Assembly: GCF_029945685.1 (NCBI RefSeq)
Contig: NZ_JAQSDA010000025.1
Location: forward strand, 248,001 to 312,000
Origin: Polaromonas sp.
GTDB lineage: Bacteria > Pseudomonadota > Gammaproteobacteria > Burkholderiales > Burkholderiaceae_C
Direction of reading: 5' to 3'
Length of the DNA stretch: 64,000 nt
The notes below the pieces were generated by a model. It saw nothing but the letters and a program-made list of their open reading frames with translations, was not told the DNA's origin and did no database searches. Positions within the stretch are counted from its first letter, which is position 1; each line of letters opens with the position of its first letter. The position numbers and the translations under genes were made by a program. This document shows positions 1-64,000 of this stretch, piece after piece.

Positions 1-494
1 TCAAGGCGGTGCCGGTGCACGAGACCCCGCTGCAGCTGGCGGACACGCCCGAAGGCGAAAACATCCTGTTCGACTACCAGTCCACCGGCCTCACGCTGCG
101 CCGCCATCCATTGGCCCTGCTGCGGCCGCGGCTGGCCGGTCGCGGCCTGCTCAGTGCCGGTGAGCTCAATGCGCTGCCCAACGGCAAGGAGGTGGCGGCC
201 TGCGGCATTGTCACGGTGCGCCAGCAGCCGCAAACCGCCAAGGGCACCATCTTCGTGACGCTGGAAGACGAAACCGGCCCGGTCAACGTGATTGTCTGGA
301 AATCATTGCGCGACACCCAGCGCCACGAGGTGCTGCATGCGCGCCTGCTGGCGGTGTACGGCGTCTGGCAGCGCAGCGAGGAAAGCGACACCCGCGAAGG
401 CTACGGCGCCGTGCGCAACCTGGTGGCGCACCGGCTCGAAGACCTGACACCGCTGCTCGGGCGGCTGGGCACCTCCAGCCGCGATTTTCATTAA
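1..494 (+). CDS. dnaE2: Error-prone DNA polymerase DnaE2 (ImuC), C-terminal fragment
   Basis: Only the last ~163 residues are in the window; the reading frame is open to the left edge, so the ATG at 9 is internal. The fragment has the typical DnaE2 tail: GLTLRRHPLALLRPRL, then an OB-fold segment (VAACGIVTVRQQPQTAKGTI ... VNVIVW) and the family ending SSRDFH. DnaE2 is the alpha-subunit-like polymerase of the ImuA-ImuB-DnaE2 mutasome that copies damaged DNA during the SOS response. The upstream imuA/imuB genes would lie outside the window. Family assignment is firm; the start is not visible. Confidence 0.93.
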   Translation, partial: KAVPVHETPLQLADTPEGENILFDYQSTGLTLRRHPLALLRPRLAGRGLLSAGELNALPNGKEVAACGIVTVRQQPQTAKGTIFVTLEDETGPVNVIVWKSLRDTQRHEVLHARLLAVYGVWQRSEESDTREGYGAVRNLVAHRLEDLTPLLGRLGTSSRDFH

Positions 495-511
495 AGGCGC
501 AGACCGCTGGC

Positions 512-1867
512 TTACATGCCCGAGGGGAAAGTCTCGGGCGCCTCGCCGGTATGCCACACCGCGCCCCGGTCCAGCGGCTCCAGCGCATGGGTTTCGTCGA
601 CGTGGATCAGCGCGTCGAACTGCTGGCTCAGGTGGGTGTGGAAGTAGTGGCTCTGGCGCTCGGTGTCGGGCCGGTAGATCACGCCGATGGCGCGCTGCAG
701 CCGCTGCGGCTGCGCAAGTTCGCCCAGCGCGTCGTTGTCGCGCAGGTCCAGCCAGAACCGGGGGGTCCCGGTCTGGTGCAGCAACGCCTCCCAACTGCCG
801 GGCAGGCCGGCGCGCACCCGCTTGTGCTGCGGCGGTTCGTCCCAGTTCGACGCGGCTGTCACCGAACCGTGGTGGGTGCTGAAGCCCACCAGCACCGCGT
901 CGCCGTCATGGCGGTCGCGCACGAGTTGGCCCACGTTCCATTCACCGCGGTCGCCCATTTCGGTGGCGGCTGCGTCGCCGAGGTGCGAGTTGTGCGCCCA
1001 GACGGCCATGCGTGGCGGCACGCCGCCGGCGCCCAGGTGGCGGTCCAGCGCCTGCAGCGTTTCTTCCATGTGGCTGTCGCGCAGATTCCACGACGAGACA
1101 CGCCCACGGAACATGGTGCGGTAATACTCTTCGGCGTTGCGCACCAGACGCGCGTTCTGCTGGACGTAAAACATCTCGTCGCGTTCCAGCCCGGGCGTGG
1201 GCGGCAACTGGCCGAAGCGGCGGGTCATGGCGCGTAATTGCTGCACCACCTCGTCTTCACAACTGCGCGCCAGGCCGAAACTGGCGGCGTAACCGTAAGC
1301 CTGGCTGTCTTCGCCCGCGTGATCGAAACAGGCGTACCTGTCGCGTGCCCGCTGCGCCGCCGGCGGGTCGGTGCGGTCCAGGTAGGCCAGCACTTCCTGG
1401 ATGGAGGTGAACAGGCTGTACAGGTCCATGCCGTAAAAGCCGACCCGGCTGGCGGCGCTGCGCCCGGCGTTGTACTCGCGCAGCCACTCCACAAAATCGC
1501 GTACCACGGCGTTGCGCCACATCCAGGCAGGAAAACGTTCAAACCCCGCCAGCGCGTCGCTGGCGTTGCGGTCGTCTGACTGGCCGCGCACATACCGGTT
1601 GACGCGCCAGGCGTCGGGCCAGTCGGCCTCCACCGCGATGGCGGTGAAGCCTTTTTCGATGATGAGCCGCTTTGTGATGTTGACGCGCTCCTGATAGAAC
1701 TCGCGCGTGCCGTGGGAGGCTTCGCCGAGCAGCACAAACCGCGCCGGGCCAATCAGCTGCAGCAAACCGTCGTGGTCGTGCGTGCTGCCAGTCAGGGGGT
1801 GCAGGTGTTGCCGCAGGCCCTCGAGCAGGGCCGTGTCGGTGCGTGTGGGGGAATGCTGCGCGGTCAT
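512..1867 (-). CDS. Erythromycin esterase-like protein
   Basis: 451 aa, a normal length for this family. It has the conserved LLGEASHGTREFYQ block (about residues 46-59), AVEADWPDAWRVNRYVRG, and a later VWAHNSHLGD block around residue 290. These supply the Glu/His residues of the EreA/EreB fold. Chromosomal members of this type are not known to confer macrolide resistance, and their substrate is unknown. It is the last gene of a minus-strand trio, 20 bp after the phosphoribosyltransferase gene, and runs tail-to-tail with dnaE2. The start ATG follows a purine-poor spacer, so it is probable rather than certain. Confidence 0.9.
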   Translation of the reverse strand: MTAQHSPTRTDTALLEGLRQHLHPLTGSTHDHDGLLQLIGPARFVLLGEASHGTREFYQERVNITKRLIIEKGFTAIAVEADWPDAWRVNRYVRGQSDDRNASDALAGFERFPAWMWRNAVVRDFVEWLREYNAGRSAASRVGFYGMDLYSLFTSIQEVLAYLDRTDPPAAQRARDRYACFDHAGEDSQAYGYAASFGLARSCEDEVVQQLRAMTRRFGQLPPTPGLERDEMFYVQQNARLVRNAEEYYRTMFRGRVSSWNLRDSHMEETLQALDRHLGAGGVPPRMAVWAHNSHLGDAAATEMGDRGEWNVGQLVRDRHDGDAVLVGFSTHHGSVTAASNWDEPPQHKRVRAGLPGSWEALLHQTGTPRFWLDLRDNDALGELAQPQRLQRAIGVIYRPDTERQSHYFHTHLSQQFDALIHVDETHALEPLDRGAVWHTGEAPETFPSGM

Positions 1868-1887
1868 GACAGGGTCCTGGTGGGGTG

Positions 1888-2556
1888 TCAGGGGGAAGGG
1901 GAAGGCGCGTGCACGCGGGCGTCTTCAAGCAAGGTGCGCACCTCGTCGTCGCTGGTCTGGGGAAACTGCCGGTACCACAGGCCAACGGCGCGAAACGGTT
2001 CGGGCATGGCGACGCAGACCACGTCATCGGCCACACCCTGCAGCGCCTGGCAGCTGTCTGCGGCGCCTACCGGCACGGCCATCACCAGATGCGCCGGTTG
2101 CTGCTGGCGGATGGCCAGCAGCGCGGCGTGCATGGTTGCGCCAGTGGCCAGCCCGTCGTCAACCACGATCACCGTGCGGCCGTGCAGATCGGGCGCCGGG
2201 TTCTGGCCGCGGTAGAGCTGCTCGCGCCGCTGCAGCTCGGGCACCTCACGCGCCACCGCGGCGGCCACCTCTTCGGGCGTGACGTGCATGCCCGGCATCG
2301 GGTTCATCACGCGCACGCCGCCGCTGGCAATCGCCCCCATGGCGTATTCCTCGTGGCCGGGAAACCCGAGCTTGCGCACCACAAACACGTCGAGCGGCGC
2401 GTTCAGGGCGCGCGCCACTTCGTAGGCCACGGGCACGCCGCCGCGCGGCAGGGCCAGCACCAGCAGCTGGGGGCGGCCGCGGTAGTGCGCCAGTGCGCCG
2501 GCCAGCACGCGGCCCGCCTCGCGGCGGTCTTCATAGGGAAGGCGTGTGTCTTTCAT
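1888..2556 (-). CDS. Phosphoribosyltransferase family protein
   Basis: 222 aa type I phosphoribosyltransferase fold. The PRPP-binding loop VIVVDDGLATGATM is at about residues 129-142, and an N-terminal ALPRGGVPVAYEVA segment resembles the family's PPi loop. The base substrate cannot be deduced. Proteins of this subtype are often annotated only as predicted phosphoribosyltransferase. The gene overlaps the upstream hydrolase gene by 26 bp and is followed by the erythromycin-esterase-like gene, so the three are probably one transcript. The family is firm; the reaction is unknown. Confidence 0.9.
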   Translation of the reverse strand: MKDTRLPYEDRREAGRVLAGALAHYRGRPQLLVLALPRGGVPVAYEVARALNAPLDVFVVRKLGFPGHEEYAMGAIASGGVRVMNPMPGMHVTPEEVAAAVAREVPELQRREQLYRGQNPAPDLHGRTVIVVDDGLATGATMHAALLAIRQQQPAHLVMAVPVGAADSCQALQGVADDVVCVAMPEPFRAVGLWYRQFPQTSDDEVRTLLEDARVHAPSPSP

Positions 2557-3247
2557 GATGGACCGCCATGGTTTTGACGGGAGCCAGCCAGGCGCTGAAC
2601 CAGTCGGCTGCCAGTTCGGCCACCTGCTCCAGGGTGCCGCGTTCCTCGAACAGATGGGTGGCGCCCGGCACCACGGCCAGCCGTTTTTCGCAGTGCAGAT
2701 GGGTGTAGGCCTGCTCGTTGAGTGCGATCACCTCGTCGTCGTTGCCGCCCACGATCAGCAGCGTGGGCGCGGTGACCGCCGCCAGCGCCACCGGGCCGGC
2801 CAGGTCGGGGCGGCCGCCGCGCGACACCACGGCCGCAATGCGTTTGCCGAGCCGCGCCGCGGCAATCAGCGCCGCCGCGCTGCCGGTGCTGGCGCCGAAG
2901 TAACCGATGGGGGCGTGCTGCAGGTCCGGCTGGGCGGCCACCCACTCGGTAACCTCCTGCATGCGCGCGGTCAGCAAGGCGATGTCGAAACGGTGCTCGC
3001 GGGTGTGGGTGTCGACCTGTTCTTCCTGCACGGTGAGCAGGTCGAACAGCAGGGTGGCAATGCCCGCATGCTGGAGTTTTTGCGCCACCTGGCGGTTGCG
3101 GGCGCTGTGCCGGCCGCTGCCGCTGCCGTGGGCAAACACCACCAGGCCCGGGGCGCCGGCCGGCAGGACGAGGTCGCCGTACAACCAGGTGTTTCCGCAG
3201 GGAATACGGACTTCGCGGCTCGCCGGGGCAGAGGTGGGACGGTTCAT
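2531..3247 (-). CDS. Alpha/beta hydrolase (dienelactone-hydrolase-like)
   Basis: 238 aa from the second ATG, chosen because GGAG lies six bases before it; the ATG at 3253 directly abuts the GGAG. The protein has an oxyanion-type VVFAHGSGSGRHS motif near residue 40, the nucleophile elbow FGASTGS (Ser about 120), an acidic GGNDDEV (Asp about 170) and the His in GATHLFEE (about 198), so a complete Ser-Asp-His triad. It is the first gene of the trio with the phosphoribosyltransferase and erythromycin-esterase-like protein. The substrate is unknown. It ends in a tail that overlaps the next start codon, suggesting translational coupling. Confidence 0.88.
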   Translation of the reverse strand: MNRPTSAPASREVRIPCGNTWLYGDLVLPAGAPGLVVFAHGSGSGRHSARNRQVAQKLQHAGIATLLFDLLTVQEEQVDTHTREHRFDIALLTARMQEVTEWVAAQPDLQHAPIGYFGASTGSAAALIAAARLGKRIAAVVSRGGRPDLAGPVALAAVTAPTLLIVGGNDDEVIALNEQAYTHLHCEKRLAVVPGATHLFEERGTLEQVAELAADWFSAWLAPVKTMAVHHERHTPSL

Positions 3248-3357
3248 GGACATCTCCGTTTGAGAAGACCACCATAGTCCTGCGTGGCCTGGCCGGCCAT
3301 CAGACGAGTCCTATTTGTCGGTCAGACGGCCTCGCCGTGCCAGGTCCTTGATCTGGA

Positions 3358-3416
3358 GCAAAAACAGGCACCAGCCCAATCAGGACGGGCGCCAGCAGCT
3401 ATGAAATCAGGAGTTG
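3358..3416 (-). repeat. E60 dispersed element, copy at the 3' end of the LysE gene
   Basis: Read on the minus strand it runs TGATTTCATAGCTGCTGGCG, then CGCCCGTCC..., GGGCTGGTGCC and a T-rich end. This is the same layout as the other copies near 12.4, 14.4, 29.8, 42.9, 47.0, 56.7, 58.7 and 62.1 kb. The stop codon of the upstream LysE-type gene lies inside it. Nothing else is seen between 3254 and 3406. Confidence 0.75.
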
Positions 3417-4042
3417 CTGGCGCGGCGGTAGAAAGCCAGTGAGCCGGCCAGGCTCAGCAGGGCGCCGCCGCACAGGCGGTCCAGCCAGCGTGTGGCACCG
3501 GCCTTGAGCAGCCGCAACGCCCGCGCGCCGATGACGGCATAGGCCAGCATCACGGTGAAGTCCAGTCCCCCGAACACCAGTGCGATCGTGATGTACTGCG
3601 GCGCCTGGGTCGCGGCCGGGTCGATGAACTGCGGCAGCAGGGCGGAGCAAAACAGATAACCCTTGGGGTTGGTGGCGGCCACCAGAAAGGATTTCATGAA
3701 GATGGCCCGGCCATGGCGTGGTTCGGCATCGGCCTCGCCGGCTGGCAATTCAAAACCGCCTTTCGAGCGCAGCATGCGCACGCCCAGCCAGGCCAGGTAG
3801 AGGGCCCCCACCCATTTGAGCACCGAGAACCAGAACTCCGAAGCCGCCAACAGTGCGCCCAGACCCAGCGCCACCGCACCGACCAGCACGAAGTCCGAGG
3901 CCACGGCCCCCAACATGCCGGGCACGGAGCGGCGAACGCCGTAACGCGAGCCGTTGATCAGCGCCAGCAGCACCGTGGGACCGGGCGTGGCGATCACCGC
4001 CAGCGCGACGGCTGCAAACAGCAGCAGGCTGCTGCTGGTCAT
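3407..4042 (-). CDS. LysE/RhtB-family amino acid exporter
   Basis: 211 aa inner-membrane protein with about six hydrophobic segments. The N-terminal ATPGPTVLLALINGSRYG motif is the signature of LysE/RhtB transporters, and PKGYLFCSALLPQF is a second conserved block. The start at 4042 is preferred over the ORF-track start at 4057 because it forms an ATGA overlap with the stop of the DUF1272 gene. Probable role: proton-driven efflux of amino acids or derivatives; the substrate is not readable. The C-terminus is cut by the E60 repeat, which provides the stop codon. Confidence 0.9.
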   Translation of the reverse strand: MTSSSLLLFAAVALAVIATPGPTVLLALINGSRYGVRRSVPGMLGAVASDFVLVGAVALGLGALLAASEFWFSVLKWVGALYLAWLGVRMLRSKGGFELPAGEADAEPRHGRAIFMKSFLVAATNPKGYLFCSALLPQFIDPAATQAPQYITIALVFGGLDFTVMLAYAVIGARALRLLKAGATRWLDRLCGGALLSLAGSLAFYRRASNS

Positions 4043-4287
4043 GCCGCGGCTCCGCAACCGGCCGGTTTGAAGACACGCTCGGTCGATGCCGGGTAGCGGG
4101 CCAGTTTGTCAGCCGGCCGGCGCGGCCGGGTGACCAGTTCGCCGCCGCAGTTGGGGCAGATGCCGTGGAGCTTGCTGGTGGCGCAATCGCTGCAGAAGGT
4201 GCATTCGAAGGTGCAGATGCGGGCCTCAGGGGACTCGTTGGGCAGGTCCTGGTTGCAGCATTCGCAGTTGGGGCGGAGTTGGAGCAT
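4039..4287 (-). CDS. DUF1272 cysteine-rich small protein
   Basis: 82 aa with eight cysteines in a tight pattern (CECCNQDLP, ICTFECTFCSDCA, ICPNCGGEL), the layout of the DUF1272 family, almost certainly a metal-binding (zinc) mini-protein. Function unknown. It is the first gene of a two-gene unit with the LysE-type exporter, overlapping by four bases. DUF1272 genes are often found near LysE-type or acetyltransferase genes, but that does not define a role. A short purine stretch precedes the ATG. Confidence 0.88.
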   Translation of the reverse strand: MLQLRPNCECCNQDLPNESPEARICTFECTFCSDCATSKLHGICPNCGGELVTRPRRPADKLARYPASTERVFKPAGCGAAA

Positions 4288-4432
4288 GGTGAGTCCTGTT
4301 CAAAAGCGGGAGAAAAAGGCTGTAGCTGCGCATTTTCAGGCATGTTGGCGAGCCGGCCCGACGGCCTGCGGGGTTGCTCGATAGCCACTACCATGGGTGT
4401 TGATTTTTTACCCCTCTGTCAAGGACGCCCGC

Positions 4433-5098
4433 ATGACCACCCCGACCCTCACAAAAATGAAAATCGACTTCGTCTCCGACGTGTCCTGCCCCTGGTGCGT
4501 GATTGGCCTCAAGTCGCTGGAAGACGCCTTGGGCCGGGTGGCCGGCGAGGTGCAGGCCGAGATACATTTCCAGCCTTTCGAGCTGAACCCGAAGATGCCG
4601 GCCGAAGGCCAGGACATTGCTGAACACCTGGCCGAAAAATACGGTTCTACCCCCGAGCAGTCACAGCGCAACCGCGAGATGATCCGCGCGCGCGGGCAGG
4701 ACGTGGGTTTCACCTTCAGCATGGACAAACGCAGCCGCATCTACAACACCTTCGACGCCCACCGCCTGCTGCATTGGGCCGAGGAAGAAGGGGAAGGGCG
4801 CCAGATGGCGCTCAAGGAAGCCCTGTTCAAGGCCTATTTCACCGACGGCGAAAGCCCAGGCTCGCACGAGGTGCTGGCGCGCGTGGCCGGCGAGGTCGGG
4901 CTGGACACGGTGCGGGCCAAAGCCATTCTGGCCTCCGGCGAGTATGCCGACGCCGTGCGCGAACGCGAGCAGTTCTACCTGCAGCAGGGCATCCACGCGG
5001 TGCCGGCCGTCATCATCAACGACAAACACCTGATCTCGGGCGGCCAGCCGGCCGAAGTCTTCGAGCAGGCCTTGCGGCAGATCGCTGCGGCCGGCTGA
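4433..5098 (+). CDS. DsbA-family oxidoreductase (FrnE-like)
   Basis: 221 aa from the ATG at 4433; the ORF-track start adds an unconserved 12-residue lead. The thioredoxin-type active site is CPWC (residues 19-22), and the cis-proline block AVPAVIIND lies near the C-terminus. No signal peptide is visible, so it should be cytoplasmic, as for FrnE-like 2-hydroxychromene isomerase/DsbA relatives. Likely a thiol-disulfide or glutathione-linked enzyme; FrnE of Deinococcus is linked to oxidative stress. It is convergent with the OsmC gene (six bases between the stops), a second thiol-stress protein. Confidence 0.9.
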   Translation: MTTPTLTKMKIDFVSDVSCPWCVIGLKSLEDALGRVAGEVQAEIHFQPFELNPKMPAEGQDIAEHLAEKYGSTPEQSQRNREMIRARGQDVGFTFSMDKRSRIYNTFDAHRLLHWAEEEGEGRQMALKEALFKAYFTDGESPGSHEVLARVAGEVGLDTVRAKAILASGEYADAVREREQFYLQQGIHAVPAVIINDKHLISGGQPAEVFEQALRQIAAAG

Positions 5099-5104
5099 CC
5101 GGGG

Positions 5105-5542
5105 TCAGGCCTTCAGCGTGGCCGTCAGCGTGATGGAACCCACGCTGGCCAGCGCCTTGGACAGCGGGCAGCCGCGCTTGGCGGCCTCGGCGATCTGCTG
5201 GAATTGGTCCGGGGCCATGCCCGGCACCTTCGCTTCGAGCGTCAGCGCAATGCGGTCGATCACAAAACCATCGCCTTCCGGCACCAACCGGACTTTGGCC
5301 TGGGTGTCGACCTGCTCGGTGGCAAATCCCGCCTTGTCGCAGGCAAACGAAAAAGCCATGGTGAAGCACGCCGCATGCGCCGCGCCCAGCAGCTCTTCGG
5401 GGTTGGTGCCTGTGCGGTCGTCTTCAAAACGGCTGCCAAAGCCGTAGGGATAGGCTTTGAGCGCAGCGGTTTCGGTGCTGATCTGGCCCTGGCCTTTTTT
5501 GCCCTGGCCTTCCCAGTGAACGCTGGCGGTTTTTTCGGTCAT
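5105..5542 (-). CDS. OsmC-family peroxiredoxin
   Basis: 145 aa from the ATG at 5542, chosen because AAAGGA stands at a proper distance before it; the longer ORF start adds 17 unconserved residues. The OsmC fold is recognised by GTNPEELLGAAHAACFTMA with the first redox Cys and KRGCPLSKAL with the second. OsmC proteins are Cys-based peroxidases that reduce organic hydroperoxides in the cytoplasm. OsmC rather than Ohr is favoured by the ASVHWEGQGKKGQGQIST start, but the two subfamilies are not cleanly separable here. Confidence 0.9.
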   Translation of the reverse strand: MTEKTASVHWEGQGKKGQGQISTETAALKAYPYGFGSRFEDDRTGTNPEELLGAAHAACFTMAFSFACDKAGFATEQVDTQAKVRLVPEGDGFVIDRIALTLEAKVPGMAPDQFQQIAEAAKRGCPLSKALASVGSITLTATLKA

Positions 5543-5761
5543 GGTGTGTCCTTTGGATGATGTGGTGGATCGCGGGCCACTGTGCGTGGCCACCTGATCA
5601 CTGTGCCGAGCCGGCCGGGGGCCGGGCGTGAGACATCATCGCCAGCGGGCGCTGGCCTTCTCCTACGCGGGGGCAACTGTGCGGCGTCGCGCGTTGCTAT
5701 GCGCTTGGCATGGAACAAACGAAATCAGAACCCGCAGGCCACGCCTCAACCTATACAGTCC

Positions 5762-6382
5762 TCATTCAATGGAGGCTTGCTTTTTTAGGCGACTCACAAC
5801 CATAGAAGCAGTATGCGCTCTCACCGAGTTCAATACAGCTACATTCACCCATGAAAAGCCGATTACGGCCTCATCAATTTCTTTATCTGTCACCTCAAGC
5901 TGCGCCACCCCCTTGGGATGCATCAGTCGGTCTCTAACCTTCATGGTATTCACCAATGCTTCAAAGGCCGGACCAGAACAAGCCGGGGATGGGCGCCCGA
6001 AGACATCAGCGTAAACCTGAAATGTCATTCGTATCAGCGCCATGGTTCCGACGCGCATCGACGTCGTCTGAACAAGTCCCGAAGGTGAAATAGCAACCTG
6101 CTCCTCTGCAAGAGCAAGACGTTGAGCAGAGGAGAGTGCTGGGATGATTGAGTCGGTCTCAAGAAGCCTACGCCTCAAAAAATAGCAGCTAGCTTCAGCA
6201 AGAGCAAATATGGCACGAACAACTGATCTTCGCTGCGCAGACGTAAGCGAATAGGTCGAACCAAAGGCGTACTGAGAAACATTAAGCAACTCAGCCTCGG
6301 TCGCATGAGGATACAAGACACTATCTACATCTAGTCGAAGAATTTCGTAGACTTTGAGAAATTCCTCTGCCATCTTAGTCAT
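5762..6382 (-). CDS. Orphan low-GC protein with HEPN-like RDRLMH motif
   Basis: 206 aa from the ATG giving MTKMAEEFLKVYEI; the ORF-track extension runs into argA and is not believable. I do not recognise a named family. The sequence is predicted mostly helical and contains VRDRLMHPKG near residue 163, fitting the R-x4-H motif of HEPN RNase-type domains, followed by an acidic VTDKEIDEA. Base composition is clearly lower than its surroundings: two 60-base lines I counted are 43% and 48% GC. It uses A/T-ending codons freely. This looks acquired. The gene sits alone between OsmC and argA, and no toxin/antitoxin partner is visible. Confidence 0.65.
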   Translation of the reverse strand: MTKMAEEFLKVYEILRLDVDSVLYPHATEAELLNVSQYAFGSTYSLTSAQRRSVVRAIFALAEASCYFLRRRLLETDSIIPALSSAQRLALAEEQVAISPSGLVQTTSMRVGTMALIRMTFQVYADVFGRPSPACSGPAFEALVNTMKVRDRLMHPKGVAQLEVTDKEIDEAVIGFSWVNVAVLNSVRAHTASMVVSRLKKQASIE

Positions 6383-6423
6383 AGGAGTATGGTATCCAGA
6401 CGGTGCGAAAGCGCCGTGCTTGC

Positions 6424-7770
6424 CTACAGATTCTTCACCAGCACCTGACTCTTGCGGTTGACGTTGTACTTGCGCTTGCGCGCTTCCGGCAGCCACTCGG
6501 GATCGACCTGCACAAAACCGCGTTTGATGAACCAGTGCATGGTGCGGGTGGTCAGTACAAAAATGCTGTCCAGGCCCATCAGCTTCGCGCGCTGCTCGAT
6601 GCGCTTGAGGATGCGTTCGCCGTCGCCCTGGCTCTGGCTTTGCGGCGATACCGTGAGCGCCGCCATTTCGGCGGTTTTGGCTTCCGGGTAGGGGTAGAGC
6701 GCGGCGCAGCCGAAGATGACGCCGTCGTGTTCGATCACGGTGTACAGGTCGGCGTCGCGTTCGATCTCGGTGCGGTCGCGCTTGACCAGCGTGCCGTCTT
6801 TTTCAAACGGTGCTATCAGCTGCAGGATGCCGCCCACGTCGTCGGCGGTGGCCTCGCGCAGGCTTTCGAGCTTTTCGTCGATGACCATGGTGCCTATGCC
6901 GTCGTGCACGTAAATCTCCAGCAGCAGCGCGCCGTCCACCGCGAACGGCAGGATGTGGCTGCGCTCGACGCCGGCCTTGCAGGCCTTGGCACAGTGCTGC
7001 AGGTAAAACGCGGTGTCGGTGGGCTGGGTGGCGTTGGGCAGCTGGGCGAGCAGTTTTTCGGCGGTGGCCAGCGGCAGCTCGGTGTCGATCGGGTTGTCTT
7101 CGCTTTCTGGCTCGCCGGGGTGGATGCGGATGCCCGGGATTTCTGTCACGAAGATCAGCTTGTCGGCCTGCAGCTCGATGGCCACGCTGGTGGCCACTTC
7201 CTCCATGGTCAGGTTGAAGGCTTCGCCGGTCGGTGAAAAACCGAAGGGCGAGAGCAACACCATGGCGCCGAACTCCAGCGTGCGCAGGATGCCCTTGGTG
7301 TCCACCTTCCGCACCAGGCCCGAGTGCTTGAAGTCCACGCCGTCGACTATGCCAACCGGCCGGGCGGTGATGAAGTTGCCGGAGATCACGCGCACCGTGG
7401 AGCCGGCCATCGGTGTGTTGGGCAGGCCCTGGCTGAAGGCAGCCTCGATTTCATAACGCAACTGGCCGGCGGCTTCCTGGGCGCAGTCGAGCGCGACCGA
7501 ATCGGTGATGCGCATGCCGTGCGAGTATTTGGCCTCGTGGCCCTTGGCCGCGAGTTGTTCGTTGACCTGCGGCCGGAAACCGTGCACCAGCACGATTTTC
7601 ACGCCCATGCTCTGGATCAGCGCCAGGTCCTGGGCCAGGTGCTGCAGCTTGCCGGCGGCAATGGCTTCGCCGGCAATGCCAACCACAAAGGTCTTGCCAC
7701 GGTGCAGGTGGATGTAGGGTGCCACCGAACGGAACCAGGGCACAAAGGTGAAGTTGAAGACGGCGGACAT
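6424..7770 (-). CDS. argA: Amino-acid N-acetyltransferase (N-acetylglutamate synthase)
   Basis: 448 aa from the ATG at 7770 (MSAVFNFTFVPWFRSVAPYI); the upstream 28 residues in the ORF track are unconserved. It has the ArgA two-domain plan: an N-terminal amino acid kinase-like domain (VLVHGFRPQVNEQL, SPFGFSPTGEAFNL), which is the arginine-sensing part, and a C-terminal GNAT domain (AALTVSPQSQSQGDGERILK, TTRTMHWFIKRGF). It makes N-acetylglutamate from glutamate and acetyl-CoA, the first step of arginine biosynthesis. Its stop is 41 bp from the low-GC orphan gene. No other arg gene is adjacent. Confidence 0.96.
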   Translation of the reverse strand: MSAVFNFTFVPWFRSVAPYIHLHRGKTFVVGIAGEAIAAGKLQHLAQDLALIQSMGVKIVLVHGFRPQVNEQLAAKGHEAKYSHGMRITDSVALDCAQEAAGQLRYEIEAAFSQGLPNTPMAGSTVRVISGNFITARPVGIVDGVDFKHSGLVRKVDTKGILRTLEFGAMVLLSPFGFSPTGEAFNLTMEEVATSVAIELQADKLIFVTEIPGIRIHPGEPESEDNPIDTELPLATAEKLLAQLPNATQPTDTAFYLQHCAKACKAGVERSHILPFAVDGALLLEIYVHDGIGTMVIDEKLESLREATADDVGGILQLIAPFEKDGTLVKRDRTEIERDADLYTVIEHDGVIFGCAALYPYPEAKTAEMAALTVSPQSQSQGDGERILKRIEQRAKLMGLDSIFVLTTRTMHWFIKRGFVQVDPEWLPEARKRKYNVNRKSQVLVKNL

Positions 7771-7956
7771 GGGCGCGCTTTCGGGGTCGGGAAAGGTGGA
7801 AAAACAGCTTGCTGGAACGGAAAAACCGGACAAAAGCCCCGGTGCTCCGGACATTGGCAGTGAGTGTAAGGGACGCGGCGGCGCGGCGGGAGGCCTCGCC
7901 GGGCGGCGGTTTTAGCCCATTGGCGGGGGCGGTTTGGCCGGATAATGCGGCCATTC

Positions 7957-9285
7957 ATGGACAAACTCGCGTTTGGCTTCTGGGGCGTTTATTTCGGCAC
8001 GGCGACCCTGATGCTGGCGGGTTCGGCGCTGGGGTTCTCCCGTTCGCTGCACCGCATCTCGCTCAACGCCGGCCTCTCGGCCACCGCTTCGAGTTTTTTT
8101 GTGATCGCCTTTCTGGGCGGCCTGCCGATTGAGGAGGAAAACACGCTGGCGCGGGTTCTGGCGCACATTGCGATGCTGGTCTCGGGCTTTCTGGCTTACC
8201 TGCTGTTTTCCATTCTGGGCCTGCTGCGCGGCAGGAAGGGGCGGCTGCAGACCCGGCTGGCGCTGACGGTACTGGTGCTGGGCGTGATGGCGGCGGGTTG
8301 GCTGCTGCCGCCGGTTCCCTCCCTTGCGCTGGGTCTCGGTTTTGCCTGGACGCTGGGTGTGGTGGCGCTGGCCGTGTCGCTGCGCAGCGCCTACCGCGGG
8401 GACCGGCTGGCCTGGACGGCCGTCCTCGGGGTGTTTTTCATGCTGCTGGCCATGCTGGGCCTGGGCTGGATCGCGCTGGTGCGCGGCCAGGAACCCTGGC
8501 CGGTGCATGCGGTCAGCGCGCTCGCTGGAACCGCCTACCTTGTGACCATGGCCGCGGCACTCTGGACGCGTTACTCCTACCTGATCGAGCTGCACCAGGT
8601 CATGGCCTTGGGGCCCAGTTATGACCCGGTGACCCGCATGCGGTCACACACCGAAACCGGGCAGATGGTCGGGGACATTTTCCGGCGTGGCAGGGAAGAG
8701 CCGACCGGGTCGGACGCTGCGGGCACGCCCGATGCAGACGAGGCGGGCGAGGCGGGCGAGGTCGGAGCAGCAGCAGACCCTGCGCCACCGGCGCCCCGCC
8801 GGTCGGGCACGGTCGTGGGCGTGATGGTGGTGAGCATAGGCAACCTCTATACGCTGGAGCGCCTGCACGGCATGGCGGCGGTCAACCACGCGCTGTTTGT
8901 CTGTGCCGGGCGTTTGCGCCGCGCGGTGCCGGCCTATATCGAAATGGGCCGTTTTTCGGCTGACGGCTTTGTGCTGCTTCTGCGTGACTGCAAGGACAGC
9001 GGCCAGCTGATCCGGCTGGCGCACGAGGTGGAAGCGCGCCTGTCCAAATCGGTGGTGCTCAACACCAGCCTCGACGCGGCGCGCCGCGAAAGCGAGCAGA
9101 CGCGCTGGCGGGCCGAAATCGGCGTCGGCGTGTTGCTGGTGTCCGACCCGGCGGCCCGGGCTTCGAGTGTGCTGGCCGCCTGCAAGGCCATGTCGCGCAC
9201 CGCCATGTCCTATGCCAGCCGGGTTGCCTGGCTGGACCAGACCAGTGGCGAAGCGGTCGAGCTGCCTGTGCTGGAAGCCGCCTGA
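7957..9285 (+). CDS. Membrane protein with degenerate GGDEF domain
   Basis: 442 aa. The first ~225 residues hold about six or seven hydrophobic helices, then a linker DPVTRMRSHTETGQMV (the usual start of GGDEF domains is DxLTGLxNR). An Ala/Glu/Asp-rich low-complexity insert follows, then a GGDEF-like fold with VVGVMVVSIGNLYTLERLHG and GRFSADGFVLLL where GG(D/E)EF is expected. The catalytic signature is lost, so it is more likely a sensor or effector than an active diguanylate cyclase. GATAAT ends 10 bases before the ATG at 7957, implying a very short leader. The ATG at 7945 overlaps this hexamer and is less likely. Confidence 0.72.
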   Translation: MDKLAFGFWGVYFGTATLMLAGSALGFSRSLHRISLNAGLSATASSFFVIAFLGGLPIEEENTLARVLAHIAMLVSGFLAYLLFSILGLLRGRKGRLQTRLALTVLVLGVMAAGWLLPPVPSLALGLGFAWTLGVVALAVSLRSAYRGDRLAWTAVLGVFFMLLAMLGLGWIALVRGQEPWPVHAVSALAGTAYLVTMAAALWTRYSYLIELHQVMALGPSYDPVTRMRSHTETGQMVGDIFRRGREEPTGSDAAGTPDADEAGEAGEVGAAADPAPPAPRRSGTVVGVMVVSIGNLYTLERLHGMAAVNHALFVCAGRLRRAVPAYIEMGRFSADGFVLLLRDCKDSGQLIRLAHEVEARLSKSVVLNTSLDAARRESEQTRWRAEIGVGVLLVSDPAARASSVLAACKAMSRTAMSYASRVAWLDQTSGEAVELPVLEAA

Positions 9286-9337
9286 GGCAGTGGCCGGGCC
9301 CTGTTGCCGGGCGGGTGCCCGTCAGCACCGATAATCA

Positions 9338-12300
9338 GTGGTTTTGAGTCCCATCCCCTTGTCCTCGCCCCCCTTGTCCGTGCCCTTGCAGATCGATTTT
9401 CCCGAGTCCTTGCCCGTTTCGGGCAAACGCGAGGAAATCACTGCCGCCATCGCGGCCCACCAGGTGGTCATCGTCTGCGGTGAAACCGGCTCGGGCAAAA
9501 CCACGCAGTTGCCCAAGATTGCGCTGGCCATGGGTCGCGGCAAGCTCAACTACCCGGCCGGCCAGGGCAAGCTGATCGGCCACACGCAGCCGCGTCGCAT
9601 TGCGGCTTCCAGCGTCGCCAAGCGCATCGCCGAAGAACTCAAGACCCCGCTGGGCGACGTGGTCGGCTACAAGGTGCGCTTTCAGGACCGCCTCAGCCGC
9701 GATGCCTCGGTCAAACTGATGACCGACGGCATCCTGCTGGCCGAAACGCAGACCGATCCGCTGCTGAAAGCCTACGACACCATCATCATCGACGAGGCCC
9801 ATGAGCGCAGCCTGAACATCGACTTTCTGCTCGGCTACCTGCGCCAGCTGCTTCCGCGCCGGCCCGACCTGAAAGTGGTCATCACCTCGGCGACGATTGA
9901 TGCGCAGCGGTTTGCGGATTACTTTGCCTCAAGCAAAGGGCCTGCGCCGGTGATTTTGGTCTCCGGACGGATGTTCCCGGTCGAGCAGCGTTACCGGCCG
10001 TATGAAGAGTCGCGCGACTACGACCTCAACGACGCGATTGCCGACGGCGTGGACGAACTCTGGCGCAACCCGCACAGTGCCGGCGACATTCTGATCTTCC
10101 TGCCGGGTGAACGCGAGATCCGCGAGGCCGCCGACCATTTGCGCAAACACCTGGCCCACCAGCCGCTGTTTCGCAATGCCGAGGTGCTGCCGCTGTTTGC
10201 GCGGCTGTCGCAGGCCGAGCAGGACCGCATTTTTGACGGCCACACCGGCCGGCGCATCGTGCTGGCCACCAACGTGGCCGAAACCTCGCTGACGGTGCCG
10301 GGCATCCGTTACGTGATCGACGCCGGCACGGCGCGTGTCAAGCGTTACAGCTTTCGCAACAAGGTCGAGCAGCTCATGGTCGAGCCGGTGTCGCAGGCGG
10401 CGGCGAATCAGCGCGCCGGGCGCTGCGGCCGCGTGGCCGACGGCATCTGCATACGCCTCTATGACGAGCAGGACTTTCTGGGCCGGCCGCGTTTTACCGA
10501 TCCCGAAATTTTGCGCAGCTCGCTGGCGGCGGTGATTTTGCGCATGAAGGCGCTGCACCTGGGCACGATCGAAAGTTTTGCCTTCATCGAGCCGCCCCAG
10601 GGCCGGGCCATTGCCGACGGCTACCAGCTCCTGGCCGAACTCGGCGCGGTGGACGACGACAACGAACTCACGCCGGTGGGCCGCAACCTGGCCCGCTTGC
10701 CGCTGGACCCGCGCGTGGGCCGCATGATCCTGGAAGCCAAAGAGCGGCAGGCGCTGGACGAGGTGCTGGTGATTGCCAGCGCGCTCAGCGTGCAGGACGT
10801 GCGCGACCGGCCCATGGACAAGCAGGCCCAGGCCGACCAGGCGCATGCCAAGTTCGACGACGAGAAAAGCGAATTTTCAGGCTACCTCAAGCTGTGGAAA
10901 TGGCTGGGTGACGCGCGCGGCGGCAGGCCCTCACCCCAGCCCTCTCCCGGCGGGAGAGGGAGTCGCGAGGTTTTGCTCCCTCGCCCTTTGGGAGAGGGTG
11001 GGGGTGAGGGGACTGCATCCCACAAATTGTCCAACCGCCAGTACGAAAACCTCTTGAGAGAGAACTACATCAACATCCGCCGGGTGCGCGAGTGGCGCGA
11101 CATCCACTCGCAGCTGCATGCGGTGGTGGGCGAACAGAAATGGGTGCTCAACGACAAGCCGGCCAGTTACGAGCAGCTGCATTTGTCCATGCTCTGCGGC
11201 CTGCTCGGCAACCTCGGCATCAAGAACGAGGAAGACGACTGGTACCTGGGCGCGCGCGGCATCAAGTTCTACCGGCATCCGGGCGCCAAGCTCAGCAAGA
11301 AGCCGGGGCGCTGGATCGTGGCGGCCGAGCTGGTGGAGACCACGCGCCTGTTCGGCCGCGGCATCGCCAACATCGAGCCGCAATGGGTCGAGCAGGTGGC
11401 CGGCCACCTTTTAAAGAAACAGCTGCTGGACCCGCATTGGGAGAAAAAGGCCGCGCAGGTCACCGCGCTGGAGCGCGCCACGCTCTATGGCCTGGTGATC
11501 TACAACGGCCGGCGCGTCAATTTCGGGCGTGTCGATCCGGTGACGGCGCGCGAGATTTTCATCCGCGAAGCGCTGGTGGCCGGCAACTGGGACACCAAGC
11601 TGCCGTTTCTGCAGGCCAATCTGAAGCTGATCGAGCAGGTGCAGGACCTGGAGCACAAGGCGCGGCGCCAGGACGTGCTGGTGGACGAAGAACTGATTTA
11701 CGCCTTTTATGACCAGCAGTTGCCGGCCGACATCTGCACCGGCGCCGGCTGCGAGCACTGGTACAAGGACGAGGTCAAAAAACAGCCCCAACTGCTGCTG
11801 CTAAGCCGCGAAGAGCTGATGCGCCACGAGGCGGCCGGCATCACCACGCAGGCTTTTCCCAAGACGCTGCGTCTGGGCGGCGTCGATTGCATCGCGACCT
11901 ACCTGCACGAGCCGGGCGACGCCAGGGACGGCGTGACCGTCGATGTGCCGCTGTTTGCGCTGAACCAGGTCAACGAGGAACGCTGCGAGTGGCTGGTGCC
12001 CGGCATGCTCAAGGACAAGGTCCAGGCCCTGATCAAGACCTTGCACCAGCGGCCGCGTTCGCGCCTGGTGCCGCTGCCCGATACCGCGGCGCGCATGGCG
12101 ACCGACCTGCTGCAGCCGGAAAAATTCGGCGCGGGTTCGCTGACGGACGCGGTGCTCAAGCTGGTGCGCGACACGACCTCGCTGGACATCAAGCGCGGCG
12201 ACATGAAAATCGACATGCTGGCGCCGCACCTGTTCATGAACTTCCGTGTGGTCGACGAACACGGCCGCCAACTGGGTACCGGCCGCAATCTTGGTGCGCT

Positions 12301-13354
12301 CAAGGGTGAGCTCGGTTCGCAGGCACGCGGCGCCTTCCAGGCGCTGGCCGGGCTGAAGGCACGCCCGGCGCCGCAGGAACGCCAGGATGCAGAGTCAAAT
12401 CGGCCTCAAGCCCAACAGGGGCGGGCGCAAGCAGCTCCTGAAAGCATAGCAAGTGAGAAGGTGCAGCCAGTCCGCACGCCGGAGCGTTACACCAGCTGGA
12501 GTTTTGGCGAGCTGCCCGAACTGATGGAAATCAGCAAAGGCAAGCAGACCTTGATCGGTTTTCCGGCGCTGATCGATCTTGGCGATGCGGTGACCATCGA
12601 GGTGTTCGACGAGCCCGACGTGGCCGCGGCGAAACACCGGGCCGGACTGCGGCGCCTGTTTTCGCTGCAGATCAAGGATGCGCTGAAGTACCTGGAAAAG
12701 AATTTGCCCGACCTGCAGAAAATGGCCACCAGCTACATGCTGGTGGGCCGTGCGGCCGACAACTCGGGCGGCGGCACGCTGGAGGAACTGCGCGAGCAGA
12801 TCATCGAAGTGGCGCTGGACCGTGCCTTTTTGCTGGAGCCGCTGCCGACCAACGAAGCCGACTTCAAAAAGCGCATCGACGACGGGCGCGGACGCCTGAC
12901 GCTGATTGCCAGCGAAGTCGCGCGGCTGGCGGCCGGCATCCTGGTCGAGTTTGCCGCGGCGCAGCGCAAGATCAAGGACACCAAAAATGCCGCGGAGGCC
13001 AGCGCGGATGCGGCGCAGCAGCTGCAGCGTCTGGTGCCCAAACGTTTCCTGACGGCGACGCCGTACACGCAGCTGCAGCACTTTCCGCGTTACCTCAAGG
13101 CCATCACGCTGCGGCTGGAGAAATGGCGCGCCGACCCGGCCCGCGATGCGGCCCGGCTCGCCGAGCTGCGGCCGCAGGAGCAGCGCTACTGGCGCCTGGT
13201 GGCCGAGCGCAAGGGTGCCACCGATGCGCGGCTGCAGGAACTGCGCTGGCTGCTTGAAGAGCTGCGCGTCAGCTTTTTTGCGCAGGAGCTGCGCACGCCG
13301 CAGCCGGTCAGCATCAAGCGGATTGAAAAAGCCTGGCTTCAACTGGTGGGTTGA
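9338..13354 (+). CDS. hrpA: ATP-dependent RNA helicase HrpA (DEAH box)
   Basis: 1338 aa, slightly longer than usual for HrpA. Walker A GETGSGKTTQ is at residues 48-57, DEAH at about 152, SATIDAQRF follows, and motif VI is NQRAGRCGRVADG; the long C-terminal DUF3418 region follows. HrpA helicases act on ribosome-bound mRNA and stalled ribosomes. Two repeat elements are translated inside it: a PSPQPSP-type inverted repeat at about residues 531-557 and an E60 copy at about 1020-1038; both keep the frame. The start is GTG at 9338, but GATAAT lies two bases before it, so a later start such as GTG 9380 is possible. Confidence 0.96.
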   Translation: MVLSPIPLSSPPLSVPLQIDFPESLPVSGKREEITAAIAAHQVVIVCGETGSGKTTQLPKIALAMGRGKLNYPAGQGKLIGHTQPRRIAASSVAKRIAEELKTPLGDVVGYKVRFQDRLSRDASVKLMTDGILLAETQTDPLLKAYDTIIIDEAHERSLNIDFLLGYLRQLLPRRPDLKVVITSATIDAQRFADYFASSKGPAPVILVSGRMFPVEQRYRPYEESRDYDLNDAIADGVDELWRNPHSAGDILIFLPGEREIREAADHLRKHLAHQPLFRNAEVLPLFARLSQAEQDRIFDGHTGRRIVLATNVAETSLTVPGIRYVIDAGTARVKRYSFRNKVEQLMVEPVSQAAANQRAGRCGRVADGICIRLYDEQDFLGRPRFTDPEILRSSLAAVILRMKALHLGTIESFAFIEPPQGRAIADGYQLLAELGAVDDDNELTPVGRNLARLPLDPRVGRMILEAKERQALDEVLVIASALSVQDVRDRPMDKQAQADQAHAKFDDEKSEFSGYLKLWKWLGDARGGRPSPQPSPGGRGSREVLLPRPLGEGGGEGTASHKLSNRQYENLLRENYINIRRVREWRDIHSQLHAVVGEQKWVLNDKPASYEQLHLSMLCGLLGNLGIKNEEDDWYLGARGIKFYRHPGAKLSKKPGRWIVAAELVETTRLFGRGIANIEPQWVEQVAGHLLKKQLLDPHWEKKAAQVTALERATLYGLVIYNGRRVNFGRVDPVTAREIFIREALVAGNWDTKLPFLQANLKLIEQVQDLEHKARRQDVLVDEELIYAFYDQQLPADICTGAGCEHWYKDEVKKQPQLLLLSREELMRHEAAGITTQAFPKTLRLGGVDCIATYLHEPGDARDGVTVDVPLFALNQVNEERCEWLVPGMLKDKVQALIKTLHQRPRSRLVPLPDTAARMATDLLQPEKFGAGSLTDAVLKLVRDTTSLDIKRGDMKIDMLAPHLFMNFRVVDEHGRQLGTGRNLGALKGELGSQARGAFQALAGLKARPAPQERQDAESNRPQAQQGRAQAAPESIASEKVQPVRTPERYTSWSFGELPELMEISKGKQTLIGFPALIDLGDAVTIEVFDEPDVAAAKHRAGLRRLFSLQIKDALKYLEKNLPDLQKMATSYMLVGRAADNSGGGTLEELREQIIEVALDRAFLLEPLPTNEADFKKRIDDGRGRLTLIASEVARLAAGILVEFAAAQRKIKDTKNAAEASADAAQQLQRLVPKRFLTATPYTQLQHFPRYLKAITLRLEKWRADPARDAARLAELRPQEQRYWRLVAERKGATDARLQELRWLLEELRVSFFAQELRTPQPVSIKRIEKAWLQLVG
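10928..11010. repeat. PSPQPSP-type inverted repeat inside hrpA
   Basis: An 83-bp palindromic element with perfect 10-bp ends (CCCTCACCCC ... GGGGTGAGGG) and an internal hairpin CCCTCTCCC-GGC-GGGAGAGGG. It is translated in hrpA as PSPQPSPGGRGSREVLLPRP. Elements of this type are common between genes in many proteobacteria and often give such Pro/Ser/Gly-rich peptides; here it is in-frame within an essential-looking fold. Confidence 0.85.
12395..12452 (-). repeat. E60 dispersed element inside hrpA
   Basis: Plus strand reads TCAAATCGGCCTCAAGCCC, then GGGCGGGCGCAAGCAGCT and a degenerate TATCAAA end. It is in-frame in hrpA and encodes RPQAQQGRAQAAPESIA. The RAQAA stretch is shared with the copy in truB. 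Confidence 0.8.
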
Positions 13355-13497
13355 GGCGAGGCTTTTCAGCGCAGGCTGACAACTGCCCGCAGGGCTTGTC
13401 ATGCCGTAGCTAAAAAGCCTGGCTTCAACTGGTGGGTTGAGGCGAGGCTTTTCAGCGCAGGCTGACAACTGCCCGCAGGGCTTGTCATGCCGTAGCT
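13326..13497 (+). repeat. 86-bp tandem duplication of the hrpA 3' end
   Basis: Two perfect 86-bp copies (13326-13411 and 13412-13497), each starting AAAAAGCCTGGCTTCAACTG. The first holds the last codons and stop of hrpA (KAWLQLVG). A partial third copy (AAAGCCTGG) follows. Each copy contains the hairpin GACAA-ct-GCCC-gca-GGGC-TTGTC, which could act as a 3' mRNA end structure, although no T-run follows. Confidence 0.9.
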
Positions 13498-13556
13498 ACA
13501 AAGCCTGGACGCAGATCAACAGCTGAAGCGTTTTCGCCGGCCGCCGCGCGTCACAC

Positions 13557-13588
13557 AAAAAAAGGACTCCAGCCTTGCGGCGGAGCCC
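13557..13588 (-). terminator. Intrinsic terminator of the DUF3309 gene
   Basis: On the minus strand GGGCTCC-(loop)-GGAGTCC forms a 7-bp stem with one G-T pair and is followed by seven T residues. It lies 22 bases after the stop of the DUF3309 gene. Confidence 0.8.
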
Positions 13589-13610
13589 TTTTCAGCGGGA
13601 TCGGGAAGAT

Positions 13611-13769
13611 CTAGATGCGGCCCATCAGCAGCAGAACGATCAGGATGATGACGATCAGGCCCAGACCACCGCTGGGACCGTAACCCCAGCTTTTGCTATG
13701 ACCCCAAGTAGGCAGTGCGCCCACCAGAATCAGGATGAGGACGATGAGCAGAATCATTGAAATCGACAT
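13611..13769 (-). CDS. DUF3309 small membrane protein
   Basis: 52 aa, too short for the ORF track. The translation is MSISMILLIVLILILVGALP, then TWGHSKSWGYGPSGGLGL and a second hydrophobic run ending MGRI. Two hydrophobic helices flank a conserved W-G-Y-G-P-S-G turn, matching the DUF3309 family of tiny membrane proteins of unknown role. AAGGAG stands eight bases before the ATG, and a T-rich terminator follows, so this is a complete monocistronic gene. Related genes are often stress-inducible, but nothing here shows that. Confidence 0.85.
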   Translation of the reverse strand: MSISMILLIVLILILVGALPTWGHSKSWGYGPSGGLGLIVIILIVLLLMGRI

Positions 13770-14400
13770 GGAGAACTCCTTGTTATGTATGCACTGATTC
13801 TTGCCTGTTGTTCTCCTGGATCAAGCAGGAAGGGGCGCTGACTCACCGTCAGGGAGTTCCTACAGTTGGGGGTCACGCGCTGCTTTGCTGTGCCGTGATC
13901 TGATGCGGGCTTGATTCTGTCTGTAGTTCACCGACAAGCCGGGTCTCGCCCCGGCGGGCGACTCCCTTTTCTTTGCGTCGCCAAAGAAAAGGAAGCAAAA
14001 GAAAGGCGACCCGACTGTCTGGGTCCTTCCGCTTCGCTCCAGGCAACCTGCGCTGCTCGCCTGCGGCGGGGGTCGGCAGAACTCGCTGCGCTCGGACAAC
14101 TGCCGCCCTGATCCCGCCTCCGTCTGCGCTGCTCGGCCCAGCCAAACGGGTGGGGGGAGCGAAGACAGAAATCGGGGAGACATGACGCGCATAGCGCGTC
14201 ATGTCGGAGCCAAGCGGCTGTGATGTTTGCACGCGGCGGCAAGCACACGCGGCCAAATGAAGTCCTCCTCCATCGCCCAGCGGGGCGAGGGCAGGGGTTA
14301 GGGGTGGGAGTGGGGAGTTCGACCTACTGTCCAGAGCGGACCGCAGGCGCAGCGTGATGCCGCCAATGCGTCCAACCCTCTCGCAAGCCGAATCCATTGA
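13770..14400. other. Gene-free repeat-derived region
   Basis: About 630 bases with ORFs on both strands but no believable gene. The minus strand would encode PFFCFLFFGDAKKRESPAGA; I know this peptide type from a repeated intergenic element of Burkholderiales that is often mis-annotated as a hypothetical protein. The stretch also has short alternating-strand repeats (TGCGCTGCTCG, TCGCTGCGCTCG), a perfect 11-bp hairpin, and a degenerate PSPQPSP-type segment near 14265-14310. I read it as accumulated non-coding repeats. The upstream 13770-13859 part should hold the DUF3309 promoter, but I cannot place it. Confidence 0.6.
14179..14205. repeat. Perfect 11-bp hairpin
   Basis: GACATGACGCG-CATAG-CGCGTCATGTC, a perfect 11-bp inverted repeat with a 5-base loop and no T-run. 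It lies inside the repeat-rich gene-free stretch. Function unknown. Confidence 0.85.
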
Positions 14401-14460
14401 TGAAATCGGCCTCCAGCCCTTACGGTTCGTGCGCAACCAGCTATCAATGTGATAGCAGCT
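14401..14460 (-). repeat. E60 dispersed element after the aminotransferase gene
   Basis: Plus strand TGAAATCGGCCTCCAGCCCT, then GTGCGCAACCAGCTATCAAT and GATAGCAGC. A complete copy lying immediately after the aminotransferase stop codon. Confidence 0.85.
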
Positions 14461-15644
14461 TACAGACTGGCCAACCGCTCCAGCGCACTGTTGAGCGTCT
14501 CGTCCTTCTTCGCAAAACAGAAGCGCACGACGCGCTGGTCGAAGCCGTTGCCGTAGAACGCCGACAAGGGAATCGCGGCGACGCCGATCTCGGTGGTCAG
14601 CCATTTGCAGAAATCGGCTTCACCGAGATCGCTGACCTGTGAGATGTCCACGCACTGGAAATAAGTGCCTTCGCTGGGCAGCAGCTTGAAACGGGTTTTT
14701 GCCAGACCGGCGCGGAACAGGTCGCGCTTGCGCTGGTAAAACGCGGGCAGGTCGAGGTAGGCACGCGCATCCTGCATGTAAGTTGCCAGGCCGTATTGCA
14801 TGGGCGTGTTGACGGTGAACACATTGAACTGGTGCACCTTGCGGAACTCGGCTGTCAGTGACGCGGGCGCCGCCACATAACCGACCTTCCAGCCGGTCAC
14901 ATGGTAGGTTTTGCCGAAGCTGCTGACGATGAAGGCGCGCGCCGCCAGGCCGGGGAAACGTGCGGCGCTTTCATGCACGCGGCCCTGCGCGGCGTCGAAG
15001 ACCATGTGTTCATAGACCTCGTCGCTGATCAGCAGCACGTCGGTGGGCGCCAGGATCTCCTGCAGGCGCAGCATGTCCTCGCGGGTCCAGACGGTGGCGC
15101 TGGGGTTGTGCGGGGAGTTGATGATGATCGCGCGCGTTTTGGGCGTGATGGCGGCGGAGATCTTGTCGAAGTCGGGGCGGAAGGTGCCGGGCGTCAGGGG
15201 CACGCGCACGGGAATGCCGCCGGCCAGCTCGATGTTGGGCACGTAGCTGTCGTAACAGGGTTCGAGCACGATGACTTCATCACCGGGGTGCACCACGGCC
15301 AGCACCGCGGTGATGATGGCCTGCGTGGCGCCGGCCGTCACGGTGATCTCGGTGGCCGGGTTGTAGCTGCGGCCGTGCAGCTGCTGCAGCTTGGCGGCAA
15401 TCGCCTCGCGCAGCACCGGCACGCCGGGCATGGGCGGGTACTGGTTCAGGCCACGGGTCATGGCATCGTTGACGGCAGCGACCAGTGTCGGGTCGCAGTC
15501 GAAGTCCGGAAAACCCTGGCCGAGGTTGACCGCGTTTTTTTCGAGGGCCAGCGCCGACATCACGGTGAAGATGGTGGTGCCGACGGCGGGCAGTTTGGTC
15601 TGTAGCTCGGGGGTGCGTTCGCTGGCAGAAGGCATGGTCGTCAT
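14460..15644 (-). CDS. PLP-dependent aminotransferase (YbdL/methionine aminotransferase type)
   Basis: 394 aa fold-type I class I/II aminotransferase. Features: NLGQGFPDFDCDPTL, QYPPMPGVPVLREAIA, NSPHNPSATVW, the PLP lysine in SSFGKTYHVTGWKVGY and the C-terminal Arg in VRFCFAKKDETL. The LGQGFPDF and YPPMPG features match the YbdL methionine aminotransferase/kynurenine aminotransferase-like group, which converts keto-methylthiobutyrate to methionine. It lies 23 bases after cysB on the same strand, which fits sulfur amino acid metabolism. Aromatic keto-acid specificity cannot be excluded. Confidence 0.88.
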   Translation of the reverse strand: MTTMPSASERTPELQTKLPAVGTTIFTVMSALALEKNAVNLGQGFPDFDCDPTLVAAVNDAMTRGLNQYPPMPGVPVLREAIAAKLQQLHGRSYNPATEITVTAGATQAIITAVLAVVHPGDEVIVLEPCYDSYVPNIELAGGIPVRVPLTPGTFRPDFDKISAAITPKTRAIIINSPHNPSATVWTREDMLRLQEILAPTDVLLISDEVYEHMVFDAAQGRVHESAARFPGLAARAFIVSSFGKTYHVTGWKVGYVAAPASLTAEFRKVHQFNVFTVNTPMQYGLATYMQDARAYLDLPAFYQRKRDLFRAGLAKTRFKLLPSEGTYFQCVDISQVSDLGEADFCKWLTTEIGVAAIPLSAFYGNGFDQRVVRFCFAKKDETLNSALERLASL

Positions 15645-15667
15645 GGAGGTGGTGGGATGCTGGAGGT

Positions 15668-16612
15668 TTAGAGTTCGAAATCGCCGTGGCGGCTGCTCAT
15701 GGCCCGGGTGATCTGGGCGCGGTCGAGCTTGTCATTGAGCAGTTCGGCAAACTTGTAGACAAAGTTGCGCAGGTAGGCGCTGCGCTTGAAGGCGACACGC
15801 GCCACGTTCACGCCAAACAGGTGGCCGACCGGCAGCGCGACCAGGTCGGCATTGGTGCCGTCGTCCTTGAGCGCCATCTCGGCCACAATGCCGACGCCCA
15901 GGCCCAGGCGCACATAGGTCTTGATCACGTCGGAGTCGATCGCTTCAAGCGCGATGCGCGGATGCAGGTGTTTGGCGGCAAAGGCCAGGTCGATCTTGGT
16001 GCGGCCGGTGAAGGACGGGTGGTAGGTGATCAGCGGCTGCTCGGCCAGGTCTTCCAGCGTGATGTGGTCCTGTTTGGCCAGCGGGTGATCCAGCGGCAAC
16101 ACCAGCATGTGCTGCCATTCATAGCAGGGCAGCGTGACGAGCTCTTCATACTGCGCCAGCGACTCGGTGGCAATCCCGATCTCGGCCACCTCGTCGATCA
16201 GCATGCGCGCCACCTGATCGGGCGAGCCCTGGTGCAGGCTGACATTGACCTTGGGAAAGGCTTCGCGCAGCCTGGCCACCGGCTGCGGCAGCACATAACG
16301 GGCCTGGGTGTGGGTGGTCGCGATGGACAGGGTGCCGCTGTCCTGGGCTGAAAACTGCTCGCCGATACGCCGCAGGTTGCCGACCTCGCGCATGATGATG
16401 TCTATGCTTTTGAGAACGTGTTCGCCCGGCTCGGTCACACGCTTGAGGCGTTTGCCATGGCGCGCAAAAATTTCCACGCCCAGTTCTTCCTCCAGCTCGA
16501 TGATGGCCTTGGACACCCCCGGCTGTGAGGTATGCAGGATGCGAGCGGTTTCGGTGAGGTTCAGGTTGCGCCGGACGGCTTCCTGGACAAAGCGAAATTG
16601 ATGAAGATTCAT
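15668..16612 (-). CDS. cysB: LysR-type regulator CysB
   Basis: 314 aa. N-terminal winged helix MNLHQFRFVQEAVRRNLNLT with TARILHTSQPGVSKAIIELE, then a periplasmic-binding-like effector domain (TTHTQARYVLP, TYHPSFTGRTKID, EAIDSDVIKTYVRLGLGVGI). The TSQPGVSK and THTQARY features are CysB-specific. CysB activates sulfate uptake and cysteine biosynthesis genes in response to O-/N-acetylserine. The 95-base upstream gap has CATAATAAAGCGAATAATC, AT-rich and a plausible promoter/autoregulation site. It is followed by the aminotransferase gene. Confidence 0.95.
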   Translation of the reverse strand: MNLHQFRFVQEAVRRNLNLTETARILHTSQPGVSKAIIELEEELGVEIFARHGKRLKRVTEPGEHVLKSIDIIMREVGNLRRIGEQFSAQDSGTLSIATTHTQARYVLPQPVARLREAFPKVNVSLHQGSPDQVARMLIDEVAEIGIATESLAQYEELVTLPCYEWQHMLVLPLDHPLAKQDHITLEDLAEQPLITYHPSFTGRTKIDLAFAAKHLHPRIALEAIDSDVIKTYVRLGLGVGIVAEMALKDDGTNADLVALPVGHLFGVNVARVAFKRSAYLRNFVYKFAELLNDKLDRAQITRAMSSRHGDFEL

Positions 16613-16707
16613 ATCCGATTCTTGCTGATTATTCGCTTTATTATGCCCTTTGGGGCCTAAGAAGAGCGGGCAGCAGCAGAAAGCAGCGAGCCTTCATACC
16701 CGCCGCT

Positions 16708-17070
16708 TCAGGACAGGGCGATATCGGCCATCAAGGCCGTCAGCCGGGGGTGCTCACCGGCCGTTGGCATCAGGGCCACCGGTACGTCCGGGTGCTGGGC
16801 GCGCACTTCTGCCAGCAGCAGTGGCAGGTCTTCCCGGGCGTGTTTCCCGACACCGAGAAACAGCGGAAAAACCCTGATCTGGCGTGCGCCGGCAGCTATC
16901 AAATCGGTAGCAGCCTGGGTCAGCTCCGGCGTGCACAACTCCAGGTAGGCGCAGCTGACCAGGGCGTCGGGATCACGCGCCCGGATCGCCTCGGCCACCG
17001 CCTCGATGGGCAGGCGCCAGAGGGGGTCGCGCGAGCCGTGCGCAAACAAAACAATGCCTTGCCTGGCCAT
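16708..17070 (-). CDS. cbiX: Sirohydrochlorin chelatase, CbiX/SirB short form
   Basis: 120 aa single-domain chelatase. LFAHGSRDPLWR carries the metal-binding His near residue 11, and IRVFPLFLGVGKHAREDLP the second His. Short CbiX proteins insert iron or cobalt into sirohydrochlorin; next to cysB the iron reaction giving siroheme for sulfite/nitrite reductase is the likelier job (inference). The start codon overlaps the lptG stop by one base (TGATG), so it is probably co-transcribed with lptFG. Part of the middle (AATDLIAAGAR) resembles an E60-derived peptide but also matches the family. Confidence 0.9.
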   Translation of the reverse strand: MARQGIVLFAHGSRDPLWRLPIEAVAEAIRARDPDALVSCAYLELCTPELTQAATDLIAAGARQIRVFPLFLGVGKHAREDLPLLLAEVRAQHPDVPVALMPTAGEHPRLTALMADIALS

Positions 17071-18224
17071 CAGCGTCTCAATACCAGCCAGCCGAACGCG
17101 CCCAGCGAAATGGCGGTGTAGAGCAGGCCGGGCGCAGCGGCCGCCAGCCAGGGCTGCCAGTTCTGCAGGTTGCCGATGTAGCCAAACACGTTGTTGAGCA
17201 GAAAAAAGCTGATGCCGATCATCACGCCGCCGAACACATAACCGGCGATGCCGCCGCTGCGAAAGTGCAGGTAGGCAAAGGGCAGGGCCAGCACCACCAT
17301 CACCAGGCAGCTCAGCGGGTAAAACACCTTTTTCCAGAATTCGATCTCGTAACGCTGGGCGGTCTGGCCATTGGCGTTGAGGTGACGGATGTAGGCGAAC
17401 AGGTCGATGGTGCTCATGCGTTCCGGCTTGAGCACGGCGACCGAGACCATCTCCGCGCTGATGCCGGTGGGCCAGCGGAACTGGGCGATCTTGTTGATGC
17501 TGATTTTGGCCGTTTCACGCCCGACGCCGCTGCTGGACGCCTGCCCTGGCTGCACGGTGAATTCGGTCCGGGTGCCGTTTTCGAGCTGCCAGGAGTCGTC
17601 GGTGGCAAACCGGGCGATGGCCGACTGTGTGATGGACACCAGCAGGCCCTTGTTGTCAAACTCGAAAACCCGCACCGCCTGCATTTCGTTGTCGGCCGAC
17701 AGGGCGCCGACGTTGACCACATAGTTGTTGTAGGCCTGTTTCTCCTTGAGCCACGCGCCGGTCTGGCCGATGGTGATGCGGCCCTGGTAACGTGCCTTGA
17801 GCAACTGGGCGGCACGGTCGGCAGCCGGGGCCACATAGTCGCCGATGGCGAAACAGAGCACGACGAAAATCGCCCCCAGGGTCAGCAGCAGGCGCAGCGC
17901 GCGCCAGGGTTCCAGGCCGCTGGTGCGCAAGATGGTGTATTCCGAGCTCTGCGCCAGCCGGGCCATCACGAAAATGGTGCCGATCAGCACCGAGATGGGC
18001 ACCAGCTCGTAGAGGTGGCTGGGAATCAGCAGCGCCACATACAACAGCGCATGCCGGATCTGGTAGGTGTTCTCGTCGGAACTGACAACGCCCGCCACAT
18101 TTTTGCCCAGGTACTGCAGTTCGTCGACCAGATCGAAAAAGAAAAACAGCGCCAGAAACCCAACCGCCACAAAGGCAATGGAGGCCAGCACCTCGCCATA
18201 AATCAGTCGGCGTATGGTTTTCAT
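17070..18224 (-). CDS. lptG: LPS export ABC transporter permease LptG
   Basis: 384 aa. Three hydrophobic segments in the N-terminal third (MKTIRRLIYGEVLASIAFVA on), a large periplasmic beta-jellyroll domain in the middle, and three helices at the end. Part of LptB2FG, which extracts lipopolysaccharide from the inner membrane and feeds the Lpt bridge. It overlaps lptF by four bases (ATGA), so the two subunits are coupled. Length and topology are normal. Confidence 0.96.
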   Translation of the reverse strand: MKTIRRLIYGEVLASIAFVAVGFLALFFFFDLVDELQYLGKNVAGVVSSDENTYQIRHALLYVALLIPSHLYELVPISVLIGTIFVMARLAQSSEYTILRTSGLEPWRALRLLLTLGAIFVVLCFAIGDYVAPAADRAAQLLKARYQGRITIGQTGAWLKEKQAYNNYVVNVGALSADNEMQAVRVFEFDNKGLLVSITQSAIARFATDDSWQLENGTRTEFTVQPGQASSSGVGRETAKISINKIAQFRWPTGISAEMVSVAVLKPERMSTIDLFAYIRHLNANGQTAQRYEIEFWKKVFYPLSCLVMVVLALPFAYLHFRSGGIAGYVFGGVMIGISFFLLNNVFGYIGNLQNWQPWLAAAAPGLLYTAISLGAFGWLVLRR

Positions 18225-19348
18225 GCAGCCACCTTGCCCGCCTGCCGGCCGGCCTGCCGTTTGCGCTGTCGGCTCATGGCGCCCTTGAAGGTCCAGTTCA
18301 GGTGGCGCTTGGACAGCCAGCCCAGCGCCAGCAACAAGGCGCCGCCGTGCAGGGCCAGCACAAAGCCGGCGAAATTGGCCGCGCCCACGCTGATCCAGCT
18401 CTGGCCCAGATTCAGCAGGTTGTGATAAACAACAAAGGTGAACAGCACAAAGATCAGGTTCCCGCTGCGCCCTGCGCGCGGGTTGACACTGGCCAGCGCC
18501 AGCGCAATCACCACAAAATTGATCGCGGCCAGCGCCATGCCCAGACGCCAGGCCAGCTCGCCCTGGTTGGTCCGCGTGGGAGATTTCAACAGCTCGCGGG
18601 TGGACTTGGATTTTTCGGGAATGTTGGCCCCGTTGATCAGCGGACTGTCGCCGGCCTTGCTGCCGTATTCGGCGAACTCGGTGATCTTCAGGGCCGACTT
18701 GCCGATCTCGCTTTCAAGCCGCTGGCCGTTGTCGAGCAGCAGCATCTGGTCCTTGCCCACCGTCTCGATGCGGCCGGAACCGGCGGTGGTCACCGAATTC
18801 TTGCCCTTTTCGGTGGAGGCAATGAAGACGTTGTTGCTGACTTTTTCCCCACTGGTATCGCGGTCGATGAAAAAGACCCGGTTGCCGCTGGACGACTCCT
18901 GGAACTGGCCGGGCGAGACCCGTTCCAGGTCCCCGCGCTGCTCGTACCGGTCCCGCACCTCCTGGGTCTGCAGATTGGACCACGGCCAGACAAACACCGA
19001 CATCAGCGTGATCACCAGCAGTACCGGCCAGGCGAAGCGAAAGAGTGGAACAAGAAAAAAGCCAAGCCCCCGGCCGCTGACAAACCAGACGACCATTTCG
19101 CTGTCGCGGTACATCCGTGAGAGGGTGCTGACCATGGCCACAAACAGCGACAGCGTCAGGATAATCGGCATGCGGCCCAGGGCCGAGTAACCCATGACCA
19201 GCATCACGTCCTGCGGGTTGACACTGCCGCGAGAAGCCTGCCCGAGTGTCCGGATCAGGATGATCGTGATCACAATGGTCATCAAAACCACAAGGGTGGC
19301 CCCAAAACTGCGTGCCAGCTCTTTGCGGATCGAGGATTGGAATAACAT
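18221..19348 (-). CDS. lptF: LPS export ABC transporter permease LptF
   Basis: 375 aa from the ATG at 19348 (MLFQSSIRKELARSFGATLV), the conserved LptF start; the ORF track adds 75 residues that run through the divergent pepA gene. Six-helix permease with a periplasmic domain, partner of LptG. First gene of lptF-lptG-cbiX. The 61-base gap to pepA must hold both promoters. The lptFG/pepA divergent arrangement is widely conserved in gamma- and betaproteobacteria. Confidence 0.96.
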   Translation of the reverse strand: MLFQSSIRKELARSFGATLVVLMTIVITIILIRTLGQASRGSVNPQDVMLVMGYSALGRMPIILTLSLFVAMVSTLSRMYRDSEMVVWFVSGRGLGFFLVPLFRFAWPVLLVITLMSVFVWPWSNLQTQEVRDRYEQRGDLERVSPGQFQESSSGNRVFFIDRDTSGEKVSNNVFIASTEKGKNSVTTAGSGRIETVGKDQMLLLDNGQRLESEIGKSALKITEFAEYGSKAGDSPLINGANIPEKSKSTRELLKSPTRTNQGELAWRLGMALAAINFVVIALALASVNPRAGRSGNLIFVLFTFVVYHNLLNLGQSWISVGAANFAGFVLALHGGALLLALGWLSKRHLNWTFKGAMSRQRKRQAGRQAGKVAA

Positions 19349-19409
19349 TGACTGAAACTTGCCCTTAACAACAACCGACAACTGCGCTTGCGGCGCCTGA
19401 CCCTCGATT
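19349..19409. promoter_or_regulatory. Divergent lptF/pepA promoter region
   Basis: A 61-base gap between divergent start codons. It contains an A/C-rich TTAACAACAACCGACAAC and, next to the pepA ATG, TCGATTATG. No strong consensus hexamer pair can be placed, and neither gene shows a good ribosome-binding site on the plus side. Confidence 0.4.
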
Positions 19410-20912
19410 ATGGACTTTGAACTCAAAACCCTGACCCCCGCCCGCATTTGCGCCGAAAAATGTGATGCCCTGATTGTCCTGGTGGCCGGCGAGACGGGTG
19501 CCGGAACCGACCCAGTGTCGAAAATGGTGACGCTGGCCCTGAAGGCGGGGGACTTTGAAAGCAAGGCCGGCAAGCTGCTGGGCGCCTACCGGCCCGAAGG
19601 CGTGACCGCCACGCGGGTGCTGCTGGCGGGGGCTGGCGACGGCAGCGCCAAAAGCGTACGGACTGCCGTGCATGCCGCAATGGTCGCCTTGAAAAACACC
19701 AATGCGCGGCGTGTTCTGCTGAGCCTCTGCGCACTGCCGCAGGTCGGTCAGGAGGCCGTGCGTGCCGCCGTGCTGGCCTGCGCCGATGCCGCCTACCTAT
19801 ACAGCACCACCAAATCAAAGCCGATCGAGCAAAAACTCAGGCAGGTGCTGGTGGCCGTCCCTTCGCTGGCGGCCAGCCGCGGCGGATTCGACAAGGGCGT
19901 CGGGCTGGCCAGGGGCCTCGCACTCGCCAAGGAGTGGGCCAACCGGCCGGCCAACCACGCCACGCCGACCATGCTCGCCCAGGCCGCCAGGGACCTCGGG
20001 AAGCTGCCCGGGATCAAGGTGGAGGTGCTGGGCCCGAAAGAGGTCGCCAAGCTCGGCATGGGTTCTTTCATGGCCGTCGCCCAGGGCTCGGAAGAACCGC
20101 TGCGTTTCATCGTGCTGCGTTATGACGGCGGCGCCAAAGCGGAAGCGCCGGTGGTGCTGATCGGCAAGGGCATCACCTTCGACACCGGCGGCATCTCCAT
20201 CAAGCCGGCCGCCGAGATGGACGAGATGAAATACGACATGGGTGGTGCCGCCAGCGTGCTGGGCACCTTCCGCGCGCTGGCCGAGCTGCAGCCCGCGCTC
20301 AATGTGGTGGGCCTGATTCCGGCCTGTGAAAACATGCCTGACGGCCGCGCCGTCAAACCCGGCGATGTGGTGACCAGCATGAGCGGGCAGACCATCGAGA
20401 TCCTCAACACCGACGCCGAAGGCCGCCTGGTCCTGTGTGATGCGCTGACCTATGCGGAACGCCTGAAGCCGCGCGCCGTGGTGGACATTGCCACCCTGAC
20501 CGGCGCCTGCGTGATTGCACTGGGCGGCGTGCGCAGCGGGATGTTCTCCAGTGACGACGCGCTGGCGCAGGCTCTGGCCGCGGCCGGCGACAGCTCGCTC
20601 GATTTGTGCTGGCGCATGCCGCTCGACGACGAGTACGCCGACGGTCTGAAAACGCATTTCGCGGACGTGGCGAACGTTGCCGGACGCGCCGGCGGCGCCA
20701 TCACCGCGGCCAAATTTCTGCAGCGTTTTGCCGGCAAGTTTCCCTGGGCGCATCTGGACATCGCGGGCACGGCATGGAAAAGCGGTGCCGCCAAAGGTGC
20801 GACCGGCCGGCCCGTGCCCCTGCTGGTCGACTTTTTGCTGAGCCAGGTTCTTCCAGCCAGGGCGCCAGCCAGAACCCGGACCCCGAAGGCCGGAGCCAAG
20901 TCAAACGCATGA
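19410..20912 (+). CDS. pepA: Leucyl aminopeptidase (M17) PepA
   Basis: 500 aa. The N-terminal domain is followed by the M17 catalytic domain: GKGITFDTGGISIKPAAEMD, DMGGAASVLG and the family signature NTDAEGRLVLCDAL, with the metal-binding Lys/Asp/Glu set intact. It removes N-terminal amino acids in the cytoplasm using two metal ions; PepA in E. coli also binds DNA, but nothing here shows that. It overlaps holC by four bases (ATGA), an arrangement seen in many proteobacteria. Confidence 0.97.
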   Translation: MDFELKTLTPARICAEKCDALIVLVAGETGAGTDPVSKMVTLALKAGDFESKAGKLLGAYRPEGVTATRVLLAGAGDGSAKSVRTAVHAAMVALKNTNARRVLLSLCALPQVGQEAVRAAVLACADAAYLYSTTKSKPIEQKLRQVLVAVPSLAASRGGFDKGVGLARGLALAKEWANRPANHATPTMLAQAARDLGKLPGIKVEVLGPKEVAKLGMGSFMAVAQGSEEPLRFIVLRYDGGAKAEAPVVLIGKGITFDTGGISIKPAAEMDEMKYDMGGAASVLGTFRALAELQPALNVVGLIPACENMPDGRAVKPGDVVTSMSGQTIEILNTDAEGRLVLCDALTYAERLKPRAVVDIATLTGACVIALGGVRSGMFSSDDALAQALAAAGDSSLDLCWRMPLDDEYADGLKTHFADVANVAGRAGGAITAAKFLQRFAGKFPWAHLDIAGTAWKSGAAKGATGRPVPLLVDFLLSQVLPARAPARTRTPKAGAKSNA

Positions 20913-21343
20913 CGGAAGTTGCTTTCCACTTCAACGTGCCGGACAAGTTGAGCTACAGCTGCCGGCTGCTGCGCAAGGCCTGGAGCAGCGGGGCGCGTGT
21001 CGTGGTGACGGCCGAGGCGGACATGCTGGATCGGCTCGACCAGTTGTTGTGGACCTTTTCCCCCCTGGAGTTTGTGCCGCATTGTCACCTCACGGGCATC
21101 CCCTCCACGGTGTCTGCCACGCCGGTGGTACTGGCCGGCTCGCTCGAGGCCTGCCCTCACCATGAAGTGCTGGTCAACCTCGGGCACCAGGTGCCGGCCG
21201 GGTTTGAGCGTTTCGAGCGTTTCATCGAACTGGTCACGCTGGCCGATGAGGACCGTGTGGCCGCCCGCAGTCGCTGGAAGCATTACGCTGACCGCGGTTA
21301 TGCCATGAAACGGTACGACCTGGCGGGCGCGGGGGCCTCATGA
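20909..21343 (+). CDS. holC: DNA polymerase III chi subunit HolC
   Basis: 144 aa from the ATG that overlaps the pepA stop; the ORF track starts earlier inside pepA. Typical HolC start TEVAFHFNVPDKLSYSCRLL, then LDQLLWTFSPLEFVPHCH and VLVNLGHQVPAGFERFERFI. Chi links the clamp loader to SSB through psi. It is followed with another four-base overlap by a small gene, so pepA-holC-orf is one translationally coupled unit. Confidence 0.94.
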   Translation: MTEVAFHFNVPDKLSYSCRLLRKAWSSGARVVVTAEADMLDRLDQLLWTFSPLEFVPHCHLTGIPSTVSATPVVLAGSLEACPHHEVLVNLGHQVPAGFERFERFIELVTLADEDRVAARSRWKHYADRGYAMKRYDLAGAGAS

Positions 21344-21657
21344 ACCGCCCACCACCGCGGTTTGTACCCACGCTGACAGAAGTGGTGGTGCAACCCCAGG
21401 CCACCGCACCTGCGGGGCGGCCCGTCCCCGGGGGGATGGATATGCAGCAGTTTCAGGAGCAGATGGTGCATCGCGTGATGCAGCGTGTCGATTTGACGCT
21501 GGACCGGCTGCTGCGCGAGACCGTCGGCCGGCTGGTGCTGGAGCACACCCAGGCACTGGCACCCAGCCTGCGGGACGAGATCGAGATCGTCGTGCGGCAG
21601 TCGGTTAACCAGGCCTTTGAACAGGAACTGGCCAGCCAGCTGCTGGACAAGCCCTGA
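21340..21657 (+). CDS. Small conserved protein downstream of holC (possibly DUF2486-like)
   Basis: 105 aa. The Pro-rich N-terminus (NRPPPRFVPTLTEVV) is followed by two predicted amphipathic helices (MQQFQEQMVHRVMQRVDLTL, SVNQAFEQELASQLLDK). No signal peptide or membrane segment. It starts inside the holC stop (ATGA). Small genes in this position in Burkholderiales are annotated DUF2486, which I suspect but cannot confirm. Its coupling to chi hints at a replication-linked or simply co-translated role. Confidence 0.75.
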   Translation: MNRPPPRFVPTLTEVVVQPQATAPAGRPVPGGMDMQQFQEQMVHRVMQRVDLTLDRLLRETVGRLVLEHTQALAPSLRDEIEIVVRQSVNQAFEQELASQLLDKP

Positions 21658-22006
21658 ATACCGGCCGCGCCCTTGGCGCCGCGGGTTCATGCGGGTGGCC
21701 TTTTCCGGTGATAAAACCACCTGTGGCGGTCGCGCCTGGATGGCTTGTTCCCTTGCGCGGTCTGTACTTTTGCCAACCGCTGGCCATGGCGGATAGCCCT
21801 GTGCAGTAGCGGACCAGCAGGGCGCTTGCCGAGCTTTATTAGATTCGCTAATAGTCGATCAATTTCATTTCTTCCCCTGCCTCCACGGCGCAACACTAGG
21901 GCTGCTTGCTATGGTGCGGGCGCGGAAATTGCGTTATGTTCGTGGCTGTTGAGTAAAAAAATCAGTTCTCAACCATTAACGGTAATCTCTTAATTGGAGT
22001 GTATTT
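21658..22006. other. 349-base intergenic region before the amino-acid-binding lipoprotein gene
   Basis: No gene seen. It contains a short perfect inverted repeat TATTAG-ATTCG-CTAATA near 21837-21853 and an AT-rich last 60 bases (TCAACCATTAACGGTAATC) that probably include the promoter of the binding-protein gene. A TTGCTATGG...TTATGT pair near 21907-21936 could be -35/-10, but spacing and match are weak. Confidence 0.45.
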
Positions 22007-23200
22007 ATGCAAATGAAATGGACTGCGGTCGCTTTGGCCGCCATGTTGGTTGTTGCTTGCGGCAAAAAAGAAGAAGCCAAGCCAGCTGCCACCGCACCTG
22101 CTGCCCCGGTCGCTGCAGCGCCTGCTGCCTCCGGTGATACGCTCGTCGTCAAGATTGGTCACGTCGCCCCGACTTCCGGCGCGCAGGCCCATTACGGCAA
22201 GGACAATGAGAATGGCGTCCGCATGGCCATTGAGGACCTGAACAAACAGGGCGTCATGATCGGCGGCAAGAAAGCCACTTTCGAGATCGTCGCTGAAGAT
22301 GATGCTGCTGATCCGAAACAGGGCACGGCTGCCGCACAAAAACTGTGCGACTCCAAAGTCGCCGGTGTGGTCGGTCACCTCAACTCGGGCACGACCATTC
22401 CTGCTTCCAAGGTCTACCACGACTGCGGCATCCCTCACGTCACGGGTGCTGCCACCAACCCTGACCTGACCAAGCCAGGCTACAACACCACCTACCGCAT
22501 CATTGCCAACGATCTGGCTCTGGGCGCCGGCCTGGCGTTTTACGCCGCAGACACGCTCAAGCTGAAGAAAGTGGCCGTCATCGACGACCGTTCCGCTTAC
22601 GGCCAGGGCGTTGCCGACATCTTCAAGAAGACCGCCAAGGAAAAAGGCATGACCGTGGTGGACGAGCAGTTCACCACCGATAAGGCCACCGACTTCATGG
22701 CCATTCTGACCGCCATCAAGGCCAAAGGCCCTGACGCCGTGTTTTACGGTGGCATGGATCCCCAGGCCGGCCCCATGCTGCGCCAGATGGAGCAGCTTGG
22801 CATGAGCAATGTCAAATATTTCGGCGGCGACGGCATCTGCACCTCCGAGATCGCCAAACTCGCTGCTGGCGCCAAGACGCTGAGCAACGTGGTTTGTGCC
22901 GAAGGCGGCGCATCGCTGGCCAAGATGCCCGGTGGCGTCGAGTGGAAGAAACGCTACGACGAGAAGTACCCGAGCCAGTTCCAGGTCTACAGCCCGTACA
23001 CCTACGACGCGACCTTCGTTCTGGTCGACGCCATGAAGCGTGCCAACTCGAGCGATCCGAAGGTCTACATCCCCGAGCTGATCAAAACCAGCTTCAAGGG
23101 CGTGACCACCACGATCGAGTTCCTGCCTAACGGCGAACTGAAAAACCCGTCCATCACCTTGTACACCTACAAGGACGGCAAGAAAACGGCTCTGGAATAA
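22007..23200 (+). CDS. Branched-chain amino acid ABC transporter substrate-binding lipoprotein
   Basis: 397 aa. Signal peptide with lipobox LVVAC (Cys 18), an Ala/Pro-rich spacer, then a type I periplasmic binding fold: VKIGHVAPTSGAQAHYGKDN, GVVGHLNSGTTIPASKVYHD, VAVIDDRSAYGQGVADIFKK. This is the LivJ/LivK family (branched-chain amino acids, amides or other small ligands). GGAG precedes the ATG, and a strong terminator follows the stop, so it is monocistronic. The permease and ATPase genes are elsewhere. Codon use is strongly C-ending, suggesting high expression. Confidence 0.93.
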   Translation: MQMKWTAVALAAMLVVACGKKEEAKPAATAPAAPVAAAPAASGDTLVVKIGHVAPTSGAQAHYGKDNENGVRMAIEDLNKQGVMIGGKKATFEIVAEDDAADPKQGTAAAQKLCDSKVAGVVGHLNSGTTIPASKVYHDCGIPHVTGAATNPDLTKPGYNTTYRIIANDLALGAGLAFYAADTLKLKKVAVIDDRSAYGQGVADIFKKTAKEKGMTVVDEQFTTDKATDFMAILTAIKAKGPDAVFYGGMDPQAGPMLRQMEQLGMSNVKYFGGDGICTSEIAKLAAGAKTLSNVVCAEGGASLAKMPGGVEWKKRYDEKYPSQFQVYSPYTYDATFVLVDAMKRANSSDPKVYIPELIKTSFKGVTTTIEFLPNGELKNPSITLYTYKDGKKTALE

Positions 23201-23223
23201 GTTTTCCGGCCCTCAGCAAAAAA

Positions 23224-23248
23224 GCCACCGCAAGGTGGCTTTTTTTTT
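23224..23248 (+). terminator. Intrinsic terminator of the binding-protein gene
   Basis: GCCACC-GCAA-GGTGGC followed by nine T residues, starting 24 bases after the stop codon. Confidence 0.95.
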
Positions 23249-23374
23249 GCTTAAGACGATGCGCGGGAATTGGCCCGCCATGCGGGCCCGGCGTTCGTAC
23301 CCAGAATCCAGAAGGGTGTTGCTGCGCCGACGCGGTCCGCCCCACTCAACGGGGGTAAAAAAAGGGGTCAGACA

Positions 23375-23399
23375 CAAAAAAGCCCAGACAAGCTGGGCT
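23375..23399 (-). terminator. Intrinsic terminator of tRNA-Ser
   Basis: On the minus strand AGCCCAG-CTTGT-CTGGGCT followed by TTTTT, placed 49 bases after the tRNA 3' end. The stem is perfect over 7 bp. Confidence 0.9.
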
Positions 23400-23447
23400 T
23401 TCAGGAGCTTTCACTGCCGTGTGGAAAACTCACGGCAACTATACTTT

Positions 23448-23537
23448 TGGCGGAAAGGGCGGGATTCGAACCCGCGGTGGGTATAACCCCACGCACGCTT
23501 TCCAGGCGTGTGACTTAAACCGCTCATCCACCTTTCC
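23448..23537 (-). tRNA. tRNA-Ser (anticodon GGA)
   Basis: 90 nt with encoded CCA. The acceptor stem GGAAAGG pairs with CCTTTCC (discriminator G); the anticodon stem-loop CACGC-CTGGAAA-GCGTG gives anticodon GGA (reads UCC/UCU). A long variable arm GTGGG..TAT..CCCAC marks a class II serine tRNA, and GGTTCGAATCC is the T loop. A terminator follows on the same strand. Confidence 0.97.
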
Positions 23538-23584
23538 GCGAAGCCTCACATTGTAGCAGTGCGCGGTGCCGAAGATTGCGCAGA

Positions 23585-23959
23585 TCAGTGAAGCGCGCTG
23601 TGAAATCGGTGTTTTTCCAGTTGCGCGCGTGTCACGAACTCCAGCGCCCTGAGATGGGTGGACTCCAGAACCACCGGCGGCGCAAAGCCGGCTTCGAGTG
23701 CCTCGCGCCAGCGGTTGGCGCACAGGCACCACCGGTCGCCCGGCTTGAGCCCGGCAAAGCGGTACTCAGGCCGCGGTGTCACCAGGTCGTTGCCCTTGGC
23801 TGCCGAAAACGCCAGAAAGTCGCTGCTCACCTTGACGCAGACGAGGTGAGAGCCCAGGTCAGACTCATCGGTGTTGCAGCAGCCGTCCCGGAAATAACCG
23901 GTCAGCGGGTCGTAGGAGCAGGGAACCAGTTCCGTGCCGAGGACGTTCTTGGTGGTCAT
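23585..23959 (-). CDS. DUF2237 family protein
   Basis: 124 aa from the ATG giving MTTKNVLGTELVPCSYDPLT; the ORF track runs further into an upstream repeat and is not conserved there. Features: GYFRDGCCNTDESDLGSHLV, VKVSSDFLAFSAAKGNDL and DRWCLCANRWREALEAG, the DUF2237 pattern. These are small cytoplasmic proteins of unknown role with several Cys residues. The gene lies between tRNA-Ser and the SPFH/NfeD pair; a C/G-rich repeat separates it from the latter. Confidence 0.88.
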   Translation of the reverse strand: MTTKNVLGTELVPCSYDPLTGYFRDGCCNTDESDLGSHLVCVKVSSDFLAFSAAKGNDLVTPRPEYRFAGLKPGDRWCLCANRWREALEAGFAPPVVLESTHLRALEFVTRAQLEKHRFHSALH

Positions 23960-23967
23960 ACGGGTGT

Positions 23968-24066
23968 TAGGTGAGACGACGTGCGCAGCGCAGGGCCGCC
24001 CCAAGCAAGCACAGCCCCCTCGGGGGGCAGCGTAGTACACGTAGTGACAAGCATGGGGGTCATCAA
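23968..24066 (-). repeat. C/G-rich dispersed element, copy 1
   Basis: On the minus strand it reads TGACCCCCATGCTTG..., ACGCTGCCCCCCGAGGGGGC, TTGGGGCGGCCC. It is closely similar to the element at 34.8 kb and related to those at 33.7 and 45.2 kb. It fills the gap between the SPFH and DUF2237 genes. Confidence 0.8.
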
Positions 24067-24974
24067 GCCCGGGTGGACCCCACCATGGTCATGGCCGAGG
24101 TGATCAGGGCCGAGACTTCGGTCATGTTGCTGGGAACAATCAAGGTGGTCTTGGCGTCGGCGGCGACACGCGAGTAGGCTTCGACGGCCTTTTCGGCCAC
24201 CTTGAGCTGCACGGCCAGTTCACCGCCAGGCTGGCGGATAGAGGCGGCAATACGCTCGATGGCCTGCGCGGTAGCGTCGGCCACGGCCGTGATCGCGGCC
24301 GCTTCACCCTGCGCGTTGTTGATGGCGGCGAGTTTTTCACCTTCGGAGCGTGCGATGAACGCCTCACGCTCACCGGTGGCGATGTTGATCTGTTCCTGGC
24401 GGCGACCTTCCGAGGCGGCGATCAGCGCGCGTTTCTCGCGCTCAGCAGTGATCTGCGACTGCATGGCGTGCAGGATCTCCTTGGGGGGGGTGAGGTCCTT
24501 GATTTCGTAACGCAGCACCTTGACGCCCCAGTTCAGTGCGGCCTCGTCGATGGCGGCCACGACCTGGGCGTTGATGATGTCGCGTTCCTCGAAGGTCTTG
24601 TCGAGCTCGAGCTTGCCGATGACGCTGCGAAGCGAGGTCTGGGCCAGCTGGGTGACGGCGACGATGTAGTTCGATGAGCCGTAGCTGGCGCGCATCGGGT
24701 CGGTGACCTGGAAATACAGGATGCCGTCGACCTGCAGCTGGGTGTTGTCGCGCGTGATACAGACCTGGCTGGGGACATCGAGCGGGATTTCCTTGAGCGA
24801 GTGTTTGTAGGCGACGCGGTCAATGAAGGGAATCAGGAAATTGAGGCCCGGTGTCAGGCTGCCGTGGAATTTGCCCAGCCGTTCGACGACCCAGGCGTTT
24901 TGTTGGGGCACGACCTTGATGCTGCGCGCGATAAAAATGACGGCAATCACCAGGATGACGAGTGCTATTTCCAT
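24063..24974 (-). CDS. SPFH/Band 7 membrane protein (QmcA/stomatin-like)
   Basis: 303 aa. An N-terminal transmembrane helix (MEIALVILVIAVIFIARSIK) is followed by the SPFH domain (VPQQNAWVVERLGKFHGSL, GLNFLIPFIDRVAYKHSL, ITRDNTQLQVDGILYFQVTD) and a long Glu/Ala-rich coiled coil. Stomatin-like proteins scaffold membrane microdomains and help membrane proteases. It is downstream of a NfeD-type gene on the same strand, the usual stomatin/NfeD pair. Confidence 0.93.
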   Translation of the reverse strand: MEIALVILVIAVIFIARSIKVVPQQNAWVVERLGKFHGSLTPGLNFLIPFIDRVAYKHSLKEIPLDVPSQVCITRDNTQLQVDGILYFQVTDPMRASYGSSNYIVAVTQLAQTSLRSVIGKLELDKTFEERDIINAQVVAAIDEAALNWGVKVLRYEIKDLTPPKEILHAMQSQITAEREKRALIAASEGRRQEQINIATGEREAFIARSEGEKLAAINNAQGEAAAITAVADATAQAIERIAASIRQPGGELAVQLKVAEKAVEAYSRVAADAKTTLIVPSNMTEVSALITSAMTMVGSTRA

Positions 24975-25037
24975 GAAGTTCTCCGTTAGATCAAAGGGGG
25001 TGGACGTTTGCCGCCCACCGCGACAGCATGCAATGTC

Positions 25038-25475
25038 TCACACTTTTATGACGACCAGGCGGTTTCCGTCCAGCTCCTTGACCTTGAACAGGCCGGGTTC
25101 CGGCGCGGCGTGATGACCCGCCAGCACCACTGTCCACTGCGCACCGCGGTATTTCACGCTGGCAGTGGCATCGTCGTTCCATTGCTGCACATGCACGGTC
25201 TCGCCGATGTCCATCTGCACGTCCCGGTTGGCATTGGCCTGGGCGGGCTTGGGGCTCTTGCTGCGTTTCCAGTGCCAGGCCACCACGGCGCCGCCGCCGA
25301 CCGCCGCCGCAACCACAATCTGCAGCATGACGGAGGCACCCAGATGGGCCGCCAGGGCCGCTGCTGTCATGCCGACGGCCAGCATGAGGAGGTAAAACGT
25401 GCCTGTGACGAGTTCCAGTGCCACGGCGGCACCTGCCAGCAACCACCAAATTGTCGAATCGGCCAGGGTTGTCAT
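25038..25475 (-). CDS. NfeD-family membrane protein (YbbJ-like)
   Basis: 145 aa from MTTLADSTIWWLLAGAAVAL; the ORF track adds ten residues. Two to three hydrophobic helices, then a C-terminal OB-fold-type NfeD domain (DIGETVHVQQWNDDATASVK, LFKVKELDGNRLVVIK). Short-form NfeD partners of stomatin-like proteins; it lacks the ClpP-like protease domain of long forms. First gene of the pair with the SPFH protein 63 bases downstream. Confidence 0.9.
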   Translation of the reverse strand: MTTLADSTIWWLLAGAAVALELVTGTFYLLMLAVGMTAAALAAHLGASVMLQIVVAAAVGGGAVVAWHWKRSKSPKPAQANANRDVQMDIGETVHVQQWNDDATASVKYRGAQWTVVLAGHHAAPEPGLFKVKELDGNRLVVIKV

Positions 25476-25639
25476 GTCGCGTTCCCTTCGTTTCCTAAAA
25501 GCCACATTCTGGGCTACAAACGTCCCGGGGCAAGCTTAACCCCAACCGGGAAAGGCCAAGCCGGCGCCACTGACCGCAAATATCCTTACACTTCGGCCCT
25601 GATTCGTTTTTTTTGGCAGCTCCAGGCAAAGGCCTTTTG

Positions 25640-27916
25640 ATGAAATTCCGCTTTCCCATCGTCATCATTGACGAAGACTTCCGCTCCGAAAACACCTCCG
25701 GGCTGGGCATTCGCGCCTTGGCGCAGGCCATAGAAACAGAGGGTTTTGAGGTGCTCGGTGTCACCAGCTACGGCGACCTGTCGCAGTTTGCGCAGCAGCA
25801 AAGCCGTGCCAGCGCCTTCATCCTGTCGATTGACGACGAAGAGTTCACGCCGGGACCGGACCTGGACCCCGCCGTGCTGAACCTGCGCCACTTCATTGAG
25901 GAAGTGCGGCGCAAGAACCTGGACGTGCCGATTTACGTCTATGGCGAGACCAAGACCTCGCGCCACATTCCCAACGACATCCTGCGCGAACTCCACGGCT
26001 TCATCCACATGTTCGAGGACACGCCCGAGTTTGTGGCGCGGCACATCATTCGCGAGGCCAAGAGTTACCTCGAAGGCGTGCAGCCGCCGTTTTTCAAGGC
26101 GCTGCTCGATTACGCCGAAGACGGTTCCTACTCCTGGCACTGCCCGGGACACTCGGGAGGCGTGGCTTTCCTGAAAAGCCCGGTGGGCCAGATGTTCCAC
26201 CAGTTTTTTGGCGAGAACATGCTGCGCGCCGACGTCTGCAACGCGGTCGAGGAGCTCGGCCAGCTGCTGGACCACGACGGCCCGGTGGGCGCCTCCGAGC
26301 GCAACGCGGCGCGTATCTTCAATGCCGACCACTGCTTTTTTGTGACCAACGGTACGTCCACCTCGAACAAGATGGTCTGGCACCATACCGTGGCGCCCGG
26401 CGATGTGGTGGTGGTGGACCGCAACTGCCACAAGTCGATCCTGCACGCGATCATCATGACCGGCTCGATTCCGGTGTTCCTGAAGCCGACACGTAACCAC
26501 TTCGGCATCATCGGCCCGATTCCGAAAGAAGAGTTCGAGCCGGCTTCCATTCAGGCCAAGATCAAGGCCAACCCGCTGCTCAAGGGCGTGGACGCGAAGA
26601 AGGTCAAGCCGCGTGTGTTGACCATCACCCAGTCCACCTACGACGGTGTGCTGTACAACACCGAAACCATCAAGGGCATGCTCGACGGCTATGTGGAGAA
26701 CCTGCATTTCGATGAAGCGTGGTTGCCGCATGCAGCCTTCCACCCGTTTTACGGCAGCTACCACGCGATGGGAAAAAAACGCGCGCGGCCCAAGCAGGCC
26801 ATGGTGTATTCGACGCAGTCCATCCACAAGCTGCTGGCCGGCATCAGCCAGGCCAGTCACGTGCTGGTGCAGGACTCGCAGACTGTCAAGCTTGACAGGC
26901 ACCTCTTCAACGAGGCCTACCTGATGCACACCTCTACCTCCCCGCAGTACAGCATCATTGCCAGCTGCGACGTGGCCGCCGCCATGATGGAGCCGCCCGG
27001 CGGCACCGCGCTGGTCGAGGAAAGCATTGCCGAGGCGCTGGACTTCCGCCGCGCGATGCGCAAGGTCGATGAGGAATATGGCGACGACTGGTGGTTCAAG
27101 GTCTGGGGCCCGGAAAAACTGGTGGACGAGGGCATTGGCCGCTCGGACGACTGGATCATCAAGGGCGAGTCCAAGAACGCCAAGGCCGGCGTCAACTGGC
27201 ACGGCTTCGGCAAGATGGCGACCGGCTTCAACATGCTGGACCCGATCAAGTCCACGGTGGTCACACCCGGCATGGACCTGAACGGCAAGTTCGCCAAAAC
27301 CGGCATTCCAGCCAGCATCGTGACCAAGTTCCTGGCCGAGCATGGTGTGGTCGTGGAGAAAACCGGCCTCTACAGCTTCTTCATCATGTTCACCATCGGC
27401 ATCACCAAGGGCCGCTGGAACAGCATGCTGACGGCGCTGCAGCAGTTCAAGGACGACTACGCCAAGAACCAGCCGATGTGGCGCATCCTGCCCGAGTTCT
27501 GCCAGAAGTACCCCAAGTACGAAAAAATGGGCCTGGCTGACCTGTGTCAGCACATCCACAACCTGTACGCCAAATACGATATTGCGCGGCTGACCACCGA
27601 CATGTATTTGAGCGACCTCACGCCGGCCATGAAGCCTAGCGACGCTTACGCGCACATCGCCCTGCACAAGACCGAACGCGTCGAGATCGACAAGCTCGAG
27701 GGCCGCATCACGGTGGGGCTGGTCACGCCGTATCCGCCGGGCATTCCGCTGCTGATTCCCGGCGAAGTGTTCAACAAGAAAATCGTCGACTACCTGAAGT
27801 TCTCACGCGAGTTCAATGCGCAATGTCCGGGCTTTGAGACCGACATTCACGGCCTGGTTGAAGTGGAAGACGCCAACGGCAAGAAGCACTACTACGCCGA
27901 CTGCGTGAAAGAGTAG
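25640..27916 (+). CDS. Arginine/lysine/ornithine decarboxylase (PLP, wing-domain type)
   Basis: 758 aa from the ATG at 25640 (MKFRFPIVIIDEDFRSENT); the ORF track uses an upstream TTG. It has an N-terminal response-regulator-like wing domain, a large PLP domain (GTSTSNKMVWHHTVAPGD, HFDEAWLPHAAFHP, PLP lysine in STQSIHKLLAGISQ) and a C-terminal domain. It decarboxylates a basic amino acid to a polyamine. Lysine, arginine or ornithine cannot be told from sequence alone; a polyamine-biosynthetic role is common in betaproteobacteria. A perfect 6-bp GCCGGC hairpin follows the stop. Confidence 0.92.
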   Translation: MKFRFPIVIIDEDFRSENTSGLGIRALAQAIETEGFEVLGVTSYGDLSQFAQQQSRASAFILSIDDEEFTPGPDLDPAVLNLRHFIEEVRRKNLDVPIYVYGETKTSRHIPNDILRELHGFIHMFEDTPEFVARHIIREAKSYLEGVQPPFFKALLDYAEDGSYSWHCPGHSGGVAFLKSPVGQMFHQFFGENMLRADVCNAVEELGQLLDHDGPVGASERNAARIFNADHCFFVTNGTSTSNKMVWHHTVAPGDVVVVDRNCHKSILHAIIMTGSIPVFLKPTRNHFGIIGPIPKEEFEPASIQAKIKANPLLKGVDAKKVKPRVLTITQSTYDGVLYNTETIKGMLDGYVENLHFDEAWLPHAAFHPFYGSYHAMGKKRARPKQAMVYSTQSIHKLLAGISQASHVLVQDSQTVKLDRHLFNEAYLMHTSTSPQYSIIASCDVAAAMMEPPGGTALVEESIAEALDFRRAMRKVDEEYGDDWWFKVWGPEKLVDEGIGRSDDWIIKGESKNAKAGVNWHGFGKMATGFNMLDPIKSTVVTPGMDLNGKFAKTGIPASIVTKFLAEHGVVVEKTGLYSFFIMFTIGITKGRWNSMLTALQQFKDDYAKNQPMWRILPEFCQKYPKYEKMGLADLCQHIHNLYAKYDIARLTTDMYLSDLTPAMKPSDAYAHIALHKTERVEIDKLEGRITVGLVTPYPPGIPLLIPGEVFNKKIVDYLKFSREFNAQCPGFETDIHGLVEVEDANGKKHYYADCVKE

Positions 27917-27951
27917 AGGCGCTGGGCCGGCAGGCAGCCGGCGGGGGAAGC

Positions 27952-28884
27952 TCAGGGCCGAGCCGGCGCCATGTCTTCCCGAACCCGCAGGAAGCTCGCA
28001 AAGCGGGGAATGCCGCTGTCATTCAAGCCGCGAAACCTGTAGGTCACAACGCTTCCCACGGGCGGCGGGTGGCGCCGCTGTTCGTCGCTGAAGCCGGTGC
28101 CCAGCTTGAAGCGTGTGCCCGGCACGCCGTCCTCCCGCACCGTCTCGACCAGCAAGGCGCCCAGCGCGGCGGCATATTTACCCTGGCCCGGCAGGTGAGC
28201 CAGCACACGGGCTTCCGCGTCCTCATGCGTCTTGACCTTGAGCAGGTCGTCGGTGCGCGCGGCCTTGTAGAGCGAGGCGCCGCGGTGCAGCATCAGGCCT
28301 TCGCCGCCCAGCCTGACAGTCCTGGCCAACAGGCGCTGGAGTTCGCCATGGCTGGCCACCCGAGACTGCGCCACCGCCTGGACCCAGGGTTGGTCGATGC
28401 GGCTGACCACCCCGTTCAGGGCCGGAATCCGCTCGGTGAAGGTTCCGGGCTGCGTCGGCAGATCAAACACCATGAAGCGCAGGGCGCGCCATGCGGCATC
28501 GTCAGGGGTTTGCTGGCGCACGGTGGAGACCGCCCTGGAGAATTGGCCGCGGCCAGCCCACAACTCGCCGTCCAGGGGCTGCCTGGGCCAACCCGCGGTG
28601 AACCAGGCCGGGGCGGCGATGCGTTCGCCGCCGCGTGTCAGCAACTTTTCGCCGTCCCAGTAACCGCGTACCCCGTCTAGTTTTTCACTGACCCAGTAGT
28701 CCTGCAGCGCGATGCCGGGGTGGTAGACATTGGCCAGCATCAGCGACGGGCTGTTGCCTGCCGCCGCCGCGGGAAGGGCAGGCGCCAGCAGGGCGGTCAA
28801 CGCCAGCAGCCAGGGCAGCGCGCAGATGCGAAGGAAAGCGCCGCGCGCGCGGGTGAGAGTGAGCGTGAGTGGAGGTGCCGTCAT
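27952..28884 (-). CDS. ATP-dependent DNA ligase with signal peptide (Lig E type)
   Basis: 310 aa from the ATG giving MTAPPLTLTL; the ORF track runs into the divergent GNAT gene. A clear export signal (WLLALTALLAPALPAAAAG) precedes the ligase core. Motif I is KLDGVRGYWDG with the AMP-accepting Lys; further motifs are DGELWAGRG, GGEGLMLH and LLKVKTHEDAEARVL, followed by a short OB domain. It is a minimal ligase without a DNA-binding domain. Lig E-type ligases are periplasmic and linked by others to extracellular DNA or competence. An E60 remnant lies in the gap to the divergent gene. Confidence 0.88.
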   Translation of the reverse strand: MTAPPLTLTLTRARGAFLRICALPWLLALTALLAPALPAAAAGNSPSLMLANVYHPGIALQDYWVSEKLDGVRGYWDGEKLLTRGGERIAAPAWFTAGWPRQPLDGELWAGRGQFSRAVSTVRQQTPDDAAWRALRFMVFDLPTQPGTFTERIPALNGVVSRIDQPWVQAVAQSRVASHGELQRLLARTVRLGGEGLMLHRGASLYKAARTDDLLKVKTHEDAEARVLAHLPGQGKYAAALGALLVETVREDGVPGTRFKLGTGFSDEQRRHPPPVGSVVTYRFRGLNDSGIPRFASFLRVREDMAPARP

Positions 28885-28928
28885 GTTGCTGGATTTATTG
28901 CATGATTCATGCCGAGAGCGCCCGAGGG

Positions 28929-28960
28929 GAGGGCGCAGGCAGCTATCAAAACAGTAGTAT
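28929..28960 (-). repeat. E60 dispersed element, partial
   Basis: GAGGGCGCAGGCAGCTATCA followed by AAACAGTAGTA; it retains the GCGC..GCAGCTAT core and the AT arm but lacks the GGGCTGGAGGCC half. It lies between the divergent ligase and GNAT genes. Confidence 0.65.
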
Positions 28961-29068
28961 TGCGTTTTCCCGTTCTGGCCGTTTTTCCCGTTTTCCGCGG
29001 CCTGCGGCTGACGATTGTGCGGTCTGGGACGGGCCTGCTGCAAGTCTGAACCGGTACAAACTTCATTC

Positions 29069-29806
29069 ATGAACGCCAAAGATGTTGCTTCCATAGAACA
29101 GGCCACCCTGGCTGCCGTGGCCCCCGACACCGTGGAGCAGCGGGAAGGCTGGCTGTTGCCTGTCGATCACGGAACCATAGGCCGCGCCAGAAGTGCCGTG
29201 CCGCTGCAGCACACGGAGGCTGACCCGGGCGTGCTGGGCCGCATCGAGGCCTATTACGCGGCGCGAGGTCTTCCGGCGGTGTTTCGCCTGGCCACCGACG
29301 TCTGTTTTGACGGTTTGCGCCATGAACTGCGCCGGGGCGGCTACAGCGCCGACAAACCCACACTGGTGCAGCTGGGCACGGTGGCGCGCATGCGCGAAGT
29401 GTCTTCGCAGGCGAGCGCCGAGGTCCATGCTGCGCCGGATGCGGCCTGGACGGCGCTTTTCCTGGGCGAGGGTTTTGATCCGGTGGACGGCGCCTGCCGG
29501 GTCAGGGCACTGGGCCGGGCGCAGGGCTCGGTGTATGCCAGCGTACGTGAGGGCGGCGAAGTTCTCGCCGGCGGGGTGGCGGCTTTTAGCCATGGCTGGG
29601 TCAGCGTGCACGGCATGCGCACCGTCGCAGGCCATCGCGGACGCGGACTGGCCCGCCAGGTGCTGGCCGGGCTGGCCGACGCTGCGCTGGCGCGGGGTAT
29701 GGTGCGGGTCCTGCAGGTGGAAGCCGGCAACACCACTGCGCAGGCGCTGTATCAGCGCGCGGGTTTTGACACCGCTTGGTCTTATGTGTACTGGCGCCGC
29801 GCCTGA
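29069..29806 (+). CDS. GNAT-family N-acetyltransferase
   Basis: 245 aa from the ATG at 29069; the ORF track begins 54 bases earlier. A variable N-terminal half (a second, degenerate GNAT-like module is possible) is followed by a standard C-terminal GNAT core: GWVSVHGMRTVAGHRGRGLA holds the acetyl-CoA loop, and VEAGNTTAQALYQRAGF the last strand-helix. The substrate is unknown. It is divergent from the exported DNA ligase, and an E60 copy follows it. Confidence 0.87.
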   Translation: MNAKDVASIEQATLAAVAPDTVEQREGWLLPVDHGTIGRARSAVPLQHTEADPGVLGRIEAYYAARGLPAVFRLATDVCFDGLRHELRRGGYSADKPTLVQLGTVARMREVSSQASAEVHAAPDAAWTALFLGEGFDPVDGACRVRALGRAQGSVYASVREGGEVLAGGVAAFSHGWVSVHGMRTVAGHRGRGLARQVLAGLADAALARGMVRVLQVEAGNTTAQALYQRAGFDTAWSYVYWRRA

Positions 29807-29835
29807 GCAGCCGGTTCAGCACGGCTATGCTCACA

Positions 29836-29890
29836 TTTTAATAGCTGTTGTCGCCCGTGCATCAAGGGCTGAAGCCATATTTGGCTTCAA
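29836..29890 (+). repeat. E60 dispersed element, complete copy
   Basis: TTTTAATAGCTGTTGTCGCC, then CGTGCATCAAGGGCTGAAGCC and ATATTTGGCTTCAAA. One of the best-preserved intergenic copies in plus orientation, lying between the convergent GNAT and fabI genes. Confidence 0.88.
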
Positions 29891-29915
29891 ACCCGGGATG
29901 AGACCCTGAGCCGGT

Positions 29916-30722
29916 TCAGCTCGCCTCGGCGTCGCGGCCGATGCCGGCCGTGTGGCTGAAGCCGCCATCCACATAGGTGATTTCGGCTGTGACGCCCGAA
30001 GCCAGGTCCGAAAGCAGGAAGGCAGCCACGTTGCCCACATCCTCGATGGTGACGTTGCGCCGCAGCGGCGAGGCGGCGGCCACCATGCCGAGCAGCTTGC
30101 CGAAGTCCTTGATGCCGCTGGCCGCCAGTGTCTTGATCGGGCCGGCGCTGATGCCGTTGACGCGCATGCCCTTGGGGCCCAGCGATTCGGCGAGGTAACG
30201 CACGCTGGCTTCCAGGCTGGCCTTGGCCAGCCCCATGGTGTTGTAGTTGGGAATGGTGCGCTGGGCGCCCAGGTAAGTCAGCGTGAGCAGTGCCGACTTG
30301 GGGTTGAGGTGGGGCAGGGCAGCCTTGGCCATCGCCGGAAAACTGTAGGCGCTGATGTCATGCGCAATCTTGAAGCCCTCGCGGGTCAGGCCTTCAAGGA
30401 AGTCCCCGGCGATCGCCTCGCGCGGCGCGAAACCGATGCTGTGCACAAAGCCGTCAAAGGTCGGCCAGGTCCTGGCCAGGTCCGCAAACAGGGCCGCAAT
30501 CTGCGCGTCGTCGCCCACATCGCAGTCAAAAATCAGCTTGGAATCGAAGTCGGCGGCAAATTCGGTGATGCGGTCCTTGAAACGCTCGCCCACATAGCTG
30601 AAGGCTAGCTCGGCCCCCTGGGCATGGCAGGCCTTGGCAATGCCGTAAGCGATGGACCGGTTGGACAGGACGCCCGTGATCAAGAGTTTTTTGCCGGTGA
30701 GAAATCCCGTGGGTGTGCCCAT
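29916..30722 (-). CDS. fabI: Enoyl-[acyl-carrier-protein] reductase FabI
   Basis: 268 aa from the ATG at 30722; the ORF track extends 395 residues upstream through the yejA gene, which is a shadow. FabI features: [20 protein letters not shown] (NAD-binding), [20 protein letters not shown]-type helix region, and the Y-x6-K catalytic motif in [14 protein letters not shown]. It performs the last reduction in each cycle of fatty acid synthesis and is the triclosan/isoniazid-class target. Divergent from yejA. Confidence 0.96.
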
Positions 30723-30812
30723 GCTTGTGCTCCAGTGTGTGCGAGGAAACGGGCAAAGGGCGCGCTGCGTGCATGGCGCTCTTTGCCAACCTAAGTAGTG
30801 CAGAATTGTCGC

Positions 30813-32627
30813 ATGCGGGATTTGTCGTTTTTGCGGGCCTTGATGACGGCCGTTCTGGTCTGCCTGGCGCCGGCGTCCTGGGCTGCCCACGCCTATGCGC
30901 AGTTCGGCGACATCAAGTACCCGCCGGGCTTCACCCACTTCGACTACGTCAACCCCGCCGCGCCCAAGGGCGGCGAGATCCGCATGGTGCCGCCGACCCG
31001 GCCCACCAACTTCGACAAGTTCAACCCCTTCACGCTGCGCGGCACCGCGCCCTACGGCATCGGCACGCTGATGATCGAGAGCCTGCTGACCGGCAACGCC
31101 GAGGAGCCGACCACCGCCTACGGGCTGCTGGCCGACGACGTCGAGGTGGCGCCGGACCGGCTGTCGGCCACCTTCCGCCTGCATCCCAAGGCGCGCTTTC
31201 AGGACGGCTCGCCGGTGCTGGCCGCTGATGTGCTGCATTCGTTCACGCAGTTGACCGGCAAGCTGGCCGCGCCGCAATACCGCAGCATCTACGCCGAGGT
31301 CAAGGCGGTGAAGGTGCTCGCCGAACGGGTGGTGCGTTTCGATTTCGCAGTGCCCAACCCCGAGTTGCCGCTGGTCGTGGGCGGCATGCCGGTGTTCAGC
31401 CGCGCCTGGGGCGGCGGCAAACCGTTTGACCGCATCGTGTCCGACCTGCCCATAGGCTCCGGCCCCTACAAGCCCGCCAGCCTGGCCATGGGGCGCGACA
31501 TCACCTATGTCCGCGACCCGGCCTACTGGGGCGCCGAGCTGCCCAGCCGCAAGGGGCAGTTCAACTTCGACCGCATCACCTTCAAGATCTACCTTGACGA
31601 AACCTCGCGTTTTGAGGGCCTGAAAGCCGGCGAATACGACTTCATGCGCGAGTTCATCTCGCGCAACTGGGCGCGCCAGTACACCGGCAAGCAGTTCAGC
31701 TCGGGCGAACTTATCAAGCGGGCTTTCGAGAACCGCAACCCCGGCGACTTCCAGGGCTATGTGTTCAACCTGCGCAAGGAAAAATTCCAGGATGTACGCG
31801 TGCGCCAAGCCATCGGGCTGGCCATGGATTTCGAGTGGATGAATCGCCAGCTGTTCTACGGCATCTACAAACGTGTCAACGGCTATTTTCCGAACAGCGA
31901 GTTTCATGCCGCTGGGCTGCCCAAGCCCGACGAACTGGCGCTGCTGGAGCCGCTGCGCGCCAGGCTCACACCTGCAGTGTTTGGCACGGTGCCGGTGGCG
32001 CCCGCCACCACGCCACCGGGCAGCCTGCGGCAGAACCTGCGTCAGGCCCAGGCGCTGCTGCGCGAAGCCGGCTGGACTTACCGCGATGGCGCGCTGCGCA
32101 ATGCCAAAGGTGAGGCCTTCACGATGGAGTTCCTCAACGACCAGCCTTCACTGGTGCGCATCGTCGGGCCTTTCCAGAAAGCGCTGGAAAAGCTGGGCAT
32201 CACCATGACTTACCGGGTGGTCGATTTTTCCCTGTCCAAGCAGAAGATGGACGCCTTCGATTTCGAGATCACGACCTTGCGGCTGCCGGGCTCGACCGCA
32301 CCGGGCAGCGAGTTGCTGGAGCGTTTTGGCTCTGAAGCGGCAAAGACGCCCGGCTCGTCCAATGTCTGGGGCATTGCCGACCCGGCGGTTGATGCCTTGC
32401 TGCAAAAGGTGGTGACCGCCAGAACCCGCCCCGAGCTGGGCGCCGCCATGCGTGCGCTGGACCGGGTGCTGACGCACGGCTTTTACTCGGTGCCGCAGTA
32501 CTACGGCGACGCCTTCCTGATCGGTTACCGGCCTGCGCCGTTTGTGTTGCCGGCGACAATTCCACCGTACTACCAGGCGGACACCTGGGCCATGAGCACG
32601 TGGTGGGCTTCGAGCGCGAATAAATGA
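30813..32627 (+). CDS. yejA: Peptide ABC transporter substrate-binding protein YejA
   Basis: 604 aa from the ATG at 30813. A signal peptide ([20 protein letters not shown]) is followed by the family-5 extracellular solute-binding fold: [66 protein letters not shown]. YejA delivers oligopeptides (microcin C in E. coli) to YejBEF. Its stop is 46 bases before yejB, and the four genes form a standard yejABEF operon. Confidence 0.94.
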
Positions 32628-32673
32628 CCTCCCACGCTTTTCACTTCATGCATTTGCTGCCCCCTGCATAACC

Positions 32674-33708
32674 ATGGCCAGCTACATCCTCAAGCGCCTG
32701 CTGCTGATGATTCCCACCCTGCTGGGGGTGCTGCTGCTGACCTTTGCCATGGTGCAGTTTGTGCCCGGCGGCCCGGTCGAGCAGATGGTGGCGCAGCTGC
32801 AGGGGCGCGATTCCGGTGGCGAGCGGGCGGCGGCCACCGGCTCCGGCTACCGTGGCCGCCAGGGCCTGGACGCGCAGCGCATCGAGGAAATCCGGGCGCT
32901 GTATGGCTTTGACAAACCCGTGCACCAGCGCTTTTTCCAGATGCTGGGGCAGTTCGCGCGGTTTGATCTCGGGAAAAGTTTTTACCAGCACAAGGACGTC
33001 TGGCAACTGGTCAAGGAAAAGCTGCCGGTGTCCATCAGCCTGGGGCTGTGGACCTTTTTCATCAGCTACCTGATCGCCGTGCCGCTCGGTGTGGCCAAGG
33101 CGGTGCGCGCCGGCTCCCGTTTTGACTTTGTCACCACGCTGATCGTGCTGATCGGTTACGCCATTCCCGGCTTTGTGCTGGGCGTGGCGCTGCTCGTGAT
33201 TTTTGGAGGGCAACTGCAGTGGTTTCCCTTGCGCGGGCTGACTTCGTCGAACTGGGAGACCCTCAGCTGGGGCGCCCGCATCACGGACTACCTGTGGCAC
33301 ATCACCTTGCCGGTCACGGCCATGGTGCTGGGGAGTTTTGCGGTCACGGCGGTGCTGACCAAAAACTCATTTCTGGAAGAAATTCGCAAGCAGTATGTGC
33401 TGACGGCGCGCGCCAAAGGCCTGTCCGAGCGCCAGGTGCTCTGGAAACACGTGTTTCGCAATGCGCTGATCCCCATCATCACGGGTTTTCCGTCGGCCTT
33501 CATCGGCGCTTTTTTCACCGGTTCGCTGCTGATCGAAACCCTCTTTTCGCTCGACGGCCTGGGCCTGCTCAGTTATGAAAGCGTGATCCGGCGCGACTAC
33601 CCGGTGGTGCTGGGCACGCTGTACCTGTTCACCTTGATTGGCCTGCTGACCAAGCTGGTCTCGGACCTTTGTTATGTCTGGGTTGATCCCCGTGTCAAAT
33701 TTGATTAG
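32674..33708 (+). CDS. yejB: Peptide ABC transporter permease YejB
   Basis: 344 aa. N-terminal MASYILKRLLLMIPTLLGVL, six transmembrane helices, and the BPD_transp_1 EAA loop around RAKGLSERQVLWKHVFRNAL. YejB-type features are the GGPVEQMVAQLQGRD loop and the C-terminal SDLCYVWVDPRVKFD. Partner of YejE in the inner membrane. The gap to the confident part of yejE is filled with a C/G-rich repeat. Confidence 0.95.
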   Translation: MASYILKRLLLMIPTLLGVLLLTFAMVQFVPGGPVEQMVAQLQGRDSGGERAAATGSGYRGRQGLDAQRIEEIRALYGFDKPVHQRFFQMLGQFARFDLGKSFYQHKDVWQLVKEKLPVSISLGLWTFFISYLIAVPLGVAKAVRAGSRFDFVTTLIVLIGYAIPGFVLGVALLVIFGGQLQWFPLRGLTSSNWETLSWGARITDYLWHITLPVTAMVLGSFAVTAVLTKNSFLEEIRKQYVLTARAKGLSERQVLWKHVFRNALIPIITGFPSAFIGAFFTGSLLIETLFSLDGLGLLSYESVIRRDYPVVLGTLYLFTLIGLLTKLVSDLCYVWVDPRVKFD

Positions 33709-33800
33709 CCCCCCCGAAGCGGCCGAAGGCCGCCTCCCCCCCAGGGGGGCGCAGCCTGTGGACGGGCAAAGCCCGATCCACGGCGGCCCTGAAACAGACA
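33709..33800 (+). repeat. C/G-rich dispersed element between yejB and yejE, copy 2
   Basis: CCCCCCGAAGCGGCCGAAGG, GCCTCCCCCCCAGGGGGGCG, then GACGGGCAAAGCCCGATCC. It shares the CCCCCC/GGGGGG core and the GGGC..GGCAAAGCC hairpin with the copy at 45.2 kb. It is open in the yejE frame, making the yejE start uncertain. Confidence 0.8.
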
Positions 33801-33805
33801 AGCCC

Positions 33806-34831
33806 GTGTCCAGGTCTCCTTCTGGGCGGGCCTGGCAGCGTTTCCGGCGCAACAAGCTGGGCTACCGCAGCCTGGTGATTTTCTGCGTGCTGGTGGTGCT
33901 GAGCCTGTTTGCCGAGGTGTTGTCCAACGACCGGCCGTTGCTGGTGCGTTACGAGGGTGCGTTCTACTTTCCGCTGGTCCGGGACTATTCGGAGAAAACC
34001 TTTGGCGGGGATTTCGACACACCGACCGATTACCTCGATCCCTTTGTCCGCGCCAAACTCAGGGAAGGGGACAATTGGTCGGTTTATCCGCTCAATCCCT
34101 ACGGCCCGCGCACCATCAACTATTTTGCGAAGGAGCCGAACCCGTCGGCGCCGTCGCGCGACAACCTGTTTGGTACCGACGACCGCGGACGCGACCTGCT
34201 GGCCCAGCTGATCTACGGCTTCCGCCTCAGTGTGCTGTTCGGGCTGGCGCTGACGCTGATCGGTGTGGTGGTCGGCATCATCACCGGGGCGGTGCAGGGT
34301 TATGTGGGCGGCAAGACCGACCTGGCCTTCCAGCGTTTCATTGAAATCTGGGGTTCCATGCCCGAGCTCTACCTCTTGATCATTTTCAGCGCAATTTTTG
34401 CGCCCAGCGTGGCTGTGCTGCTGCTGCTGCTGAGCCTGTTCGGCTGGATGGGCCTGTCCGACTATGTGCGCGCCGAGTTTTTGCGCAACCGGCAGATGGA
34501 TTACGTGCGCGCTGCGCGCGCGCTGGGTGTCGGCAACCTGCAGATCATGTGGCGCCACATCCTGCCCAACAGCCTGACGCCGGTGGTCACCTTTCTGCCT
34601 TTTCGCATGAGCGCGGCGATTCTGGCGCTGACCTCGCTCGATTTTCTGGGCCTGGGTGTGCCGCCCGGCACGCCCTCGCTGGGAGAGTTGCTGTCCCAGG
34701 GCAAGGCCAACATCGACGCCTGGTGGATCTCCCTGTCGACCTTCGCGGTGCTGGTGATGACTTTGCTGCTGCTGACCTTCATGGGGGATGCGCTGCGGGA
34801 TGCGCTGGACCCACGGAAAGCGGACAAATGA
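33806..34831 (+). CDS. yejE: Peptide ABC transporter permease YejE
   Basis: 341 aa from the GTG at 33806. The frame is open back to an ATG at 33674 inside yejB, but residues before SPSGRAWQRFRRNKLG are encoded by a repeat element and are not family sequence, so a start at or near 33806 is preferred; no good ribosome-binding site is seen at either. Features: LFAEVLSNDRPLLVRYEGAF, NLFGTDDRGRDLLAQLIYGF, EAA loop RAARALGVGNLQIMWRHILP. Six-helix OppC-type permease, partner of YejB. It overlaps yejF by four bases. Confidence 0.92.
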   Translation: MSRSPSGRAWQRFRRNKLGYRSLVIFCVLVVLSLFAEVLSNDRPLLVRYEGAFYFPLVRDYSEKTFGGDFDTPTDYLDPFVRAKLREGDNWSVYPLNPYGPRTINYFAKEPNPSAPSRDNLFGTDDRGRDLLAQLIYGFRLSVLFGLALTLIGVVVGIITGAVQGYVGGKTDLAFQRFIEIWGSMPELYLLIIFSAIFAPSVAVLLLLLSLFGWMGLSDYVRAEFLRNRQMDYVRAARALGVGNLQIMWRHILPNSLTPVVTFLPFRMSAAILALTSLDFLGLGVPPGTPSLGELLSQGKANIDAWWISLSTFAVLVMTLLLLTFMGDALRDALDPRKADK

Positions 34832-36540
34832 CGGCCCCCACGCTCCGCACTGACGTGTCGTCGCTGCCCCCCGAGGGGGCTGAACTTGCTCGGGGCGGCC
34901 CTTCGCCGCGTTCGACGGCCCCCACGCCCGGCACGGAGGTGTCCTGTCTTCTTGAGGTCAAGAATCTGCGCGTGTCCTTCGCCGGCAAGGAGGTTGTGCG
35001 CGGCATCGACTTTTCCATCCAGCCCGGTGAAAAACTCGCGCTGGTCGGGGAGTCGGGCTCCGGAAAAACCGTCACCGCACTGAGCCTGCTGCGCCTCGTG
35101 CAGAACGCTGCCATCAGCGGCAAGGCGACCTTCGCCGGACATGACGGGGCTGTCGACCTGCTGTCCCTGCCCGAGCGGGCCTTGCGCGGTATCCGCGGCC
35201 AGGACATCGCGATGATTTTCCAGGAGCCGATGACGGCCCTGAACCCGCTGTTCACCGTGGGTGAGCAGATTGCCGAAGTCCTGCAGCTGAAAAAGGCCCT
35301 GACGCCCGCCGAATCTGCGCAGGCAGCTATTAAATTGCTAGCGGATACCGGCATCCCCGAGGCCGCCCGGCGTGCGGGCTCCTACCCGCACCAGCTCTCG
35401 GGCGGCCAGCGCCAGCGCGCCATGATTGCCATGGCGCTGGCCTGTCAGCCCAAATTGTTGCTGGCCGACGAGCCGACCACGGCGCTGGATGTCACGCTGC
35501 GCACGCAGATCCTGGACCTGCTGACCGGGCTGCAGCAGCGCAACGGCATGGCGGTGCTCCTGATCACCCACGACCTGAACCTGGTTCGGCGCTTTGCCGA
35601 CCGCATTGCCGTGATGGAGGACGGGCGCATTGTGGAGACCGGGCCGGTGGCGCAGGTGTTCGAGCAGCCGCAGCATGCCTACACCCGCAAACTGATCGAC
35701 AGCCGGCCGGCACGCGATGTGGTGGAGCGCCGGGTTGACCCGGCCGCCGCCGCGGTGCTGCAGGCCCGGGACCTGCGGGTGACGTACCCGCTGCCGATTC
35801 CCGGGGTGCGCGGCTGGTTTCGCAAGGGCGAGTTTGTGGCACTCCATGGCGCCAGTTTCCAGGTCCCCGCCGGCCAGACCCTGGGGGTGATCGGGGAGTC
35901 CGGGTCGGGCAAATCCACGCTGGCCCTGGCCGCGCTGGGCCTGCATCCGCACCAGGGGCAGCTGCTGGCGGCGGGCCAGGCCTGGAGCGGCGATGCGGCC
36001 GCCAACAAACGTATCCGCCGCGCGGTGCAGGTGGTGTTCCAGGACCCGTTTTCCTCGCTCTCGCCGCGCATGACGGTCGAGGAAATTGTCGGGGAAGGCC
36101 TGCGCGTGCACGAGCCGGGGCTGTCCGCCGGCCAGCGGCGTGAGCGGGTGCTGCAGGCGCTGGCGGAGGTGGGCATGGGCGAGACGCAGTTTCCGGGGTT
36201 GTTACAGCGTTATCCGCACGAGTTTTCCGGGGGCCAGCGCCAGCGCCTGGCGATTGCCCGGGCCCTGATCATCCAGCCCCAATTGCTGGTGCTGGACGAA
36301 CCGACCAGCGCCCTGGACGTGACGATCCAGAAACAGGTGCTTCAGCTGCTGCAAAAACTCCAGCGCGAGCATGGCCTGAGCTACCTGTTGATCACCCACG
36401 ACGTGGACGTGATCCGGGCCATGGCGCACCAGGTCATGGTGCTCAAGGACGGCGAGGTGCTGGAAGCCGGCAGCGTGGACGAGGTGCTGGAGCGGCCGCA
36501 GCATCCTTACACCCAGACCCTGGTGGCGGCACAAGGCTGA
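34828..36540 (+). CDS. yejF: Peptide ABC transporter duplicated ATPase YejF
   Basis: 570 aa starting in the yejE stop (ATGA); the ORF track starts inside yejE. Two ATPase halves: Walker A GESGSGKTVTAL and GESGSGKSTLALAA, signatures LSGGQRQRAMIAMAL and FSGGQRQRLAIARAL, Walker B LLLADEPTTALD and LLVLDEPTSALD. The first ~40 residues (TAPTLRTDVSSLPPEGAELA...) are translated from a C/G-rich repeat and precede the true start of homology, LLEVKNLRVSFAGKE. A partial E60 copy underlies SAQAAIKLLA near residue 167. Confidence 0.94.
   Translation: MTAPTLRTDVSSLPPEGAELARGGPSPRSTAPTPGTEVSCLLEVKNLRVSFAGKEVVRGIDFSIQPGEKLALVGESGSGKTVTALSLLRLVQNAAISGKATFAGHDGAVDLLSLPERALRGIRGQDIAMIFQEPMTALNPLFTVGEQIAEVLQLKKALTPAESAQAAIKLLADTGIPEAARRAGSYPHQLSGGQRQRAMIAMALACQPKLLLADEPTTALDVTLRTQILDLLTGLQQRNGMAVLLITHDLNLVRRFADRIAVMEDGRIVETGPVAQVFEQPQHAYTRKLIDSRPARDVVERRVDPAAAAVLQARDLRVTYPLPIPGVRGWFRKGEFVALHGASFQVPAGQTLGVIGESGSGKSTLALAALGLHPHQGQLLAAGQAWSGDAAANKRIRRAVQVVFQDPFSSLSPRMTVEEIVGEGLRVHEPGLSAGQRRERVLQALAEVGMGETQFPGLLQRYPHEFSGGQRQRLAIARALIIQPQLLVLDEPTSALDVTIQKQVLQLLQKLQREHGLSYLLITHDVDVIRAMAHQVMVLKDGEVLEAGSVDEVLERPQHPYTQTLVAAQG
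34832..34944 (+). repeat. C/G-rich dispersed element translated as the YejF N-terminus, copy 3
   Basis: GGCCCCCACGCTCCGCACTG, CGCTGCCCCCCGAGGGGGCT, CTCGGGGCGGCCC, closely matching the copy at 24.0 kb. An imperfect direct repeat flanks the core (ACGGCCCCCACGCTCCGCAC and ACGGCCCCCACGCCCGGCAC), encoding TAPTLRTDVS and TAPTPGTEVS. Confidence 0.8.
35317..35342 (-). repeat. Possible E60 remnant inside yejF
   Basis: GCGCAGGCAGCTATTAAATT followed by GCTAGC. It matches the GCGC..GCAGCTAT..A..TAGC core of E60 in the same frame as the truB copy (AQAAIK), but is short enough to be chance. Confidence 0.4.
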
Positions 36541-36657
36541 CGCGAACTCTGTCAATTCAGGCCATTATTTTCTGATTTCGCCGCTTTCCCCGGAATTTGC
36601 GGATACCGCACCGGCCCGGCCTGCGCGAGCGGCAGTGAATTCCGGCATGTAAACTGC

Positions 36658-36686
36658 TTGCACAGGCGTCAGCAGCAGGTTACAAT
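36658..36686 (+). promoter_or_regulatory. Sigma-70 promoter of the rimP-nusA-infB operon
   Basis: TTGCAC (36658-36663) and TACAAT (36681-36686) are separated by exactly 17 bases. The expected start is near 36693, about 95 bases before rimP and just before a terminator-like hairpin. Confidence 0.8.
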
Positions 36687-36702
36687 ATGCGCTTCACGAC
36701 CA

Positions 36703-36733
36703 AATGGGCGGGTTTTCACCGCCCATTTTTTTT
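36703..36733 (+). terminator. Leader terminator/attenuator before rimP
   Basis: AATGGGCGG-GTTTTCA-CCGCCCATT with a perfect 9-bp stem and eight T residues. It lies only ~10 bases after the predicted transcription start and before rimP, so transcripts must read through it to reach the operon. Confidence 0.85.
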
Positions 36734-36786
36734 GGGCGTTTGTTTTTGCAACCCTGACTTTTACGAAGCTGCTTTTTTAGAACTGA

Positions 36787-37362
36787 ATGGCATTACACGA
36801 GACGATTGAGCAAACAGTCACAGGACTGGGTTACGAGCTGGTGGACATCGAGCGCACCGCCGGTGGTTTGCTGCGCGTGACGATTGACCAGCCTTATGTC
36901 CAGGGTGCCGAACAGTTCATCAATGCGGAAGACTGCGAAAAAGTCACGCGCCAGCTGCAGTTTGTGCTGGAAGTGGAAGGGGCCGCGTATTCCCGCCTCG
37001 AAGTGAGCTCGCCGGGCATAGACCGCCCCTTGCGCAGCGAAAAGGATTTCGAGCGGTTTGCAGGCGAGTTGATCGACCTCACGCTGAAGGCGCCCATCGG
37101 GGCGGCGGCCGCGGCCGGGTCCGGCGTGTCGGCCAGCCGTAAAAAATTCCGCGGCACGCTCGAGCGTGCGGCTTCCGGGTGGCAGATTGTGTGGAGCGAA
37201 GAGCCCGCCGTCAAACCCGGGCAAAAGATAAGCAAGAAGAGGATTCCCGCACCGCTGCAGGCGCTGGGTTTCACGCTGGATGAAATAGTGCAGGCGCGTC
37301 TGGCGCCCGTTGTCGACTTCAAGGGGCGCCGGCCGAAAAGCGCACCCGCCACAGAGATATAA
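36787..37362 (+). CDS. rimP: Ribosome maturation factor RimP
   Basis: 191 aa. N-terminal [20 protein letters not shown], then [17 protein letters not shown] and [20 protein letters not shown], the RimP signature; the C-terminal SH3-like domain is less conserved and carries an Ala/Gly-rich insert ([16 protein letters not shown]). RimP assists 30S subunit assembly. First gene of rimP-nusA-infB-rbfA-truB, 19 bases before nusA. Confidence 0.96.
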
Positions 37363-37381
37363 AGAAAGGCAGGCTTGTGAA

Positions 37382-38902
37382 ATGAATCGCGAACTGTTGA
37401 TGTTGGTTGATGCCATATCGCGTGAGAAAAATGTTGAACGTGACGTCGTCTTTGGCGCGGTCGAGCTTGCGCTCGCCTCGGCCACCAAAAAGGTGTACGC
37501 AGACGGTGTAGACATCCGCGTGGTGGTGGACCGTGATAGCGGCAACTACGAAACCTTCCGTCGCTGGCTGGTGGTGCCTGACGAAGCCGGTCTGCAAAAC
37601 CCCGAAGCCGAAGAGCTGGTCAGCGATGCGCGCGACGAGATCGCGGACATCGAAGAAGGCGACTACATCGAAAAGCCGGTCGAAAGCCTGCCGATCGGCC
37701 GCATTGGCGCACAAGCGGCCAAACAGGTCATCCTGCAGAAAATCCGTGACGCCGAGCGCGAGATGCTGCTCAACGACTTCATGTCACGCGGCGAGAAAAT
37801 TTTTGTCGGCACCGTCAAGCGCATGGACAAGGGCGACATCATTGTCGAATCCGGCCGTGTTGAGGGCCGACTGCGCCGCAGCGACATGATTCCGAAGGAA
37901 AACCTGCGCTCCGGTGACCGCGTTCGCGCCATGATCATGGAAGTTGACAACACCCTGCGTGGTGCACCCATCATCCTGTCGCGCACCGCGCCCGAGTTCA
38001 TGATCGAGCTGTTCCGCCAGGAAGTGCCCGAGATCGAGCAGGGCCTGCTGGAGATCAAATCCTGCGCCCGCGACCCTGGTTCGCGCGCCAAGATTGCCGT
38101 GCTGTCGCACGACAAACGCGTCGATCCGATCGGCACCTGTGTCGGCGTGCGCGGCACCCGTGTCAACGGCGTGACCAACGAACTCGCCGGCGAACGTGTC
38201 GACATCGTGCTGTGGAGCGAGGATCCGGCCCAGTTCGTGATTGGTGCGCTGGCCCCGGCCAACGTGTCGTCCATCGTGGTGGACGAAGAGCGTCACGCCA
38301 TGGATGTCGTGGTGGACGAGGAAAACCTCGCCATCTCGATCGGCCGTGGCGGGCAGAACGTGCGCCTTGCCGCAGAACTGACCGGCTGGAAGATCAACAT
38401 CATGACGGCCGACGAGTCTGCCGAGAAGCAGGCGACCGAGACCGACACCAGCCGCAAGCTTTTCATGGAAAAACTCGATGTGGACGAGGAAATCGCCGAC
38501 ATCCTGATCTCCGAAGGCTTCACCAGCCTGGAAGAAGTCGCCTATGTGCCGCTCCAGGAAATGCTGGAGATCGAGTCCTTCGACGAGGACACGGTCAACG
38601 AACTGCGCACGCGCGCCAAGGACGCCTTGCTGACGATGGAAATCGCCAGGGAAGAAGATGTTGAGGGCGTTTCGCAGAACCTTCGCGATGTCGAAGGCCT
38701 GACGCCGGAACTGATTGCCAAATTGACCGATGCGGGCGTGAGCACCCGTGACGACCTGGCCGATCTGGCCGTCGATGAATTAACCGATATCACCGGCCAG
38801 TCTGCGGACGAAGCCAAAGCCCTGATCATGACCGCACGCGCGCACTGGTTTGCCGATGAGGCTGCAGAGCCCGCCGCGCCGGCAACGGCCCAAGAGCAAT
38901 GA
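37382..38902 (+). CDS. nusA: Transcription termination/antitermination factor NusA
   Basis: 506 aa from the ATG giving [20 protein letters not shown]; the ORF track starts inside rimP. It has an N-terminal RNA-polymerase-binding domain, S1 ([20 protein letters not shown]), KH domains ([45 protein letters not shown]) and two C-terminal acidic repeats, as in proteobacterial NusA. It controls pausing, termination and rRNA antitermination; the leader terminator upstream could be a point of autoregulation, as in other bacteria. Confidence 0.97.
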
Positions 38903-38929
38903 TCATGGAGGCCAGCAGGAAAAAAACAT

Positions 38930-41827
<2,898 letters not shown>

Positions 41828-41886
41828 TCGCCGCAAGGCAGGCTGTCCCGAAAGGGCAGCCCGCCGACCGGCAGGCCTACTCACCC

Positions 41887-42255
41887 ATGCGTAAAAAATC
41901 ATCCACCCCGAATCGCGGTTTTCGCGTCGCCGACCAGATCCAGCGCGATCTGACGGAGCTGATCGCGCGCGAACTCAAAGACCCGCGGGTCGGGATGGTG
42001 ACCATCCAGGCCGTCGAGGTGACGCCCGACTACGCGCATGCCAAGGTGTTTTTCAGCGTGCTGATCGGTGACCCGAAAGAATGCGAAACAGCACTGAACC
42101 AGGCCGCTGGTTTTCTGCGCAACGGCCTGTTCAAGAAGCTGATGATCCACACGGTGCCGACCCTGCATTTCCAGTTTGACCGCACGACCGAACGTGCGGC
42201 CGACATGAACGCCCTGATTGCCAAGGCGGTTTCCTCCCGCTCCCAGGACGATTGA
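41887..42255 (+). CDS. rbfA: Ribosome-binding factor A
   Basis: 122 aa. [40 protein letters not shown] and [19 protein letters not shown] are the RbfA pattern. KH-like fold; matures the 5' end of 16S rRNA and supports cold growth. Between infB and truB in the standard order. The 89-base gap to truB contains a degenerate inverted pair GACAGGTTCAGG ... CGAGCCTGTCGG, another short dispersed-type palindrome. Confidence 0.96.
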
Positions 42256-42344
42256 GTTCGCGCCGTTTCCCTTGATGACAGGTTCAGGGACAACGGTGCC
42301 AACGAAACGCCGGGCTTGCCCGCGCGTCGAGCCTGTCGGAATTT

Positions 42345-43361
42345 ATGACGCAAACTTCTCCTCATCGCCAAAAGATACAGCGCCGTCCCGTGCATGGCGT
42401 GTTGTTGCTCGACAAGCCGCTGGGCCTGTCGAGCAATCAGGCCTTGCAGAAAGCGAAGTGGCTGCTGCGTGCGGACAAGGCCGGTCATACCGGCACGCTG
42501 GACCCGCTGGCGACCGGCGTGTTGCCCCTGTGTTTCGGCGCGGCCACCAAGTTCAGCCAGTTGCAGCTCGACGCCGACAAGACCTACGAAGCCGTGCTGC
42601 TGCTGGGCCAGAAAACCAGTACCGCCGATGCCGAAGGCGAGGTGATTGAAACGCGCCCGGTTCCGGCCATCACTTTGGCGCTGCTGGACGAGTTGACGCG
42701 TCGTTTCACCGGGTCGCAAACCCAGGTCCCGCCCATGTATTCGGCCCTGAAGAAGGATGGCAAGGCGCTGTACGAATATGCGCGCAAGGGCCAGGACGTG
42801 GAGCGGGAAGCCCGTCACATCACCATTTACAAGCTGAATATGGCTCCGGCCCTTGATCCACGGGCGCAAGCAGCTATCAAAATCATAGTGTCGTGCAGCA
42901 AGGGTACCTACATCCGCACGCTCGGCGAGGACATCGGCGAGGCCATCGGCTGCGGCGCCCACCTGGGCTCGCTGCGGCGGCTGGAGACCGGCGGTTACAC
43001 CGACCGCCAGTGCGTGAGTCTGCCTGTGCTCGAAGCCATGAGCGAGGCCGAACGTGAGGCCTGTTTGCTGCCGGTGCAGTCGCTGGTGGCCGCTTTTCCG
43101 TCTGTCACATTGGACGCCGATGATGCAGGGCGCTTCCTGAGCGGCCTGCGTCGCCGCGGCAGCCCGGGCCAGTGGGGGCCTGACGCCGCGCTGGTGCAGG
43201 TCTTCGGGTCTGATCCTGCGGCTTTCCTGGGCTCGGCCCATGTCACCGCCGATGAATTGATCCCCGGGCGCCTGCTCAGCCCGATTGAAATCCAGGACAT
43301 GCTGATTGCCTGCCCGTCCCCCTCTTCCAGCCCTGCGGCGCCTGCCGCACTGGCCCATTAA
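42345..43361 (+). CDS. truB: tRNA pseudouridine(55) synthase TruB
   Basis: 338 aa. VHGVLLLDKPLGLSSNQALQ, and the catalytic Asp 53 in GHTGTLDPLATGVLPLC; the YxA motif appears as ADKTYEAVLLLG; CSKGTYIRTLGEDIG is the late conserved block. It makes pseudouridine 55 in the T loop of tRNAs. Residues ~166-182 (APALDPRAQAAIKIIV) are encoded by an E60 element placed just before CSKGTYIR, so a beta-strand of the family has been built from repeat sequence. The C-terminal PUA-like region is short and Pro/Ala-rich. Confidence 0.96.
   Translation: MTQTSPHRQKIQRRPVHGVLLLDKPLGLSSNQALQKAKWLLRADKAGHTGTLDPLATGVLPLCFGAATKFSQLQLDADKTYEAVLLLGQKTSTADAEGEVIETRPVPAITLALLDELTRRFTGSQTQVPPMYSALKKDGKALYEYARKGQDVEREARHITIYKLNMAPALDPRAQAAIKIIVSCSKGTYIRTLGEDIGEAIGCGAHLGSLRRLETGGYTDRQCVSLPVLEAMSEAEREACLLPVQSLVAAFPSVTLDADDAGRFLSGLRRRGSPGQWGPDAALVQVFGSDPAAFLGSAHVTADELIPGRLLSPIEIQDMLIACPSPSSSPAAPAALAH
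42841..42890 (-). repeat. E60 dispersed element inside truB
   Basis: TGGCTCCGGCCCTTGATCCA followed by CGGGCGCAAGCAGCTATC and AAAATCATAG. Complete copy, in frame, encoding APALDPRAQAAIKII. Confidence 0.9.
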
Positions 43362-43396
43362 CCAGCCACCGAATTGAAGTTTTTAGAAAGCGAACC

Positions 43397-45220
<1,824 letters not shown>

Positions 45221-45221
45221 G

Positions 45222-45320
45222 CCCCCACGTTCGCTCATTTCCTGTAGCTCTCTGCCCCCCGGGGGGGCGCTGCGCCTGCGGGCTGGCAAAGCCAGTCCCG
45301 CGGCCCCGGCGGGCATGAAG
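45222..45320 (+). repeat. C/G-rich dispersed element after typA, copy 4
   Basis: CCCCCACGTTCGCTCATTTC, CTCTGCCCCCCGGGGGGGCG, then GCGGGCTGGCAAAGCCAGTC. Same layout as the yejB-yejE copy. It lies between the typA stop and its terminator. Confidence 0.8.
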
Positions 45321-45357
45321 TCGGGGAGGGCGGCGACAGGGTTGAGCGCCTGAACAC

Positions 45358-45391
45358 GGCCGCTGTGCGCTTCGCTCCCAGCGGCCTTTTT
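45358..45391 (+). terminator. Intrinsic terminator after typA
   Basis: GGCCGCTG ... CAGCGGCC, a perfect 8-bp stem, followed by TTTTT. It ends the typA transcript before the EamA transporter gene. Confidence 0.85.
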
Positions 45392-45429
45392 ACTTTGTAC
45401 AGGGATGTCCGTCCGAAACTCTTGCAATC

Positions 45430-46314
45430 ATGAAACTCACGCATTCCAGAGCCGTCCTCCTGATGATCGCCATCACGCTGATGTGGTCGATCGCCGGGGT
45501 GGTGACGCGCCATCTTGAATCGGCCCGCAGTTTTGAAGTGACCTTCTGGCGCAGTTTTTTCACGCTGCTGTCCTTGCTGGTCCTGCTGCCGCTGTTCCAG
45601 GGACGCGCGGTGTTCTCCAGAATCCGCCATGCGGGCCGCTTCCTGTGGCTGTCGGGGGTCTGCTGGAGCATCATGTTCACTGCCTTCATGCTGGCGCTGA
45701 CCATGACCAGTGTGGCCAATGTGCTGGTCACCATGGCGCTCGGGCCTTTCCTGACCGCGCTGATCGCCCGGGTGTTCATCGGCCACCGGATCGCGCCCCG
45801 CACCTGGTTCGCGATTGCCGTGGCCGGCGTGGGCATTGCCTGGATGTACGGCAGCCAGCTCAGCTTGGGCGGCGGTATCGCGCAGTTCGCCGGCACGCTG
45901 GTGGCCTTGCTGGTGCCCATGGCCGCGGCCGTGAACTGGACGGTGGTGCAGCGCAGCCAGGCGCATGGCGAAAGAATCGACCTGGTGCCGGCCGTGCTGG
46001 TGGGCGCCGCGATTTCTTCGCTGCTCACGCTGCCGCTGGCGTTTCCGTTTGTGGCGACGCCGCACGACATCGGCCTGCTGGCCCTGCTGGGCCTGGTCCA
46101 GCTGGCGATCCCCTGCGTGCTGTCGGTGGTCTGTGCCCGGGTGCTGAAGGCGCCCGAGATGGCCTTGCTGGCGCTGCTGGAGATCATTTTCGGCATTCTG
46201 CTGGCCTGGGCCGGCGCGGGCGAGGTGCCGGCGGCCAGTGTGCTGACCGGTGGCCTGCTGGTTATCGGGGCGCTGGTGGCCAATGAATTGATGGGATGGA
46301 GACAAAGAGCATGA
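45430..46314 (+). CDS. DMT superfamily (EamA) transporter
   Basis: 294 aa, about ten hydrophobic helices in two EamA repeats: LLMIAITLMWSIAGVVTRHL starts the first and LVALLVPMAAAVNWTVVQRS the second; ALLALLEIIFGILLAWAGAG is the usual C-terminal motif. Inner-membrane metabolite exporter of unknown substrate. It overlaps the next gene by four bases (ATGA), linking it to a 3-hydroxyisobutyryl-CoA hydrolase; this suggests, but does not show, a branched-chain amino acid related export role. Confidence 0.92.
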   Translation: MKLTHSRAVLLMIAITLMWSIAGVVTRHLESARSFEVTFWRSFFTLLSLLVLLPLFQGRAVFSRIRHAGRFLWLSGVCWSIMFTAFMLALTMTSVANVLVTMALGPFLTALIARVFIGHRIAPRTWFAIAVAGVGIAWMYGSQLSLGGGIAQFAGTLVALLVPMAAAVNWTVVQRSQAHGERIDLVPAVLVGAAISSLLTLPLAFPFVATPHDIGLLALLGLVQLAIPCVLSVVCARVLKAPEMALLALLEIIFGILLAWAGAGEVPAASVLTGGLLVIGALVANELMGWRQRA

Positions 46315-47447
46315 ACCAGACAACAACACACACACCGGCCCACAGCGAGATCCTGACCGAGGTGCGCGGGCGGGTCGGCTTCATCACGCTGAACCGGCCC
46401 AAGGCGCTCAATGCGCTGTCGCTGTCCATGGTGCGCGAGCTGGCGGCAACGCTGACGGCATGGCGCGATGACGCGGCCGTGGTGGCCGTGGCCATTCGCG
46501 GGACCAACAAGGCGGGGCGTCCCGGCACGCCGGAGAGCCTGTTCGGCGGATTTTGCGCCGGCGGCGACATCCGCTTTTTTCACCAGGCCGCGCTCGCCGG
46601 CGACACGGGCCTGGACGCGTTTTTCACCGAGGAATACCGCCTCAACCACCTGATCCACAACTATCCCAAACCCTACATTGCCTTCATGGACGGTGTGGTG
46701 ATGGGCGGTGGCATGGGAATCAGTGTCGGTGCCAGCGTCCGCATCGTGACCGAACACACCAGGATGGCCATGCCGGAAACCAACATCGGGTTGTTTCCCG
46801 ATGTCGGCGGTGGCTACTTCCTGAGCCGCTGCCCGGGCAGTGTGGGGGAGTACCTAGCGTTGACCGGGGTGGTGATTGGTGCGGACGAGGCGCTCGCCTA
46901 CGGCCTGGCCGACATCGAGCGGCCCGCTGCCAGCCTGCCGGGTCTGTGGCAGCAGCTGGGGGATCAGGCCTTTTCCGATGTTTCCGCGGCCGAGTTATGG
47001 ATTGCTACTAATTTTGTAGCTGGTGGCGCCCGTCGTGAAAGGGCTGAGGGCAGATTTGATGCTTGTTTTTCGCTGGCCCGGGTGAAACACATCGTCGATG
47101 CCCTGGAAGCCGCGAAGGACGACGACTGGGCGCAAAAGACCGCTGTCGTGCTGCGCAAACGCTCACCGCTGATGCTGCATGTGACCCTGGAGCAGATCCG
47201 CCGCGCCCGCAGCATGAGCCTGGCGGACGATCTGCGCATGGAGCGCGACATGGTGCACCACTGCTTCCACCTCCGCCCAGGCGCGGCCGGCGAAACGGTC
47301 GAGGGCATACGCGCACTGGCCGTCGACAAGGACTACACGCCGAAGTGGAACCCGGCCCGCATTGAAGACGTCAAGCCGCAGATGGTGCAGGCGTTTTTCG
47401 CCAGTCCCTGGGCGGCCGACGCGCATCCCCTTCGCGACCTCCAGTGA
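46311..47447 (+). CDS. 3-hydroxyisobutyryl-CoA hydrolase (enoyl-CoA hydratase/isomerase fold)
   Basis: 378 aa from the ATG overlapping the transporter stop; GGAG lies ten bases before. Crotonase core: VGFITLNRPKALNALSLSMV, FCAGGDIRFFHQ (oxyanion hole), MDGVVMGGGMGISVGASVRI, MPETNIGLFPDVGGGYFLSR with the catalytic Glu/Asp pair of the hydrolase type, and a long C-terminal half. Likely valine catabolism. An E60 copy is translated at about residues 230-250 (IATNFVAGGARRERAEGRFD). Confidence 0.92.
   Translation: MNQTTTHTPAHSEILTEVRGRVGFITLNRPKALNALSLSMVRELAATLTAWRDDAAVVAVAIRGTNKAGRPGTPESLFGGFCAGGDIRFFHQAALAGDTGLDAFFTEEYRLNHLIHNYPKPYIAFMDGVVMGGGMGISVGASVRIVTEHTRMAMPETNIGLFPDVGGGYFLSRCPGSVGEYLALTGVVIGADEALAYGLADIERPAASLPGLWQQLGDQAFSDVSAAELWIATNFVAGGARRERAEGRFDACFSLARVKHIVDALEAAKDDDWAQKTAVVLRKRSPLMLHVTLEQIRRARSMSLADDLRMERDMVHHCFHLRPGAAGETVEGIRALAVDKDYTPKWNPARIEDVKPQMVQAFFASPWAADAHPLRDLQ
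47001..47063 (+). repeat. E60 dispersed element inside the 3-hydroxyisobutyryl-CoA hydrolase gene
   Basis: ATTGCTACTAATTTTGTAGC, TGGTGGCGCCCGTCGTGAAA, GGGCTGAGGGCAGATTTGA. Complete copy in plus orientation, in frame; its peptide IATNFVAGGAR parallels IATKSIAGGAW in the LD-carboxypeptidase. Confidence 0.88.
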
Positions 47448-47454
47448 AGCGGCG

Positions 47455-48276
47455 CTAAAGCTGCTGGTAGACCAGCTCGGCCAGCCGCATCAGTTCCTCG
47501 CGCGCGACCGGGCCGCTCATGGCATATCCAAAGCCCTGGTCGGTCCAGTAAAACGCCGGCACCGGGCCGTCGCTGCTGTAACTGAAAGCGGTTTCTGCGT
47601 TCGCCGGCTTGCCTGCCGCAGGGCTGCCCTCAAGCGCCCCCAGGTACAGGGTCACGCGCACGCCCGCAGCGTTCTGGAACATGAACTGCGCGCGGGCGCC
47701 GCCATCCCCGGGCAGCAGCCGGCCGCCCACCAGTTCATAGCCCTGACTGGACAGCAGCGGCAGCTTGAGCGGCTTGCCCAGGCGTTTGGAGAGCCATTGC
47801 ACCAGGTGCTCCTGCTGGGCCGCGCCGACTTCCACCGGATGTCGCACTTCCGGCGCAAACACCGCATGGGCCAGCGTGGCCTGCTGCGCAAAAGCCTGGC
47901 TGGCGCGTGCTGCATGGCCTGCGGCATAAAAGGCCTTGCCGCCGAGCTGCCCGTGCGCCGTCCAGCCGACGGCAAAGGCCAGCAACACGCCGGCGGCCAT
48001 GCCACCCCAGCGCCACCAGGGGTCCAGCGCCTGCCGCTCACGCGCGCTGCGCTGCACGGTCGCCAGCAAGGTTTCAGGGATGGATTCGTCCAGCAGCTTC
48101 TGGTGCAGGCCGCGCAGTGTTTCGCGCTGGTCCTGCCAGGCCTCCAAGGTCTCGCCAGCCACGGGATCTTCCGCGACGCGTGCCATGGCGGTCGCGCGCT
48201 GTCCGGCCGTCAGTTGTCCATCGACCAGCGCATTGAGCTCGTCGTGGGTCAGGGGAGGTGTTCTTGAAGCGTCCAT
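47455..48276 (-). CDS. Anti-sigma factor (transmembrane, zinc-less type)
   Basis: 273 aa. N-terminal cytoplasmic domain LTHDELNALVDGQLTAGQRA like other anti-ECF proteins, a single transmembrane helix (WGGMAAGVLLAFAVGWTAHG) near residue 95 and a periplasmic domain with GQGYELVGGRLLPG-like and FYWTDQGFGYAMSG features typical of this betaproteobacterial group. No HxxxCxxC zinc motif is seen. It lies 12 bases after the ECF sigma gene on the same strand and most likely holds that sigma factor inactive. Confidence 0.85.
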   Translation of the reverse strand: MDASRTPPLTHDELNALVDGQLTAGQRATAMARVAEDPVAGETLEAWQDQRETLRGLHQKLLDESIPETLLATVQRSARERQALDPWWRWGGMAAGVLLAFAVGWTAHGQLGGKAFYAAGHAARASQAFAQQATLAHAVFAPEVRHPVEVGAAQQEHLVQWLSKRLGKPLKLPLLSSQGYELVGGRLLPGDGGARAQFMFQNAAGVRVTLYLGALEGSPAAGKPANAETAFSYSSDGPVPAFYWTDQGFGYAMSGPVAREELMRLAELVYQQL

Positions 48277-48288
48277 GGTGTGGGCTTG

Positions 48289-48828
48289 TTAGGGAAGTCG
48301 CCGCAAGGCGGAAACGTTCCCGGGACTGTCTGTGGCCGCCTGAAACTGCGCCGGTTTGTCCATCAGCTCACGCAGGCGGCTGCGTGCCCGCGACAGGCGC
48401 GACATGACGGTGCCCAGCGGCACGCCCACCACGCGGGCGACCTGCTCGTAACTCATGTCTTCCATGCTGACGAGCAGCAGCACGGCACGCTGGTCTTCGG
48501 GCAGCCGGAGCAGGCAACGCTGCAGGTCCAGGGCCTGGTCCTGCCTTGCATCGGGCGCTGCCAGCGTGTGGGCCAGTTCATCCACATCGAGCGCAGGGCC
48601 CGCCTGCAGCTGCCGCGCCGCACTGCGTCGCTGGTTCATGAACAGGTTGTGCATCAGGGTGAACAGCCAGGCCCGCAGATCGGACCCGGCTGTCCAGAGA
48701 CGCCATTTGCTGCAGGCGCGTTCCAGTGTGTCCTGCACCAGGTCGTCGGCGGTCCAGGCATCGCCGGTCAGCGCGCGGGCGTAGCGCCGCAGCCCGGGAA
48801 TCTGTGCAATCAGCTCGGAACGATCCAT
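48289..48828 (-). CDS. ECF-family RNA polymerase sigma factor
   Basis: 179 aa. Sigma region 2 (YARALTGDAWTADDLVQDTL, LRAWLFTLMHNLFMNQRR) and region 4 (LRLPEDQRAVLLLVSMEDMS, VARVVGVPLGTVMSRLSRAR). Paired with the downstream transmembrane anti-sigma factor and preceded by a COG4315-type lipoprotein gene, so it probably answers an envelope or oxidative signal. No target promoter motif can be recognised from this window alone. Confidence 0.94.
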   Translation of the reverse strand: MDRSELIAQIPGLRRYARALTGDAWTADDLVQDTLERACSKWRLWTAGSDLRAWLFTLMHNLFMNQRRSAARQLQAGPALDVDELAHTLAAPDARQDQALDLQRCLLRLPEDQRAVLLLVSMEDMSYEQVARVVGVPLGTVMSRLSRARSRLRELMDKPAQFQAATDSPGNVSALRRLP

Positions 48829-48855
48829 GGATGGCGTTCAACCCGGCCTGCAAAT

Positions 48856-49227
48856 TCAGGGCTTGACGATGTGCCAGACGTTCTGCACGCCGTCGCCGGT
48901 CTTGTCGCCAGCCTTGCTGTCCTTGATCCAGTAGTACAGCGGCTTGCCTTTCATGGCCCACTGCTTCTTGCCGTCATCGCGCGTGATGATCGTGTAGTCG
49001 CCCGAGGCCTTGTCCGTCTCGGCCGCCATCAGCGGCGGCCAGTTGGTGGCGCAGGGGCCATTGCAGACGGACTTGCCGCTGCCGGTGACATCGCGGTCAA
49101 AGGTGTAAAGCGTCATGCCGTTCGGGCCGACCAGCATGCCATCGGCGACTTTGGCGGGCGGGCTGGACATGGAGGCGCAGCCGCCGAGGAGGGCGGCGGT
49201 GAGGACGGCGATGGTCAGGAATTTCAT
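48856..49227 (-). CDS. COG4315-family lipoprotein with repeated motif
   Basis: 123 aa. Signal peptide with lipobox LLGGC (Cys 17), then two copies of the secreted-repeat pattern: MLVGPNGMTLYTFDRDVTGS with GKSVCNGPCATNWPPLMA, and KQWAMKGKPLYYWIKDSKAG. These small periplasmic lipoproteins are of unknown role. It is first in line with the ECF sigma and anti-sigma genes, 27 bases before the sigma start, so it is probably co-transcribed and may be part of the same response. Confidence 0.9.
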   Translation of the reverse strand: MKFLTIAVLTAALLGGCASMSSPPAKVADGMLVGPNGMTLYTFDRDVTGSGKSVCNGPCATNWPPLMAAETDKASGDYTIITRDDGKKQWAMKGKPLYYWIKDSKAGDKTGDGVQNVWHIVKP

Positions 49228-49355
49228 GGTGGGCTCCGGTAGGTGAGTTTGGTTGGGCAGAACAGCTCTGCCACCGGATAAACACCCTCAGGGACCAGTT
49301 TATTCCCTGCCCTGCAAAATATTTCTCAATGCCAGGCTTCGGGCGGGCGGGGTCG

Positions 49356-49910
49356 TCAGCGGCTGCGCGACTTCATCGCGCGTTCGACCTCGCGCTTGCC
49401 TTCGCGGTCCTTGATGGTGTCACGCTTGTCGTGTTCGCCTTTGCCCTTGGCCAGTCCCACCTCGCATTTGACCTTGCCGGCCTTCCAGTGCAGGTTCAAT
49501 GGCACCAGGGTGAAGCCTTTCTGCTCGATCTTGCCGATCAGGCGGCGGATCTCGTCCTTGTGCATCAGCAGCTTCTTGGTGCGCACCGAGTCCGGGCGGA
49601 CGTGGGTGGAAGCGGTCCCCAGCGGGTTGATCTGGCAGCCGATCAGGAACAGCTCGCCGTTGCGGATCACCACGTAGCCGTCGGTCAGCTGCACCTTGCC
49701 CTCGCGCAGCGACTTGACCTCCCAGCCTTCAAGCACCATGCCGGCCTCGAAGCGCTCTTCGATGTGGTAGTTGAAGGTCGCTTTTTTGTTGTCGGCAATC
49801 CGCACGGCCGCAGCGGCAGCCTTGGGGGTCAGGTTGATCGCGGGCTTGCCAGTGGATTTTCCGGAGGACGCGGCGGCCGGTTTTTTGGAGGATGCTTCTT
49901 TGGTGGCCAT
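49356..49910 (-). CDS. smpB: SsrA-binding protein SmpB
   Basis: 184 aa. The SmpB core starts at about residue 38 ([60 protein letters not shown]). The first ~35 residues are a Lys/Ala/Ser-rich extension seen in related betaproteobacteria. It binds tmRNA for trans-translation. Divergent from ratA across a 55-base gap, the standard arrangement. Confidence 0.96.
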
Positions 49911-49939
49911 GTGGAAAAGGTAAGGGCGGCGTCGACTAA

Positions 49940-49966
49940 TACAATCGAGCGCAGCCCACGATTGTA
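49940..49966. promoter_or_regulatory. Palindrome over the ratA -10/start region
   Basis: TACAATCG-N11-CGATTGTA, a perfect 8-bp inverted repeat. The left arm contains a TACAAT -10-like hexamer and the right arm ends on the A of the ratA start codon. It could be an operator for the smpB/ratA divergent pair or a leader hairpin. Confidence 0.6.
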
Positions 49967-50418
49967 TGAAAACCGTTCACAAGTCCGTTTTGATCTGGTA
50001 CAGCGCAGCCGAAATGTTCGCCCTCGTCACCGATGTCGCCAGTTACCCGCAGTTCCTGCCCTGGTGCGACCAGGCCAAGGTGGTCGAAGAGGGCGCGCAG
50101 GGGATGACAGCCAAAGTCGGCATCGCATTTGCCGGTATCCACCAGAGTTTCACCACCCGCAACACGCATGTGCCGGACCGACAGGTCTCGCTCAAGCTGG
50201 TGGACGGGCCGTTTTCAAAGCTGGACGGCGACTGGGACTTCACACCCCTGGGCGACGGCAGCCAACGCGCCTGCAGGGTGGATCTGACCCTGCGCTACGA
50301 CTTCGACAATGCGGCGCTGGCAGCGCTGGTGGGCCCGGTGTTTGACAAGATTGCCGGCAGCCTGGTCGACGCCTTTGTAAAAAGGGCGACCCAGGTGTAT
50401 GGCGAGGCCGCGGTCTGA
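49966..50418 (+). CDS. ratA: RatA-like START-domain protein (COQ10/ribosome association)
   Basis: 150 aa, polyketide-cyclase/START fold: [40 protein letters not shown] and [20 protein letters not shown]. In E. coli RatA was described as blocking 70S assembly; eukaryotic relatives (COQ10) bind ubiquinone. The smpB/ratA/rnfH order is conserved across proteobacteria. Which activity applies here cannot be told from sequence. Confidence 0.93.
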
Positions 50419-50423
50419 ACGAC

Positions 50424-50762
50424 ATGGTGGCGCTGGACATTTCCCTGCTGTACTCGCCCGGTCCACGCCAGGTGCGCGAGTGGCATTTGACGCTTCCGAC
50501 CGGTAGCACCGTGGCGCAGGCCATTGCAACGAGCGGCATATTGGCCGAGTTTCCGGAGCTGGCGGCAGGCCGGCTTGGGGTCGGCATCTGGGGCCGGAAA
50601 ACCACTTTGCGCCAGCAGCTGCACCAGCAGGACCGGCTGGAAATCTACCGCCCGCTGAGGGTGGACCCGAAGATCGCGCGGCGCGAACGTTTCAGCAAGC
50701 AGGGGGTGAAGAAATCGGGGTTGTTTGCCACTAAAAGGGCAGGGGCCAAGGCCGGGTACTGA
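50424..50762 (+). CDS. rnfH: RnfH family ubiquitin-like protein
   Basis: 112 aa beta-grasp protein. VALDISLLYSPGPRQVREWH, GSTVAQAIATSGILAEFPEL, VGIWGRKTTLRQQLHQQDRL and EIYRPLRVDPKIARRERF match RnfH/YfjF. Function unknown; the family is a constant neighbour of ratA, five bases upstream here. The Lys-rich tail is common. Confidence 0.93.
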   Translation: MVALDISLLYSPGPRQVREWHLTLPTGSTVAQAIATSGILAEFPELAAGRLGVGIWGRKTTLRQQLHQQDRLEIYRPLRVDPKIARRERFSKQGVKKSGLFATKRAGAKAGY

Positions 50763-50776
50763 GCGCGAGCGGCAGC

Positions 50777-52926
<2,150 letters not shown>

Positions 52927-52943
52927 CCATCCCGATGGCCCGA

Positions 52944-52973
52944 GGCGTCCGCGAAGGACGCCTTTTCTTTTTT
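52944..52973 (+). terminator. Hairpin terminator between guaB and guaA
   Basis: GGCGTCC-GCGAA-GGACGCC followed by TTTTCTTTTTTT. A strong intrinsic terminator only 18 bases before the guaA start, so guaA needs read-through or its own promoter. Confidence 0.9.
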
Positions 52974-52990
52974 TGCCTGAAACGCCTCTC

Positions 52991-54604
52991 ATGCAGCACC
53001 AAAAAATCCTCATTCTCGATTTCGGCTCCCAGGTCACCCAGCTGATTGCGCGGCGCATCCGTGAAGCCCATGTGTTCTGCGAAGTCCATCCCTGCGATGT
53101 GACCAGCGACTGGGTCCGCGACTACGCGCAGGATGGCACGCTCAAGGGCATCATCCTGTCGGGCAGCCATGCCAGCGTCTATGAGGACAGCACCGACAAG
53201 GCGCCACAGGCGGTGTTCGATGTAGGGGTTCCCGTGCTCGGCATCTGCTACGGCATGCAGACCATGGCGCACCAGCTCGGCGGCATCGTGCAAAGCGGGC
53301 ACAAGCGTGAATTCGGCTCCGCCGATGTGCGGGCGCATGGCCATACCCGGCTGCTCGAAGGCATCCAGGACTACGCGACCTCCGAAGGCCACGGCATGCT
53401 GGATGTGTGGATGAGTCATGGCGACAAGGTCACCGAGCTGCCACCCGGCTTCAAGCTGATGGCCAGTACCGACAGCTGCCCGATCGCCGGCATGGCCGAC
53501 GAGGAGCGCCGGTTTTACGGCGTGCAGTTCCACCCTGAAGTCACACACACCAAGCGCGGCGCGGCCATCCTGGAGCGTTTTGTCCTTGAAATCTGCGGCA
53601 CCCGGGCCGACTGGATCATGGGCGACTACATCAGCGAGGCGGTGGAAAAAATCCGCGCCCAGGTTGGCAGCGAGGAAGTGATCCTCGGTCTGTCCGGCGG
53701 CGTCGATTCGTCCGTTGCGGCGGCGCTGATTCACCGCGCCATCGGCGACCAGCTGACCTGCGTGTTTGTCGACCACGGCCTGCTGCGCCTGAACGAGGGC
53801 GACATGGTGATGGACATGTTCGTCGGCAAGCTGCATGCGAAAGTCATCCGCGTCGATGCCGCTGACCAGTTCCTCGGCCACCTCCAGGGCGTCAGCGACC
53901 CGGAAGCCAAGCGCAAGATCATCGGCCGCGAGTTCGTGGAAGTGTTCAAGGCCGAAGCCGGCAAGCTCAAGAACGACCATTCGCGCCACGTGGCCTGGCT
54001 GGCCCAGGGCACGATTTACCCGGACGTGATCGAGAGCGGCGGCGCCAGGAACAAGAAGGCCATCACGATCAAGAGCCACCACAACGTGGGCGGCCTGCCC
54101 GAGCAGCTCGGCCTGAAGCTGCTCGAACCCCTGCGCGAGCTGTTCAAGGACGAAGTGCGCGAGCTGGGCGTGGCGCTGGGCCTGCCTTTTCACATGGTGT
54201 ACCGCCACCCCTTCCCGGGCCCGGGCCTGGGCGTGCGGATTCTGGGCGAAGTCAAAAAGGAATACGCCGATTTGCTGCGCCGCGCCGACGCCATCTTCAT
54301 CGAAGAGCTGCGCAACTTCATCGACGATGCCACCGGCAAGAGCTGGTACGACCTGACCAGCCAGGCGTTTGCGGTGTTTCTGCCGGTGAAAAGCGTGGGC
54401 GTCATGGGCGACGGTCGCACCTACGACTACGTGGTGGCCCTGCGCGCGGTGCAGACCAGCGACTTCATGACCGCCGACTGGGCCGAGCTGCCCTATGCGC
54501 TGCTCAAAAAGGTCTCCAGCCGCATCATCAACGAAGTGCGCGGCATCAACCGCGTGACCTACGACGTCAGCAGCAAACCGCCCGCAACGATTGAGTGGGA
54601 ATAG
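52991..54604 (+). CDS. guaA: GMP synthase (glutamine-hydrolysing)
   Basis: 537 aa from [20 protein letters not shown]; the ORF track starts inside guaB. Class I glutamine amidotransferase domain with the Cys in [13 protein letters not shown] and His/Glu in [14 protein letters not shown]-pyrophosphatase P-loop [17 protein letters not shown]-terminal dimerisation domain ([35 protein letters not shown]). It converts XMP to GMP. Confidence 0.97.
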
Positions 54605-54730
54605 CGCGGGGCCGAGCCGCTGCGCGTCCCGGGCCATTGCGGCCCGATAATGGCCGGCTGTTGCGCCCAGCCGCATGACCCTGATCCGCGCAATACTTCG
54701 GTATTCAGTTAGATTCCTCCGGTTTGATCC

Positions 54731-55738
54731 ATGCTTCCTGCGCCTTTTCCCCTCAATGAAACTGAGCGCCTGCAGGCGCTCAGAGCGGGCTTCTGCGCCT
54801 ATGCTCCGCGTGAAGAGCGCTTTGATCGCATCACCCGCACTGCCAGGCGACTCTTGCACGTGCCGATCGCGCTGATTTCCATCATCGAGCAGGACGAGCA
54901 ATGGTTCCGTTCGGTGCAGGGCCTGGAAGTGGCGCACACGCCCAGGGATATTTCCTTTTGTGGCCATGTGGTGGCCATGAATCAGTCTTTTTGCATTCAG
55001 GATGCATTGAACGACCCGGACTTTTCCGATAACCCGCTGGTGACCGGTCCGCCGGGCATACGCGCCTACCTGGGCTGGCCACTTGAAATTGCCCCCGGTA
55101 TTGCTGTGGGCTCCTTGTGCGTGATCGACACCATGCCGCGCACCTTCGACCGGGAAGACTACGCTGCCCTGTCGGACCTGGCGAGCATAGCGGCAGCGGA
55201 GCTGAAGATCAACGCCATGTCCAGCTTGCAGAACAAGCTGCTGATGCAGCTCAGCGCCTTGCAGCGTCAGGGCGCACTTGACCCGCTGACCGGCTGCTGG
55301 AATATTCGCGGGTTCAGGCAGTTGCTGACCCTTGGCGTCGAAGATGCCCGCAAACAGGGCACCGATCTGGCGCTGTGTCACCTGCATGTGGACAACCTGA
55401 CCGAGGTGGCAAACGCAGCCGGATACGCCAACCATGATGCGGTGACGCTCATGCTGGCCCAGGTGTTGCGGCGGCGGCTGCCGGATCATGGCGCGCTTGC
55501 GCGTCTGGGCCCGCAGGACTTCTGTGCGATCGTTCCCTCGCCTTCTGCGCTGGACTTGGAGCAGGAACTCGCCCGGCTGACCTTCCCCAGTGTGACCGTG
55601 GACTTGCCAAGCGCCAAGCTGAAGCTGGACATGGCGCTGAAGGTTCAGGTTGCCTGGCTCGCAGAGTTCGGACCTGGCGCCACACCCGACAGCCTGTGGG
55701 CGCATGTGCTTGCAGCATCCAGAGCGGGGGTTCGATAA
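54731..55738 (+). CDS. GAF domain protein with degenerate GGDEF domain
   Basis: 335 aa. N-terminal GAF domain (LLHVPIALISIIEQDEQWFR, RDISFCGHVVAMNQSFCIQD, YLGWPLEIAPGIAVGSLCVI), then a GGDEF-like domain beginning DPLTGCWNIRGFRQLL. The signature position reads RLGPQDFCAIVPSP instead of RxGGDEFxxL, so diguanylate cyclase activity is doubtful. Cytoplasmic. The second inactive-looking GGDEF protein in the window. Alone between guaA and the PaiB-like gene. Confidence 0.82.
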   Translation: MLPAPFPLNETERLQALRAGFCAYAPREERFDRITRTARRLLHVPIALISIIEQDEQWFRSVQGLEVAHTPRDISFCGHVVAMNQSFCIQDALNDPDFSDNPLVTGPPGIRAYLGWPLEIAPGIAVGSLCVIDTMPRTFDREDYAALSDLASIAAAELKINAMSSLQNKLLMQLSALQRQGALDPLTGCWNIRGFRQLLTLGVEDARKQGTDLALCHLHVDNLTEVANAAGYANHDAVTLMLAQVLRRRLPDHGALARLGPQDFCAIVPSPSALDLEQELARLTFPSVTVDLPSAKLKLDMALKVQVAWLAEFGPGATPDSLWAHVLAASRAGVR

Positions 55739-55790
55739 CGCCGGAATGGCTTCAGATTCGGGCTGCAGGTTTTGTACGATACTCCGGCCT

Positions 55791-56429
55791 ATGTACATGC
55801 CACCTCAATTCAAGGGCGACCGTATTCAGGCAGCGGCGCTGATCAACCAACACCCGTTTGCCACCCTGATCAGCGTGGACGACGCGGGGTTGCCTTATGT
55901 GACGCACCTGCCGCTGCATCTGGAAGCCAGGGGCGAGCAGCTGGTGCTGCTCGGTCATGTGGCCAAGCCCAACCCGCACTGGCGTTACCTGCAGGCCAGG
56001 CCGCAGGCGGTTGCAACCTTTCTCGGACCCCATGCCTACCTGTCACCCAAGGTCTATCCCGATCTGGCGCGTGTGCCGACCTGGAACTACCTGGCCGTGC
56101 ATTGCACGGTGCAGGCCACGTTGATCGAAGATCCGGCCAGCAAGGACGCCCTGCTGAAAAAGCTCATCGGTGACCACGAGCCGGCCTATGCAGAGCAATG
56201 GCGCGGCCTGGGCGAGGAGTTTGCCCACAAGATGCTGGCCGGCATCATGGCTTTTGAATTGCAGGTTACCGATCTGCAGTGCAAGCTCAAACTCAACCAG
56301 CACCGGACCGAGGCACACGCGGCCATGAAAACCATGTACGCCGCTGGTACGCCCGACGAACAGGCGCTGGCTGGCTGGATGGACCGGCTGGGCATGGGCG
56401 CCGCCCCCAACGCCCGCGAGGAGACCTGA
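55791..56429 (+). CDS. FMN-binding PaiB-like protein
   Basis: 212 aa from MYMPPQFKGDRIQAAALINQ; the ORF track starts upstream in another gene. PaiB features: FATLISVDDAGLPYVTHLPL, VLLGHVAKPNPHW, VYPDLARVPTWNYLAVHCTV, QVTDLQCKLKLNQHR. The split-barrel FMN-binding fold is known as a negative transcriptional regulator of protease genes in Bacillus; in proteobacteria the role is unclear. TACGAT lies ten bases before the ATG, so the leader would be very short. Followed by a small membrane gene one base on. Confidence 0.9.
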   Translation: MYMPPQFKGDRIQAAALINQHPFATLISVDDAGLPYVTHLPLHLEARGEQLVLLGHVAKPNPHWRYLQARPQAVATFLGPHAYLSPKVYPDLARVPTWNYLAVHCTVQATLIEDPASKDALLKKLIGDHEPAYAEQWRGLGEEFAHKMLAGIMAFELQVTDLQCKLKLNQHRTEAHAAMKTMYAAGTPDEQALAGWMDRLGMGAAPNAREET

Positions 56430-56430
56430 C

Positions 56431-56670
56431 ATGCGTGCCGTCTTTGGCGTTCTGAGCCTGCTGATTGTTGTCGCCATCATCGGCGTGCTGGCGAAAAAGC
56501 AGCTCTCCCCGGCGCCTGTGAAGGTGGCACCGGCAGACGCTGGCCTGGCTTTGCCCGCGCTGGAGTCCGGCGCCACACCGCAGCAGCAAAGCCAGCAGAT
56601 CCAGAATCAGGTGCGCCAGTCGATTGAGAGCGCGATGCAGCAGACCCGGCCCATGCCGGAAGACAAATGA
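56431..56670 (+). CDS. Small single-helix membrane or exported protein
   Basis: 79 aa. One N-terminal hydrophobic helix (MRAVFGVLSLLIVVAIIGVL, then AKKQ), then a Pro/Ala spacer and a Gln-rich helix (QQQSQQIQNQVRQSIESAMQ). No family recognised; similar small proteins are found in Comamonadaceae. It begins one base after the PaiB-like stop, so it is translated from the same message. An E60 element follows. Confidence 0.75.
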   Translation: MRAVFGVLSLLIVVAIIGVLAKKQLSPAPVKVAPADAGLALPALESGATPQQQSQQIQNQVRQSIESAMQQTRPMPEDK

Positions 56671-56676
56671 TCCATA

Positions 56677-56736
56677 TCAAATCGGGCTCTGGCCCTTGTG
56701 ATAATTGCGCAAGCTGCTATTAAAAACGAAGCAATC
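56677..56736 (-). repeat. E60 dispersed element forming the leader of the tadA fusion gene
   Basis: TCAAATCGGGCTCTGGCCCT, then TTGCGCAAGCTGCTATTAAA and AACGAAGCAATC. Complete copy filling the whole gap between the small membrane gene and the TadA-dehalogenase ATG. Confidence 0.88.
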
Positions 56737-58137
56737 ATGAGCGATGCCGACTACATGCAACTGGCACTGGCGCAGGCCCGGCAAGCCGCCGAGGCGGGCG
56801 AGGTGCCGGTGGGTGCCGTGCTGGTGCGGCATGGTCAGGTGATCGCCACCGGCGGCAATAACCCCATCAACGGGCATGACCCGACGGCCCATGCCGAAAT
56901 GCAGGCCCTGCGGTCTGCCGCCCAGGCCGGGGGCAACTACCGGCTCGACGAGTGCGAACTGTTTGTCACGCTGGAACCCTGCGCCATGTGCGCCGGTGCC
57001 ATGCTGCATGCGAGGCTCAAGCGTGTGGTGTTCGGTGCACCGGATCCGAAAACCGGGGCCGCCGGGTCCGTCATCGACCTGTTTTCCAACCCGCAGCTCA
57101 ATCACCAGACGCGGGTAGAGGGCGGGGTGCTGGCCGCGGAATGTGGCGTGCTGCTGCAGGATTTTTTCCGGCAGCGGCGCAGCGAACAGCGCCAGGAGAC
57201 AAAACTCAACCATCCCCTGCGCGACGACGCGCTGCGCACGCCCGACAGCGCGTTCGCCGGTCTGCCGGACTATCCCTGGGCTCCCCGGTACATCAGCGAC
57301 CTGCCGTCCCTGGCCGGCCTGCGCATGCATTACCTGGACGAGGGGCCGCGCGCCCTTCGTCAGGCTCAGGATGACCGGATGACGTGGCTGTGCCTGCACG
57401 GCAATCCGGCCTGGAGCTACCTGTACCGCAAGATGATCCCGGTGTTCCTGGCGGCCGGTGACCGGGTGGTGGCGCCCGATCTGATCGGTTTCGGCAAAAG
57501 CGACAAACCCAAAAAAGACAGCTTTCACAGCTTCACCGGGCACCGGCAGATCCTGCTGGAGCTGGTCGAACGGCTGGACCTGAAGAACATGGTGCTGGTG
57601 GTGCAGGACTGGGGTGGCCTGCTGGGCCTGACCCTGCCGATGGCCGCACCCGAGCGTTACCGGGGCCTGCTGGTCATGAACACGACGCTGGCGACCGGCG
57701 ACGTGCCCCTGTCGCCGGGCTTTCTGGCCTGGCGCGAGATGTGCACCAAGAACCCGGAGTTCGATGTGGCACGCCTGTTTGCGCGCGGCAACCCGCAGAT
57801 GCGTGCCGAAGAATGCGCCGCCTACAACGCGCCTTTCCCCGACCGGGGCTACCGCGCCGCCCTGCGCGCCTTTCCGGCCCTGGTGCCGGAGGCCGAAAAC
57901 TCGGACGGTGCAGCTGTTTCACGCGACGCCCGCAGTTTCTGGCGCGAACGCTGGCAAGGCCGGAGCTTGATGGCTGTCGGTGCGCAGGACCCGGTACTCG
58001 GCCTGCCGGTCATGCAGCAGTTGCAGGCCATGATCCGGGGCTGCCCCGAGGCCACGGTGTTGCCCCAAGCAGGGCATTTTGTGCAGGAGCAGGGGGAAAG
58101 CATTGCCCGGCAGGCGGTGCGTTCTCTGGGCGGCTGA
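56737..58137 (+). CDS. tadA: TadA tRNA adenosine deaminase fused to haloalkane dehalogenase
   Basis: 466 aa from MSDADYMQLALAQARQAAEA; tadA proteins alone are about 150-170 aa. Residues 1-150 are a full TadA: zinc/catalytic HAE (His 52, Glu 54) and PCAMC (Cys 82, 85). Residues ~164-466 are a haloalkane dehalogenase of the DhlA type: HGNPAWSYLYRKMIPVF, nucleophile Asp 291 and Trp 292 in VVQDWGG, Trp 332, Asp 418, His 447 in AGHFVQE. One continuous frame with no internal stop, joined by a short charged linker. RALRQAQDDR (205-214) looks like a further tiny repeat insertion. Confidence 0.9.
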   Translation: MSDADYMQLALAQARQAAEAGEVPVGAVLVRHGQVIATGGNNPINGHDPTAHAEMQALRSAAQAGGNYRLDECELFVTLEPCAMCAGAMLHARLKRVVFGAPDPKTGAAGSVIDLFSNPQLNHQTRVEGGVLAAECGVLLQDFFRQRRSEQRQETKLNHPLRDDALRTPDSAFAGLPDYPWAPRYISDLPSLAGLRMHYLDEGPRALRQAQDDRMTWLCLHGNPAWSYLYRKMIPVFLAAGDRVVAPDLIGFGKSDKPKKDSFHSFTGHRQILLELVERLDLKNMVLVVQDWGGLLGLTLPMAAPERYRGLLVMNTTLATGDVPLSPGFLAWREMCTKNPEFDVARLFARGNPQMRAEECAAYNAPFPDRGYRAALRAFPALVPEAENSDGAAVSRDARSFWRERWQGRSLMAVGAQDPVLGLPVMQQLQAMIRGCPEATVLPQAGHFVQEQGESIARQAVRSLGG

Positions 58138-58184
58138 CCGCCGGCTTGGCGGTGCCCGGTCCGGGCAGTGGGATACTTCGTCTC

Positions 58185-59135
58185 GTGAAAAAACATATCT
58201 ACATCTACTCCCCCTCCAGCGCCGTGCGCGACAAGGCTGCTTTCAAGCGCGGCGTGCGGCGCCTGACCGCGCTGGGTTACGAGGTCGAGCTTGACGAGGC
58301 CGCGCTGAGCAGCTACCAGCGTTTTGCCGGCGACGACGAAACCCGGCTGGCCGCGATCGCCCGGGCGGCCGCCAGCGGTGCCGATGTGGCGTTGATCTCC
58401 CGGGGCGGCTACGGCCTGACACGCCTGCTGCCGCATATCAACTACAAGGCGCTGGACAAGGCCGTGTCCCGGGGAACGCGTTTTGTCGGCCTGAGCGATT
58501 TCACGGCCCTGCAAAATGCGCTGCTGGCCAAAACCGGGGCAGTGACCTGGGCCGGTCCGGCACTCGGCGAGGACTTCGGAACCGAAGGCCAGCCGGACGA
58601 CATCATGGAAGCCTGCTTTGACGACCTGATCACAAGGCAGGGCGAAGGCACCGGCTGGCGGCTGCCGAAAATTGCTACGAAATCAATAGCTGGCGGCGCT
58701 TGGCAGGCGGGGGCTGACGGCCAATTTGGCGTGAAGAATGCAGTGTTATGGGGCGGCAACCTTGCGGTGCTGAGTTCGCTCGTGGGCACCCCTTACCTGC
58801 CTGAGGTGAAGGGTGGCATTCTGTTTCTGGAAGAGGTGCATGAACACCCGTACCGGCTGGAGCGCATGTTGACACAGCTGCTGCACGCTGGCGTGCTGGC
58901 GCGGCAGAAGGCGGTGGTGCTGGGGCAGTTCACCAACTACAAGCTCGTGCCGCACGACAAGGGGTTCAAGCTGGCCACGGTGGTGGCGTGGTTGCAGCGC
59001 CAGATCAAGGCGCCGGTGCTCAGTGGGCTGCCTTTTGGTCATGTGCCGACCAAGGTGGTGTTGCCGGTGGGAGAGAAAGTGACACTGGCCGTAGAGGACC
59101 GGGATGCTTTCCTTCTCTGGGGTCACAGCCATTGA
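58185..59135 (+). CDS. ldcA: LD-carboxypeptidase (S66 family)
   Basis: 316 aa from the GTG at 58185 (VKKHIYIYSPSSAVRDKAAF); the ORF track starts far inside the previous gene. S66 features: LISRGGYGLTRLLPHINY, nucleophile Ser 104 in FVGLSDFTALQ, Glu in LFLEEVHEHPYRLERML and His in GLPFGHVPTKVVLPVG. It trims the terminal D-Ala of murein tetrapeptides in recycling. An E60 copy is translated at about residues 162-181 (KIATKSIAGGAWQAGADGQF), just before VKNAVLWGGNL. GATACT lies close upstream of the GTG. Confidence 0.93.
   Translation: MKKHIYIYSPSSAVRDKAAFKRGVRRLTALGYEVELDEAALSSYQRFAGDDETRLAAIARAAASGADVALISRGGYGLTRLLPHINYKALDKAVSRGTRFVGLSDFTALQNALLAKTGAVTWAGPALGEDFGTEGQPDDIMEACFDDLITRQGEGTGWRLPKIATKSIAGGAWQAGADGQFGVKNAVLWGGNLAVLSSLVGTPYLPEVKGGILFLEEVHEHPYRLERMLTQLLHAGVLARQKAVVLGQFTNYKLVPHDKGFKLATVVAWLQRQIKAPVLSGLPFGHVPTKVVLPVGEKVTLAVEDRDAFLLWGHSH
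58670..58731 (+). repeat. E60 dispersed element inside ldcA
   Basis: AATTGCTACGAAATCAATAG, CTGGCGGCGCTTGG, GGGGGCTGACGGCCAATTTG. Complete copy in plus orientation, in the same frame as the 3-hydroxyisobutyryl-CoA hydrolase copy. Confidence 0.88.
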
Positions 59136-59204
59136 GCAGGGGAAACCTACCTGACAGCCGGGCGTTTTTAATGGGCTGCGGCGCCTCGCCCGGTGGTGGG
59201 CGGC

Positions 59205-59546
59205 CTAGCTGGTCAGGGAGCTGCGGCGGGAGCCGAGACTGCCGGGCAACAGGCCGTCAAACATCTTGGTGATGCCACTGACCTTCTGGCGGGCGATCGT
59301 TTCGCCCTGCATGGCCGACAGCACGGCCATGACGTCACCACGGGCATACCAGAGACCTTGCGCATCCTGGGCATAGCGCACGCGCAGCGCAATTTTCGGG
59401 TAGTGTTTCTCGCCAAACTCACCGAGTTCGTTGAGCATCAACTGCCGAATGCTTTCGGTCCTCTTTTCCAGGCTGGAAGGCGTCACTTCACCACCATGGA
59501 GCAGACCCAGCAAACTGCTTTTCAAATCAGGTTTAATCCAGCGCAT
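59205..59546 (-). CDS. Hypothetical protein, 113 aa
   Basis: Start taken as the ATG giving MRWIKPDLKSSLLGLLHGGE; the ORF track adds 26 residues across a likely promoter region. No family recognised. Predicted helical N-terminus (TPSSLEKRTESIRQLMLNEL) and a central segment YPKIALRVRYAQDAQGLWYA that looks like a small alpha/beta domain, then a Ser/Arg-rich tail. No signal peptide. Convergent with ldcA, divergent from the aldehyde dehydrogenase. The 290-base upstream gap is AT-richer than average and probably carries both promoters. Confidence 0.65.
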   Translation of the reverse strand: MRWIKPDLKSSLLGLLHGGEVTPSSLEKRTESIRQLMLNELGEFGEKHYPKIALRVRYAQDAQGLWYARGDVMAVLSAMQGETIARQKVSGITKMFDGLLPGSLGSRRSSLTS

Positions 59547-59837
59547 AGAGCTTGTGCTTTCGATAGTTGGGCGGTGCGGAGCCGTGCGGTCTGGTAGATT
59601 AAGCCTCCACGGTGACAGATGCAAGATCTATCCTGTGACATGGTTAACGTAAAACAACAAATAAATCAACGCGTTAGTAAGCAAATGTCATGTTGATTCT
59701 TGCATCGCATACCAAAGTAGTACTTTTTAATTCGTCACGCGTCGACCTTGCAATGAAAATTACCAGGATTTTCTTTGTGACTTATTTGCCTCTTGTCTCC
59801 CTGTTTTTTCCCAACAACCTCCCTTTTCGAGCCTGAT

Positions 59838-61268
59838 ATGACTACCTACCCTTCGCACTACATCAACGGCCAGTGGGTCAAGGCCCAATCGGCTGAGACC
59901 CTGCCGGTGCACGACTCCAGCACCGAGGAGGTCATGGCAACCGTGCCGGCCGGCACAGCGCTGGAGGCCGAGCGCGCCGTGCTGGCCGCCCGCGCTGCTT
60001 TTGACGCTTGGTCTGCCTTGCCCGTCGAAGACCGGGCGGCCTACCTCGACAAGATCGCGGCCGGTCTGAAAGCCCGGACCGATGAGATGGCACAGACCAT
60101 CGCCCGCGAAGTCGGCATGCCGCTGAAAATGGCACGCGCAGTCCAGGTGGGTGGGCCCACCTGGCACTGGGGCAACTTTGCCAAAATCGCGCGTAATTTC
60201 GAATGGGAAAAGAAAATCGGCAACTCGCTGGTGGTGCGCGAGCCGATCGGCGTGGTGGGCTGCATCACGCCCTGGAACTTCCCGCTCAGCCAGATCACCC
60301 TGAAAATCGCGCCGGCGCTCGCCGCCGGCTGCACCGTGGTGCTCAAGCCCAGCGAGATTGCGCCCGTCAATGCCATGATCCTGGCTGAAATCATTCACGA
60401 AGCCGGCCTGCCGCCCGGCGTGTTCAACCTCGTCAACGGCATGGGCCCGGTGGTTGGGGAAGTGCTGGCCACCCACCCCGAGGTGGATATGGTCAGTTTC
60501 ACCGGGTCCACACGTGCCGGGAAACGTGTCGGTGAGCTCGCCAGCCAGTCGGTCAAACGTGTGGCGCTGGAACTCGGCGGCAAGTCGGCCAGCGTCATTC
60601 TTGACGATGCCGACATGGAGGCGGCGGTCAAGGGCACGATCTCGGCCTGCATGCTCAACAGCGGCCAGACCTGCTCGGCCCATACCCGCATGCTGGTGCC
60701 GGCCGGCCGTTATGACGAGGTCAAGGCACTGGCGAAAACCGCCATCGCCAAGTTCAGCGTCGGCCCCAGCCTTGAGGAAACCAGCAAGCTCGGACCGCTG
60801 GTCAGCGCGAACCAGCGTGACCGTGTGCTGGGATTCATCCGCACCGGCATCGAGGAGGGCGCCGACGTGATTGCGGGCGGAGCCGAGCCGCCCGCCTTCG
60901 ACAAAGGCTACTTCGTGCAGCCCACCATCCTCGGCATCAAAGCCACCGACACCCTGGCCCAGGAAGAAATTTTCGGACCTGTGCTGGTGGTCATTCCGTA
61001 CAAGGATGAAGAAGAAGCTGTGGCGATTGCCAACAACACCATTTACGGTCTGGGCGGCGGCGTCTGGAGCGGCAACGACGACCATGCGATCAAGGTCGCG
61101 CGGCGCATCCGCACCGGACAGATCGACATCAACGGCGGCCCCTTCAACGCGAATGCGCCTTTTGGCGGCTACAAGCAGTCAGGCAATGGCCGCGAAGCGG
61201 GGGTGTACGGGTTCGAGGAGTTTCTGGAGATCAAGTCGCTGCAGCTCAAGCCGGTCGCGGCCGCCTGA
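59838..61268 (+). CDS. Aldehyde dehydrogenase family protein
   Basis: 476 aa from [24 protein letters not shown] motifs: [44 protein letters not shown], general base Glu in [12 protein letters not shown], catalytic Cys in [26 protein letters not shown], and [20 protein letters not shown]. An NAD(P)-dependent aldehyde oxidiser of broad type; the substrate cannot be assigned. It is followed 82 bases on by the penicillin acylase-type gene. Confidence 0.93.
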
Positions 61269-61350
61269 TCGCCGGCCGCCTGATGGCCGGCACCTGATTG
61301 CTGGGGGCCTGATTCGGTTAGGCTATCGCCACAACAAGGAGGAGGCAATC

Positions 61351-63888
61351 ATGGTCTGGATCAAACGGTTTTTCTGGGTTTTGCTGGTGCTGCTCGCAGG
61401 GCTGGCGGCTGCGCTGGCCGTGTACGCCACGCGGGCCTTGCCTGCACTGGATGGCGAACTCAGGCTGCCCGCCCTGGCAGCGCCCGTGACCGTGGCGCGC
61501 GACGGTGCCGACGTCACCCACATCAAGGCCCAGACCCCGCGCGACGCCTGGATGGCGCTCGGTTACGTGCATGCGCAGGAGCGCGGCTGGCAACTGGAGT
61601 TCAACCGCCGGGTCATGCACGGCGAGCTCTCCGAGGTGCTGGGCGAGGCCACGCTGGACACCGACCGGCTGATGCGCACGCTGGGCATCATGGAGGCGGC
61701 GCAGCGCCAGTGGCAGGTGCTGCCGGCCGAGGCAAAACAGGCGCTGCAGGCCTACAGCGACGGCGTCAACGCGTTTTATGCCGGTGGCGCCCAGGCGCTG
61801 TCACCGGAATTCCACATCCTCGGCGTCAAGCCCGGTGGCGCCGGCCTGCCGTGGACGCCGCAGGACAGTGTGGGGTGGGCGCTGATGATGGCGCTCGACC
61901 TGGGCGGCAACTGGGGCAATGAGTTTGCGCGTCTTTCTGCAGCCAGGGTTCTCAGCACCCAGGAGTTGTGGCAGCTGTTCACGCCCTACCCGGGGGAGGC
62001 GCCGGCCTCCAGAACCGATTTCGCCAAACTATATGCCGGGCTCGGGGTCTTCCGCCCCGACGCTATCAAAACAGGAGCTGTCGCGCCATTACAGGAAAGG
62101 GATGGAGGCCTTTTCGGCATGCAAACCCTGGCCGCAAAGCCGGACCTGCTGGCGCTCGACATCAACGACTGGGCCGCCAACATCGGCAACGTGGAAGGCA
62201 AGGGATCGAACAACTGGGTGGTGGCCGGCGGCCACACCGTCAGCGGCAAACCCCTGCTGGCGAACGACCCGCACCTGGGTCTGTCGGCGCCTGCCATCTG
62301 GTACTTCGCCCGGCTGCAGGCACCCGCGGGCAAGGGGGCCGACGGCAAGGCCACCCCTGCGCTGGATGTCATTGGTGCCACTTTGCCAGGCCTGCCCTTT
62401 GTGGTGCTGGGCCGCACGGCCAGGGTGGCCTGGGGCTTTACCAACACCGGCCCCGATGTGCAGGACCTCTACCTCGAGCAGATCAATCCCGCCAACCCGC
62501 AGCAATACCGGGTACCCGGCAGCGGCGCGGTGCAATGGGCAGACTTCAGCACCCGCAGCGAAACCATCCGGGTCAAGGGCAAGCCCGACGTCAGCCTGAA
62601 GGTGCGCATCAGCCGCCACGGCCCGGTGCTCAGCGATGCGCAGAAAACCCATGCCGAGTTGCTGGACACCGCCAGGTACGTGATCGCACTGCGCTGGAGC
62701 GCGCTGGAAACCGAGAACCTGACCGCCGTGGCGGCCTTGCGCGCCAACCAGGCGCAATCGGTGGACGAGCTGATCGCCGCCTACGCCGACCACCACTCGC
62801 CGATGCAGAACGTGGTGATGGCTGACGTGACCGGCAAGGTCGCCTACAAGGCGATCGGCAAGGTGCCGCTGCGCAAGGCCGACAACGACATTCTCGGCAT
62901 CGCGCCGTCACCGGGCTGGGACGCCAGATATGACTGGGCGGGCTGGTTGCCCTACGCGCAGACGCCGCAGGCCGATGCGACGACGATCGGCAAAAAGGGC
63001 TGGTTCTCCAATGCCAACCAGAGCGTGGTGCCGGCGGGTTCCGACCTTTTCCTCGGGCAGGACTGGGTCGTGCCTTACCGCTTCGACCGCATCGAAAAAC
63101 TGCTGTCCGCCCAACCCCGGCATGACGCCGCATCCATGCAGGCCATCCAGTCCGACCAGCTGTCGTCGGCGACCTTGCGCTTGTTGCCCTTGTTGCAGAA
63201 AACCGTGTCGCAGCATCCGCTGGCCGCGCAAGCGCAGTCGGCGCTGGCCGGCTTTGACGGTGTGATGCGGGCTGACAGTGCGGCGCCGCTGATTTTTTCG
63301 GTCTGGGTCGATGAACTGACCCGCGGCGTGATCGGCAGCAAGCTGGGCGAGGCGCGCTTCAAAAGCATGTACGGCAAGCGCCATTTCCGCAGCGCGATTG
63401 AAGAGATGGTGGAGCGCGACGACAAGGCCTGGTGCGGGGCCGCCGGCTGTGCCGCCCAGTCCACGGCGGCGCTGGACCGCGCCCTGACGGCCCTGCAGGC
63501 CAAGTGGGGCAGCCAGCCTGCGCAATGGAAGTGGGGCGAGGCACACCCGGCGCTGTCGGCGCACCGGCCTTTCAGCAATGTGGCCGCGCTGGCGCGGCTG
63601 TTTGACGTCAGTGTGCCGACCGGCGGGGACTCGTTCACGGTCAATGTGGGCCAGTACTGGCCCAATGATGAAAAAATTCCGTTCGCCAACCGGCATGCCG
63701 CCTCGCTGCGCGCGGTTTACGACCTGGCCGACCCCGAAAAATCGCGGTTCATTTACCAGACCGGTCAGAGCGGCCTGTTTTTTTCCGGCCGCTACCGCGA
63801 CATGAGCGGCACATGGGCCGACGTCGGCTACCGCCCGCTGCAGATGAACCCGGCCGGCTTCACCCACGAGCTGAAGCTCAAGCCCTGA
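61351..63888 (+). CDS. Penicillin acylase family protein (Ntn hydrolase)
   Basis: 845 aa from the ATG at 61351 with AAGGAGGAG before it; the ORF track starts inside the ALDH gene. N-terminal signal/anchor (FFWVLLVLLAGLAAALAVYA), alpha chain (DAWMALGYVHAQERGWQLEF), then the autoprocessing site and beta-chain nucleophile Ser 286 in GKGSNNWVVAGGHT, with NDPHLGL and the FSNANQSVVP region. Ntn hydrolases of this family cleave amides such as acyl-homoserine lactones, penicillins or amides. An E60 copy lies at residues 237-256, within the expected excised spacer. Confidence 0.92.
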   Translation: MVWIKRFFWVLLVLLAGLAAALAVYATRALPALDGELRLPALAAPVTVARDGADVTHIKAQTPRDAWMALGYVHAQERGWQLEFNRRVMHGELSEVLGEATLDTDRLMRTLGIMEAAQRQWQVLPAEAKQALQAYSDGVNAFYAGGAQALSPEFHILGVKPGGAGLPWTPQDSVGWALMMALDLGGNWGNEFARLSAARVLSTQELWQLFTPYPGEAPASRTDFAKLYAGLGVFRPDAIKTGAVAPLQERDGGLFGMQTLAAKPDLLALDINDWAANIGNVEGKGSNNWVVAGGHTVSGKPLLANDPHLGLSAPAIWYFARLQAPAGKGADGKATPALDVIGATLPGLPFVVLGRTARVAWGFTNTGPDVQDLYLEQINPANPQQYRVPGSGAVQWADFSTRSETIRVKGKPDVSLKVRISRHGPVLSDAQKTHAELLDTARYVIALRWSALETENLTAVAALRANQAQSVDELIAAYADHHSPMQNVVMADVTGKVAYKAIGKVPLRKADNDILGIAPSPGWDARYDWAGWLPYAQTPQADATTIGKKGWFSNANQSVVPAGSDLFLGQDWVVPYRFDRIEKLLSAQPRHDAASMQAIQSDQLSSATLRLLPLLQKTVSQHPLAAQAQSALAGFDGVMRADSAAPLIFSVWVDELTRGVIGSKLGEARFKSMYGKRHFRSAIEEMVERDDKAWCGAAGCAAQSTAALDRALTALQAKWGSQPAQWKWGEAHPALSAHRPFSNVAALARLFDVSVPTGGDSFTVNVGQYWPNDEKIPFANRHAASLRAVYDLADPEKSRFIYQTGQSGLFFSGRYRDMSGTWADVGYRPLQMNPAGFTHELKLKP
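62061..62117 (+). repeat. E60 dispersed element inside the penicillin acylase gene
   Basis: CGCTATCAAAACAGGAGCTG, TCGCGCCATTACAGGAAAGG, GATGGAGGCCTTTTCGG. Plus orientation, in frame, about 30 codons before the nucleophile Ser 286. Confidence 0.78.
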
Positions 63889-63897
63889 GTCGGTCCC

Positions 63898-63922
63898 GCC
63901 TGAACCCCCGCGGGCTTCAGGC
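63898..63922. other. Hairpin between convergent genes
   Basis: GCCTGAA-CCCCCGCGGGC-TTCAGGC, perfect 7-bp arms with no T-run. It overlaps the stop codon of the minus-strand partial gene; possibly a shared 3' end structure. Confidence 0.45.
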
Positions 63923-64000
63923 GGGGACAGCGTCCACGTTGAGCCGGTCCCAATGGCGATGTTGAGCCATGGCGCTTATCAGGGCCTGTGAGAGCTGGCC
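63917..64000 (-). CDS. 3' end of an unidentified minus-strand gene
   Basis: The last 27 codons of a frame open to the right edge: GQLSQALISAMAQHRHWDRL, then NVDAVPA and TGA. The position right after a convergent gene and the clean stop near a hairpin suggest a real gene, but the fragment is too short to name a family and could be chance. The start lies beyond the window. Confidence 0.4.
   Translation of the reverse strand, partial: GQLSQALISAMAQHRHWDRLNVDAVPA

Follow-up and report, generated by a model that had tools for sequence, protein, structure and literature searches.

The question raised by this locus is why two unrelated enzymes, encoded in the same 64,000-nucleotide stretch of Polaromonas DNA (hereafter the window), carry the same short peptide. 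The two genes, and the copies of the DNA element, here termed E60, that lie within them, are as follows:

58185-59135, plus strand: ldcA-like gene for an S66 muramoyltetrapeptide (LD-) carboxypeptidase, GTG start
58673-58726, plus strand: E60 copy in ldcA, 35.3 bits, encoding ATKSIAGGAWQAGADGQF
46296-47447, plus strand: 3-hydroxyisobutyryl-CoA hydrolase gene (NF004127, 463.9 bits; PF16113)
47003-47056, plus strand: E60 copy in the hydrolase gene, 44.1 bits, encoding ATNFVAGGARRERAEGRF

The product of ldcA, whose close orthologues belong to Polaromonas, was identified as an S66 LD-carboxypeptidase and its translation includes LPKIATKSIAGGAWQAGADGQFGVK; that of the second gene was identified as a 3-hydroxyisobutyryl-CoA hydrolase and includes LWIATNFVAGGARRERAEGRFDACF. 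A preliminary description of the window held that the shared residues, IATKSIAGGAWQAGADGQFG in LdcA and IATNFVAGGARRERAEGRFD in the hydrolase, stem from one DNA element read in one frame and orientation rather than from any homology between the enzymes, and this is borne out by the profile of the genomic family, which recovers both copies at the scores given above. The same description placed the element before a conserved block, at a likely surface loop. In both proteins it does occupy a variable linker in front of such a block, namely the linker between the N- and C-terminal S66 Pfam domains (124 and 187) in LdcA, and the segment preceding the conserved I-D-x-C-F in the hydrolase. The remark on the surface loop fits LdcA, where the AlphaFold model assigns a pLDDT below 50 to residues 170-179, which directly precede the strand (181-192) holding LWGGNL.

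Number, anatomy, and taxonomic range of E60

E60 is a degenerate motif of 54 bp whose parts keep a fixed spacing, GCTA...ATAGCTG...GCGC...AGGGCT...G.C..TT; its conserved blocks GCTA, an AT-rich block, ATAGCTG, GCGC, AGGGCT, G.C, and TT are spread over 54 columns with a total information content of about 56 bits. About eleven copies lie within the window; besides the two in ldcA and the hydrolase gene, these and the gene truB are:

42390-43361, plus strand: truB, tRNA pseudouridine(55) synthase (TIGR00431)
42837-42890, minus strand: E60 in truB, on the strand opposite to the gene, 46.7 bits, encoding NMAPALDPRAQAAIKII
35290-35343, minus strand: E60 in a predicted ABC-transporter ATPase-like gene (LTPAESAQAAIKLLADTGIP), 25.3 bits
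16859-16912, minus strand: E60 with conserved 5' part in a small predicted gene (AATDLIAAGARQIRV; CbiX-like by eye), 33.2 bits
12398-12451, minus strand: E60 in the opposite frame in a long predicted ORF, 33.9 bits
28906-28959, minus strand: E60 in a predicted gene, 23.0 bits
3362-3413, minus strand: E60 near a gene end, 33.9 bits
14404-14457, minus strand: E60 classed as intergenic, 47.1 bits, occupied in 3 relatives
29828-29881, plus strand: E60 classed as intergenic, 37.7 bits, occupied in 4 relatives
56680-56733, minus strand: E60 directly upstream of an ATG (~56738), 36.9 bits

The window holds other irregularities as well. An inverted repeat pair different from E60 (23977-24032 and 34862-34917; CCCCCTCGGGGGGCAGCG...) is 86% complementary over 56 nt and is possibly a betaproteobacterial repeat of the BRE type. 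Positions 13326-13497 form a perfect 86-bp tandem duplication, at which the alignment to the relative G325 breaks as if a single copy were present there. At 45216-45429 the alignments to the relatives G349, G303, and G354 break, with ~65 nt there against ~213 here, an excess of ~150 bp that lies here between two genes. At 54609-55770 the alignment to the covering close relatives is broken or shorter, which likely marks a lineage-specific segment.

An iterated profile, built on the copies of the window and searched in 2.0 Mb of the same Polaromonas genome at E<=0.01, returned 306 copies, against two matches in the reversed-sequence control, both at E>0.7; extrapolated to 4.74 Mb, this gives an estimated ~720 copies per genome. 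Across the whole genome the core ATAGCTGCTTGCGC was matched 423 times with at most two mismatches, versus 40 times for the reversed pattern, and 108 versus 0 times with no or one mismatch, so that E60 displays the genome-wide over-representation characteristic of uptake signals of the USS/DUS type. Its range is narrow: among 300 genomes of the order, a clear excess is confined to the same family, where 4 of the 9 sampled genomes show it, the present one included. Within the genus the count (core, at most one mismatch) runs from 0 to 347, several near-complete congeners being nearly devoid of the motif. An E60-like sequence also lies under an annotated cobN on a plasmid of Diaphorobacter, another genus of the family (NZ_CP049911.1:107821-107876).

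The architecture of the motif is rigid, with almost no indels among copies: the AGGGCT block sits at its expected offset in 237 copies, is displaced by one position in 4 and by more in 14, and could not be scored in 51. Columns 28-38, between conserved blocks, are fully variable, which bears on the idea that dispersed copies are homogenised among themselves by RecA-type gene conversion or short-homology recombination, with no part for uptake. Such in-place replacement without indels would look alike, but conversion tracts would be expected to homogenise the variable columns too, and we therefore consider this explanation improbable.

E60 forms over existing sequence

The preliminary description took the shared peptides for inserts, and it is here that the orthologues tell against it. 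The comparison was made gene by gene and covers part of the coding copies, those in PurK, TruB, the hydrolase, an acyl-CoA synthetase, and LdcA. PurK carries a 44-bit copy, and its alignment to a solved PurK has no gap at the site, whose length is equal in 29 family orthologue loci save one with four additional residues. The TruB site can be aligned across 30 orthologue loci of the family, which show one gap column of a single residue and one deletion of the same size; relative to Escherichia coli it is four residues longer. At these same two sites E60 is present in full or in part in some other genera and lacking in others, the patchiness that formation and decay of the motif in place would be expected to produce. 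The PurK and TruB copies also show that loops ahead of a conserved block are not the only places in which E60 occurs.

The hydrolase linker is of similar length in orthologues from ~28 other genera of the family (one longer by two to three residues, a few others by two to four). The same holds for 18 orthologues taken from other families of the class, which lack the peptide; the finding that the preliminary description named as its refutation, these residues in orthologues from outside the family, was thus not made among them. In LdcA there is no 18-residue step between loops with and without the element, for those with E60 measure 29 residues in 12 of 19 cases and those without it most often 25 (24 of 59) or 29 (13 of 59). 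Among genus orthologues of the acyl-CoA synthetase the loop is mostly equal with and without E60, with several longer ones on both sides; against paralogues it had looked longer by 11 to 14 residues at the E60 site. TilS exceeds two solved homologues by four to six residues at its E60 site, and the copy at 35290-35343 is mostly length-neutral relative to paralogues. An acyl-CoA synthetase (L165:12271-14121, minus strand) carries at residues ~250-276 a segment, SPHPHPLPQAGEGADSSLSLGERAGVRED, that looks like another in-frame inserted repeat: the matches of several congeners end on either side of it, which, unlike E60, resembles a real insertion.

At every conserved gene examined, then, the orthologue lengths fit formation in place, and since proteins that carry E60 are nearly as long as those that lack it, the element arises over codons already present. 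E60 forms by substitution over existing sequence and not as an inserted cassette, and this conclusion is much firmer than the claim concerning uptake made below. The contrary view takes E60 for a small mobile element, palindromic or MITE-like, that inserts in the manner of Rickettsia palindromic elements (RPEs), and the shared peptides for inserted cassettes; it can draw on the high copy number, the two orientations, the intergenic enrichment, the in-frame coding copies, the lineage-specific abundance, and the 6 to 14 additional residues found at the site in some paralogue comparisons. It has to contend with the little or no length difference among orthologues of PurK, TruB, the hydrolase, and the acyl-CoA synthetase, with the near absence of indels among copies, and with the low-GC depletion and short-range avoidance described in the next section. 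Moreover, no empty site was found in five close relatives, every comparable window site being occupied, and the sole E60-free relative at an intergenic site is shorter in a manner that, judged by eye, is unlike a clean 54-bp excision. We consider insertion improbable as well. For mobilisation as a REP element by a RAYT transposase, the genome offers one candidate, a Y1_Tnp (RAYT-like) transposase ORF (G000:C14:37356-37682, L211).

Once formed, the motif is maintained. In copies classed as intergenic and compared between species at three sites, one of which adjoins a start codon, and in ten pairwise comparisons, the conserved columns differ at 9 of 250 positions (3.6%), as opposed to 152 of 1100 in the flanks (13.8%) and 34 of 120 in the variable columns (28.3%), with Fisher p=8e-7 against the flanks and p=3e-11 against the low-information columns.

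Genomic placement, reading frames, and strand

The 306 copies comprise 171 intergenic ones, 101 within predicted genes, and 34 at the edges of genes, classes that come, outside the window, from a home-made codon-model gene caller whose genes are annotated where they were tested, so that counts and edge assignments are approximate; 33% lie inside genes as compared with ~86% of the sequence being coding. Inside genes, 75 of the 101 copies are read in one of two frames: co-oriented copies use one frame in 30 of 43 cases (A-T-x-x-I-A-x-G-A-R...) and counter-oriented copies one frame in 45 of 58 (A-P-A-L-x-x-R-A-Q-A-A-I-K-x-I-A), these being the two frames that E60 leaves free of stop codons. At a fixed codon of the motif isoleucine is written ATA in 42 of 42 copies, against 3.7% of the isoleucines of the genome. 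Therefore the constraint acts on the DNA, with the reservation that the copies were found by DNA similarity. Some copies seem to write the hydrophobic part or the lipobox (LLATSFIAGCAS) of putative signal peptides (G000 C8:53783-53836, C27:210821-211114, and C27:103390-104289).

Placement between genes is uneven. Convergent gaps hold 85 of the 204 gene-gap copies (42%), and make up 163 of the 1028 gaps of at least 54 bp (16%; p=5e-15); in tandem gaps the median distance of E60 from the stop codon upstream of it is 21 nt. Both observations would suit a structured RNA acting at gene ends as a terminator or stability element, whose coding copies are tolerated. The 306 copies yielded, however, neither an RNAalifold consensus structure nor base-pair covariation, no Rfam match was found at any E60 site within the window, both orientations are equally common, and 101 copies lie inside predicted genes. 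On the strength of the missing Rfam matches and covariation we rejected E60 as an RNA element, a reading to which we would assign a very low probability, the lowest among the explanations weighed here.

The two strands carry 153 copies each, and a weak bias emerges when they are oriented by GC skew (127:179, p=0.003). Copies avoid one another at short range: no pair lies less than 300 bp apart where ~28 would be expected, and 21 pairs fall within 1 kb where 60 would be expected. Density drops to 0.82 per 10 kb in the lowest-GC fifth of the genome, versus 1.59-1.90 elsewhere. With low GC as a proxy for acquired DNA, E60 therefore has the lack of orientation bias, the preference for non-coding DNA, and the scarcity in acquired DNA that mark USS/DUS-type signals. 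A 51-kb stretch free of E60 (G000:C3:183487-234454) has 56.6% GC, compared with 63.5% in the genome sample, and is probably acquired DNA.

What builds and keeps the motif

That E60 is driven by DNA uptake is our inference, as is the identity of the protein that would read the motif. The most likely reading, to which we give a probability of roughly 45%, is that transformation-driven molecular drive spreads E60 as an uptake-signal-like motif in Polaromonas and related Comamonadaceae. A pilus receptor would prefer DNA bearing E60; a fragment carrying it, once taken up, would recombine at the homologous locus; and a better motif would thereby replace a poorer one, a molecular drive by sequence-biased natural transformation. 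The motif keeps to intergenic and permissive coding sites. Formation in place, which E60 has in common with the uptake signals of Haemophilus and Neisseria, suggests that a further bacterial group may tag its own DNA. The fuller claim, that Comamonadaceae evolved a 54-bp multi-block DNA uptake sequence independently of Haemophilus and Neisseria, one that would have reshaped the sequence at hundreds of sites between and within genes, and with it short stretches of many unrelated proteins, is put forward more tentatively.

The genome encodes ComEC as well as a pilin of the ComP_DUS Pfam family (L154:13428-14021; 79-81 bits; 80.9 and 79.4), a candidate receptor of the motif, whose gene follows pilV/pilW/pilX/pilY1-like genes, named by reading. 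Both ComEC and the ComP-family pilin are near-universal in the genus, E60-poor congeners included; their presence therefore does not predict E60 number, and as a predictor we set it aside as uninformative. A search of an open library found no literature concerned, by title, with natural competence in Polaromonas. Against the uptake reading count an information content of ~56 bits, far more than it takes to single out sites in a genome of this size, a length exceeding that of known uptake sequences, the swing in copy number within the genus, and the weak strand bias by GC skew. So do the short-range avoidance and the enrichment between convergent genes, in both of which E60 departs from what is described for known uptake sequences.

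The main rival, which we regard as unlikely, though less so than the other alternatives, is that E60 is the binding site of a candidate chromosomal protein engaged in nucleoid organisation, segregation, replication, or repair, such that selection for one site every several kilobases would build and keep the motif in place, coding sequence included. Conserved blocks at fixed spacing over 54 bp, the high information content together with the conservation of intergenic-classed copies, the avoidance between neighbouring copies, and formation in place would all follow from it, and known uptake sequences are less evenly spaced than chromosome-compacting sequences should be (PMC1939737). It is weakened by the near absence of E60 from several near-complete congeners and by the lack of any dyad symmetry seen by eye, and the strand balance speaks against a replication-polar motif.

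Should the uptake reading be correct, E60 would be a further independent case of the repeated evolution of self-recognising uptake signals, and would provide both a long multi-block motif for comparison with those of 9-12 bp and a new pair for the study of pilin-DNA recognition. Even if uptake is not the cause, a motif that forms in place in hundreds of copies dictates near-identical peptides in unrelated enzymes. E60 thus shows that drive or selection at the DNA level can shape proteins, and it serves as a warning that peptides common to unrelated proteins need not mean inserts or homology.

Comparison with known systems

RPEs are additional, inserted segments that have a palindromic fold. 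E60 resembles them as a dispersed repeat found in frame, and in preferred frames, within many unrelated protein genes; it differs in the little or no length difference seen in orthologue sets and in the lack of covariation. An RPE or MITE model is accordingly disfavoured, as copies lengthen the host sequence little or not at all in the sets examined and no conserved palindromic fold was found.

The BRE is a small repeat described from Polaromonas, Rhodoferax, Acidovorax, and others, mostly intergenic with some coding copies (Hot et al. 2011, PMC3110155); it is present in Bordetella, where it averages 69% GC, and is ~90 bp long, often in tandem, with at most 29 copies (PMC3110155). Compared by description, E60 is instead 54 bp long with an A+T-rich 5' part, occurs in hundreds of copies never less than 300 bp apart, and is absent above background outside its own family. 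We rejected their identity on length, arrangement and spacing, and taxonomic range. The enterobacterial RU/ERIC repeats are small repeats also found in frame inside annotated genes, 103-168 bp long, MITE-like, and described as mobile (Delihas 2007, PMC2759123). E60 is like them in lying in frame inside genes, and is shorter and shows no evidence of mobility. An open-library search found no paper on uptake sequences, palindromic elements, or interspersed repeats in Comamonadaceae.

Known uptake sequences measure 9-12 bp. E60, by contrast, spans 54 bp with five conserved blocks and ~56 bits, and is both longer and more degenerate. Self-recognising uptake signals have been described in two families only, the Pasteurellaceae and Neisseriaceae (PMC7811141), and E60 would place a proposed one in another family, with a copy number that varies from 0 to 347 in a single genus. 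The distribution within gaps differs too: uptake sites in H. influenzae are often clustered, 23% lying within 100 bp of another (PMC7811141), and Bakkali reported uptake sequences without bias downstream of coding sequences (PMC1939737), unlike the short-range avoidance of E60 and its enrichment between convergent genes. The likenesses are nonetheless several. USS/DUS occur as hundreds or more of interspersed copies without strand polarity, many of them in genes though enriched outside, arise in place by substitution, and are underrepresented in newly acquired DNA (PMC1939737, PMC7811141); E60 matches them in abundance, strand balance, non-coding enrichment with many copies in genes, in-place substitution, and scarcity at low GC, and a ComP-family pilin is encoded in its genome.

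Follow-up and report, generated by a model that had tools for sequence, protein, structure and literature searches.

An in-frame insert in the penicillin acylase gene of Polaromonas sp. is a member of a high-copy family of 64-bp dispersed repeats, designated E60, and judging from its silent positions it looks maintained at nucleic-acid level. The copy occupies positions 62062-62125 (plus strand) of the analysed window, a stretch of 64,000 nucleotides, and matches the E60 covariance model with 50 bits (E=4e-16). It is read in frame as codons 238-258 plus one base, with zero stop codons. Its extent had been given as 62061-62117 (residues 237-256) in a previous sequence-only reading; this is correct within few bases, but residue 237 (Asp) sits just ahead of the element and outside it. 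The first 18 nt of the copy, GCTATCAAAACAGGAGCT (62062-62079, plus strand), here referred to as the head, encode residues 238-243 (AIKTGA), and this is the part conserved at silent positions.

The covariance model comprises 64 positions and was built from 30 genomic copies, the acylase copy among them. It has at least 150 matches in the whole Polaromonas genome. A looser pattern of the head yields 203 genome matches as opposed to 8 for the reversed control, and the exact pattern occurs once in the 64-kb window, where none is expected by chance. Nine further copies were detected in the window by the model, with E-values from 7e-18 to 4e-7: 47004-47067, 58674-58737 and 29824-29892 on the plus strand, and 12387-12450, 14393-14456, 42826-42889, 3351-3417, 56669-56732 and 35279-35342 on the minus strand. 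The family has about 52% GC and only three consensus base pairs in the model. Rfam search of the window returned one tRNA and nothing else, and full-text literature search with E60 sequence strings retrieved no relevant paper.

The host gene (61351-63888, plus strand) codes for 845 aa plus stop and belongs to the penicillin acylase family (PF01804, S45 Ntn-hydrolases). Its product contains an N-terminal hydrophobic helix (residues 2-29) and a single Pfam domain, PF01804 Penicil_amidase (E=1e-205, profile positions 1-671 of 675 matched). This nearly whole-length match is combined with G285-S286 at the predicted beginning of the beta chain, in line with membership of the S45 family. Ser286 (codon TCG, 62206-62208, plus strand), directly following Gly285, is predicted to act as the nucleophile at the N-terminus of the beta chain; it is invariant across an alignment of 77 homologs and aligns with Ser1 of solved beta chains. 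Both the enzyme family and the nucleophile had been recognised correctly from the sequence alone. D-succinylase (7EBY), N176 cephalosporin acylase (4HSR), MacQ and E. coli penicillin G acylase share with the window acylase its fold, the conserved Gly-Ser autocleavage motif and the alpha-linker-beta layout. The linker of the window acylase differs from theirs in that a genomic repeat has made it longer.

The AlphaFold model of the acylase has mean pLDDT of 93.3. Values fall in the linker, where successive ten-residue blocks average 51 (241-250), 43 (251-260), 54 (261-270) and 66 (271-280), and codons 247-263 (62089-62139, plus strand) are predicted to be disordered (pLDDT <50). Since predicted order stops at about residue 240 and confidence stays low to about residue 280, E60 begins about where order ends. 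The segment holding E60 also varies in length among orthologs. Predicted disorder and variable length thus agree with the earlier placement of E60 in the alpha/beta linker ahead of Ser286.

The same reading suggested that the insert may be cut out at maturation and tolerated because its product is discarded. Position in the linker is compatible with this, but published spacers, which range from 10 to 54 residues, point both ways as to excision of E60. In PvdQ, the spacer comprises 23 residues. E. coli penicillin G acylase is made as an 846-aa precursor with a leader of 26 residues, an alpha chain ending at A209 and a 54-residue spacer (PMC2845550), its beta chain being 557 aa long. Spacers of 27 residues in MacQ (PMC5566955) and of 10 residues in N176, SE83 and KAC-1 (PMC9712332) have been described. 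D-succinylase is the closest whole-chain relative of the window acylase by sequence and fold. From its crystal, in which 761 of 824 residues are ordered, and a likely 32-residue signal peptide, its spacer would measure at most about 31 residues, which in the window acylase would reach back to about residue 255.

Structural comparison with characterised acylases had been suggested as a check of excision, and its outcome is divided. When lengths are counted back from Ser286, the E. coli spacer of 54 residues would cover residues 232-285 and thus all of E60. It is the only one to do so; lengths of 27 (MacQ), at most about 31 (D-succinylase) and 10 (N176) would leave E60 on the alpha chain. When counted forward, in a rough and ungapped manner, alpha-chain ends of the E. 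coli, Bacillus and N176 enzymes fall at about residues 245-249, inside E60, so that a split product with E60 cut through is also possible. Given the varied spacer lengths and the forward count, sequence comparison leans to E60 being retained or cut through. Excision appears somewhat disfavoured, nearest relatives favouring the alpha-chain side. In crystallised MacQ, the spacer was still bound to the molecule and the alpha/spacer cut seemed imprecise (PMC5566955). Up to 18 spacer residues remained on the alpha chain of E. coli acylase made in yeast (PMC2845550).

E60 copies of the same genome also interrupt recognisable proteins that have no excised spacer, and do so at retained linkers. They are located between Fer2_2 and FAD_binding_5 in a xanthine-dehydrogenase subunit, between POR and DUF6537 in an indolepyruvate-oxidoreductase-like protein, between the two EamA halves of an EamA protein, between ABC and C-terminal domains of a Uup-like protein, and inside thymidylate kinase (tmk). 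More than one reading frame is used by these copies. Others are antisense to genes, and for many of the fetched copies no convincing coding frame runs across the element. It is thus reasonable to conclude that linkers in general accept E60. Because proteins without an excised spacer are interrupted as well, discarding of the product is unnecessary to explain tolerance, and nucleotide conservation (see below) suggests that the element is not just tolerated but preserved.

XdhB and tmk were rejected as clean additional insertions, and XdhA, whose fetched loci end ahead of the E60 site, was left out of the comparison. In XdhB (residues 500-521 of L032), species without the motif (L318, L319) have protein sequence of equal length where the E60-like DNA lies. 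In tmk (residues 120-141 of L029), the case is ambiguous, as E60-encoded LSKLE resembles LSTLE or LATLE found at that spot in related species. Both were for these reasons left out of the main evidence. Such a pattern might arise if the repeat replaced, or targeted, sequence similar to that of its head.

Silent positions of the acylase gene were compared in 14 species, using 269 fourfold-degenerate codons with invariant two-base prefix. Only four of them end with A or T in all 14 species, namely codons 238, 241, 242 and 243 (GCT, ACA, GGA and GCT), and all four belong to the E60 head. On a tree built without the E60 region, these codons underwent no change, while each of the remaining 26 fourfold codons with A or T as third base in the window gene changed between one and six times (mean 3.6, none zero; rank test, P about 3.6e-5). 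If base composition is ignored and fixation alone is considered, 39 of the 269 codons are fixed, which gives P of about 4e-4. In Rhodoferax, the third base is the same in 4/4 head codons, compared with 6/26 (23%) of other A/T-ending codons that still end with A or T. Residues 244-248, for which the middle of E60 codes, on the contrary vary freely among orthologs.

Similar conservation was observed in two other genes. In Uup (30 species) and in the POR/DUF6537 gene (16 E60-rich species), all fourfold codons in which A or T makes up at least 90% of third bases are located in E60, two of two in each gene (P about 9e-5 and about 4e-4, respectively). The signal is weak in XdhB, and the silent-site test of tmk gave no significant signal. 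A/T-ending fourfold codons are rare in the tested genes (mean 8-15%). In each gene the evidence comprises only two to five codons, and the pattern emerged in the course of the analysis and had not been predicted; its support lies in the agreement of three genes, in the within-gene control of A/T-ending codons and in the Rhodoferax comparison.

Further, we examined the distribution of the acylase insertion. Fourteen of 24 Polaromonas orthologs, the window gene counted in, have E60 at the same codons (75-100% identity). Six contain a more diverged E60 (L073, L005, L074, L075, L077 and L079), and in four the linker is shortened or degraded (L006, L076, L007 and L078). The distance from the LY motif to Ser286 is 56-63 residues when E60 is present and 46-53 in shortened linkers. 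The Rhodoferax ortholog (L117; 59% identity by tblastn, 62% by pairwise alignment) carries E60 at the same place (E=1e-8), and just a KTGA-like remnant is found at the site in Limnohabitans. No match of the E60 model was obtained at this site in Hydrogenophaga, Ramlibacter and Acidovorax orthologs. The simplest history would be one in-frame insertion predating the Polaromonas/Rhodoferax split, with later decay in some lines.

Two Polaromonas genomes, G032 and G065 (loci L006, L076, L240, L242 and L318-L321), are poor in E60, with 5 and 9 matches, respectively, versus 63 to at least 150 in the other Polaromonas genomes compared. Loss of the acylase copy is common to both, and their POR gene has CTG-TCC where E60-rich species have CTA-TCA. 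Their GC3 is 0.885-0.899 versus 0.68-0.86 in the others, which could itself erode A/T codons. As the two are probably sister species, their losses count as one event. Comparison with these genomes is a natural way to search for a factor that would maintain E60. The acylase copy is lost or degraded also in G025 and G095, which are E60-rich, so its retention in the acylase is not obligatory.

We consider it probable that the protein tolerates the insert by means of a structureless linker and that the insert persists by selection on its own nucleotide sequence. A member of the E60 family would have entered the acylase in frame in a common ancestor of Polaromonas and Rhodoferax. It would have been tolerated since the alpha/beta linker, like linkers of other E60 hosts, bears no structure. 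Its persistence would result from selection on E60 nucleotides, which some component of E60-bearing cells would recognise as DNA or as RNA, rather than from usefulness of the peptide or from its removal.

That E60 forms part of a long spacer of E. coli type, cut out at maturation, and survives because its product is discarded seems rather unlikely to us. The E. coli spacer length and the end of predicted order at about residue 240 are consistent with it. It is, however, at odds with the shorter spacers of the closest solved relatives and with E60s in proteins that have no excised spacer, and it leaves the frozen silent sites unexplained. These sites bear equally on the notion of a neutral relic, a harmless insert that is still E60-like as too little time has elapsed. 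Drift in the middle of the insert and loss or degradation of E60 in four orthologs would fit such a relic, but other A/T-ending silent sites of the same gene changed one to six times each on the same tree, and less than a quarter of them remain A/T-ending in Rhodoferax, where all E60 sites keep their base. We therefore regard a relic as improbable.

Selection on nucleotides has to be distinguished also from two processes that could produce frozen silent sites by other means. Gene conversion from other E60 copies, continually resetting the sequence, would have many donors at its disposal, and loss of the pattern in E60-poor genomes agrees with it. Conversion would nevertheless import the family consensus and homogenise the middle as well, whereas the 14 species keep a head of their own, ending with ACAGGAGCT where the consensus has GTAGCT, and this private GGAGCT is common to the Rhodoferax copy. 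Because of this shared private sequence, such concerted evolution appears very doubtful. Alternatively, a cluster of rare A/T-ending codons might slow the ribosome at a domain boundary, selection then acting on translation. Coding E60s are indeed often located between domains, and codons of this type are rare in the tested genes. The conserved letters, however, are in different codon phase in the acylase (GCT-ATC-AAA) and in the oxidoreductase (CTA-TCA), and copies antisense to genes or without convincing coding frame are not expected from pausing. We give this explanation little credence, mainly due to the difference in phase.

With more reservation, selection on E60 nucleotides might be extended to the family as a whole. 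E60s may represent genome-wide nucleic-acid sites that colonised coding genes at linkers and are kept by a factor restricted to lineages with E60. The same bases would then serve both a protein and a DNA or RNA function, with purifying selection acting on silent sites. Repeats inserted in frame into bacterial proteins are commonly regarded as selfish DNA that does no harm. In the present case, three unrelated genes show conserved silent positions, which seem to decay in the E60-poor sister genomes, and acceptance of the insert by proteins can be explained without a discarded peptide. The purpose of small repeats thus becomes testable by recoding of silent sites.

E60 shares several features with known repeats. 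Rickettsia palindromic elements (RPEs; Ogata et al. 2000, reviewed in PMC2229807) are likewise short dispersed repeats, both intergenic and in-frame, that are tolerated by the host protein. RPEs are 105-146 bp palindromes with long stem-loops, whereas E60, found in Comamonadaceae, has 64 positions with three consensus pairs, and identity of the two was rejected on these grounds. No report of silent-site conservation was found in the RPE literature consulted (PMC2229807). The Betaproteobacterial repeat element (BRE) is dispersed in Polaromonas, Rhodoferax and Acidovorax, and some of its copies, as in E60, are located inside coding sequences, even wholly within them (PMC3110155). Its published description, about 90 bp, 69% GC in Bordetella and at most 29 copies (PMC3110155), sets it apart from E60 in length and GC content, and in copy number as well.

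GTAG-tagged REP/RAYT systems (PMC3733652) also consist of high-copy short repeats, and GTAG is found in the consensus of E60. All 16 genomes checked, E60-poor and E60-free ones included, possess a RAYT-like gene (PF01797). None of these genes is flanked by a strong E60, and a weak match was detected near a Y1_Tnp gene at one of 12 loci. RAYT transposase was rejected as the mobiliser of E60, since the gene occurs independently of E60 and lacks flanking copies of it.

Other repeats occur in the window. A GC-rich inverted-repeat pair of 56 nt (23977-24032 and 34862-34917, 86% complementary) represents a second family; according to its length class and GC content, it may be BRE, for which it is a likelier candidate than E60. 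A similar GC-rich stretch is found as extra sequence just upstream of E60 in one ortholog of the POR gene (L247). Finally, positions 13326-13497 contain a perfect tandem duplication of 86 nt, the two copies being 100% identical.
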